Source of the DNA: Lepidurus packardi
Lineage: Eukaryota; Arthropoda; Branchiopoda; Notostraca; Triopsidae
Direction: 5' to 3'
DNA length: 64,000 nucleotides
NCBI GenBank assembly: GCA_023053545.1
Contig: JAKZAN010000039.1
Coordinates: 387,001-451,000 of the forward strand
Part shown: positions 1 to 64,000 of the stretch, piece by piece
Layout of the letters: every line of letters begins with the position of its first letter
Position numbering within the stretch: position 1 is the first letter of the stretch
The notes under the pieces: generated by a model
Seen by the model: the letters and a program-made list of their open reading frames with translations, nothing else
What the model was told of the DNA's origin: nothing
The model's database searches: none
Program-made: the position numbers and the translations under genes

Positions 1-3000
1 TAATTCCTTACGGACTGAATGAATTCCTTACGGACTGAATTAATTTCATACGGACTGAATTAATTCATTACGGACTTAATTAATCCATTACGGACTGAAT
101 TAATTCATTACGGACTGAATTAATTCCTTACGCACTGAACTTATTCCTTACGGACTGAATTAATTCCTTACGGACTGAATTAATTCCTTACGGACTGAAT
201 TAATTCCTTACGGACTGAAATATTTCCTTACGGACTGAATTAATACTTTAGGATTGATTGAATTCGTTTCTTACTGAATTAATTCCTTACGGACTGAATT
301 AATTCCTTACGGACTGAATTAATTCCTTACGGACTGAATTAATTCCTTACGGACTGAATTAATTCCTTACGGACTGAATTAATTCCTTACGGACTGAATT
401 AATTCCTTACGGACTGAATTAATTCGTTACGGACTGAATTAATTCCTTACGGACTGAATTAATTCCTTACGGACTTAATTAAATCCTTACAGATTGAATT
501 AATTCCTTATGGACTTAATTAATTCCGTAAGGTATGAATTAATTAATTACGGACTGAAATAATTCCTTACGGACTGAATTAATTCCTTAATTAATTCCTT
601 ACGGACTGAATTAATTTCATACGGACTGAATTAATTCATTACGGACTTAATTAATCGATTACGGACTGAATTAATTCCTTACGTACTGAACTTATTCCTT
701 ACGGACTGAATTAATTCCTTACGGACTGAATTAATTCCTTACGGACTGAATTAATTCCTTACGGACAGAATTAATTCCTTAATTAATTCCTTACGGACTG
801 AATTAATTTCATACGGACTGAATTAATTCATTACGGACTGAATTAATTCCTTACGGACTGAATTAATACCTTACGGACTGAATTAAATCCTTACGGACTG
901 AATTAATTCCATACGGACTGAATTAATTCATTACGGACTGAATTAATTCCTTACGGACAGAATTAATTCTTTAGGATTGATTGAATTCCTTTCTTACTGA
1001 ATTAATTCCTTACGGACTGAAATATTTCCTTACGGACTGAATTAATTCCTTACGGACTGAATTAATTCCTTACGGACTGAATTAATTCCTTACGGACTGA
1101 ATTAAATCCTTACGGACTGAATTAATTCATTACGGACTTAACTAAATCCTTACAGACTGAATTAATTCATTATGGACTTAATTAATTCATTAAGGAATGA
1201 ATGAATTAATTACGGACTGAAATAATTCCTTACGGACTGAATTAATTCCTTACGGACTGAATTAATTTCATACGAACTGAAGTAATTCATTACGGACTTA
1301 ATTAATCGATTACTAACTGAATTAATTCCTTACGTACTGAACTTATTCCTTACGTACTGAACTAATTCCTTACGGACTGAATTAATTACGTACGGACTTA
1401 ATTAATTCCTTACGGACTTAATTAATTCATTACGGACTGAATTAATTCCTTACGGACTGAACTAATTCCTTACGGACTGAATTAATACCTTACGGACTGA
1501 ATTAAATCCTTTAGGACTGAATTAATTCCTTACGGACTGAATTAATTCCTTAATTAATTCCTTACGGACTGAATTAATTTCATACGGACTGAATTAATTC
1601 CTTACGTACTGAACTTATTCCTTACGGACTGATCCTTTAGGACTGAATTAATACGGACTGAATTAATTCCTTAATTAATTCCTTACGGACTGAATTAATT
1701 TCATACGGACTTGAACTTATTCCTTACGGACTGAATTAATTCCTTACGGACTGAAATAATTCCTTGCGTACTGAATTAATTCCTTACGGACTGAATTAAT
1801 ACCTTATGGACTGAATTAATACCTTACGGACTGAATTAATTCCTTACGGACTGAATTAATTCCTTACGGACTGAATTAATTCCTTACGGACTGAATTAAT
1901 TCCTTACTGACTGAATTAATTCCTTACGGACTGAATTAATTCCTTACGGACTGAATTAATTCCTTACGGTCTGAATTAATTCCTTACGGACTGAATGAAT
2001 TCCTTACGGACTGAATTAATTTCATACGGACTGAATTAATTCATTACGGACTTAATTAATTCATTACGGACTGAATTAATTCATTACGGACTTAACTAAT
2101 TCCTTACGTACTGAACTTATTCCTTACGGACTGAATTAATTCCCTCCGGACTGAATTAATTCCTTACGGACTGAATTAATTCCTTACGGACTGAAATATT
2201 TCCTTACGGACTGAATTAATTCTTTAGGATTGATTGAATTCGTTTCTTACTGAATTAATTCCTTACGGACTGAAATAATTCCTTACTGACTGAGTTAATT
2301 CCTTACGGACTGAATTAATTCATTACGGACTGAATTAATTCCTTACTGACTGAATTAATTCCTTACTGACTGAATTAATTCCTTACGGACTGAATTAATT
2401 CCTTACGGACTGAATTAATTCCTTACGGTCTGATTTAATTCCGTACGGATTTTATTAATTCCTTATGGACTGAATTAATTCCTTACGGACTGAATTAATT
2501 CCTTACGGTCTGAATTATTTCCGCACGGATTTTATTAATTCCTTACGGAATGAATTAATTCATTACGGACTTAATTAATCCATTACGGACTGAATTATTT
2601 CCTTACGTACTGAAGTTATTCCTTACGGACTGAATAGATTCATTACGTACTTAATTAAATCCTTACAGACTAAATTAATTCCTTATGGACTTAATTAATT
2701 CCGTAAGGAATGAATGAATTAATTACGGACTGAAATAATTCCTTACGGACTGAATTAATTCCTTACGGACTGAATTAATTCCTTACGGACTGAATTAATT
2801 CCTTACGGACTTAATTAATTCCTTACGGACTTAATTAATTCCTTTCTTACTGAATTAATTCCTTACGGACTGAATGAATTCCTTACGGACTGAATTAATT
2901 TCATACGGACTGAATTAATTCATTACGGACTTAATTAATCCATTACGGACTGAATTAATTCATTACGGACTGAATTAATTCCTTACGCACTGAACTTATT

Positions 3001-5270
3001 CCTTACGGACTGAATTAATTCCTTACGGACTGAATTAATTCCTTACGGACTGAATTAATTCCTTACGGACTGAAATATTTCCTTACGGACTGAATTAATA
3101 CTTTAGGATTGATTGAATTCGTTTCTTACTGAATTAATTCCTTACGGACTGAATTAATTCCTTACGGACTGAATTAATTCCTTACGGACTGAATTAATTC
3201 CTTACGGACTGAATTAATTCCTTACGGACTGAATTAATTCCTTACGGACTGAATTAATTCCTTACGGACTGAATTAATTCCTTACGGACTGAATTAATTC
3301 GTTACGGACTGAATTAATTCCTTACGGACTGAATTAATTCCTTACGGACTTAATTAAATCCTTACAGATTGAATTAATTCCTAATGGACTTAATTAATTC
3401 CGTAAGGTATGAATTAATTAATTACGGACTGAAATAATTCCTTACGGACTGAATTAATTCCTTAATTAATTCCTTACGGACTGAATTAATTTCATACGGA
3501 CTGAATTAATTCATTACGGACTTAATTAATCGATTACGGACTGAATTAATTCCTTACGTACTGAACTTATTCCTTACGGACTGAATTAATTCCTTACGGA
3601 CTGAATTAATTCCTTACGGACTGAATTAATTCCTTACGGACAGAATTAATTCCTTAATTAATTCCTTACGGACTGAATTAATTTCATACGGACTGAATTA
3701 ATTCATTACGGACTGAATTAATTCCTTACGGACTGAATTAATACCTTACGGACTGAATTAAATCCTTACGGACTGAATTAATTCCATACGGACTGAATTA
3801 ATTCATTACGGACTGAATTAATTCCTTACGGACAGAATTAATTCTTTAGGATTGATTGAATTCCTTTCTTACTGAATTAATTCCTTACGGACTGAAATAT
3901 TTCCTTACGGACTGAATTAATTCCTTACGGACTGAATTAATTCCTTACGGACTGAATTAATTCCTTACGGACTGAATTAAATCCTTACGGACTGAATTAA
4001 TTCATTACGGACTTAACTAAATCCTTACAGACTGAATTAATTCATTATGGACTTAATTAATTCCGTAAGGAATGAATGAATTAATTACGGACTGAAATAA
4101 TTCCTTACGGACTGAATTAATTCCTTACGGACTGAATTAATTTCATACGAACTGAAGTAATTCATTACGGACTTAATTAATCGATTACTAACTGAATTAA
4201 TTCCTTACGTACTGAACTTATTCCTTACGTACTGAACTAATTCCTTACGGACTGAATTAATTACGTACGGACTTAATTAATTCCTTACGGACTTAATTAA
4301 TTCATTACGGACTGAATTAATTCATTACGGACTGAATTAATTCATTACGGACTGAATTAATACCTTACGGACTGAATTAAATCCTTACGGACTGAACTAA
4401 TTCCTTAATTCCTTAGTTAATTCCTTACGGACTGAATTAATTTTATCCGGACTGAATTAATTCATTACGCACTTAATTCTTCCATTACGGAATGAATTGA
4501 TTCCTTAAGGACTGTATTAATTCCTTACGGACTGAATTAATACCTTACGGACTGAATTAAATCCTTACGGACTGAATTAATTCCTTACGGACTGAATTAA
4601 TACCTTACGGACTGAATTAAATCCTTACAGACTGAATTAATTCCTTACGGACTGAATTAATTCCTTACGGACTGAATTAATTCCTTACGGACTGAATTAA
4701 TTCCTTACGGACTGAATTAATTTCATCCGGACTGAATTATTTCCTTACGTATTGAAGTTATTCCTTACGGACTGAATTAATTCCTTACGGACTGAATTAA
4801 TTCCTTACGGACTGAATTAATTCCTTACGGACTTAATTAAATCCTTACAGACTGAATTAATTCCTTATGGACTTAATTAATTCCGTAAGGTATGAATTAA
4901 TTAATTACGGACTGAAATAATTCCTTACGGACTGAATTAATTCCTTAATTAATTCCTTACGGACTGAATTAATTTCATACGGACTGAATTAATTCATTAC
5001 GGACTTAATTAATCGATTACGGACTGAATTAATTCCTTACGGACTGAATTAATTCCTTACGGACAGAATTAATTCCTTAATTAATTCCTTACGGACTGAA
5101 TTAATTTCATACGGACTGAATTAATTCATTACGGACTGAATTAATTCCTTACGGACTGAATTAATACCTTACGGACTGAATTAAATCCTTACGGACTGAA
5201 TTAATTCCATACGGACTGAATTAATTCATTACGGACTGAATTAATTCCTTACGGACAGAATTAATTCTTT
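1..5270 (+). repeat. Higher-order repeat, 2.86-2.88 kb and 1.42 kb periods
   Basis: Diagnostic variants recur in the same order. CGCACTGAAC lies at 131 and 2987 (2856 bp apart). AATTCGTTTC lies at 261 and 3116 (2855 bp). TACTAACTGA lies at 1311 and 4186 (2875 bp), then 5609 (1423 bp). CTTTAGGATTG preceded by a GGACAG monomer lies at 969, 3844 and 5267 (2875 and 1423 bp). The 20-bp change in spacing between early and late markers is one monomer gained or lost. This is a long segmental tandem copy inside the satellite with a nested 1.4-kb period. Confidence 0.85.
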
Positions 5271-8200
5271 AGGATTGATTGAATTCCTTTCTTACTGAAT
5301 TAATTCCTTACGGACTGAAATATTTCCTTACGGACTGAATTAATTCCTTACGGACTGAATTAATTCCTTACGGACTGAATTAATTCCTTACGGACTGAAT
5401 TAAATCCTTACGGACTGAATTAATTCATTACGGACTTAACTAAATCCTTACAGACTGAATTAATTCATTATGGACTTAATTAATTCCGTAAGGAATGAAT
5501 GAATTAATTACGGACTGAAATAATTCCTTACGGACTGAATTAATTCCTTACGGACTGAATTAATTTCATACGAACTGAATTAATTCATTACGGACTTAAT
5601 TAATCGATTACTAACTGAATTAATTCCTTACGTACTGAACCTATTCCTTACGGACTGAACTAATTCCTTACGGACTGAATTAATTACGTACGGACTTAAT
5701 TAATTCCTTACGGACTTAATTAATTCATTACGGACTGAATTAATTCATTACGGACTGAATTAATACCTTACGGACTGAATTAAATCCTTACGGACTGAAC
5801 TAATTCCTTAATTCCTTAATTAATTCCTTACGGACTGAATTAATTTTATCCGGACTGAATTAATTCATTACGCACTTAATTCTTCCATTACGGAATGAAT
5901 TAATTCCTTAAGGACTGTATTAATTCCTTACGGACTGAATTAATACCTTACGGACTGAATTAAATCCTTACGGACTGAATTAATTCCTTACGGACTGAAT
6001 TAATACCTTACGGACTGAATTAAATCCTTACAGACTGAATTAATTCCTTACGGACTGAATTAATTCCTTACGGACTGAATTAGTTCCTTACGGACTGAAT
6101 TAATTCCTTACGGACTGAATTAATTTCATCCGGACTGAATTATTTCCTTACGTATTGAAGTTATTCCTTACGGACTGAATTAATTCCTTACGGACTGAAT
6201 TAATTCCTTACGGACTGAATTAATTCCTTACGGACTGAATTAAGTCCTTACGGAACTAATTAATTCCTTACGGACGGAATTAATTCTTTACGGACTTAAT
6301 TAATTCCTTACGGATTTAATTAATTCCTTACGGACTGAATTAATTCCTTACGGACTGAATTAATTCATTACGGACTGAATTTATTCCTTACGGACTGAAT
6401 TATTTCCTTACGGACTGAATTAATTCTTTAGGATTGATTGAATTCCTTTCTTACTGAAAAAATTCCTTACGGACTGAATTAATTTCTTAATTAATTCCTT
6501 ACGGACTGAATTAATTTCATACGGACTGAATTAATTCATTACGGACTTTATTAATCCATTACGGACTGAATTAATTCCTTACGGACTGAATTAATTCCTT
6601 ACGGACTGAATTAATTCCTTACGAAACTAATTAATTCCTTACGGACGGAATTAATTCTTTACGGACTTAATTAATTCCTTACGTACTTAATTAATTCCTT
6701 ACGGTCTGAATTAATTCCGTACGGATTTAATTAATTCCTTACGGACTGAATTAATTCCTTACGGACTGAATTAATTCATTACGGACTGAATTTATTCCTT
6801 ACGGACTGAATTATTTCCTTACGGACTGAATTAATTCTTTAGGATTGATTGAATTCCTTTCTTACTGAAAAAATTCCTTACGGACTGAATTAATTTCTTA
6901 ATTAATTCCTTACGGACTGAATTAATTTCATACGGACTGAATTAATTCATTACGGACTTTATTAATCCATTACGGACCGAATTAATTCCTTACGGACTGA
7001 ATTAGTTCCTTACGGACTGAATTAATTCTATAGGATTGATTGAATTCCTTTCTTACTGAATTAATTCCTTACGGACTGAATGAATTCCTTACGGACTGAA
7101 TTAATTTCATACGGACTGAATTAATACCTTACGAACTGAATTAATTTCATCAGGAATGAATTAATTCATTAAGCACTTAATTAATCCATTACGGACTGAG
7201 TTATTTCCTTACGTATTGAAGTTATTTCTTACGGACTGAATTAATTCCTTACGGACTGAATTAATACCTTACGGACTGAATTAAATCCTTACGGACTAAA
7301 TTAATTCCTTACGGACTTAATTAATTCCTTACGGACTGAATTAATTCATTACGGACTGAATTAATTCCTTACGGACTGAATTAATTCCTTACGGACCTAA
7401 TTAATTCCTTACGGACGGAATTAATTCTTTACGGACTTAATTAATTCCTTACGAACTTAATTAATTACTTACGTACTTAATTAATTCCTTACGGTCTGAA
7501 TTAATTCCGTACGGATTTAATTAATTCCTTACGGTCTGAATTAATTCCTTACGGACTGAATTAATTCATTATGGACTTAATTAATTCCGTAAGGAATGAA
7601 TGAATTAATTACGGACTGAAATAATTCCTTACGGACTAAATTAATTCCTTACGAACTGAATTAATTCCTTACGGACTTAATTAATTCCTTACGGACTGAA
7701 TTAATTCCTTACGGACTGTATTAATTCCTTACGGACTGAATTAGTACCTTATGGACTGAATTAATTCTTTAGGATTGATTGAATTCCTTTCTTACTGAAT
7801 TAATTCCTTACGGACTGAATGAATTCCTTACGGACTGAATTAATTTCATACTCACTGAATTAATACCTTACGGACTGAATTAATTCCTTACGGACTGAAT
7901 TAATTCCTTAATTCCTTAATTAATTCCTTACGGACTGAATTAATTTCATCCGGACTGAATTAATTCATTACGCACTTAATTAATCCATTACGGACTGAAT
8001 TATTTCCTTACGTATTGAAGTTATTCCTTACGGACTTAATTAATTCCTTACGGACTGATTTAAATCCATACGGACTTAGTTAATTCCTTACGGACTTAAT
8101 TAATTCTTTACGGACTGAATTAATTCATTATGGACTGAATTAATTCCTTACGAACTTAATTAATTCCTTACGAAATGAATTAATTAGTTACGGACTGAAT

Positions 8201-9716
8201 TAATTTCTTACGGACTGAATCAATTCATTACAGACTTAATTTATCCATTACGGACTTAATTAATTCATTACGGACTTAATTAATTCCTTACGGACTGAAC
8301 TAATTCCTTACGGACTGAATTAATTCCTTACGGAATGAATTATTTTCTTACGGACTGAATTAATTCTTTAGGATTGATTGAATTCCTTTCTTACTGAATT
8401 AATTCATTACGGACTTAATTAATCCATTACGGACTGAATTAATTCATTACGGACTTAATTAATCCATTACGGACTGAATTATTTCCTTACGTACTGAAGT
8501 TATTCCTTACGGACTGAATTAATTCGTTACGGACTGAATTAATTCCTTACGGACTGAATTAATTCCTTAATTCCTTAATTAATTCCTTACGGACTGAATT
8601 AATTTCATCCGGACTGAATTATTTCCTTACGGGCTGAATTAATTCCTTACGGACCTAATTAATTCCTTACGGACGGAATTAATTCTTTACGGACTTAATT
8701 AATTCCTCACGAACTTAATTAATTCCTTACGTACTTAATTAATTCCTTACGGTCTGAATTAATTCCGTACGGATTTAATTAATTCCTTACGGACTGAATT
8801 AATTCCTTACATACTGAATTAATCCATTATGGATTTAATTAATTCCGTAAGGAATGAATGAATTAATTACGGACTGAAATAATTCCTTACGGACTAAATT
8901 AATTCCTTACGAACTGAATTAATTCCTTACGGACTGAATTAATTCCTTACGGACTGAATTAATTCCTTACGGACTGAATTATTTCCTTACGGACTGAATT
9001 AATTCTTTAGGATTGATTGAATTCCTTTCTTACTGAAAAAATTCCTTACGGACTGAATTAATTCCTTAATTAATTCCTTACGGACTGAATTAATTTCATA
9101 CGGACTGAATTAATTCATTACGGACTTAATTAATCCATTACGGACTGAATTAATTCCTTACGGAATTAATTAATTCCTTACGGACTGAATTAATTCCTTA
9201 CGGACTGAATTAATTCCTTACGGACTGAATTAGTTCCTTACGGACTGAATTAATTCTTTAGGATTGATTGAATTTCTTTTCTTACTGAATTAATTCCTTA
9301 CGGACTGAATGAATTCCTTACGGACTGAATTAATTTCATACGGACTGAATTAATACCTTACGGACTGAATTAAATCCTTACGGACTGAATTAATACCTTA
9401 CGGACTGAATTAAATCCTTACAGACTGAATTAATTCCTTACGGACTGAACTAATTCCTTAATTCCTTAATTAATTCCTTACGGACTGAATTAATTTCATC
9501 CGGACTGAATTAATTAATTAAGCACTTAATTCTTCCATTACGGACTGAATTAATTCCTTAAGGACTGTATTAATTCCTTACGGACTGAATTAATACCTTA
9601 CGGACTGAATTAAATCCTTACGGACTGAATTAATTCCTTACGGACTGAATTAATACCTTACGGACTGAATTAAATCCTTACAGACTGAATTAATTCCTTA
9701 CGGACTGAATTAATTC

Positions 9717-12700
9717 TTTAGGATTGATTGAATTCCTTTCTTACTGAATTAATTCCTTACGGACTGAATGAATTCCTTACGGACTGAATTAATTTCATAC
9801 TCACTGAATTAATACCTTACGGACTGAATTAATTCCTTACGGACTGAATTAATTCCTTAATTCCTTAATTAATTCCTTACGGACTGAATTAATTTCATCC
9901 GGAATGAATTAATTCATTACGCACTTAATTAATCCATTACGGACTGAATTATTTCCTTTCGTATTGAAGTTATTCCTTTCGGACTTAATTAATTCCTTAC
10001 GGACTGATTTAAATCCATACGGACTTAGTTAATTCCTTACGGACTTAATTAATTCTTTACGGACTGAATTAATTCATTATGGACTGAATTAATTCCTTAC
10101 GAACTTAATTAATTCCTTACGAAATCGAATTAATTAGTTACGGACTGAATTAATTTCTTACGGACTGAATCAATTCATTACGGACTTAATTAATCCATTA
10201 CGGACTGAATTAATTCATTACGGACTTTATTAATCCATTACGGACTGAATTATTTCTTTACGTACTGAAGTTATTCCTTACGGACTGAATTAATTCGTTA
10301 CGGACTGAATTAATTCCTTACGGACTGAATTAATTCCTTACGGACTGAATTAATTCCTTAATTCCTTAATTAATTCCTTACGGACTGAATTAATTTCATC
10401 CGGACTGAATTATTTCCTTACGGGCTGAATTAATTCCTTACGGACCTAATTAATTCCTTACGGACGGAATTAATTATTTACGGACTTAATTAATTCCTCA
10501 CGAACTTAATTAATTCCTTACGTACTTAATTAATTCCTTACGGTCTGAATTAATTCCGTACGGATTTAATTAATTCCTTACGGACTGAATTAATCCATTA
10601 TGGACTTAATTAATTCCGTAAGGAATGAATGAATTAATTACGGACTGAAATAATTCCTTACGGACTAAATTAATTCCTTACGAACTGAATTAATTCCTTA
10701 CGGTCTGAATTAATTCCGTACGGATTTAATTAATTCCTTACGGACTGAATTAATCCATTATGGACTTAATTAATTCCGTAAGGAATGAATGAATTAATTA
10801 CGGACTGAAATAATTCCTTACGGACTAAATTAATTCCTTACGGACTGAATTAATTCCTTACGGACTGAATTATTTCCTTACGGACTGAATTAATTCTTTA
10901 GGATTGATTGAATTCCTTTCTTACTGAAAAAATTCCTTACGGACTGAATTAATTCCTTAATTAATTCCTTACGGACTGAATTAATTCCTTAATTAATTCC
11001 TTACGGACTGAATTAATTTCATACGGACTGAATTAATTCATTACGGACTTAATTAATCCATTACGGACTGAATTAATTCCTTTTTGACTTAATTAATTCC
11101 TTACGGACTGAATTAATTCCTTACGGACTGAATTAATTCCTTACGGACTGAATTAGTTCCTTACGGACTGAATTAATTCTTTAGGATTGATTGAATTCCT
11201 TTCTTACTGAATTAATTCCTTACGGACTGAATGAATTCCTTACGGACTGAATTAATTTCATACGGACTGAATTAATACCTTACGGACTGAATTAAATCCT
11301 TACAGACTGAATTAATTCCTTACGGACTGAACTAATTCCTTAATTCCTTAATTAATTCCTTACGGACTGAATTAATTTCATCCGGACTTAATTAATTCAT
11401 TACGCACTTAATTCTTCCATTACGGACTGAATTAATTCCTTAAGGACTGTATTAATTCCTTACGGACTGAATTAATTCCTTACGGACTGAATTAATACCT
11501 TACGGACTGAATTAAATCCTTACAGACTGAATTAATTCCTTACGGACTGAATTAATTCCTTACGGACTGAATTAATTCCTTACGGACTGAATTAATTCCT
11601 TACGGACTGAATTAATTTCATCCGGATGAATTATTTCCTTACGTATTGAAGTTATTCCTTACGTACTGAATTAATAAGTTACGGACTGAATTAAATCCTT
11701 ACGGACTGAATTAATACCTTACGGACTGAATTAAATCCTTACAGACTGAATTAATTCCTTACGGACTGAATTAATTCTTTAGGATTGATTGAATTCCTTT
11801 CTTACTGAATTAATTCCTTACGGACTGAATGAATTCCTTACGGACTGAATTAATTTCATACTCACTGAATTAATACCTTACGGACTGAATTAATTCCTTA
11901 CGGACTGAATTAATTCCTTAATTCCTTAATTAATTCCTTACGGACTGAATTAATTTCATCCGGACTGAATTAATTCATTACGCACTTAATTAATCCATTA
12001 CGGACTGAATTATTTCCTTACGTATTGAAGTTATTCCTTACGGACTGATTTAAATCCATACGGACTTAGTTAATTCCTTACGGACTTAATTAATTCTTTA
12101 CGGACTGAATTAATTCATTATGGACTGAATTAATTCCTTACGAACTTAATTAATTCCTTACGAAATGAATTAATTAGTTACGGACTGAATTAATTTCTTA
12201 CGGACTGAATCAATTCATTACGGACTTAATTAATCCATTACGGACTGAATTAATTCATTACGGACTTTATTAATCCATTACGGACTGAATTATTTCTTTA
12301 CGTACTGAAGTTATTCCTTACGGACTGAATTAATTCGTTACGGACTGAATTAATTCCTTACGGACTGAATTAATTCCTTACGGACTGAATTAATTCCTTA
12401 ATTCCTTAATTAATTCCTTACGGACTGAATTAATTTCATCCGGACTGAATTATTTCCTTACGGGCTGAATTAATTCCTTACGGACCTAATTAATTCCTTA
12501 CGGACGGAATTAATTCTTTACGGACTTAATTAATTCCTCACGAACTTAATTAATTCCTTACGTACTTAATTAATTCCTTACGGTCTGAATTAATTCCGTA
12601 CGGATTTAATTAATTCCTTACGGACTGAATTAATCCATTATGGACTTAATTAATTCCGTAAGGAATTAATGAATTAATTACGGACTGAAATAATTCCTTA

Positions 12701-13800
12701 CGGACTAAATTAATTCCTTACGAACTGAATTAATTCCTTACGGTCTGAATTAATTCCGTACGGATTTAATTAATTCCTTACGGACTGAATTAATCCATTA
12801 TGGACTTAATTAATTCAGTAAGGAATGAATGAATTAATTACGGACTGAAATAATTCCTTACGGACTAAATTAATTCCTTACGAACTGAATTAATTCCTTA
12901 CGGACTGAATTAATTCCTTACGGACTGAATTAATTCCTTACGGACTGAATTATTTCCTTACGGACTGAATTAATTCTTTAGGATTGATTGAATTCCTTTC
13001 TTACTGAAAAAATTCCTTACGGACTGAATTAATTCCTTAATTAATTCCTTACGGACTGAATTAATTCCTTAATTAATTCCTTACGGACTGAATTAATTTC
13101 ATACGGACTGAATTAATTCATTACGGACTTAATTAATCCATTACGGACTGAATTAATTCCTTTTTGACTTAATTAATTCCTTACGGACTGAATTAATTCC
13201 TTACGGACTGAATTAATTCCTTACGGACTGAATTAGTTCCTTACGGACTGAATTAATTCTTTAGGATTGATTGAATTCCTTTCTTACTGAATTAATTCCT
13301 TACGGACTGAATGAATTCCTTACGGACTGAATTAATTTCATACGGACTGAATTAATACCTTACGGACTGAATTAAATCCTTACAGACTGAATTAATTCCT
13401 TACGGACTGAACTAATTCCTTAATTCCTTAATTAATTCCTTACGGACTGAATTAATTTCATCCGGACTTAATTAATTCATTACGCACTTAATTCTTCCAT
13501 TACGGACTGAATTAATTCCTTAAGGACTGTATTAATTCCTTACGGACTGAATTAATTCCTTACGGACTGAATTAATACCTTACGGACTGAATTAAATCCT
13601 TACAGACTGAATTAATTCCTTACGGACTGAATTAATTCCTTACGGACTGAATTAATTCCTTACGGACTGAATTAATTCCTTACGGACTGAATTAATTTCA
13701 TCCGGATGAATTATTTCCTTACGTATTGAAGTTATTCCTTACGGACTGAATTAATTCCTTACGCACTGAATTAATTCCTTACGGACTGAATTAATAAGTT
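9717..13800 (+). repeat. Higher-order repeat, about 2.08 kb, two copies
   Basis: Rare variants recur 2080 bp apart: the CCTTTTTGAC monomer (T-run at 11081 and 13161) and the one-base-short TCCGGATGAA monomer (11621 and 13701). The TTAATAAGTT monomer lies at 11671 and 13791, 2120 bp apart, because the second copy has two extra monomers. CATACTCACT lies at 9796 and 11858 (2062 bp). The two copies are therefore close but carry small indels. Boundaries are approximate. Confidence 0.8.
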
Positions 13801-15089
13801 ACGGACTGAATTAAATCCTTACGGACTGAATTAATTCCTTACGGACTTAATTAATTCCTTACGGACTGAATTAATTCATTACGGACTGAATTAATTCCTT
13901 ACGGACTGAATTAATTCCTTACGGAACTAATTAATTCCTTACGGACGGAATTAATTCTTTACGGACTTAATTAATTCCTTACGTACTTAATTAATTCCTT
14001 ACGGTCTGAATTAATTCCGTACGGATTTAATTAATTCCTTACGGACTGAATTAATTCCTTACGGACTGAATTAATTCATTACGGACTGAATTTATTCCTT
14101 ACGGACTGAATTATTTCCTTACGGACTGAATTAATTCTTTAGGATTGATTGAATTCCTTTCTTACTGAAAAAATTCCTTACGGACTGAATTAATTTCTTA
14201 ATTAATTCCTTACGGACTGAATTAATTTCATACGGACTGAATTAATTCATTACGGACTTTATTAATCCATTACGGACTGAATTAATTCCTTACGGACTGA
14301 ATTAGTTCCTTGCGGACTGAATTAATTCTATAGGATTGATTGAATTCCTTTCTTACTGAATTAATTCCTTACGGACTGAATGAATTCCTTACGGACTGAA
14401 TTAATTTCATACGGACTGAATTAATACCTTACGAACTGAATTAATTTCATCCGGAATGAATTAATTCATTAAGCACTTAATTAATCCATTACGGACTGAG
14501 TTATTTCCTTACGTATTGAAGTTATTTCTTACGGACTGAATTAATTCCTTACGGACTGAATTAATACCTTACGGACTGAATTAAATCCTTACGGACTAAA
14601 TTAATTCCTTACGGACTTAATTAATTCCTTACGGACTGAATTAATTCATTACGGACTGAATTAATTCCTTACGGACTGAATTAATTCCTTACGGACCTAA
14701 TTAATTCCTTACGGACGGAATTAATTCTTTACGGACTTAATTAATTCCTTACGAACTTAATTAATTCCTTACGTACTTAATTAATTCCTTACGGTCTGAA
14801 TTAATTCCGTACGGATTTAATTAATTCCTTACGGTCTGAATTAATTCCTTACGGACTGAATTAATTCATTATGGACTTAATTAATTCCGTAAGGATTGAA
14901 TGAATTAATTACGGACTGAAATAATTCCTTACGGACTAAATTAATTCCTTACGAACTGAATTAATTCCTTACGGACTTAATTAATTCCTTACGGACTGAA
15001 TTAATTCCTTACGGACTGTATTAATTCCTTACGGACTGAATTAGTACCTTTCGGACTGAATTAATTCTTTAGGATTGATTGAATTCCTT

Positions 15090-15101
15090 TCTTAGTGAAT
15101 T
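15090..15101. repeat. Left target-site duplication of the retrotransposon
   Basis: TCTTAGTGAATT here matches TCTTACTGAATT at 20074-20085 except for one base (G at 15095, C at 20079). Uninterrupted copies of the same satellite stretch elsewhere, for example near 7785 and 22380, have C at that position, so the left copy carries the change. The last T cannot be separated from the adjoining T-run. Confidence 0.85.
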
Positions 15102-15118
15102 TTTTTTTTTTTTTTTTT
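15101..15118 (-). other. Poly(A) tail of the retrotransposon
   Basis: Eighteen T on the + strand, an A-tail in element sense, directly abutting the left target-site duplication. It marks the 3' end of the element and the point where cDNA synthesis was primed from the nicked + strand. One or more T may belong to the target. Confidence 0.92.
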
Positions 15119-15131
15119 AATTTAACAGGCG

Positions 15132-15145
15132 TAGGCTCGCGCCTA
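15132..15145 (-). promoter_or_regulatory. 3'-terminal hairpin with GCGA tetraloop
   Basis: In element sense, TAGGC-GCGA-GCCTA: a perfect 5-bp stem closed by a GNRA-class tetraloop, 13 nt before the poly(A) tail. Small 3'-terminal stem-loops are recognition signals for the reverse transcriptase in several LINE families; that role here is inferred. Confidence 0.6.
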
Positions 15146-15156
15146 TTGCCTCAAAC

Positions 15157-15162
15157 TTTATT
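15157..15162 (-). terminator. AATAAA polyadenylation signal
   Basis: AATAAA in element sense, 38 nt upstream of the poly(A) tail. The spacing is somewhat longer than the usual 10-30 nt, but the hairpin at 15132-15145 lies in between and could shorten the effective distance. Confidence 0.6.
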
Positions 15163-15200
15163 AAATAAGCCTTCTGTACATTGTCAATAATTTTAAAAAT

Positions 15201-15237
15201 TGTTAAAGGGGTGATGCTTCTGCATTACCCTTTAACA
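15201..15237 (-). promoter_or_regulatory. Long imperfect hairpin in the 3' UTR
   Basis: The outer arms TGTTAAAGGG and CCCTTTAACA pair perfectly over 10 bp. The stem continues for about 6 more pairs (TGATGC with GCATTA on the + strand, one G-T pair and one bulged G), closed by a 4-nt loop at 15218-15221. In the element RNA the G-T pair becomes an A-C mismatch. This is the strongest fold I found in the element and a candidate element of RNA recognition by the ORF2 protein. Confidence 0.65.
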
Positions 15238-15254
15238 TAGCACATAGAACAAAA

Positions 15255-15328
15255 GGGTGGAGAGGGGGATAGGACACAAAGGGGGGGTGGAGGGGGGGAC
15301 ACATGACAAGGAGGGTGGAGGGGGGGAA
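15255..15328 (-). repeat. Three-copy C-rich (G-rich on + strand) motif
   Basis: GGGTGGAG followed by a G-run occurs three times on the + strand, at 15255, 15285 and 15313 (28-30 bp spacing), with runs of 5-7 G. In element RNA the block is C-rich. The + strand could form G-quadruplexes. It lies immediately downstream of ORF2 and looks like a small tandem expansion in the 3' UTR. Confidence 0.75.
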
Positions 15329-15354
15329 GACAGCAGGGCAAAAAACTCTGCTAA

Positions 15355-18300
15355 CTAGAACTCCCTTATGCAACTTTGATTCGCTTCGTGTAGAAAAATA
15401 GTAAGTGTGTTGAAAGCTTTAGGGCTGGTTAGCAATTCTTTTGCGTTAAAATGGATTTTTAACTTGTTTAGCTTCTGGAGTAGTTGGGCACGTTGCTTGT
15501 TGAGTCGACGACAGTGGAACAGTAGATGCGGTAGGTCCTGTCTAGTTCTATCCTGGCATGGACATAGGTCCGAGTCGGATTTTTGGATTCGTTGGAGGTA
15601 GCTCCTGGTTGGGAAGTGTGTGGTTCTCACTTGAATCATCTTTGAGATGATTGTCCTGGGAAGGTGGACGTGCACTATTCCTTGACGAGATGGTCCATGG
15701 GTCAGATCCTGTAACGGGCTCTGAGAATTGTTCCAACGTTCCTTCCATTGACTCATCGTTGCTTCTTCTATCCAACCACGAGCAACCTTTATGGAATCTG
15801 GGCTTGACTTCCAGACGACGGTTGCAAGTACTCTTGCCCTCTCCAAACAGGACGTGTATCGTCTGTGCCTGGGTACCTCTTCGGAAACGGGCCATTTGTC
15901 CCAGTATCTTGAAGCGTAGTGGCGGAGCACTAATCTCTCGAGGTACAAATCGAATGGTGGTAGGCCCGATTCTATTTCCAAAGCAACGGTTGGGGTTGTT
16001 TTGAGGGCTCCTGTTATTGCTAACAGGCCCTTTCTATACAGTTGGATAATGGGTCGTAGCTTAGCCAAAGAGATGTTGCACCAGGCTGGGAAAGCGTAGC
16101 TTAGTTTTGAGAGGACCGTCGTCTGAAAAAGAGTACGGACCTGACGGCAAGTGACAGCTCTTGAAAATCTCATCACTTTGTGTATCCTTTGCAGGGTTAA
16201 ATTGCATTGGACTACCAGACGGTTAACATGGTGTGTCCATGTGAGACTATTGTCATAAACTAGACCGAGGTACCTGACCGCATCCTTAGAATGGACTATC
16301 GTACCGTCCCAAACGAGGGGTGTGGCTTCTGGTTGGTGCTTTTTGGAAAAGTGAATTAATTCCGTCTTTTCTTTCGCAAACTGTAGTCGGTGCTTCTTAG
16401 CCCATTTTTCGAGCGCAGCCAAGTTGTTGCTCAGAAGCTTGACATTTTTCTCGCTGGAGGTGCTCGATGTAAAAATCAACAGGTCATCCGCGAAAGCTTG
16501 CATGTCGATCTTCTTCCGTTTTATGCATCCCAACGCTCCATCAATGTACATCAAGAATAATATCGGTGATAGGGGAGAGCCTTGCGGAACTCCCTTAATA
16601 ATCGAGACGACATCACTTTTTTCTTCACCAAAAACCACATATGCTCTCCGTTTCTCGAGAAAACTCTTAATCCAAACGGTCACTTGTGATGGAACTTTCA
16701 GCGCCCAAAGCTCTTCAACTAACACTTCGTGGTTTACATTGTCAAATGCTCCGGAAATGTCCAACAGTAAGGCTGAAAGGACTTTTCCTTTATCGAAGCT
16801 ATCCAAAATCGCATCACTGAAATTCACCATGGCATCCACTGTTGATCTCCCTGGTCTAAAACCCCATTGCATATCCGACAACTTATCGTTATCTTCTAGA
16901 AACAGCTTTAACCGATTTGCTATTGCCTTTTCTAGTATTTTCCCCAATACCGGTAGCAGGGAGATTGGTCGAAAACTCTTGATTGACGTGTAGCCCTGCT
17001 TCCCAGGCTTAGGGAGCGTAATAACTTTAGCAGTCTTCCATGCTTTGGGGTGATATTCCAGGGCCAGAGAGGCATTGTACAAGCTAACCACTGTTGGGTC
17101 AATAACACTCCATAGGGATTTAATGATGATTGCTTGGATTTCATCCACTCCAGCAGCTTTACGTGGTTGGAGTCCCTCGATTATCTCAGAAATTTCCTCC
17201 CTGGTGAAAGGGGCTTCATAAAAAGAACCTCTGGTTTTCCGAGCTTTGTACAGGGAAGAACGGCGTCGTAGGGAATCTTCTTGCGAATTTACCGGGGCCC
17301 CGTCCAGCAGGTGTGTCGCCACAAAATTTAATTTCGTAATCGCATCTGGGAAAGGCGTACCATCATTTCGTCTCAGGAATTCGAGCTTGTTATTATTGTA
17401 GACCCTCATTTGCCGGTCTAGGTTCCAAATAACCCTGCTGTCTGGTGTATTAAGTTGTTCAGACCAATACGTATTCCTGAATTCCCTGGTTTTCGCTCTA
17501 TAGGCATTCCTGGTTTCTTTCCATACCTTTTCCCTCTCAGAGCCCCCGTGTGTACGGTACTGTCTGAGCACAGCCGCTGTTTGTTTACGAAGGATTTGGA
17601 GCTCCCTATTCCACCAAGGATTGTTCCTGTTATTTGCGGATTTTTTGGGGATACTTTTCGTCATTTCCGTCTGGATGATTGTTGTAAGCCTGTCAACGGC
17701 TATGTCCAAAGCGATAGGGCTCGAAAGATCTGCGAACTTAGGTGATGCCTTCAGTACCTCACCCCGTACGTTAGAGGCGAGTTCTTTCCAATTGACCCTG
17801 CTGTAGCACCATGTTGTCCTTGCCGTGTGGGTTTGCAAAAGATTAAGGGAAATCACTATGGCTTTGTGATCTGATTCATTGTAATACTCTGCTTCATCCA
17901 GGACGTGCCAATCTGTGGTCTTGATTAATTGCGGGGAACACCACGTGAGGTCTAAAGTCGATTTGTGCCCACGCTCGTTGTGAAATGTTGGGACATTCCA
18001 TTCATTAATCAAGTCCAAGTGATGTTCTGTGGCAAAGTCGTACAATTGTATTCCCGGTATATCTGAAGCTTTATCCTCCCACCGCCAGTGACGGGCATTG
18101 AAATCTCCTGTTACTATCACAGGGTCGTGTTGGTTGTAATTTCCCCAGGCTTCTTCAAGAAGCGACGCGGTGTTAGCTGTGTGCCTTCTATATATTGCAA
18201 GTATGGATATCGCTCGTCCTCCTGGGTTTGCCAACCTAATTTTCGCGTATAGTTCCTTTATTTCAAGGACATAGAAACGGCTGTCTGGCTTACGGAGCAG

Positions 18301-18489
18301 CATCACTCCTTCATAAGCAAGAGACGGAGTAATAACGTCAAATCCCATGATACGTGATTGAGTGTAGTTCTGTGGCGGCTCCAATAAAATAACCAAGGTT
18401 ACATCTTCACTGTTTGCCTCTCTAGCAACTTCAGTAAGTTGAGATGTGCTTTTACGAATGTTCTGCACAATCAATCGTACCAATCCCAT
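15355..18489 (-). CDS. ORF2: endonuclease and reverse transcriptase polyprotein
   Basis: A 1044-residue protein that nicks target DNA and copies the element RNA onto it (target-primed reverse transcription). N-terminal APE-type endonuclease, about residues 1-215: N10, E37, GDFNA 128-132, the STLD motif around D180, and SDH at 206-208 with the catalytic H208. Reverse transcriptase, about 480-760: FRPISLLP 506-513, FRPGRST 544-550, LLLDISGAFDN with D577 and D583, GVPQGSPLSP 633-642, and the catalytic FADD 666-669. Near the C terminus is C976-x-C978-x9-H988-x4-C993, a zinc-binding motif seen in R1/Jockey-type ORF2 proteins. No RNase H domain is visible. No internal stop or frameshift; all key catalytic residues are present, so the enzyme may be functional. 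The start ATG is three nucleotides after the ORF1 stop and in the same frame. Confidence 0.95.
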   Translation of the reverse strand: MGLVRLIVQNIRKSTSQLTEVAREANSEDVTLVILLEPPQNYTQSRIMGFDVITPSLAYEGVMLLRKPDSRFYVLEIKELYAKIRLANPGGRAISILAIYRRHTANTASLLEEAWGNYNQHDPVIVTGDFNARHWRWEDKASDIPGIQLYDFATEHHLDLINEWNVPTFHNERGHKSTLDLTWCSPQLIKTTDWHVLDEAEYYNESDHKAIVISLNLLQTHTARTTWCYSRVNWKELASNVRGEVLKASPKFADLSSPIALDIAVDRLTTIIQTEMTKSIPKKSANNRNNPWWNRELQILRKQTAAVLRQYRTHGGSEREKVWKETRNAYRAKTREFRNTYWSEQLNTPDSRVIWNLDRQMRVYNNNKLEFLRRNDGTPFPDAITKLNFVATHLLDGAPVNSQEDSLRRRSSLYKARKTRGSFYEAPFTREEISEIIEGLQPRKAAGVDEIQAIIIKSLWSVIDPTVVSLYNASLALEYHPKAWKTAKVITLPKPGKQGYTSIKSFRPISLLPVLGKILEKAIANRLKLFLEDNDKLSDMQWGFRPGRSTVDAMVNFSDAILDSFDKGKVLSALLLDISGAFDNVNHEVLVEELWALKVPSQVTVWIKSFLEKRRAYVVFGEEKSDVVSIIKGVPQGSPLSPILFLMYIDGALGCIKRKKIDMQAFADDLLIFTSSTSSEKNVKLLSNNLAALEKWAKKHRLQFAKEKTELIHFSKKHQPEATPLVWDGTIVHSKDAVRYLGLVYDNSLTWTHHVNRLVVQCNLTLQRIHKVMRFSRAVTCRQVRTLFQTTVLSKLSYAFPAWCNISLAKLRPIIQLYRKGLLAITGALKTTPTVALEIESGLPPFDLYLERLVLRHYASRYWDKWPVSEEVPRHRRYTSCLERARVLATVVWKSSPDSIKVARGWIEEATMSQWKERWNNSQSPLQDLTHGPSRQGIVHVHLPRTIISKMIQVRTTHFPTRSYLQRIQKSDSDLCPCQDRTRQDLPHLLFHCRRLNKQRAQLLQKLNKLKIHFNAKELLTSPKAFNTLTIFLHEANQSCIREF

Positions 18490-18495
18490 TGTCTA
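18487..18495 (-). promoter_or_regulatory. ORF1 stop / ORF2 start junction (TAG-ACA-ATG)
   Basis: In element sense the ORF1 stop TAG is followed by a single codon ACA and then the ORF2 ATG, all in one frame (19863 to 18489 is 458 whole codons). ORF2 could therefore be made either by termination and re-initiation at the close ATG or by stop-codon readthrough giving a fused ORF1-ORF2 protein. Stop-start coupling is known for the R1-clade element SART1 (UAAUG); the arrangement here differs in being in-frame. Confidence 0.7.
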
Positions 18496-19863
18496 TTTGC
18501 TCCTTGACGCGGACTTCTTGCCCTTTGCGTCTATCTCCTTCAATCGAGTGGGACAAGCGGGGTCAAATGCGTAGTGTTTGTCTTTGCAGTTCGCACATTT
18601 CTTCGTTACCTCCGTGCATTGCCTTGTGTCGTGATTCTTTGAACATTTCCCGCAGGTTGGTGTCTTTTCACGGCAAGACGCTGACATATGGCCATAGGCC
18701 TGGCAGTTGAAGCATTGAAGGATTTGAGGGTATTTTACGTTTTCCACTTGGACTATGCGGTTAAACGCAAAGATGGCCCCAACTTCCAACAAACTTTTCT
18801 TCTCCTCGGCTGAATTACAGGTGAACTTGATAGACCCATACGCTTTTTTTAAATCGGGGTTTAGCCACTTTGCCTGGTCCGCATGAAAGATGATTCCCAA
18901 GTTTGAGTTTTTGTCCGAGATGTGTTCACAAATTTCGGGCAGGCTTTGGTCCTTTGGAAGCTGGTGGATAACCACCACCAAGTTTGGTTGTCTCTTAACC
19001 ATTTTAACAGGTCCCAAACTTGGCAAAACCGCCGATTCGAGGATGGATTCGGAAGTGGATTTCTCCTCTTGGCTTTTGTACGTGAGGGCGAGTCTGTTCG
19101 TTCGGGTTTTCCCGACAAGGACAGGTTTCGGTGCTGTTGGGTACGCTTTAGATAAGTCGTCCTCGATTACCTTCAGGAGATCTTTCCTCGGAATGACCGC
19201 GTTTCGTTTGGTCTCATCTTCCTGTTGGATAAATAGCGTTAAGCCATCTTCGTCTTGCTCACCTGACTCTTGCATGGCAGGGGTGGCAATTGAGGTAGTT
19301 GACACCTTGGGTGGTGGTCTAGCTCTCCTCCTCACAACTTGTGTCCAAGTGCTTGTTTGAGCAGAGGACGAGGGGGCTTGGCATTGATTTGGTTGATTAT
19401 CTCTAACAGTAGGCTTCAAGGAAGGTTTCCCGCGTTCTTCTTCCAGGTCTTTGCGAAGTCCAATAACTTCCACTTTAAGTGCCAAAATTTCCTGGTTCAG
19501 AAGGTCGTTACTATCTTTCAATGACCTAAGCGTTGATACGATGTAATCCAACGTAGACGTTTGCGTAGGGTCATCGATTGAAAAGGACCTTTTTCGAAAC
19601 GCTAGGTCGTCTGAAGGGGATAGCATAGGACGTTTCTGCGCTTGAACTGGGTTTAGTTTTTTTTCCCGACGCGGTTTGCAGTTTTTAGCCGCAGGCTTGT
19701 CTTTTTGAAAGAGGTCTCCACAGGATTGACATTTCACTTGAGGTTGAAGTGTGACGGTTGGATTGGGTGAGTCTATTTCGATTTCTTCAAGAGCGCGGGA
19801 CGGGCCGGCTTGAGGAAAACGGATTCCCCCTTTTACGGGCGAGTTTCCCGGAGTCCTTAACAT
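18493..19863 (-). CDS. ORF1: gag-like nucleic-acid-binding protein with zinc knuckles
   Basis: A 456-residue protein, expected to coat the element RNA and form the ribonucleoprotein. The C-terminal part holds three cysteine-histidine knuckles: C384-x2-C387-x4-H392-x4-C397 (canonical), C404-x2-C407-x3-H411-x4-C416 and C423-x2-C426-x3-H430-x6-C437. The residues around 290-380, just before the knuckles, resemble the folded RNA-binding region of insect LINE ORF1 proteins. A likely coiled coil lies at about 104-143 (leucine and isoleucine heptads with many charged residues). An extra C45-x2-C48 pair plus C62 near the N terminus is unusual and could be a further metal site. The tail (after 440) is rich in lysine, arginine and serine. 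The chosen ATG is the first in the frame and lies 8 nt after a small hairpin. The frame is fully open. Confidence 0.93.
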   Translation of the reverse strand: MLRTPGNSPVKGGIRFPQAGPSRALEEIEIDSPNPTVTLQPQVKCQSCGDLFQKDKPAAKNCKPRREKKLNPVQAQKRPMLSPSDDLAFRKRSFSIDDPTQTSTLDYIVSTLRSLKDSNDLLNQEILALKVEVIGLRKDLEEERGKPSLKPTVRDNQPNQCQAPSSSAQTSTWTQVVRRRARPPPKVSTTSIATPAMQESGEQDEDGLTLFIQQEDETKRNAVIPRKDLLKVIEDDLSKAYPTAPKPVLVGKTRTNRLALTYKSQEEKSTSESILESAVLPSLGPVKMVKRQPNLVVVIHQLPKDQSLPEICEHISDKNSNLGIIFHADQAKWLNPDLKKAYGSIKFTCNSAEEKKSLLEVGAIFAFNRIVQVENVKYPQILQCFNCQAYGHMSASCREKTPTCGKCSKNHDTRQCTEVTKKCANCKDKHYAFDPACPTRLKEIDAKGKKSASRSK

Positions 19864-19871
19864 TTCGTCAC

Positions 19872-19884
19872 AGGGCTAGGCCCT
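19872..19884 (-). promoter_or_regulatory. Small hairpin before the ORF1 start
   Basis: In element sense AGGGC-CTA-GCCCT, a perfect 5-bp stem with a 3-nt loop, ending 8 nt before the ORF1 ATG. It could slow scanning ribosomes slightly; this may also be chance. Confidence 0.4.
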
Positions 19885-19894
19885 AAACAGTCAC

Positions 19895-19912
19895 TTAAAG
19901 GTCCTCGTTCAT
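19895..19912 (-). CDS. Five-codon upstream ORF in the 5' UTR
   Basis: ATG at 19912 opens a five-residue frame (M-N-E-D-L) closed by TAA, ending 31 nt before the ORF1 ATG. It is the only ATG in the 5' UTR. It may lower ORF1 translation; there is no evidence that the peptide itself matters. Confidence 0.35.
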   Translation of the reverse strand: MNEDL

Positions 19913-20073
19913 ACACACAGCGGTAATTAAACGTTATGAAAACAGTCAACAAAGGTGCGTAAAGCACCGAACTACACTTGGGAACAAAATCAATCCAAAC
20001 AAACTTGGGTACCCAATGAAACACGTCAAAAAGCAAGAGCGCGCTACAAACACGTCTGAACTTCCCGCCAACC

Positions 20074-20085
20074 TCTTACTGAATT
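20074..20085. repeat. Right target-site duplication of the retrotransposon
   Basis: TCTTACTGAATT, the intact copy of the sequence at 15090-15101. The satellite continues directly after it with AATTCCTTACGG and then the GAATGAATTCC variant. This is the same order as in uninterrupted copies near 7790 and 22385, so no target sequence was lost. Confidence 0.88.
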
Positions 20086-20130
20086 AATTCCTTACGGACT
20101 GAATGAATTCCTTACGGACTGAATTAATTT

Positions 20131-23100
20131 CATACTCACTGAATTAATACCTTACGGACTGAATTAATTCCTTACGGACTGAATTAATTCCTTACGGACT
20201 GAATTAATTCCTTAATTCCTTAATTAATTCCTTACGGACTGAATTAATTTCATCCGGACTGAATTAATTCATTACGCACTTAATTAATCCATTACGGACT
20301 GAATTATTTCCTTACGTATTGAAGTTATTCCTTACGGACTTAATTAATTCCTTACGGACTGATTTAAATCCATACGGACTTAGTTAATTCCTTACGGACT
20401 TAATTAATTCTTTACGGACTGAATTAATTCATTATGGACTGAATTAATTCCTTACGAACTTAATTAATTCCTTACGAAATGAATTAATTAGTTACGGACT
20501 GAATTAATTTCTTACGGACTGAATCAATTCATTACAGACTTAATTTATCCATTACGGACTTAATTAATTCATTACGGACTTAATTAATTCCTTACGGACT
20601 GAACTAATTCCTTACGGACTGAATTAATTCCTTACGGAATGAATTAATTCCTTACGGACTGAACTAATTCCTTAATTCCTTAATTAATTCCTTACGGACT
20701 GAATTAATTTCATCCGGACTGAATTAATTCATTACGCACTTAATTCTTCCATTACGGACTGAATTAATTCCTTAAGGACTGTATTAATTCCTTACGGACT
20801 GAATTAATACCTTACGGACTGAATTAAATCCTTACGGACTGAATTAATTCCTTACGGACTGAATTAATACCTTACGGACTGAATTAAATCCTTACAGACT
20901 GAATTAATTCCTTACGGACTGAATAAATTCCTTACGGACTGAATTAATTCCTTACGGACTGAATTAATTCCTTACGGACTGAATTAATTTCATCCGGACT
21001 GAATTATTTCCTTACGTATTGAAGTTATTCCTTACGGACTGAATTAATTCCTTACGCACTGAATTAATTCCTTACGGACTGAATTAATACCTTACGGACT
21101 GAATTAAATCCTTACGGACTGAATTAATTCCTTACGGACTTAATTAATTCCTTACGGACTGAATTAATTCATTACGGACTGAATTAATTCCTTACGGACT
21201 GAATTAATTCCTTACGGAACTAATTAATTCCTTACGGACGGAATTAATTCTTTACGGACTTAATTAATTCCTTACGTACTTAATTAATTCCTTACGGTCT
21301 GAATTAATTCCGTACGGATTTAATTAATTCCTTACGGACTGAATTAATTCCTTACGGACTGAATTAATTCATTACGGACTGAATTTATTCCTTACGGACT
21401 GAATTATTTCCTTACGGACTGAATTAATTCTTTAGGATTGATTGAATTCCTTTCTTACTGAAAAAATTCCTTACGGACTGAATTAATTTCTTAATTAATT
21501 CCTTACGGACTGAATTAATTTCATACGGACTGAATTAATTCATTACGGACTTTATTAATCCATTACGGACTGAATTAATTCCTTACGGACTGAATTAGTT
21601 CCTTGCGGACTGAATTAATTCTATAGGATTTATTGAATTCCTTTCTTACTGAATTAATTCCTTACGGACTGACTGAATTCCTTACGGACTGAATTAATTT
21701 CATACGGACTGAATTATAACCTTACGAACTGAATTAATTTCATCCGGAATGAATTAATTCATTAAGCACTTAATTAATCCATTACGGACTGAGTTATTTC
21801 CTTACGTATTGAAGTTATTTCTTACGGACTGAATTAATTCCTTACGGACTGAATTAATACCTTACGGACTGAATTAAATCCTTACGGACTAAATTAATTC
21901 CTTAAGGACTTAATTAATTCCTTACGGACTGAATTAATTCATTACGGACTGAATTAATTCCTTACGGACTGAATTAATTCCTTACGGACCTAATTAATTC
22001 CTTACGGACGGAATTAATTCTTTACGGACTTAATTAATTCCTTACGAACTTAATTAATTCCTTACGTACTTAATTAATTCCTTACGGTCTGAATTAATTC
22101 CGTACGGATTTAATTAATTCCTTACGGTCTGAATTAATTCCTTACGGACTGAATTAATTCATTATGGACTTAATTAATTCCGTAAGGAATGAATGAATTA
22201 ATTACGGACTGAAATAATTCCTTACGGACTAAATAAATTCCTTACGAACTGAATTAATTCCTTACGGACTTAATTAATTCCTTACGGACTGAATTAATTC
22301 CTTACGGACTGTATTAATTCCTTACGGACTGAATTAGTACCTTACGGACTGAATTAATTCTTTAGGATTGATTGAATTCCTTTCTTACTGAATTAATTCC
22401 TTACGGACTGAATGAATTCCTTACGGACTGAATTAATTTCATACTCACTGAATTAATACCTTACGGACTGAATTAATTCCTTACGGACTGAATTAATTCC
22501 TTACGGACTGAATTAATTCCTTAATTAATTCCTTACGGACTGAATTAATTTCATCCGGACTGAATTAATTCATTACGCACTTAATTAATCCATTACGGAC
22601 TGAATTATTTCCTTACGTATTGAAGTTATTATTTACGGACTTAATTAATTCCTTACGGACTGATTTAAATCCATACGGACTTAGTTAATTCCTTACGGAC
22701 TTAATTAATTCTTTACGGACTGAATTAATTCATTATGGACTGAATTAATTCCTTACGAACTTAATTAATTCCTTACGAAATGAATTAATTAGTTACGGAC
22801 TGAATTAATTTCTTACGGACTGAATCAATTCATTACAGACTTAATTTATCCATTACGGACTTAATTAATTCATTACGGACTTAATTAATTCCTTACGGAC
22901 TGAACTAATTCCTTACGGACTGAATTAATTCCTTACGGAATGAATTAATTCCTTACGGACTGAACTAATTCCTTAATTCCTTAATTAATTCCTTACGGAC
23001 TGAATTAATTTCATCCGGACTGAATTAATTCATTACGCACTTAATTCTTCCATTACGGACTGAATTAATTCCTTAAGGACTGTATTAATTCCTTACGGAC

Positions 23101-26100
23101 TGAATTAATACCTTACGGACTGAATTAAATCCTTACGGACTGAATTAATTCCTTACGGACTGAATTAATACCTTACGGACTGAATTAAATCCTTACAGAC
23201 TGAATTAATTCCTTACGGACTGAATTAATTCCTTACGGACTGAATTAATTCCTTACGGACTGAATTAATTCCTTACGGACTGAATTAATTTCATCCGGAC
23301 TGAATTATTTCCTTACGTATTGAAGTTATTCCTTACGGACTGAATTAATTCCTTACGCACTGAATTAATTCCTTACGGACTGAATTAATACCTTACGGAC
23401 TGAATTAAATCCTTACGGACTGAATTAATTCCTTACGGACTTAATTAATTCCTTACGGACTGAATTAATTCATTACGGACTGAATTAATTCCTTACGGAC
23501 TGAATTAATTCCTTACGGAACTAATTAATTCCTTACGGACGGAATTAATTCTTTACGGACTTAATTAATTCCTTACGTACTTAATTAATTCCTTACGGTC
23601 TGAATTAATTCCGTACGGATTTAATTAATTCCTTACGGACTGAATTAATTCCTTACGGACTGAATTAATTCATTACGGACTGAATTTATTCCTTACGGAC
23701 TGAATTATTTCCTTACGGACTGAATTAATTCTTTAGGATTGATTGAATTCCTTTCTTACTGAAAAAATTCCTTACGGACTGAATTAATTTCTTAATTAAT
23801 TCCTTACGGACTGAATTAATTTCATACGGACTGAATTAATTCATTACGGACTTTATTAATCCATTACGGACTGAATTAATTCCTTACGGACTGAATTAGT
23901 TCCTTGCGGACTGAATTAATTCTATAGGATTTATTGAATTCCTTTCTTACTGAATTAATTCCTTACGGACTGACTGAATTCCTTACGGACTGAATTAATT
24001 TCATACGGACTGAATTATAACCTTACGAACTGAATTAATTTCATCCGGAATGAATTAATTCATTAAGCACTTAATTAATCCATTACGGACTGAGTTATTT
24101 CCTTACGTATTGAAGTTATTTCTTACGGACTGAATTAATTCCTTACGGACTGAATTAATACCTTACGGACTGAATTAAATCCTTACGGACTAAATTAATT
24201 CCTTACGGACTTAATTAATTCCTTACGGACTGAATTAATTCATTACGGACTGAATTAATTCCTTACGGACTGAATTAATTCCTTACGGACCTAATTAATT
24301 CCTTACGGACGGAATTAATTCTTTACGGACTTAATTAATTCCTTACGAACTTAATTAATTCCTTACGTACTTAATTAATTCCTTACGGTCTGAATTAATT
24401 CCGTACGGATTTAATTAATTCCTTACGGTCTGAATTAATTCCTTACGGACTGAATTAATTCATTATGGACTTAATTAATTCCGTAAGGAATGAATGAATT
24501 AATTACGGACTGAAATAATTCCTTACGGACTAAATAAATTCCTTACGAACTGAATTAATTCCTTACGGACTTAATTAATTCCTTACGGACTGAATTAATT
24601 CCTTACGGACTGTATTAATTCCTTACGGACTGAATTAGTACCTTACGGACTGAATTAATTCTTTAGGATTGATTGAATTCCTTTCTTACTGAATTAATTC
24701 CTTACGGACTGAATGAATTCCTTACGGACTGAATTAATTTCATACTCACTGAATTAATACCTTACGGACTGAATTAATTCCTTACGGACTGAATTAATTC
24801 CTTACGGACTGAATTAATTCCTTAATTAATTCCTTACGGACTGAATTAATTTCATCCGGACTGAATTAATTCATTACGCACTTAATTAATCCATTACGGA
24901 CTGAATTATTTCCTTACGTATTGAAGTTATTATTTACGGACTTAATTAATTCCTTACGGACTGATTTAAATCCATACGGACTTAGTTAATTCCTTACGGA
25001 CTTAATTAATTCTTTACGGACTGAATTAATTCATTATGGACTGAATTAATTCCTTACGAACTTAATTAATTCCTTACGAAATGAATTAATTAGTTACGGA
25101 CTGAATTAATTTCTTACGGACTGAATCAATTCATTACAGACTTAATTTATCCATTACGGACTTAATTAATTCATTACGGACTTAATTAATTCCTTACGGA
25201 CTGAACTAATTCCTTACGGACTGAATTAATTCCTTACGGAATGAATTAATTCCTTACGGACTGAACTAATTCCTTAATTCCTTAATTAATTCCTTACGGA
25301 CTGAATTAATTTCATCCGGACTGAATTAATTCATTACGCACTTAATTCTTCCATTACGGACTGAATTAATTCCTTAAGGACTGTATTAATTCCTTACGGA
25401 CTGAATTAATACCTTACGGACTGAATTAAATCCTTACGGACTGAATTAATTCCTTACGGACTGAATTAATACCTTACGGACTGAATTAAATCCTTACAGA
25501 CTGAATTAATTCCTTACGGACTGAATTAATTCCTTACGGACTGAATTAATTCCTTACGGACTGAATTAATTCCTTACGGACTGAATTAATTTCATCCGGA
25601 CTGAATTATTTCCTTACGTATTGAAGTTATTCCTTACGGACTGAATTAATTCCTTACGCACTGAATTAATTCCTTACGGACTGAATTAATACCTTACGGA
25701 CTGAATTAAATCCTTACGGACTGAATTAATTCCTTACGGACTTAATTAATTCCTTACGGACTGAATTAATTCATTACGGACTGAATTAATTCCTTACGGA
25801 CTGAATTAATTCCTTACGGAACTAATTAATTCCTTACGGACGGAATTAATTCTTTACGGACTTAATTAATTCCTTACGTACTTAATTAATTCCTTACGGT
25901 CTGAATTAATTCCGTACGGATTTAATTAATTCCTTACGGACTGAATTAATTCCTTACGGACTGAATTAATTCATTACGGACTGAATTTATTCCTTACGGA
26001 CTGAATTATTTCCTTACGGACTGAATTAATTCTTTAGGATTGATTGAATTCCTTTCTTACTGAAAAAAATCCTTACGGACTGAATTAATTTCTTAATTAA

Positions 26101-27041
26101 TTCCTTACGGACTGAATTAATTTCATACGGACTGAATTAATTCATTACGGACTTTATTAATCCATTACGGACTGAATTAATTCCTTACGGACTGAATTAG
26201 TTCCTTGCGGACTGAATTAATTCTATAGGATTTATTGAATTCCTTTCTTACTGAATTAATTCCTTACGGACTGACTGAATTCCTTACGGACTGAATTAAT
26301 TTCATACGGACTGAATTAATACCTTACGAACTGAATTAATTTCATCCGGAATGAATTAATTCATTAAGCACTTAATTAATCCATTACGGACTGAGTTATT
26401 TCCTTACGTATTGAAGTTATTTCTTACGGACTGAATTAATTCCTTACGGACTGAATTAATACCTTACGGACTGAATTAAATCCTTACGGACTAAATTAAT
26501 TCCTTACGGACTTAATTAATTCCTTACGGACTGAATTAATTCATTACGGACTGAATTAATTCCTTACGGACTGAATTAATTCCTTACGGACCTAATTAAT
26601 TCCTTACGGACGGAATTAATTCTTTACGGACTTAATTAATTCCTTACGAACTTAATTAATTCCTTACGTACTTAATTAATTCCTTACGGTCTGAATTAAT
26701 TCCGTACGGATTTAATTAATTCCTTACGGTCTGAATTAATTCCTTACGGACTGAATTAATTCATTATGGACTTAATTAATTCCGTAAGGAATGAATGAAT
26801 TAATTACGGACTGAAATAATTCCTTACGGACTAAATAAATTCCTTACGAACTGAATTAATTCCTTACGGACTTAATTAATTCCTTACGGACTGAATTAAT
26901 TCCTTACGGACTGTATTAATTCCTTACGGACTGAATTAGTACCTTACGGACTGAATTAATTCTTTAGGATTGATTGAATTCCTTTCTTACTGAATTAATT
27001 CCTTACGGACTGAATGAATTCCTTACGGACTGAATTAATTT
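20131..27041 (+). repeat. Higher-order repeat, 2301-bp unit, three copies
   Basis: CATACTCACT starts at 20131, 22440, 24741 and 27042 (2309, 2301, 2301 bp). TCTATAGGAT starts at 21620, 23921 and 26222 (2301, 2301). The first copy is 8 bp longer because it has one more CCTTAATT in its partial-monomer cluster near 20215. Each unit is about 115 monomers. Copies differ only by scattered single bases, for example TTAAGGACTT near 21904. The copy to the left carries the retrotransposon: correcting for the 4984-bp insert, its TCTATAGGAT at 14327 is also 2309 bp from the next. Confidence 0.93.
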
Positions 27042-27539
27042 CATACTCACTGAATTAATACCTTACGGACTGAATTAATTCCTTACGGACTGAATTAATT
27101 CCTTACGGACTGAATTAATTCCTTAATTAATTCCTTACGGACTGAATTAATTTCATCCGGACTGAATTAATTCATTACGCACTTAATTAATCCATTACGG
27201 ACTGAATTATTTCCTTACGTATTGAAGTTATTATTTACGGACTTAATTAATTCCTTACGGACTGATTTTAAATCCATACGGACTTAGTTAATTCCTTACG
27301 GACTTAATTAATTCTTTACGGACTGAATTAATTCATTATGGACTGAATTAATTCCTTACGAACTTAATTAATTCCTTACGAAATGAATTAATTAGTTACG
27401 GACTGAATTAATTTCTTACGGACTGAATCAATTCATTACAGACTTAATTTATCCATTACGGACTTAATTAATTCATTACGGACTTAATTAATTCCTTACG
27501 GACTGAACTAATTCCTTACGGACTGAATTAATTCCTTAC

Positions 27540-27657
27540 GGAATGAATTATTTTCTTACGGACTGAATTAATTCTTTAGGATTGATTGAATTCCTTACGG
27601 AATGAATTATTTTCTTACGGACTGAATTAATTCTTTAGGATTGATTGAATTCCTTTC
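27540..27657 (+). repeat. Nested 59-bp tandem repeat, two copies
   Basis: A 59-bp unit of two 20-bp monomers and one 19-bp monomer, including the CTTTAGGATTG variant, starts at 27540 and 27599. It is the shorter counterpart of the four-copy array at 28981. Confidence 0.88.
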
Positions 27658-28980
27658 TTACTGAATTAATTCATTACGGACTTAATTAATCCATTACGGA
27701 CTGAATTAATTCATTACGGACTTAATTAATCCATTACGGACTGAATTATTTCCTTACGTACTGAAGTTATTCCTTACGGACTGAATTAATTCGTTACGGA
27801 CTGAATTAATTCCTTACGGACTGAATTAATTCCTTACGGACTGAATTAATTCCTTAATTCCTTAATTAATTCCTTACGGACTGAATTAATTTCATCCGGA
27901 CTGAATTATTTCCTTACGGTCTCAATTAATTCCGTACGGATTTAATTAATTCCTTACGGACTGAATTAATTCCTTACGGACTGAATTAATCCATTATGGA
28001 CTTAATTAATTCCGTAAGGAATGAATGAATTAATTACGGACTGAAATAATTCCTTACGGACTAAATTAATTCCTTACGAACTGAATTAATTCCTTACGGA
28101 CTGAATTAATTACTTACGGACTGAATTAATTCCTTACGGACTGAAAAAATTCCTTACGGACTGATTTAATTCTTTAGGATTGATTGAATTCCTTTCTTAC
28201 TGAAAAAATTCCTTACGGACTGAATTAATTCCTTAATTAATTCCTTACGGACTGAATTAATTTCATACGGACTGAATTAATACATTACGGACTGAATTAA
28301 TTCCTTACGGACTTAATTAATTCCTTACGGACTGAATTAATTCCTTACGGACTGTATTAATTCCTTACGGACTGAATTAGTACCTTACGGACTGAATTAA
28401 TTCTTTAGGATTGATTGAATTCCTTTCTTACTGAATTAATTCCTTACGGACTGAATGAATTCCTTACGGACTGAATTAATTTCATACTCACTGAATTAAT
28501 ACCTTACGGACTGAATTAATTCCTTACGGACTGAATTAATTCCTTACGGACTGAATTAATTCCTTAATTAATTCCTTACGGACTGAATTAATTTCATCCG
28601 GACTGAATTAATTCATTACGCACTTAATTAATCCATTACGGACTGAATTATTTCCTTACGTATTGAAGTTATTATTTACGGACTTAATTAATTCCTTACG
28701 GACTGATTTTAAATCCATACGGACTTAGTTAATTCCTTACGGACTTAATTAATTCTTTACGGACTGAATTAATTCATTATGGACTGAATTAATTCCTTAC
28801 GAACTTAATTAATTCCTTACGAAATGAATTAATTAGTTACGGACTGAATTAATTTCTTACGGACTGAATCAATTCATTACAGACTTAATTTATCCATTAC
28901 GGACTTAATTAATTCATTACGGACTTAATTAATTCCTTACGGACTGAACTAATTCCTTACGGACTGAATTAATTCCTTAC

Positions 28981-29216
28981 GGAATGAATTATTTTCTTAC
29001 GGACTGAATTAATTCTTTAGGATTGATTGAATTCCTTACGGAATGAATTATTTTCTTACGGACTGAATTAATTCTTTAGGATTGATTGAATTCCTTACGG
29101 AATGAATTATTTTCTTACGGACTGAATTAATTCTTTAGGATTGATTGAATTCCTTACGGAATGAATTATTTTCTTACGGACTGAATTAATTCTTTAGGAT
29201 TGATTGAATTCCTTTC
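28981..29216 (+). repeat. Nested 59-bp tandem repeat, four copies
   Basis: GGAATGAATTATTTTC starts at 28981, 29040, 29099 and 29158, exactly 59 bp apart. The surrounding 1.4-kb unit (CATACTCACT at 27042 and 28483) is repeated, but the nested copy number changed from two to four. This is a local expansion inside a recently duplicated unit. Confidence 0.9.
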
Positions 29217-31137
29217 TTACTGAATTAATTCATTACGGACTTAATTAATCCATTACGGACTGAATTAATCCATTACGGACTGAATTATTTCCTTACGTAC
29301 TGAAGTTATTCCTTACGGACTGAATTAATTCGTTACGGACTGAATTAATTCCTTACGGACTGAATTAATTCCTTACGGACTGAATTAATTCCTTAATTCC
29401 TTAATTAATTCCTTACGGACTGAATTAATTTCATCCGGACTGAATTATTTCCTTACGGTCTGAATTAATTCCGTACGGATTTAATTAATTCCTTACGGAC
29501 TGAATTAATTCCTTACGGACTGAATTAATCCATTATGGACTTAATTAATTCCGTAAGGAATGAATGAATTAATTACGGACTGAAATAATTCCTTACGGAC
29601 TAAATTAATTCCTTACGAACTGAATTAATTCCTTACGGACTGAATTAATTACTTACGGACTGAATTAATTCCTTACGGACTGAAAAAATTCCTTACGGAC
29701 TGAATTAATTCTTTAGGATTGATTGAATTCCTTTCTTACTGAAAAAATTCCTTACGGACTGAATTAATTCCTTAATTAATTCCTTACGGACTGAATTAAT
29801 TTCATACGGACTGAATTAATACATTACGGACTGAATTAATTCCTTACGGACTTAATTAATTCCTTACGGACTGAATTAATTCCTTACGGACTGAATTAAT
29901 TACTTACGGACTGAATTAGTTCCTTACGGACTGAATTAATTCTTTAGGATTGATTGAATTCCTTACGGACTGAATTAATTCCTTACGGACTGAATGAATT
30001 CCTTACGGACTGAATTAATTTCATACGGACTGAATTAATACCTTACGGACTGAATTAAATCCTTACGGACTGAATTAATACCTTACGGACTGAATTAAAT
30101 CCTTACAGACTGAATTAATTCCTTACGGACTGAACTAATTCCTTAATTCCTTAATTAATTCCTTACGGACTGAATTAATTTCATCCGGACTGAATTAATT
30201 CATTACGCACTTAATTCTTCCATTACGGACTGAATTAATTCCTTAAGGACTGTATTAATTCCTTACGGACTGAATTAATACCTTACGGACTGAATTAAAT
30301 CCTTACAGACTGAATTAATTCCTTACGGACTGAATTAATTCTTTAGGATTGATTGAATTCCTTTCTTACTGAATTAATTCCTTACGGACTGAATGAATTC
30401 CTTACGGACTGAATTAATTTCATACTCACTGAATTAATACCTTACGGACTGAATTAATTCCTTACGGACTGAATTAATTCCTTAATTCCTTAATTAATTC
30501 CTTACGGACTGAATTAATTTCATCCGGACTGAATTAATTCATTACGCACTTAATTAATCCATTACGGACTGAATTATTTCCTTACGTATTGAAGTTATTC
30601 CTTACGTATTGAAGTTATTCCTTACGGACTTAATTAATTCCTTACGGACTGATTTAAATCCATACGGACTTAGTTAATTCCTTACGGACTTAATTAATTC
30701 TTTACGGACTGAATTAATTCATTATGGACTGAATTAATTCCTTACGAACTTAATTAATTCCTTACGAAATGAATTAATTAGTTACGGACTGAATTAATTT
30801 CTTACGGACTGAATCAATTCATTACAGACTTAATTTATCCATTACGGACTTAATTAATTCCTTACGGACTTAATTAATTCCTTACGGACTGAACTAATTC
30901 CTTACGGACTGAATTAATTACTTACGGAATGAATTATTTTCTTACGGACTGAATTAATTCTTTAGGATTGATTGAATTCCTTTCTTACTGAATTAATTCA
31001 TTACGGACTTAATTAATCCATTACGGACTGAATTAATTCATTACGGACTTAATTAATCCATTACGGACTGAATTATTTCCTTACGTACTGAAGTTATTCC
31101 TTACGGACTGAATTAATTCGTTACGGACTGAATTAAT

Positions 31138-34100
31138 TCCTTACGGACTGAATTAATTCCTTACGGACTGAATTAATTCCTTAATTCCTTAATTAATTCC
31201 TTACGGACTGAATTAATTTCATCCGGACTGAATTATTTCCTTACGGGCTGAATTAATTCCTTACGGACCTAATTAATTCCTTACGGACGGAATTAATTCT
31301 TTACGGACTTAATTAATTCCTCACGAACTTAATTAATTCCTTACGTACTTAATTAATTCCTTACGGTCTGAATTAATTCCGTACGGATTTAATTAATTCC
31401 TTACGGACTGAATTAATCCATTATGGACTTAATTAATTCCGTAAGGAATGAATGAATTAATTACGGACTGAAATAATTCCTTACGGACTAAATTAATTCC
31501 TTACGAACTGAATTAATTCCTTACGGACTGAATTAATTCCTTACGGACTGAATTAATTCCTTACGGACTGAATTATTTCCTTACGGACTGAATTAATTCT
31601 TTAGGATTGATTGAATTCCTTTCTTACTGAAAAAATTCCTTACGGACTGAATTAATTCCTTAATTAATTCCTTACGGACTGAATTAATTTCATACGGACT
31701 GAATTAATTCATTACGGACTTAATTAATTCATTACGGACTGAATTAATTCCTTTTTGACTTAATTAATTCCTTACGGACTGAATTAATTAATTACGGACT
31801 GAATTAATTCCTTACGGACTGAATTAGTTCCTTACGGACTGAATTAGTTCCTTACGGACTGAATTAATTCTTTAGGATTGATTGAATTCCTTTCTTACTG
31901 AATTAATTCCTTACGGACTGAATGAATTCCTTACGGACTGAATTAATTTCATACGGACTGAATTAATAGCTTACGGACTGAATTAAATCCTTACGGACTG
32001 AATTTATACCTTACGGACTGAATTAAATCCTTACAGACTGAATTAATTCCTTACGGACTGAACTAATTCCTTAATTCCTTAATTAATTCCTTACGGACTG
32101 AATTAATTTCATCCGGACTGAATTAATTTATTACGCACTTAATTCTTCCATAACGGACTGAATTAATTCCTTAAGGACTGTATTAATTCCTTACGGACTG
32201 AATTAATACCTTACGGACTGAATTAAATCCTTACGGACTGAATTAATTCCTTACGGACTGAATTAATACCTTACGGACTGAATTAAATCCTTACAGACTG
32301 AATTAATTCCTTACGGACTGAATTAATTCTTTAGGATTGATTGAATTCCTTTCTTACTGAATTGATTCCTTACGGACTGAATGAATTCCTTACGGACTGA
32401 ATTAATTTCATACTCACTGAATTAATACCTTACGGACTGAATTAATTCCTTACGGACTGAATTAATTCCTTAATTCCTTAATTAATTCCTTACGGACTGA
32501 ATTAATTTCATCCGGACTGAATTAATTCATTACGCACTTAATTAATCCATTACGGACTGAATTATTTCCTTACGTATTGAAGTTATTCCTTACGGACTTA
32601 ATTAATTCCTTACGGACTGATTTAAACCCATACGGACTTAGTTAATTCCTTACGGACTTAATTAATTCTTTACGGACTGAATTAATTCATTATGGACTGA
32701 ATTAATTCCTTACGAACTTAATTAATTCCTTACGAAATGAATTAATTAGTTACGGACTGAATTAATTTCTTACGGACTGAATCAATTCATTACAGACTTA
32801 ATTTATCCATTACGGACTTAATTAATTCATTACGGACTTAATTAATTCCTTACGGACTGAACTAATTCCTTACAGACTGAATTAATTCCGTACGGAATGA
32901 ATTATTTTCTTACAGACTGAATTAATTCTTTAGGATTGATTGAATTCCTTTCTTACTGAATTAATTCATTACGGACTTAATTAATCCATTACGGACTGAA
33001 TTAATTCATTACGGACTTAATTAATCCATTACGGACTGAATTATTTCCTTACGTACTGAAGTTATTCCTTACGGACTGAATTAATTCGTTACGGACTGAA
33101 TTAATTCCTTACGGACTGAATTAATTCCTTACGGACTGAATTAATTCCTTACGGACTGAATTAATTCCTTAATTCCTTAATTAATTCCTTACGGACTGAA
33201 TTAATTTCATCCGGACTGAATTATTTCCTTACGGGCTGAATTAATTCCTTACGGACCTAATTAATTCCTTACGGACGGAATTAATTCTTTACGGACTTAA
33301 TTAATTCCTCACGAACTTAATTAATTCCTTACGTACTTAATTAATTCCTTACGGTCTGAATTAATTCCGTACGGACTGAATTAATTCCTTACGGACTGAA
33401 TTATTTCCTTACGGACTGAATTAATTCTTTAGGATTGATTGAATTCCTTTCTTACTGAAAAAATTCCTTACGGACTGAATTAATTCCTTAATTAATTCCT
33501 TACGGACTGAATTAATTTCATACGGACTGAATTAATTCATTACGGACTTAATTAATCCATTACGGACTGAATTAATTCCTTACGGATTTAATTAATTCCT
33601 TACGGACTGAATTAATTCCTTACGGACTGAATTAATTCCTTACGGACTGAATTAATTCCTTACGGACTGAACTAATTCCTTAATTAATTCCTTACGGACT
33701 GAATTAATTTCATCCGGACTGAATTAATTCATTACGCCCTTAATTCTTCCATTACGGACTGAATTAATTCCTTAAGGACTGTATTAATTCCTTACGGACT
33801 GAATTAATACCTTACGGACTGAATTAAATCCTTACGGACTGAATTAATTCCTTACGGACTGAATTAATTCCTTAATTCCTTAATTAATTCCTTACGGACT
33901 GAATTAATTTCATCCGGACTGAATTATTTCCTTACGGGCTGAATTAATTCCTTACGGACCTAATTAATTCCTTACGGACGGAATTAATTCTTTACGGACT
34001 TAATTAATTCCTCACGAACTTAATTAATTCCTTACGTACTTAATTAATTCCTTACGGTCTGAATTAATTCCGTACGGATTTAATTAATTCCTTACGGACT

Positions 34101-36558
34101 GAATTAATCCATTATGGACTTAATTAATTCCGTAAGGAATGAATGAATTAATTACGGACTGAAATAATTCCTTACGGACTAAATTAATTCCTTACGAACT
34201 GAATTAATTCCTTACGGACTGAATTAATTCCTTACGGACTGAATTAATTCCTTACGGACTGAATTATTTCCTTACGGACTGAATTAATTCTTTAGGATTG
34301 ATTGAATTCCTTTCTTACTGAAAAAATTCCTTACGGACTGAATTAATTCCTTAATTAATTCCTTACGGACTGAATTAATTTCATACGGACTGAATTAATT
34401 CATTACGGACTTAATTAATCCATTACGGACTGAATTAATTCCTTTTTGACTTAATTAATTCCTTACGGACTGAATTAATTAATTACGGACTGAATTAATT
34501 CCTTACGGACTGAATTAGTTCCTTACGGACTGAATTAGTTCCTTACGGACTGAATTAATTCTTTAGGATTGATTGAATTCCTTTCTTACTGAATTAATTC
34601 CTTACGGACTGAATGAATTCCTTACGGACTGAATTAATTTCATACGGACTGAATTAATAGCTTACGGACTGAATTAAATCCTTACGGACTGAATTAATAC
34701 CTTACGGACTGAATTAAATCCTTACAGACTGAATTAATTCCTTACGGACTGAACTAATTCCTTAATTCCTTAATTAATTCCTTACGGACTGAATTAATTT
34801 CATCCGGACTGAATTAATTTATTACGCACTTAATACTTCCATAACGGACTGAATTAATTCCTTAAGGACTGTATTAATTCCTTACGGACTGAATTAATAC
34901 CTTACGGACTGAATTAAATCCTTACGGACTGAATTAATTCCTTACGGACTGAATTAATACCTTACGGACTGAATTAAATCCTTACAGACTGAATTAATTC
35001 CTTACGGACTGAATTAATTCTTTAGGATTGATTGAATTCCTTTCTTACTGAATTGATTCCTTACGGACTGAATGAATTCCTTACGGACTGAATTAATTTC
35101 ATACTCACTGAATTAATACCTTACGGACTGAATTAATTCCTTACGGACTGAATTAATTCCTTAATTCCTTAATTAATTCCTTACGGACTGAATTAATTTC
35201 ATCCGGACTGAATTAATTCATTACGCACTTAATTAATCCATTACGGACTGAATTATTTCCTTACGTATTGAAGTTATTCCTTACGGACTTAATTAATTCC
35301 TTACGGACTGATTTAAACCCATACGGACTTAGTTAATTCCTTACGGACTTAATTAATTCTTTACGGACTGAATTAATTCATTATGGACTGAATTAATTCC
35401 TTACGAACTTAATTAATTCCTTACGAAATGAATTAATTAGTTACGGACTGAATTAATTTCTTACGGACTGAATCAATTCATTACAGACTTAATTTATCCA
35501 TTACGGACTTAATTAATTCATTACGGACTTAATTAATTCCTTACGGACTGAACTAATTCCTTACAGACTGAATTAATTCCGTACGGAATGAATTATTTTC
35601 TTACAGACTGAATTAATTCTTTAGGATTGATTGAATTCCTTTCTTACTGAATTAATTCATTACGGACTTAATTAATCCATTACGGACTGAATTAATTCAT
35701 TACGGACTTAATTAATCCATTACGGACTGAATTATTTCCTTACGTACTGAAGTTATTCCTTACGGACTGAATTAATTCGTTACGGACTGAATTAATTCCT
35801 TACGGACTGAATTAATTCCTTACGGACTGAATTAATTCCTTACGGACTGAATTAATTCCTTAATTCCTTAATTAATTCCTTACGGACTGAATTAATTTCA
35901 TCCGGACTGAATTATTTCCTTACGGGCTGAATTAATTCCTTACGGACCTAATTAATTCCTTACGGACGGAATTAATTCTTTACGGACTTAATTAATTCCT
36001 CACGAACTTAATTAATTCCTTACGTACTTAATTAATTCCTTACGGTCTGAATTAATTCCGTACGGACTGAATTAATTCCTTACGGACTGAATTATTTCCT
36101 TACGGACTGAATTAATTCTTTAGGATTGATTGAATTCCTTTCTTACTGAAAAAATTCCTTACGGACTGAATTAATTCCTTAATTAATTCCTTACGGACTG
36201 AATTAATTTCATACGGACTGAATTAATTCATTACGGACTTAATTAATCCATTACGGACTGAATTAATTCCTTACGGATTTAATTAATTCCTTACGGACTG
36301 AATTAATTCCTTACGGACTGAATTAATTCCTTACGGACTGAATTAATTCCTTACGGACTGAACTAATTCCTTAATTAATTCCTTACGGACTGAATTAATT
36401 TCATCCGGACTGAATTAATTCATTACGCCCTTAATTCTTCCATTACGGACTGAATTAATTCCTTAAGGACTGTATTAATTCCTTACGGACTGAATTAATA
36501 CCTTACGGACTGAATTAAATCCTTACGGACTGAATTAATTCCTTACGGACTGAATTAA
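31138..36558 (+). repeat. 2691-bp direct tandem duplication of satellite
   Basis: Rare variants recur exactly 2691 bp apart: TTACGGGCT (31241, 33932), AATTAATAGC (31961, 34652), CATACTCACT (32409, 35100), TTTAAACCCA (32621, 35312) and ATTACGCCCT (33731, 36422). The copies join at about 33829-33868, where an AATTAAATCC monomer meets a run of AATTAATTCC monomers. Only a handful of differences were noticed, for example a TTTATACC versus TTAATACC monomer near 32004. This looks like one recent unequal exchange. Confidence 0.92.
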
Positions 36559-37721
36559 TACCTTACGGACTGAATTAAATCCTTACAGACTGAATTAATT
36601 CCTTACGGACTGAATTAATTCTTTAGGATTGATTGAATTCCTTTCTTACTGAATTAATTCCTTACGGACTGAATGAATTCCTTACGGACTGAATTAATTT
36701 CATACTCACTGAATTAATACCTTACGGACTGAATTAATTCCTTACGGACTGAATTAATTCCTTAATTCCTTAATTAATTCCTTACGGACTGAATTAATTT
36801 CATCCGGACTGAATTAATTCATTACGCACTTAATTAATCCATTACGGACTGAATTATTTCCTTACGTATTGAAGTTATTCCTTACGGACTTAATTAATTC
36901 CTTACGGACTGATTTAAATCCATACGGACTTAGTTAATTCCTTACGGACTTAATTAATTCTTTACGGACTGAATTAATTCATTATGGACTGAATTAATTC
37001 CTTACGAACTTAATTAATTCCTTACGAAATGAATTAATTAGTTACGGACTGAATTAATTTCTTACGGACTGAATCAATTCATTACAGACTTAATTTATCC
37101 ATTACGGACTTAATTAATTCATTACGGACTTAATTAATTCCTTACGGACTGAACTAATTCCTTACGGACTGAATTAATTCCTTACGGAATGAATTATTTT
37201 CTTACGGACTTAATTCTTTAGGATTGATTGAATTCCTTTCTTACTGAATTAATTCATTACGGACTTAATTAATCCATTACGGACTGAATTAATTCATTAC
37301 GGACTTAATTAATCCATTACGGACTGAATTATTTCCTTACGTACTGAAGTTATTCCTTACGGACTGAATTAATTCGTTACGGACTGAATTAATTCCTTAC
37401 GGACTGAATTAATTCCTTACGGACTGAATTAATTCCTTAATTCCTTAATTAATTCCTTACGGACTGAATTAATTTCATCCGGACTGAATTATTTCCTTAC
37501 GGGCTGAATTAATTCCTTACGGACCTAATTAATTCCGTAAGGAATGAATGAATTAATTACGGACTGAAATAATTCCTTACGGACTAAATTAATTCCTTAC
37601 GAACTGAATTAATTCCTTACGGACTGAATTAATTCCTTACGGACTGAATTAATTCCTTACGGACTGAATTATTTCCTTACGGACTGAATTAATTCTTTAG
37701 GATTGATTGAATTCCTTTCTT

Positions 37722-39427
37722 ACTGAAAAAATTCCTTACGGACTGAATTAATTCCTTAATTAATTCATTACGGACTGAATTAATTTCATACGGACTGAAT
37801 TAATTCATTACGGACTTAATTAATCCATTACGGACTGAATTAATTCCTTTTTGACTTAATTAATTCCTTACGGACTGAATTAATTCCTTACGGACTGAAT
37901 TAATTCCTTACGGACTGAATTAGTTCCTTACGGACTGAATTAATTCTTTAGGATTGATTGAATTCCTTTCTTACTGAATTAATTCCTTACGGACTGAATG
38001 AATTCCTTACGGACTGAATTAATTTCATACGGACTGAATTAATACCTTACGGACTGAATTAAATCCTTACGGACTGAATTAATACCTTACGGACTGAATT
38101 AAATCCTTACAGACTGAATTAATTCCTTACGGACTGAACTAATTCCCTAATTCCTTAATTAATTCCTTACGGACTGAATTAATTTCATCCGGACTGAATT
38201 AATTCATTACGCACTTAATTCTTCCATTACGGACTGAATTAATTCCTTAAGGACTGTATTAATTCCTTACGGACTGAATTAATACCTTACGGACTGAATT
38301 AAATCCTTACGGACTGAATTAATTCCTTACGGACTGAATTAATACCTTACGGACTGAATTAAATCCTTACAGACTGAATTAATTCCCTACGGACTGAATT
38401 AATTCTTTAGGATTGATTGAATTCCTTTCTTACTGAATTGATTCCTTACGGACTGAATGAATTCCTTACGGACTGAATTAATTTCATACTCACTTAATTA
38501 ATCCATTACGGACTGAATTAATTCCTTACGGACTTGATTAATTCCTTACGGACTGAATTAATTCCTTACGGACTGAAAAAATTCCTTACGGACTGAATTA
38601 ATTCCTTAATTAATTCATTACGGACTGAATTAATTTCATACGGACTGAATTAATTCATTACGGACTTAATTAATCCATTACGGACTGAATTAATTCCTTT
38701 TTGACTTAATTAATTCCTTACGGACTGAATTAATTCCTTACGGACTGAATTAATTCCTTACGGACTGAATTAGTTCCTTACGGACTGAATTAATTCTTTA
38801 GGATTGATTGAATTCCTTTCTTACTGAATTAATTCCTTACGGACTGAATGAATTCCTTACGGACTGAATTAATTTCATACGGACTGAATTAATACCTTAC
38901 GGACTGAATTAAATCCTTACGGACTGAATTAATACCTTACGGACTGAATTAAATCCTTACAGACTGAATTAATTCCTTACGGACTGAACTAATTCCCTAA
39001 TTCCTTAATTAATTCCTTACGGACTGAATTAATTTCATCCGGACTGAATTAATTCATTACGCACTTAATTCTTCCATTACGGACTGAATTAATTCCTTAA
39101 GGACTGTATTAATTCCTTACGGACTGAATTAATACCTTACGGACTGAATTAAATCCTTACGGACTGAATTAATTCCTTACGGACTGAATTAATACCTTAC
39201 GGACTGAATTAAATCCTTACAGACTGAATTAATTCCCTACGGACTGAATTAATTCTTTAGGATTGATTGAATTCCTTTCTTACTGAATTGATTCCTTACG
39301 GACTGAATGAATTCCTTACGGACTGAATTAATTTCATACTCACTTAATTAATCCATTACGGACTGAATTAATTCCTTACGGACTTGATTAATTCCTTACG
39401 GACTGAATTAATTCCTTACGGACTGAA
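37722..39427 (+). repeat. 850-bp direct tandem duplication of satellite
   Basis: Two copies, 37722-38571 and 38572-39421. All private variants are shared at an offset of 850: GACTGAAAAA to ATTCCTTACG (37731, 38581), the TTTTTGAC monomer (37851, 38701), AATTCCCTAATTCC, and CATACTCACTTAATT (38485, 39335). I noticed no difference between the copies. 850 bp is 42.5 monomers, so the exchange was out of monomer phase. Confidence 0.92.
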
Positions 39428-39899
39428 CTAATTCCTTACGGACTGAATTAGTTCCTTACGGACTGAATTAATTCTTTAGGATTGATTGAATTCCTTTCTT
39501 ACTGAATTAATTCCTTACGGACTGAATGAATTCCTTACGGACTGAATTAATTTCATACGGACTGAATTAATACCTTACGGACTGAATTAAATCCTTACGG
39601 ACTGAATTAATACCTTACGGACTGAATTAAATCCTTACAGACTGAATTAATTCCTTACGGACTGAACTAATTCCTTAATTCCTTAATTAATTCCTTACGG
39701 ACTGAATTAATTTCATCCGGACTGAATTAATTCATTACGCACTTAATTCTTCCATTACGGACTGAATTAATTCCTTAAGGACTGTATTAATTCCTTACGG
39801 ACTGAATTAATACCTTACGGACTGAATTAATACCTTACGGACTGAATTAAATCCTTACAGACTGAATTAATTCCTTACGGACTGAATTAATTCCTTACG

Positions 39900-42800
39900 T
39901 ACTGAACTTATTGCTTACGGACTGAATTAATTCCTTACGGACTGAATTAATTCCTTAATTAATTCCTTACGGACTGAATTAATACCTTACGTACTGAAAT
40001 AATTCCTTACGGACTGAATTAATTCCTTACGGACTGAATTAACCCCTTACGGTCTGAATTAATTCCTTACGGACTGAATTAATACCTTACGTACTGAAAT
40101 AATTCCTTACGGACTGAATTAATTCCTTACGGACTGAATTAATTCCTTACGGACTGAAATAATTCCTTAATTAATTCCTTACGGACTGAATTAGTTTCAT
40201 ACGGACTGAATTAATTCATTACGGACTTAATTAATCGATTACGGACTGAATTAATTCCTTACGTACTGAACTTATTCCTTACGGACTGAATTAATTCCTT
40301 ACGTACTGAACTTATTCCTTACGGACTGAATTAATTCCTTAATTAATTCCTTACGTACTGAACTTATTCCTTACGGACTGAATTAATTCCTTACGGACTG
40401 AATTAACTCCTTACGGACTGAATTAATTCCTTACTGACCTAATTAATTCCTTACGGACGGAATTAATTCTTTACGGACTTAATTAATTCCTTACGAACTT
40501 AATTAATTCCTTACGTACTTAATTAATTCCTTACGGTCTGAATTAATTCCGTACGGATTTAATTAATTCCTTACGGACTGAATTAAATCCTTACGGACTG
40601 AATTAATACCTTACGGACTGAATTAAATCCTTACAGACTGAATTAATTCCTTACGGACTGAACTAATTCCTTAATTCCTTAATTAATTCCTTACGGACTG
40701 AATTAATTTCATCCGGACTGAATTAATTCATTACGCACTTAATTCTTCCATTACGGACTGAATTAATTCCTTAAGGACTGTATTAATTCCTTACGGACTG
40801 AATTAATACCTTACGGACTGAATTAATACCTTACGGACTGAATTAAATCCTTACAGACTGAATTAATTCCTTACGGACTGAATTAATTCCTTACGTACTG
40901 AACTTATTGCTTACGGACTGAATTAATTCCTTACGGACTGAATTAATTCCTTAATTAATTCCTTACGGACTGAATTAATACCTTACGTACTGAAATAATT
41001 CCTTACGGACTGAATTAATTCCTTACGGACTGAATTAACCCCTTACGGTCTGAATTAATTCCTTACGGACTGAATTAATACCTTACGTACTGAAATAATT
41101 CCTTACGGACTGAATTAATTCCTTACGGACTGAATTAATTCCTTACGGACTGAAATAATTCCTTAATTAATTCCTTACGGACTGAATTAGTTTCATACGG
41201 ACTGAATTAATTCATTACGGACTTAATTAATCGATTACGGACTGAATTAATTCCTTACGTACTGAACTTATTCCTTACGGACTGAATTAATTCCTTAATT
41301 AATTCCTTACGTACTGAACTTATTCCTTACGGACTGAATTAATTCCTTACGGACTGAATTAACTCCTTACGGACTGAATTAATTCCTTACTGACTGAATT
41401 AATTCCTTACGGACTGAATTAATTCCTTACGGACTGAATTAATTCCTTACTGACCTAATTAATTCCTTACGGACGGAATTAATTCTTTACGGACTTAATT
41501 AATTCCTTACGAACTTAATTAATTCCTTACGTACTTAATTAATTCCTTACGGTCTGAATTAATTCCGTACGGATTTAATTAATTCCTTACGGACTGAATT
41601 AAATCCTTACGGACTGAATTAATACCTTACGGACTGAATTAAATCCTTACAGACTGAATTAATTCCTTACGGACTGAACTAATTCCCTAATTCCTTAATT
41701 AATTCCTTACGGACTGAATTAATTTCATCCGGACTGAATTAATTCATTACGCACTTAATTCTTCCATTACGGACTGAATTAATTCCTTAAGGACTGTATT
41801 AATTCCTTACGGACTGAATTAATACCTTACGGACTGAATTAAATCCTTACGGACTGAATTAATTCCTTACGGACTGAATTAATACCTTACGGACTGAATT
41901 AAATCCTTACAGACTGAATTAATTCCTTACGGACTGAATTAATTCTTTAGGATTGATTGAATTCCTTTCTTACTGAATTGATTCCTTACGGACTGAATGA
42001 ATTCCTTACGGACTGAATTAATTTCATACTCACTTAATTAATCCATTACGGACTGAATTAATTCCTTACGGACTTGATTAATTCCTTACGGACTGAATTA
42101 ATTCCTTACGGACTGAATTAATTCCTTACGGACTGAATTAGTTCCTTACGGACTGAATTAATTCTTTAGGATTGATTGAATTCCTTTCTTACTGAATTAA
42201 TTCCTTACGGACTGAATGAATTCCTTACGGACTGAATTAATTTCATACGGACTGAATTAATACCTTACGGACTGAATTAAATCCTTACGGACTGAATTAA
42301 TACCTTACGGACTGAATTAAATCCTTACAGACTGAATTAATTCCTTACGGACTGAACTAATTCCTTAATTCCTTAATTAATTCCTTACGGACTGAATTAA
42401 TTTCATCCGGACTGAATTAATTCATTACGCACTTAATTCTTCCATTACGGACTGAATTAATTCCTTAAGGACTGTATTAATTCCTTACGGACTGAATTAA
42501 TACCTTACGGACTGAATTAATACCTTACGGACTGAATTAAATCCTTACAGACTGAATTAATTCCTTACGGACTGAATTAATTCCTTACGTACTGAACTTA
42601 TTGCTTACGGACTGAATTAATTCCTTACGGACTGAATTAATTCCTTAATTAATTCCTTACGGACTGAATTAATTCCTTAATTAATTCCTTACGGACTGAA
42701 TTAATACCTTACGTACTGAAATAATTCCTTACGGACTGAATTAATTCCTTACGGACTGAATTAACCCCTTACGGTCTGAATTAATTCCTTACGGACTGAA

Positions 42801-45800
42801 TTAATACCTTACGTACTGAAATAATTCCTTACGGACTGAATTAATTCCTTACGGACTGAATTAATTCCTTACGGACTGAAATAATTCCTTAATTAATTCC
42901 TTACGGACTGAATTAGTTTCATACGGACTGAATTAATTCATTACGGACTTAATTAATCGATTACGGACTGAATTAATTCCTTACGTACTGAACTTATTCC
43001 TTACGGACTGAATTAATTCCTTAATTAATTCCTTACGTACTGAACTTATTCCTTACGGACTGAATTAATTCCTTACGGACTGAATTAACTCCTTACGGAC
43101 TGAATTAATTCCTTACTGACTGAATTAATTCCTTACGGACTGAATTAATTCCTTACGGACTGAATTAATTCCTTACTGACCTAATTAATTCCTTACGGAC
43201 GGAATTAATTCTTTACGGACTTAATTAATTCCTTACGAACTTAATTAATTCCTTACGTACTTAATTAATTCCTTACGGTCTGAATTAATTCCGTACGGAT
43301 TTAATTAATTCCTTACGGACTGAATTAAATCCTTACGGACTGAATTAATACCTTACGGACTGAATTAAATCCTTACAGACTGAATTAATTCCTTACGGAC
43401 TGAACTAATTCCCTAATTCCTTAATTAATTCCTTACGGACTGAATTAATTTCATCCGGACTGAATTAATTCATTACGCACTTAATTCTTCCATTACGGAC
43501 TGAATTAATTCCTTAAGGACTGTATTAATTCCTTACGGACTGAATTAATACCTTACGGACTGAATTAAATCCTTACGGACTGAATTAATTCCTTACGGAC
43601 TGAATTAATACCTTACGGACTGAATTAAATCCTTACAGACTGAATTAATTCCTTACGGACTGAATTAATTCTTTAGGATTGATTGAATTCCTTTCTTACT
43701 GAATTGATTCCTTACGGACTGAATGAATTCCTTACGGACTGAATTAATTTCATACTCACTTAATTAATCCATTACGGACTGAATTAATTCCTTACGGACT
43801 TGATTAATTCCTTACGGACTGAATTAATTCCTTACGGACTGAATTAATTCCTTACGGACTGAATTAGTTCCTTACGGACTGAATTAATTCTTTAGGATTG
43901 ATTGAATTCCTTTCTTACTGAATTAATTCCTTACGGACTGAATGAATTCCTTACGGACTGAATTAATTTCATACGGACTGAATTAATACCTTACGGACTG
44001 AATTAAATCCTTACGGACTGAATTAATACCTTACGGACTGAATTAAATCCTTACAGACTGAATTAATTCCTTACGGACTGAACTAATTCCTTAATTCCTT
44101 AATTAATTCCTTACGGACTGAATTAATTTCATCCGGACTGAATTAATTCATTACGCACTTAATTCTTCCATTACGGACTGAATTAATTCCTTAAGGACTG
44201 TATTAATTCCTTACGGACTGAATTAATACCTTACGGACTGAATTAATACCTTACGGACTGAATTAAATCCTTACAGACTGAATTAATTCCTTACGGACTG
44301 AATTAATTCCTTACGTACTGAACTTATTGCTTACGGACTGAATTAATTCCTTACGGACTGAATTAATTCCTTAATTAATTCCTTACGGACTGAATTAATA
44401 CCTTACGTACTGAAATAATTCCTTACGGACTGAATTAATTCCTTACGGACTGAATTAACCCCTTACGGTCTGAATTAATTCCTTACGGACTGAATTAATA
44501 CCTTACGTACTGAAATAATTCCTTACGGACTGAATTAATTCCTTACGGACTGAATTAATTCCTTACGGACTGAAATAATTCCTTAATTAATTCCTTACGG
44601 ACTGAATTAGTTTCATACGGACTGAATTAATTCATTACGGACTTAATTAATCGATTACGGACTGAATTAATTCCTTACGTACTGAACTTATTCCTTACGG
44701 ACTGAATTAATTCCTTAATTAATTCCTTACGTACTGAACTTATTCCTTACGGACTGAATTAATTCCTTACGGACTGAATTAACTCCTTACGGACTGAATT
44801 AATTCCTTACTGACTGAATTAATTCCTTACGGACTGAATTAATTCCTTACGGACTGAATTAATTCCTTACTGACCTAATTAATTCCTTACGGACGGAATT
44901 AATTCTTTACGGACTTAATTAATTCCTTACGAACTTAATTAATTCCTTACGTACTTAATTAATTCCTTACGGTCTGAATTAATTCCGTACGGATTTAATT
45001 AATTCCTTACGGACTGAATTAAATCCTTACGGACTGAATTAATACCTTACGGACTGAATTAAATCCTTACAGACTGAATTAATTCCTTACGGACTGAACT
45101 AATTCCTTAATTCCTTAATTAATTCCTTACGGACTGAATTAATTTCATCCGGACTGAATTAATTCATTACGCACTTAATTCTTCCATTACGGACTGAATT
45201 AATTCCTTAAGGACTGTATTAATTCCTTACGGACTGAATTAATACCTTACGGACTGAATTAATACCTTACGGACTGAATTAAATCCTTACAGACTGAATT
45301 AATTCCTTACGGACTGAATTAATTCCTTACGTACTGAACTTATTGCTTACGGACTGAATTAATTCCTTACGGACTGAATTAATTCCTTAATTAATTCCTT
45401 ACGGACTGAATTAATACCTTACGTACTGAAATAATTCCTTACGGACTGAATTAATTCCTTACGGACTGAATTAACCCCTTACGGTCTGAATTAATTCCTT
45501 ACGGACTGAATTAATACCTTACGTACTGAAATAATTCCTTACGGACTGAATTAATTCCTTACGGACTGAATTAATTCCTTACGGACTGAAATAATTCCTT
45601 AATTAATTCCTTACGGACTGAATTAGTTTCATACGGACTGAATTAATTCATTACGGACTTAATTAATCGATTACGGACTGAATTAATTCCTTACGTACTG
45701 AACTTATTCCTTACGGACTGAATTAATTCCTTAATTAATTCCTTACGTACTGAACTTATTCCTTACGGACTGAATTAATTCCTTACGGACTGAATTAACT

Positions 45801-48800
45801 CCTTACGGACTGAATTAATTCCTTACTGACTGAATTAATTCCTTACGGACTGAATTAATTCCTTACGGACTGAATTAATTCCTTACTGACCTAATTAATT
45901 CCTTACGGACGGAATTAATTCTTTACGGACTTAATTAATTCCTTACGAACTTAATTAATTCCTTACGTACTTAATTAATTCCTTACGGTCTGAATTAATT
46001 CCGTACGGATTTAATTAATTCCTTACGGACTGAATTAAATCCTTACGGACTGAATTAATACCTTACGGACTGAATTAAATCCTTACAGACTGAATTAATT
46101 CCTTACGGACTGAACTAATTCCCTAATTCCTTAATTAATTCCTTACGGACTGAATTAATTTCATCCGGACTGAATTAATTCATTACGCACTTAATTCTTC
46201 CATTACGGACTGAATTAATTCCTTAAGGACTGTATTAATTCCTTACGGACTGAATTAATACCTTACGGACTGAATTAAATCCTTACGGACTGAATTAATT
46301 CCTTACGGACTGAATTAATACCTTACGGACTGAATTAAATCCTTACAGACTGAATTAATTCCTTACGGACTGAATTAATTCTTTAGGATTGATTGAATTC
46401 CTTTCTTACTGAATTGATTCCTTACGGACTGAATGAATTCCTTACGGACTGAATTAATTTCATACTCACTGAATTAATACCTTACGGACTGAATTAATTC
46501 CTTACGGACTGAATTAATTCCTTAATTCCTTAATTAATTCCTTACGGACTGAATTAATTTCATCCGGACTGAATTAATTCATTACGCACTTAATTAATCC
46601 ATTACGGACTGAATTATTTCCTTACGTATTGAAGTTATTCCTTACGGACTTAATTAATTCCTTACGGACTGATTTAAATCCATACGGACTTAGTTAATTC
46701 CTTACGGACTTAATTAATTCTTTACCGACTGAATTAATTCATTATGGACTGAATTAATTCCTTACGAACTTAATTAATTCCTTACGAAATGAATTAATTA
46801 GTTACGGACTGAATTAATTTCTTACGGACTGAATCAATTCATTACAGACTTAATTTATCCATTACGGACTTAATTAATTCATTACGGACTTAATTAATTC
46901 CTTACGGACTGAACTAATTCCTTACAGACTGAATTAATTCCTTACGGAATGAATTATTTTCTTACGGACTGAATTAATTTTTTAGGATTGATTGAATTCC
47001 TTTCTTACTGAATTAATTCATTACGGACTTAATTAATCCATTACGGACTGAATTAATTCATTACGGACTTAATTAATCCATTACGGACTGAATTATTTCC
47101 TTACGTACTGAAGTTATTCCTTACGGACTGAATTAATTCGTTACGGACTGAATTAATTCCTTACGGACTGAATTAATTCCTTACGGACTGAATTAATTCC
47201 TTGATTCCTTAATTAATTCTTTACGGACTGAATTAATTTCTTCCGGACTGAATTATTTCCTTATGGGCTGAATTAATTCCTTACGGACCTAATTAATTCC
47301 TTACGGACGGAATTAATTCTTTACGGACTTAATTAATTCCTCACGAACTTAATTAATTCCTTACGTACTTAATTAATTCCTTACGGTCTGAATTAATTCC
47401 GTACGGATTTAATTAATTCCTTACGGACTGAATTAATTCCTTACGGACTGAATTAATCCATTATGGACTTAATTAATTCCGTAAGGAATGAATGAATTAA
47501 TTACGGACTGAAATAATTCCTTACGGACTAAATTAATTCCTTACGAACTGAATTAATTCCTTACGGACTGAATTAATTCCTTACGGACTGAATTAATTCC
47601 TTACGGACTGAATTATTTCCTTACGGACTGAATTAATTCTTTAGGATTGATTGAATTCCTTTCTTACTGAAAAAATTCCTTACGGACTGAATTAATTCCT
47701 TAATTAATTCCTTACGGACTGAATTAATTTCATACGGACTGAATTAATTCATTACGGACTTAATTAATCCATTACGGACTGAATTAATTCCTTACGGACT
47801 TGATTAATTCCTTACGGACTGAATTAATTCCTTACGGACTGAATTAATTCCTTACGGACTGAATTAGTTCCTTACGGACTGAATTATTTCTTTAGGATTG
47901 ATTGAATTCCTTTCTTACTGAATTAATTCCTTACGGACTGAATGAATTCCTTACGGACTGAATTAATTTCATACGGACTGAATTAATACCTTACGGACTG
48001 AATTAAATCCTTACGGACTGAATTAATACCTTACGGACTGAATTAAATCCTTACAGACTGAATTAATTCCTTACGGACTGAACTAATTCCTTAATTCCTT
48101 AATTAATTCCTTACGGACTGAATTAATTTCATCCGGACTGAATTAATTCATTACGCACTTAATTCTTCCATTACGGACTGAATTAATTCCTTAAGGACTG
48201 TATTAATTCCTTACGGACTGAATTAATACCTTACGGACTGAATTAATACCTTACGGACTGAATTAAATCCTTACAGACTGAATTAATTCCTTACGGACTG
48301 AATTAATTCCTTACGTACTGAACTTATTGCTTACGGACTGAATTAATTCCTTACGGACTGAATTAATTCCTTAATTAATTCCTTACGGACTGAATTAATA
48401 CCTTACGTACTGAAATAATTCCTTACGGACTGAATTAATTCCTTACGGACTGAATTAACCCCTTACGGTCTGAATTAATTCCTTACGGACTGAATTAATA
48501 CCTTACGTACTGAAATAATTCCTTACGGACTGAATTAATTCCTTACGGACTGAATTAATTCCTTACGGACTGAAATAATTCCTTAATTAATTCCTTACGG
48601 ACTGAATTAGTTTCATACGGACTGAATTAATTCATTACGGACTTAATTAATCGATTACGGACTGAATTAATTCCTTACGTACTGAACTTATTCCTTACGG
48701 ACTGAATTAATTCCTTAATTAATTCCTTACGTACTGAACTTATTCCTTACGGACTGAATTAATTCCTTACGGACTGAATTAACTCCTTACGGACTGAATT

Positions 48801-48900
48801 AATTCCTTACTGACTGAATTAATTCCTTACGGACTGAATTAATTCCTTACGGACTGAATTAATTCCTTACTGACCTAATTAATTCCTTACGGACGGAATT
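39900..48900 (+). repeat. Mixed-length higher-order repeats of about 1016 and 1694 bp
   Basis: TTACTGACCT starts at 40431, 41447, 43173, 44867, 45883 and 48867, giving spacings of 1016, 1726, 1694, 1016 and 2984 bp. TTGCTTACGG starts at 39911, 40907, 42601, 44327, 45343 and 48327, giving 996, 1694, 1726, 1016 and 2984. The 1726-bp unit is the 1694-bp unit plus a 32-bp step near 42650, a repeated partial-monomer cluster. Short and long units thus alternate without a strict period. Confidence 0.85.
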
Positions 48901-51900
48901 AATTCTTTACGGACTTAATTAATTCCTTACGAACTTAATTAATTCCTTACGTACTTAATTAATTCCTTACGGTCTGAATTAATTCCGTACGGATTTAATT
49001 AATTCCTTACGGACTGAATTAATTCCTTACGGACTGAATTAATTCATTACGGACTGAATTTATTCCTTACGGACTGAACTATTTCCTTACGGACTGAATT
49101 AATTCTTTAGGATTGATTGAATTCCTTTCTTACTGAAAAAATTCCTTACGGACTGAATTAATTTCTTAATTAATTCCTTACGGACTGAATTAATTTCATA
49201 CGGACTGAATTAATTCATTACGGACTGTATTAATCCATTACGGACTGAATTAATTCCTTACGGAATTAATTAATTCCTTACGGACTGAATTAATTCCTTA
49301 CGGACTGAATTAATTCCTTACGGACTGAATTAGTTCCTTACGGACTTAATTAATTCTTTAGGATTGATTGAATTCCTTTCTTACTGAATTAATTCCTTAC
49401 GGACTGAATGAATTCCTTACGGACTGAATTAATTTCATACGGACTGAATTAATACCTTACGGACTGAATTAATTTCATCCGGACTGAATTAATTCATTAA
49501 GCACTTAATTAATCCATTACGGACTGAATTATTTCCTTACGTATTGAAGTTATTCCTTACGGACTGAATTAATACCTTACGGACTGAATTAAATCCTTAC
49601 GGACTGAATTAATTCCTTACGGACTTAATTAATTCCTTACGGTCTGAATTAATTCATTAAGGACTGAATTAATTCCTTACTTACTGAATTAATTCCTTAC
49701 GGACCTAATTAATTCCTTACGGACGGAATTAATTCCTTACGAACTTAATTAATTCCTTACGTACTTAATTAATTCCTTACGGTCTGAATTAATTCCATAC
49801 GGATTTAATTAATTCCTTACGGACTGAATTAATTCCTTACGGACTGAATTAATTCATTATGGACTTAATTAATTCCGTAAGGAATGAATGAATTAATTAC
49901 GGACTGGAATAATTCCTTACGGACTAAATTCATTCCTTACGAGCTGAATTAATTCCTTACGGACTGAATTAATTCCTTACGGACTGAATTAATTCCTTAC
50001 AGAAGGAATTATTTCCTTAAGGACTGAATTAATTCTTTAGGATTGATTGAATTAATTTCTAACTGAAAAAATTCCTTACGGACTGAATTAATTCCTTAAT
50101 TAATTCCTTACGGACTGAATTAATTTCATACGGACTGAATTAATTCATTACGGACTTAATTAATCCATTACGGACTGAATTAATTCCTTACGGACTTAAT
50201 TAATTCCTTACGGACTGAATTAATTCCTTACGGACTGAATTAATTCCTTACGGACTGAATTAGTTCCTTACGGACTGAATTAATTCTTTAGGATTGATTG
50301 AATTCCTTTCTTACTGAATTAATTCCTTACGGACTGAATGAATTCCTTACGGACTGAATTAATTTCATACGGACTGAATTAATACCTTACGGACTGAATT
50401 AAATCCTTACGGACTGAATTAATACCTTACGGACTGAATTAAATCCTTACAGACTGAATTAATTCCTTACGGACTGAACTAATTCCTTAATTCCTTAATT
50501 AATTCCTTACGGACTGAATTAATTTCATCCGGACTGAATTAATTCATTACGCACTTAATTCTTCCATTACGGACTGAATTAATTCCTTAAGGACTGTATT
50601 AATTCCGTACGGACTGAATTAATACCTTACGGACTGAATTAAATCCTTACGGACTGAAGTAATTCCTTACGGACTGAATTAATACCTTACGGACTGAACT
50701 AAATCCTTACAGACTGAATTAATTCCTTACGGACTGAATTATTTCCTTACGTACTGAACTTATTGCTTACGGACTGAATTAATTCCTTACGGACTGAATT
50801 AATTTCATACGGACTGAATTAATTCATTACGGACTTAATTAATCGATTACAGACTGAATTAATACCTTACGTACTGAAATAATTCCTTACGGACTGAATT
50901 AATTCCTTACTAACTGAATTAATTCCTTACGGACTGAATTAATTCCTTAATTAATTCCTTACGGACTGAATTAGTTTCATACGGACTGAATTAATTCCTT
51001 ACGTACTGAACTTATTCCTTACGGACTGAATTAATTCCTTAATTAATTCCTTACTGACTGAATTAATTTCATACGGACTGAATTAATTCATTACGGACTT
51101 AATTAATCGATTACAGACTGAATTAATTCCTTACGTACTGAACTTATTCCTTACGGACTGAATTAATTCCTTACGGACTGAATTAACTCCTTACGGACTG
51201 AATTAATTCCTTACTGACTGAATTAATTCCTTACGGACTGAATTAATTCCTTACGGACTGAATTAATTCCTTACGGACTGAATTAATTCCTTACGGACTT
51301 AATTAATTCCTTACGGACTGAATAAATTCCTTACGAACTGAATTAATTCCGTACGGATTTTATTAATTTCTTACGGACTGAATTAATTCATTACGGACTT
51401 AATTAATCCATTGCGGACTGAATTATTTCCTTACGTACTGAAGTTATTCCTTACGGACTGAATTAATTCCTTACGGACTGAATTAATTCCTTACTGACTG
51501 AATTAATTCCTTACGAACTGAATTAATTCCTTACGGACTGAATTAATTCCTTACGGACTTAATTAATTCCTTACGTACTTAATTAATTCCTTACGGTCTG
51601 AATTAATTCCGTACGGATTTTATTAATTCCTTACGGACTGAATTATTCCTTACGGACTGAATTAATTAATTACAGACTTAATTAAATCCTTACAGACTGA
51701 ATGAATTCCTTATGGACTGAATTAATTCCTTACGGACTTAATTAATCGTTTACGGACTGAATTAATTCCTTACGGACTGAATTAATTCCTTACTGACTGA
51801 ATTAATTCCTTACGGACTGAATTAATTCCTTACGGACTGAATTAATTCCTTACGGACTGAATTAATTCCTCAATTCCTTAATTAATTCCTTACGGACTGA

Positions 51901-54900
51901 ATTAATTTCATCTGGACTGAATTAATTCATTACGCACTTAATTAATCCATTACGGACTGAATTATTTCCTTACGTATTGAAGTTATTCCTTACGGACTGA
52001 ATTAATTCCTTACGGACTGAATTAATTCCTTACGGACTGAATTAATTCTTTACGGACTGAATTAATACCTTACGGACTGAATTAAATCCTTACGGACTGA
52101 ATTAATTCCTTACGGACTTAATTAATTCCTTACGGACTGAATTAATTCCTTACGGACCTAATTAATTCCTTACGGACGGAATTAATTCTTTACGGACTTA
52201 ATTAATTCCTTACGAACTTAATTAATTCCTTACGTACTTAATTAATTCCTTACGGTCTGAATTAATTCCGTACGGATTTAATTAATTACTTACGGACTGA
52301 ATTAATTCCTTACGGACTGAATTAATTCATTACGGACTGAATTTATTCCTTACGGACTGAACTATTTCCTTACGGACTGAATTAATTCTTTAGGATTGAT
52401 TGAATTCCTTTCTTACTGAAAAAATTCCTTACGGACTGAATTAATTTCTTAATTAATTCCTTACGGAGTGAATTAATTTCATACGGAATGAATTAATTCA
52501 TTACGGACTGTATTAATCCATTACGGACTGAATTAATTCCTTACGGAATTAATTAATTCCTTACGGACTGAATTAATTCCTTACGGACTGAATTAATTCC
52601 TTACGGACTGAATTAATTCCTCAATTCCTTAATTAATTCCTTACGGACTGAATTTAATTTCATCCGGACTGAATTAATTCATTACGCACTTAATTAATCC
52701 ATTACGGACTGAATTATTTCCTTACGTATTGAAGTTATTCCTTACGGACTGAATTAATTCCTTACGGACTGAATTAATTCCTTACGGACTGAATTAATTC
52801 TTTACGGACTGAATTAATACCTTACGGACTGAATTAAATCCTTACGGAATTAATTAATTCCTTACGGACTGAATTAATTCCTTACGGACTGAATTAATTC
52901 CTTACGGACTGAATTAGTTCCTTACGGACTGAATTAATTCTTTAGGATTGATTGAATTCCTTTCTTACTGAATTAATTCCTTACGGACTGAATGAATTCC
53001 TTACGGACTGAATTAATTTCATACGGACTGAATTAATACCTTACGGACTGAATTAATTTCATCCGGACTGAATTAATTCATTAAGCACTTAATTAATCCA
53101 TTACGGACTGAATTATTTCCTTACGTATTGAAGTTATTCCTTACGGACTGAATTAATACCTTACGGACTGAATTAAATCCTTACGGACTGAATTAATTCC
53201 TTACGGACTTAATTAATTCCTTACGGTCTGAATTAATTCATTACGGACTGAATTAATTCCTTACGGACTGAATTAATTCCTTACGGACCTAATTAATTCC
53301 TTACGGACGGAATTAATTCCTTACGAACTTAATTAATTCCTTACGTACTTAATTAATTCCTTACGGTCTGAATTAATTCCGTACGGATTTAATTAATTCC
53401 TACGGACTGAATTAATTCCTTACGGACTGAATTAATTCATTATGGACTTAATTAATTCCGTAAGGAATGAATGAATTAATTACGGACTGGAATAATTCCT
53501 TACGGACTAAATTAATTCCTTACGAACTGAATTAATTCCTTACGGACTGAATTAATTCCTTACGGACTGAATTAATTCCTTACAGAAGGAATTATTTCCT
53601 TAAGGACTGAATTAATTCTTTAGGATTGATTGAATTCCTTTCTAACTGAAAAAATTCCTTACGGACTGAATTAATTCCTTAATTAATTCCTTACGGACTG
53701 AATTAATTTCATACGGACTGAATTAATTCATTACGGACTTAATTAATCCATTACGGACTGAATTAATTCCTTACGGACTTAATTAATTCCTTACGGACTG
53801 AATTAATTCCTTACGGACTGAATTAATTCCTTACGGACAGAATTAGTTCATTACGGACTGAATTAATTCTTTAGGATTGATTGAATTCCTTTCTTACTGA
53901 ATTAATTCCTTACAGACTGAATGAATTCCTTACGGACTGAATTAATTTCATACGGACTGAATTAATACCTTACGGACTGAATTAAATCCTTACGGACTGA
54001 ATTAATACCTTACGGACTGAATTAAATCCTTACAGACTGAATTAATTCCTTACGGACTGAACTAATTCCTTAATTCCTTAATTAATTCCTTACGGACTGA
54101 ATTAATTTCATCCGGACTGAATTAATTCATTACGCACTTAATTCTTCCATTACGGACTGAATTAATTCCTTACGGACTGAATTAACTCCTTACGGTCTGA
54201 ATTAATTAATTACGGACTGAATTAATACCTTACGTACTGAAATAATTCCTTACGGACTGAATTAATTCCTTACTAACTGAATTAATTCCTTACGGACTGA
54301 ATTAATTCCTCAATTAATTCCTTACGGACTGAATTAGTTTCATACGGACTGAATTAATTCATTACGGACTTAATTAATCGATTACGGACTGAATTAATTC
54401 CTTACGTACTGAACTTATTCCTTACGGACTGAATTAATTCCTTAATTAATTCCTTACTGACTGAATTAATTTCATACGGACTGAATTAATTTCATACGGA
54501 CTGAATTAATTCATTACGGACTTAATTAATCGATTACAGACTGAATTAATTCCTTACGTACTGAACTTATTCCTTACGGACTGAATTAATTCCTTACGGA
54601 CTGAATTAACTCCTTACGGACTGAATTAATTCCTTACTGACTGAATTAATTCCTTACGGACTGAATTAATTCCTTACGGACTGAATTAATTCCTTACGGA
54701 CTGAATTAATTCCTTACGGACTTAATTAATTCCTTACGGACTGAATAAATTCCTTACGAACTGAATTAATTCCGTACGGATTTTATTAATTTCTTACGGA
54801 CTGAATTAATTCATTACGGACTTAATTAATCCATTACGGACTGAATTATTTCCTTACGTACTGAAGTTATTCCTTACGGACTGAATTAATTCCTTACGGA

Positions 54901-57900
54901 CTGAATTAATTCCTTACTGACTGAATTAATTCCTTACGAACTGAATTAATTCCTTACGGACTGAATTAGTTCCTTACGGACTTAATTAATTCCTTACGTA
55001 CTTAATTAATTCCTTACGGTCTGAATTAATTCCGTACGGATTTTATTAATTCCTTACGGACTGAATTACTTCCTTACGGACTGAATTAATTAATTACAGA
55101 CTTAATTAAATCCTTACAGACTGAATTAATTCCTTACGGACTGAATTAATTCCTTACTGACTGAATTAATTCCTTACGGACTGAATTAATTCCTTACGGA
55201 CTGAATTAATTCCTTACGGACTGAATTAATTCCTCAATTCCTTAATTAATTCCTTACGGACTGAATTAATTTCATCCGGACTGAATTAATTCATTACGCA
55301 CTTAATTAATCCATTACGGACTGAATTATTTCCTTACGTATTGAAGTTATTCCTTACGGACTGAATTAATTCCTTACGGACTGAATTAATTCCTTACGGA
55401 CTGAATTAATTCTTTACGGACTGAATTAATACCTTAAGGACTGAATTAAATCCTTACGGACTGAATTAATTCCTTACGGACTTAATTAATTCCTTACGGA
55501 CTGAATTAATTCCTTACGGACCTAATTAATTCCTTACGGACGGAATTAATTCTTTACGGACTTAATTAATTCCTTACGAACTTAATTAATTCCTTACGTA
55601 CTTAATTAATTCCTTACGGTCTGAATTAATTCCGTACGGATTTAATTAATTACTTACGGACTGAATTAATTCCTTACGGACTGAATTAATTCATTACGGA
55701 CTGAATTTATTCCTTACGGACTGAACTATTTCCTTACGGACTGAATTAATTCTTTAGGATTGATTGAATTCCTTTCTTACTGAAAAAATTCCTTACGGAC
55801 TGAATTAATTTCTTAATTAATTCCTTACGGAGTGAATTAATTTCATACGGAATGAATTAATTCATTACGGACTGTATTAATCCATTACGGACTGAATTAA
55901 TTCCTTACGGAATTAATTAATTCCTTACGGACTGAATTAATTCCTTACGGACTGAATTAATTCCTTACGGACTGAATTAGTTCCTTACGGACTGAATTAA
56001 TTCTTTAGGATTGATTGAATTCCTTTCTTACTGAATTAATTCCTTACGGACTGAATGAATTCCTTACGGACTGAATTAATTTCATACGGACTGAATTAAT
56101 ACCTTACGGACTGAATTAATTTCATCCGGACTGAATTAATTCATTAAGCACTTAATTAATCCATTACGGACTGAATTATTTCCTTACGTATTGAAGTTAT
56201 TCCTTACGGACTGAATTAATACCTTACGGACTGAATTAAATCCTTACGGACTGAATTAATTCCTTACGGACTTAATTAATTCCTTACGGTCTGAATTAAT
56301 TCATTACGGACTGAATTAATTCCTTACGGACTGAATTAATTCCTTACGGACCTAATTAATTCCTTACGGACGGAATTAATTCCTTACGAACTTAATTAAT
56401 TCCTTACGTACTTAATTAATTCCTTACGGTCTGAATTAATTCCGTACGGATTTAATTAATTCCTTACGGACTGAATTAATTCCTTACGGACTGAATTAAT
56501 TCATTATGGACTTAATTAATTCCGTAAGGAATGAATGAGTTAATTACGGACTGGAATAATTCCTTACGGACTAAATTAATTCCTTACGAACTGAATTAAT
56601 TCCTTACGGACTGAATTAATTCCTTACGGACTGAATTTATTCCTTACGGACCTAATTAATTCCTTACGGACGGAATTAATTCCTTACGAACTTAATTAAT
56701 TCCTTACGTACTTAATTAATTCCTTACGGTCTGAATTAATTCCGTACGGATTTAATTAATTCCTTACGGACTGAATTAATTCCTTACGGACTGAATTAAT
56801 TCCTTACAGAAGGAATTATTTCCTTAAGGACTGAATTAATTCTTTAGGATTGATTGAATTCCTTTCTAACTGAAAAAATTCCTTACGGACTGAATTAATT
56901 CCTTAATTAATTCCTTACGGACTGAATTAATTTCATACGAACTGAATTAATTCATTACGGACTTAATTAATCCATTACGGACTGAATTAATTCCTTACGG
57001 ACTTAATTAATTCCTTACGGACTGAATTAATTCCTTACGGACTGAATTAATTCCTTACGGACTGAATTAGTTCCTTACGGACTGAATTAATTCTTTAGGA
57101 TTGATTGAATTCCTTTCTTACTGAATTAATTCCTTACGGACTGAATGAATTCCTTACGGACTGAATTAATTTCATACGGACTGAATTAATACCTTACGGA
57201 CTGAATTAAATCCTTACGGACTGAATTAATACCTTACGGACTGAATTAAATCCTTACAGACTGAATTAATTCCTTACGGACTGAACTAATTCCTTAATTC
57301 CTTAATTAATTCCTTACGGACTGAATTAATTTCATCCGGACTGAATTAATTCATTACGCACTTAATTCTTCCATTACGGACTGAATTAATTCCTTAAGGA
57401 CTGTATTAATTCCTTACGGACTGAATTAATACCTTACGGACTGAATTAAATCCTTACGGACTGAATTAATTCCTTACGGACTGAATTAATACCTTACGGA
57501 CTGAATTAAATCCTTACAGACTGAATTAATTCCTTACGGACTGAATTAATTCCTTACGTACTGAACTTATTCCTTACGGACTGAATTAATTCCTTACGGA
57601 CTGAATTAACTCCTTACGGTCAGAATTAATTAATTACGGACTGAATTAATACCTTACGTACTGAAATAATTCCTTACGGACTGAATTAATTCCTTACTAA
57701 CTGAATTAATTCCTTACGGACTGAATTAATTCCTTAATTAATTCCTTACGGACTGAATTAGTTTCATACGGACTGAATTAATTCATTACGGACTTAATTA
57801 ATCGATTACGGACTGAATTAATTCCTTACGTACTGAACTTATTCCTTACGGACTGAATTAATTCCTTAATTAATTCCTTACTGACTGAATTAATTTCATA

Positions 57901-59586
57901 CGGACTGAATTAATTCATTACGGACTTAATTAATCGATTACAGACTGAATTAATTCCTTACGTACTGAACTTATTCCTTACGGACTGAATTAATTCCTTA
58001 CGGACTGAATTAACTCCTTACGGACTGAATTAATTCCTTACTGACTGAATTAATTCCTTACGGATTGAATTAATTCCTTACGGACTGAATTAATTCCTTA
58101 CGGACTGAATTAATTCCTTACGGACTTAATTAATTTCTTACGGACTGAATTAATTCATTACGGACTTAATTAATCCATTACGGACTGAATTATTTCCTTA
58201 CGTACTGAAGTTATTCCTTACGGACTGAATTAATTCCTTACGGACTGAATTAATTCCTTACTGACTGAATTAATTCCTTACGAACTGAATTAATTCCTTA
58301 CGGACTGAATTAATTCCTTACGGACTTAATTAATTCCTTACGTACTTAATTAATTCCTTACGGTCTGAATTAATTCCGTACGGATTTTATTAATTCCTTA
58401 CGGACTGAATTACTTCCTTACGGACTGAATTAATTAATTACAGACTTAATTAAATCCTTACAGACTGAATGAATTCCTTATGGACTGAATTAATTCCTTA
58501 CGGACTTAATTAATCGTTTACGGACTGAATTAATTCCTTACGGACTGAATTAATTCCTTACTGACTGAATTAATTCCTTACGGACTGAATTAATTCCTTA
58601 CGGACTGAATTAATTCCTTACGGACTGAATTAATTCCTCAATTCCTTAATTAATTCCTTACGGACTGAATTAATTTCATCCGGACTGAATTAATTCATTA
58701 CGCACTTAATTAATCCATTACGGACTGAATTATTTCCTTACGTATTGAAGTTATTCCTTACGGACTGAATTAATTCCTTACGGACTGAATTAATTCCTTA
58801 CGGACTGAATTAATACCTTACGGACATAATTAATTCCTTACGGACTGATTTAAATCCATACGGACTTAGTTAATTCCTTACGAACTTAATTAATTTCTTA
58901 CGGACTGAATCAATTCATTACAGACTTAATTTATCCATTACGGACTTAATTAATTCATTACGGACTTAATTAATTCCTTACGGACTGAACTAATTCCTTA
59001 CGGACTGAATTAATTCCTTACGGAATGAATTATTTTCTTACGGACTGAATTAATTCTTTAGGATTGATTGAATTCCTTTCTTACTGAATTAATTCATTAC
59101 AGACTTAATTAATCCATTACGGACTGAATTATTTCCTTACGTACTGAAGTTATTCCTTACTGACTGAATTAATTCCTTACGGACTGAATTAATTCCTTAC
59201 GGACTGAATTAATTCCTTACGGACTGAATTAATTCCTTAATTCCTTAATTAATTCCTTACGGACTGAATTAATTTCATCCGGACTGAATTATTTCCTTAC
59301 GTATTGAAGTTATTCCTTACGGACTGAATTAATTCCTTACGGACTGAATTAATTCCTTATGGACTGAATTAATACCTTACGGACTGAATTAAATCCTTAC
59401 GGACTGAATTAATTCCTTACGGACTTAATTAATTCCTTACGGACTGAATTAATTCATTACGGACTGAATTAATACCTTATGGACTGAATTAAATCCATAC
59501 GGACTTAGTTAATTCCTTACGAACTTAATTAATTTCTTACGGACTGAATCAATTCATTACATACTTAATTTATCCATTACGGACTT

Positions 59587-59590
59587 AATT
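59587..59590. repeat. Possible 4-bp target duplication (AATT), left
   Basis: AATT occurs here and at 60022-60025, flanking the small insertion. AATT is present in every satellite monomer, so this match could be coincidental. Confidence 0.35.
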
Positions 59591-60021
59591 GTGTAAGAAA
59601 GTGTCTTACAAATTATAGTAGGTTCTTTGTGGCGGAAGGAGAGGCTGTGGTTATCAGGACTCACGGAGTAAAGTTAGAGTCCGAAAAAGGACTTAGACTC
59701 TGGTTCACGGATGTATTTTGTACATACACACTCTAATACCCTCTGCTAAAAGCGAGCACCGACTACTACTAAAAGCAAATTCCGACTGCCCTGATTGATA
59801 AGATGAAAGTCACCAGGAAAACAATTAACTAGTAAGCTGAGCTATTACTTCATTGGTGTGGGCGGTTCGTACATAATAAGGGGGTTCACAGTATTGGGCA
59901 ATAATGGATTAATCAGACACATGCATGGCTTCATGCATGTGGAGGGCGACATCTAGTGTTTACGGGAGAATACAGGTGGGGGGACTCAAAAACAAGCGGG
60001 AGAATAAAAGCACATTCTTAC
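59591..60021. mobile_element. Short non-coding insertion, MITE-like, class unknown
   Basis: 431 bp of non-satellite sequence. The ends are imperfect inverted repeats: the left begins GTGTAAGAAAGTG, and the right, reverse-complemented, begins GTAAGAATGTG, an offset of two bases with one mismatch. The left end also folds on itself (TGTAAGA and TCTTACA around a 5-nt loop). Inside is a perfect 10-bp hairpin (59918-59941). No long ORF is present, and I see no tRNA-type A/B boxes or poly(A) tail, which argues against a SINE. A non-autonomous DNA transposon is the best reading. The superfamily is not clear because target-site length cannot be fixed in an AATT-rich repeat. It may instead be host sequence trapped in the array. 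Confidence 0.6.
59918..59941. repeat. Perfect 10-bp inverted repeat inside the small insertion
   Basis: CACATGCATG and CATGCATGTG are exact reverse complements separated by GCTT. Each arm also contains the palindrome CATGCATG. Strong internal hairpins are common in foldback and MITE-type elements. Confidence 0.8.
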
Positions 60022-63000
60022 AATTAATTCTTTACGGACTTAATTAATTCCTTACGAACTTAATTAATTCCTTACGTACTTAATTAATTCCTTACGGTCT
60101 GAATTAATTCCGTACGGATTTAATTAATTCCTTACGGACTGAATTAATTCCTTACGGACTGAATTAATTCATTACGGACTGAATTTATTCCTTACGGACT
60201 GAATTATTTTCTTACGGACTGAATTAATTCTTTAGGATTGATTGAATTCCTTTCTTACTGAAAAAATTCCTTACGGACTGAATTAATTTCTTAATTAATT
60301 CCTTACGGACTGAATTAATTTCATACGGACTGAATTAGTTCATTACGGACATAATTAATTCCTTACGGACTGATTTAAATCCATACGGACTTAGTTAATT
60401 CCTTACGGACTTAATTAATTCTTTACGGACTGAATTAATTCATTATGGACTGAATTAATTCCTTACGAAATGAATTAATTAGTTACGGACTGAATTAATT
60501 TCTTACGGACTCAATCAATTCATTACAGACTTAATTTATCCATTACGGACTTAATTAATTCATTACGGACTTAATTAATTCCTTACGGACTGAATTAATT
60601 CCTTACGGACTGAATTAATTCCTTACGGAATGAATTATTTTCTTACGGACTGAATTAATTCTTTAGGATTGATTGAATTCCTTTCTTACTGAATTAATTC
60701 ATTACGGACTTAATTAATCCATTACGGACCTAATTAATTCTTTACGGACGGAATTAGTTCTTTACGGACTTAATTAATTCCTCACGAACTTAATTAATTC
60801 CTTACGTACTTAATTAATTCCTTACGGTCTGAATTCATTCCGTACGGATTTAATTAATTCCTTACGGACTGAATTAATTCCTTACGGACTGAATTAATCC
60901 ATTATGCACTTAATTAATTCCGTAAGGAATGAATGAATTAATTACGGACTGAAATAATTCCTTACGGACTAAATTAATTCCTTACGAACTGAATTAATTC
61001 CTTACGGACTGAATTAATTCCTTACGGACTGAATTAATTCCTTACGGACTTAATTAATTCCTTACGGACTGAATTAATTCCTTACGGACTGAATTAATTC
61101 CTTACGGACTGAATTAGTTCCTTACGGACTGAATTAATTCTTTAGGATTGATTGATTTCCTTTCTTACTGAATTAATTCCTTACGGACTAAATGAATTCC
61201 TTACGGACTGAATTAATTTCATACGGACTGAATTAATACCTTACGGACTGTATTAATTCCTTACGGACTGAATTAATACCTTACGGACTGAATTAAATCC
61301 TTACGGACTGAATTAATTCCTTACGGACTGAAATAATACCTTACGGACTGAATTAAATCCTTACAGACTGAATTAATTCCTTACGGACTGAACTAATTCC
61401 TTAATTCCTTAATTAATTCCTTACGGACTGAATTAATTTCATCCGGACTGAATTTATTCATTACGCACTTAATTCTTCCATTACGGACTGAATTAATTCC
61501 TTAAGGACTGTATTAATTCCTTACGGACTGAATTAATACCTTACGGACTGAATTAAATCCTTACGGACTGAATTAATTCCTTACGGACTGAATTAATACC
61601 TTACGGACTGAATTAAATCCTTACAGACTGAATTAATTCCTTACGGACTGAATTAATTCCTTACGGACTGAATTAATTCCTTACGGACTGAATTAATTCC
61701 TTACGGACTGAATTAATTCCTTAATTCCTTAATTAATTCCTTACGGACTGAATTAATTTCATCCGGACTGAATTAATTCATTACGCACTTAATTAATCCA
61801 TTACGGACTGAATTAATTCCTTACGGACTGTATTAATTCCTTACGGACTGAATTAATACCTTACGGACTGAATTAAATCCTTACGGACTGAATTAATTCC
61901 TTACGGACTTAATTAATTCCTTACGGACTTAATTAATTCCTTACGGACTGAATTAATTCATTACGGACTGAATTAATTCATTACGGACTGAATTAATACC
62001 TTACGGACTGAATTAAATCCTTACGGACTGAACTAATTCCTTAATTCTTAATTAATTCCTTACGGACTGAATTAATTTTATCCGGACTGAATTTATTCAT
62101 TACGCACTTAATTCTTCCATTACGGACTGAATTAATTCCTTAAGGACTGTATTAATTCCTTACGGACTGAATTAATACCTTACGGACTGAATTAAATCCT
62201 TACGGACTGAATTAATTCCTTACGGACTGAATTAATACCTTACGGACTGAATTAAATCCTTACAGACTGAATTAATTCCTTACGGACTGAATTAATTCCT
62301 TACGGACTGAATTAATTCCTTACGGACTGAATTAATTCCTTACGGACTGAATTAATTCCTTAATTCCTTAATTAATTCCTTACGGACTGAATTAATTTCA
62401 TCCGGACTGAATTAATTCATTACGCACTTAATTAATCCATTACGGACTGAATTAATTCCTTACGGACTGTATTAATTCATTACGGACTGAATTAATACCT
62501 TACGGACTGAATTAAATCCTTACGGACTGAATTAATTCCTTACGGACTTAATTAATTCCTTACGGACTTAATTAATTCCTTACGGACTGAATTAATTCAT
62601 TACGGACTGAATTAATTCATTACGGACTGAATTAATACCTTACGGACTGAATTAATACCTTACGGACTGAATTAAATCCTTACGGACTGAATTAATTCCT
62701 TACGGACTTAATTAATTCCTTACGGACTTAATTAATTCCTTACGGACTGAATTAATTCATTACGGACTGAATTAATTCATTACGGACTGAATTAATACCT
62801 TACGGACTGAATTAAATCCTTACGGACTGAACTAATTCCTTAATTCTTAATTAATTCCTTACGGACTGAATTAATTTTATCCGGACTGAATTTATTCATT
62901 ACGCACTTAATTCTTCCATTACGGACTGAATTAATTCCTTAAGGACTGTATTAATTCCTTACGGACTGAATTAATACCTTACGGACTGAATTAAATCCTT

Positions 63001-64000
63001 ACGGACTGAATTAATTCCTTACGGACTGAATTAATACCTTACGGACTGAATTAAATCCTTACAGACTGAATTAATTCCTTACGGACTGAATTAATTCCTT
63101 ACGGACTGAATTAATTCCTTACGGACTGAATTAATTCCTTACGGACTGAATTAATTCCTTAATTCCTTAATTAATTCCTTACGGACTGAATTAATTTCAT
63201 CCGGACTGAATTAATTCATTACGCACTTAATTAATCCATTACGGACTGAATTAATTCCTTACGGACTGTATTAATTCATTACGGACTGAATTAATACCTT
63301 ACGGACTGAATTAAATCCTTACGGACTGAATTAATTCCTTACGGACTTAATTAATTCCTTACGGACTTAATTAATTCCTTACGGACTGAATTAATTCATT
63401 ACGGACTGAATTAATTCATTACGGACTGAATTAATACCTTACGGACTGAATTAAATCCTTACGGACTGAACTAATTCCTTAATTCTTAATTAATTCCTTA
63501 CGGACTGAATTAATTTTATCCGGACTGAATTAATTCATTACGCACTTAATTCTTCCATTACGGACTGAATTAATTCCTTAAGGACTGTATTAATTCCTTA
63601 CGGACTGAATTAATACCTTACGGACTGAATTAAATCCTTACGGACTGAATTAATTCCTTACGGACTGAATTAATACCTTACGGACTGAATTAAATCCTTA
63701 CAGACTGAATTAATTCCTTACGGACTGAATTAATTCCTTACGGACTGAATTAATTCCTTACGGACTGAATTAATTCCTTACGGACTGAATTAATTTCATC
63801 CGGACTGAATTATTTCCTTACGTATTGAAGTTATTCCTTACGGACTGAATTAATTCCTTACGGACTGAATTAATTCCTTACGGACTGAATTAATACCTTA
63901 CGGACTGAATTAAATCCTTACGGACTGAATTAATTCCTTACGGACTGAATTAATTCATTACGGACTGAATTAATTCATTACGGACTGAATTAATTCCTTA
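60022..64000 (+). repeat. 20-bp satellite array, right block
   Basis: The same monomer and orientation as in the other blocks, running off the end of the window. No gene or other insertion seen. The HOR phase differs from that just left of the small insertion. Confidence 0.98.
61400..64000 (+). repeat. Higher-order repeat of about 639 bp with a 160-bp internal duplication
   Basis: TTAATTCTTAATT, a one-base-short variant of the partial-monomer cluster, starts at 62041, 62840 and 63479 (799 and 639 bp). A related full-length cluster lies about 640 bp earlier, near 61400. The 799-bp copy is the 639-bp unit plus 160 bp, eight monomers repeated in place around 62476-62795. Confidence 0.82.

Follow-up and report, generated by a model that had tools for sequence, protein, structure and literature searches.

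Within 64,000 nucleotides of a Lepidurus packardi contig (JAKZAN010000039.1; hereafter, the window) a LINE lies embedded in satellite DNA, and the locus raises the question of whether this is a recent insertion of a family that may still be active, and of how the element came to lie in a satellite. The background, described in a first-pass annotation as a 20-bp satellite, is a single 20-bp array that extends across the window. The element spans positions 15101-20073 and is complete, with two ORFs; it is on the minus strand, which corrects the earlier description.

Architecture of the element

The UTRs, poly(A) tail and target-site duplication that had been called recognisable could each be located in the window, where the features are arranged as follows:

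20074..20085, minus strand: target-site duplication, 5' copy AATTCAGTAAGA, in the state of the empty sites
19864..20073, minus strand: 5' UTR (sequence read directly)
18493..19863, minus strand: ORF1, 456 amino acids, with three Cys/His zinc knuckles near the C-terminus
about 18553-18717, minus strand: zinc knuckles of ORF1, the third read by eye
18487..18495, minus strand: stop-restart junction UAG ACA AUG, with ORF1 and ORF2 in the same frame
15355..18489, minus strand: ORF2, 1044 amino acids
about 17857-18489, minus strand: APE-type endonuclease of ORF2
16261-17013, minus strand: reverse transcriptase of ORF2
about 15511-15564, minus strand: C-terminal CxC...H...C of ORF2
15119..15354, minus strand: 3' UTR with C-rich tracts (sequence read directly)
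15157-15162, minus strand: AATAAA in the 3' UTR
15127..15151, minus strand: 3'-terminal hairpin AGGC-AA-UAGGC-GCGA-GCCUA-C-GCCU, which recurs as a counterpart in three sister families
15102..15118, minus strand: poly(A) tail, its border to the duplication ambiguous by two bases
15090..15101, minus strand: target-site duplication, 3' copy AATTCACTAAGA, with one change
about 21245-23536 and 23546-25837, minus strand: two satellite units of ~2.3 kb with the empty site

The 5' UTR also contains AGACGTG (20051-20057), which we take to be a DPE-like motif. Both ORFs run without interruption (19863-18493 and 18489-15355), and the GDFN, SDH and FADD motifs are found, in agreement with the annotated open frames and catalytic motifs of endonuclease and reverse transcriptase. 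Matches of ORF2 in Pfam were to RVT_1 (E-value 3.4e-44), Exo_endo_phos_2 (5.9e-18) and Exo_endo_phos (1.4e-7), with no RNase H family among these three matches (E up to 0.1). Among solved structures, the reverse transcriptase matches LINE-1 ORF2p (6.2e-21) and R2 (5.5e-13), with bacterial reverse transcriptases also among the hits of ORF2, and the endonuclease matches that of TRAS1 (1.9e-7). For ORF1, the Pfam match to zf-CCHC (8.9e-4) falls just under the curated cut-off (19.7 versus 20.8 bits), residues from about 380 to 418 match retroviral nucleocapsid knuckles (best 2.2e-4), and an RRM, which precedes the CCHC knuckles in the type I ORF1 of the Jockey clade, was not detected with Pfam. 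The openness of the ORFs is in itself little proof, since under neutral change those of the window copy would by chance have stayed clear of new stops in about 26% of cases.

Insertion into the satellite

The target-site duplication is 12 bp long. Its two copies differ by the one base noted at first pass, and the changed base sits in the 3' copy. The window holds 55 occurrences of the undivided 30-bp target site with no more than one mismatch (0.00 expected, 100 shuffles); the element's own 3' flank is one of these 55, and the sole one with C. When joined, the flanks of the element are 99.2% identical to the two neighbouring ~2.3-kb satellite units, which carry the empty site and thereby prove the insertion. 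Chance similarity of the flanks as the source of the duplication is ruled out by the empty sites and by the shuffle expectation. No long terminal repeats were seen at the insertion junctions. Between duplication and shared sequence, the copies L002, L003 and L014 carry 9, 13 and 22 nt, respectively, that are missing from the window element.

A young family of near-identical insertions

A search of the genome for near-identical copies, as the annotation had proposed, returned at least 18 stretches of 98.6-100% identity, window copy included; these counts are lower bounds, as scoring covered 40 out of 237 candidates. Seventeen of the 18 loci have usable junctions, and these define nine distinct insertions, each with poly(A) and duplication. 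The remaining locus, L016, was left out of this count: the contig ends on its 5' side, and its 3' side reaches only to position 4859 of the element, with no tail. Five of the nine insertions are 5'-truncated (at 81, 1535, 2501, 3584 and 3646) with intact 3' ends. Both ORFs are open in four (L001, L002, L003 and ins4, the last through L004-L006); L007 and L014 are broken near the start of ORF1, and L007, L008 and L012 in ORF2.

Because the window copy combines two open ORFs, poly(A), a target-site duplication and adjoining empty sites, and because there are eight further near-identical insertions with 5' truncations and insertion at T-rich nick sites, we put the probability at roughly nine in ten that it is a complete member of a young family of APE-type non-LTR retrotransposons. 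Literature searches run without the species name returned no paper on this LINE, which implies nothing about what is in print. On viral contigs, no relatives matched the six short patterns used. Insertions resembling mitochondrial COX1 look, by eye, like those of an arthropod.

It is extremely unlikely that the near-identical copies stem mainly from segmental or satellite duplication, or from two assembled haplotypes, instead of retrotransposition: the nine insertions have differing duplications or truncation points, and duplication of one cannot yield them. An origin of this kind is refuted for the nine insertions but holds for copies inside ins4, ins5 and ins6. One junction is common to L004-L007 and another to L008-L011, and contigs C30 and C36 each carry two L008-type copies separated by ~11 kb; these may be alleles.

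Scoring of 40 out of 93 candidates gave no match to the 3' end that was longer than 90 bp and had an identity of 79%-97%. The suggestion of a recent insertion and a possibly active family fits this gap together with the nine near-identical insertions; judged from sequence, the family may have undergone a recent burst and may still be active. The window copy is nevertheless the most divergent of the full-length ones, with 42-51 differences from L002-L007, against 22-36 among the L002, L003 and ins4 copies. Conceivably it predates the burst of the family and owes its extra substitutions to decay after insertion: over 4945 columns it has 30 private substitutions, compared with 9 in L002 and 8 in L003, and its 3' duplication carries one change. 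We consider this unlikely, as the host satellite unit has only 3 private changes in 2292 columns, whereas the element has 30 in its 4945 columns (Fisher 0.004). Here 7 of 10 satellite changes are shared with a fourth unit, leaving 3 as private, and the joined flanks used the 5' copy of the duplication, with the change in the 3' copy not counted among those of the satellite. Furthermore, the private coding changes comprise 14 synonymous and 14 non-synonymous ones, with about 8.5 synonymous expected (P=0.024). Gene conversion between satellite units could, however, have wiped changes from the flanks. Given how little the host satellite unit has changed, much of the divergence of the window copy is probably older than its insertion.

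Choice of target

The nick context on the bottom strand, read by hand, is T2-T5 followed by A in eight of the nine insertions and TTT^C in the ninth (L013). For ins4, ins5 and ins6 the duplications were set by hand; the satellite had misled the automatic finder for ins4 and ins5, and that of ins6 had been stretched into flanking A's. TRAS, SART and R1 insert specifically into telomeric repeats or rDNA, and the endonuclease of the present LINE might in the same way target the 20-bp repeat. Four of nine insertions are inside 20-bp satellites, which were present in 3 of 20 other contigs sampled and in none of 19 readable sampled stretches of six large contigs (a small sample, the 20th stretch being all N). 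Copies of the sister families are also seen, by eye, in satellites, and all three insertions in satellite of the window type share one register, GGAATT|AATT. The single register follows, however, from the 20-bp unit having one TTAATT, and two different satellites serve as targets. The other five insertions are outside 20-bp satellites at differing sites, all that is common to the nick sites is a T tract, with A next in eight of nine, and copies may simply be retained in satellites, which assemblies collapse. A satellite-specific LINE is thus very improbable and was set aside on account of the five insertions elsewhere; unlike the site-specific R1, TRAS and SART, this LINE has no fixed target sequence. 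The insertions conform to ordinary target-primed retrotransposition of a young family. The annotated rarity of a complete copy among satellite insertions stands only in part, as other near-complete copies occur there: a second insertion is missing only its first 80 nt, and a third looks formerly full-length and since broken up.

Proposed mechanism and comparison with known LINEs

We envisage that one RNA would yield ORF1p and then ORF2p by termination-reinitiation at UAG-ACA-AUG. ORF2p would bind the 3'-terminal hairpin and poly(A), nick DNA at TT(T)^A and reverse-transcribe from the nick. The satellite would be a passive target in which TTAATT recurs roughly every 20 bp, and some satellite-resident copies would then have multiplied through satellite duplication.

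At the level of shared features, the element resembles three groups of APE-type LINEs (Jockey, R1 and I): it has two ORFs, the first of them with three zinc knuckles, an APE endonuclease together with a reverse transcriptase, a C-terminal Cys/His motif, poly(A) and 5' truncation. The I factor is described as having RNase H (PMC2881922), in contrast to the ORF2 seen here, which has no RNase H match. Hebe, of the Jockey clade in the rotifer Adineta vaga, is built alike, combining two ORFs with three zinc knuckles, an APE domain, a reverse transcriptase and poly(A), and some of its copies also lie in tandem repeats; it has no 5'-truncated copies (PMC2861651), as opposed to five of nine insertions here. 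In the silkworm LINE SART1, ORF2 starts at the ORF1 stop by coupled termination-reinitiation (PMC5972666). The position of the ORF2 start is similar here and reinitiation would be too; the junction is UAG-ACA-AUG in one frame and, like the sister junctions (UAG-CUU-AUG, UAG-AUG and an AUGA overlap), differs from UAAUG. The proteins of stringent zebrafish LINEs are reported to recognise 3' tail RNA (PMC4176376); our four families have a short 3'-terminal hairpin that might be recognised in a similar way, with the difference that a poly(A) tail follows the hairpin.

Sister families as probable mosaics

The hairpin and the stop-restart ORF junction are common to this LINE and three sister families (B-D), whose close similarity to it is confined to a 5' segment. 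The comparisons reveal sharp breakpoints at which synonymous divergence jumps. Three distinct ones are found in one genome, near element positions 650, 1490 and 2234, one of them inside the endonuclease domain, and the 5' part is younger than the 3' part in all three comparisons made. Stronger protein constraint on the 5' half was set aside as an explanation, because the synonymous difference jumps too. The pattern suggests that sister families exchanged 5' halves, probably in three or more events given the three breakpoints. Reticulate evolution of ORF1 has been described in the Jockey superfamily (PMC4120745), and here too the history of the 5' part differs from that of the 3' part; the exchange proposed in the present case, unlike that one, would be between sister families within one genome, with mappable breakpoints.

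On balance we favour the view that this group of LINEs has evolved by acquiring new 5' halves again and again, through template switching between families. A reverse transcriptase that had begun at the 3' end of its own RNA would switch to the RNA of another family, and the resulting chimeras would retain their own 3' recognition hairpin and reverse transcriptase while gaining a new 5' UTR, a new ORF1 and, in some cases, a portion of the endonuclease. The complete insertion beside many empty sister sites provides a clean marker of satellite turnover, and the mosaic sister families bear evidence, at the level of breakpoints, on the way in which LINEs get new 5' ends.

The window element and its insertion site

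The 20-bp satellite forms a single array across the window, in which one large interruption is seen. The corresponding features, taken from ORF calls and reading of the sequence, are as follows.

15101-20073, minus strand: two-ORF element, a LINE (APE-type non-LTR retrotransposon) defining family A
15127-15151: hairpin at the 3' end of the element

ORF1 encodes 456 amino acids with Cys/His knuckles, and ORF2 encodes 1044 amino acids with endonuclease and reverse transcriptase domains. The stop codon of ORF1 is UAG, and ORF2 begins one codon further on in the identical frame. A stop-restart junction is present in all four families compared here (A and its sister families B, C and D), and is of the same kind as that described for SART1 (PMC5972666, PMC2881922). 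The 3' end carries AATAAA, the hairpin and a poly(A) tail; an Rfam search of the whole window at gathering scores gave no match. In the 3' UTR (window 15200-15340) the sense strand is rich in C, with G-runs opposite, and C-rich 3' UTRs are also seen in the three sister copies.

The target-site duplication reads AATTCAGTAAGA in the 5' flank and AATTCACTAAGA in the 3' flank. Because a direct repeat within satellite DNA is weak proof of insertion, an empty site was sought. The undivided target site, in its G form, occurs many times within the window, and the joined flanks match the two adjoining, empty units of ~2.3 kb with 99.2% identity over 2300 columns (10 and 11 mismatches, with one 8-base gap each). 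The window insertion is genuine. The C variant of the site adjoins the element only, among 55 site matches in the window, so that what changed was either the 3' duplication or this one target unit. The first-pass annotation had described a complete two-ORF LINE in a 20-bp satellite, with open ORFs, catalytic motifs, poly(A) tail and duplications differing by one base; each of these was found again, and its account is correct in the main. The element is an ordinary yet well-preserved LINE insertion.

Higher-order satellite units of ~2.3 kb are visible at 21245-25837 and in the flanks of the element, and the two empty units differ mutually at 1 of 2292 ungapped columns. At the 5' ends of five other copies (L002, L003, L014, L019 and L028, the last two judged by eye) the 9-26 nt that separate the duplication from the conserved sequence vary from copy to copy, even among members of one family; no such nucleotides are present in the window copy.

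Family A in the genome

The search for near-identical copies that the first-pass annotation had proposed returned at least 55 match rows, and at least 18 loci (window copy counted) at 98.6-100% identity; scores were computed for 40 of 237 candidates. When their junctions were read, 17 of these 18 loci fell into nine insertions.

Insertions of family A, from junction reading
Single loci: window copy (L001); L002; L003; L013; L017; L018
ins4: L004-L007
ins5: L008-L011
ins6: L012, L014, L015

The remaining locus, L016, begins at a contig end, breaks off at position 4859 of the element and has no tail; it was assigned to ins6 by its satellite, including in the counts of private substitutions. On contig C136, L014 and L015 look like one element copy split by satellite: the stretch separating them is non-element by genome search, the end of L014 is the start of satellite, and a short target duplication is identical at both ends, from which we infer that they form opposite ends of a single insertion. 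A search with the 3' end added a 97% piece on C58, which lies outside the 17-locus junction reading, and a 99-bp piece on C1 (L041), and found no match longer than 90 bp between 79% and 97% among the 40 of 93 candidates scored. Family A is young.

L001, L002, L003 and L004-L006 keep both ORFs open. ORF1 is broken near its start in L007, which also has a stop in ORF2, and in L014; ORF2 is interrupted by a stop in L008 and ends prematurely in L012, and nearly all of ORF1 is absent from ins5. The ins4 copies have one common junction, yet are 0-23 substitutions apart; those of ins5, also with one junction, are 0-9 apart. Both sets were either multiplied by satellite duplication or are partly allelic contigs. 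On C79, three sister-element copies (L024-L026) lie within satellite at ~6.6 kb spacing, as if the element had been absorbed into a larger tandem unit.

Across the insertions the duplications measure about 9-16 bp, and those of L003 and L017 also hold a single mismatch, in or beside an A run. The nicked strand reads TT(T)^A at eight of the nine sites and TTT^C at L013 (junctions read partly by hand). Four of the nine insertions lie within 20-bp satellites, of two kinds, and five elsewhere. In a small sample, 19 readable stretches of the six large contigs contained no period-20 satellite (a twentieth, flagged as satellite by the script, consisted of N throughout), and 3 out of 20 other contigs did contain it, so that satellite insertions look over-represented. 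Retention in satellite, together with the TTAATT that the repeat unit contains, could account for this excess with no need for dedicated targeting.

COX1-like stretches that contain TGA and other stops are numerous in nuclear contigs (L034-L037 and elsewhere) and are probably mitochondrial insertions; at L036, two pieces of one COX1 insertion flank long open frames that by eye resemble a BEL/Pao-type retrotransposon. Open COX1 frames were seen on C52, C214 and C43, which may be bacterial contigs.

Age of the window copy

Over 4945 columns, 30 substitutions are private to the window copy: 14 synonymous, 14 non-synonymous and 2 non-coding. L002 and L003 have 9 and 8. A neutral model predicts about 8.5 synonymous changes (P=0.024) and a 26% chance of zero new stops. 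The satellite unit that hosts the insertion shows 10 private differences when set against two neighbouring units. A fourth unit shares 7 of them, so that 3 remain in 2292 columns, not counting the change in the 3' duplication. The contrast between host unit and element (3/2292 versus 30/4945; Fisher 0.004) suggests that many of the private changes predate insertion and arose in a source lineage that was active. The flanks could also have stayed uniform through conversion between satellite units, and our confidence in a pre-insertion origin is therefore moderate.

A shared 3' hairpin

The hairpin directly precedes the poly(A) in families B, C and D too, which were picked by their 5' halves and not by the 3' end. 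In each of the four families it is the fold of minimum energy, with z from -1.35 (B) to -3.13. Further 3' ends were found with the last 111 bases as query (a lower bound, 40 of 52 candidates scored). Twenty were fetched (L041-L060), of which 19 passed the anchor filter, the tail of L044 being too short for it while its sequence is the same as the others; L041 is a member of family A. The likeness of these ends is not independent evidence, since they were found by similarity to the query itself. Covariation, in 11 sequences selected from 24, is slight: two pairs show change on both sides, in one sequence each, 34 of 500 shuffles reach the observed value, and the outermost bases do not pair in 7 of the 10 sequences. 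Paired cells amount to 87% for the hairpin structure versus 16-39% when it is slid, but one slid version has a higher covariation score (0.053 versus 0.048).

Mosaic sister families

One copy was fully read per sister family, and the breakpoints described here are those of that copy; ORF1 is broken in the copies of C and D. DNA identity was scanned in 150-base windows, with positions counted from the 5' end of the family A element.

Sister families compared with family A (amino acid identity; DNA identity; synonymous difference per site)
B (L019+L038): ORF1 76%, ORF2 58%; 0.69-0.85 until about 2234, then 0.44-0.67; 0.54-0.57, then 0.83-0.85
C (L028+L039): ORF1 74%, ORF2 54%; 0.79-0.89 until about 650-750, 0.65-0.80 until about 1490, then 0.43-0.69; 0.30-0.33 (the first segments, with 84 and 18 synonymous sites only), then 0.67, then 0.85-0.89
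D (L040): ORF1 82% then 50% along its length, ORF2 52%; 0.81-0.87 until about 600-660, then 0.41-0.69; 0.39, then 0.78-0.86

The drops in identity are abrupt, at breakpoints close to positions 650, 1490 and 2234 of the element, and the jumps in synonymous difference coincide with them in all three comparisons. Protein constraint does not account for this pattern, but separate histories of the 5' and 3' parts of the elements would. The 5' part is the younger one in all three comparisons, as expected if the reverse transcriptase were to start at its own 3' end and then switch to the RNA of another family; we infer such template switching as the mechanism of 5' exchange. DNA recombination, or constraint acting on the nucleotides themselves, would be alternative sources of the mosaic pattern. 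These mosaic sister families are the aspect of wider interest beyond the window insertion.
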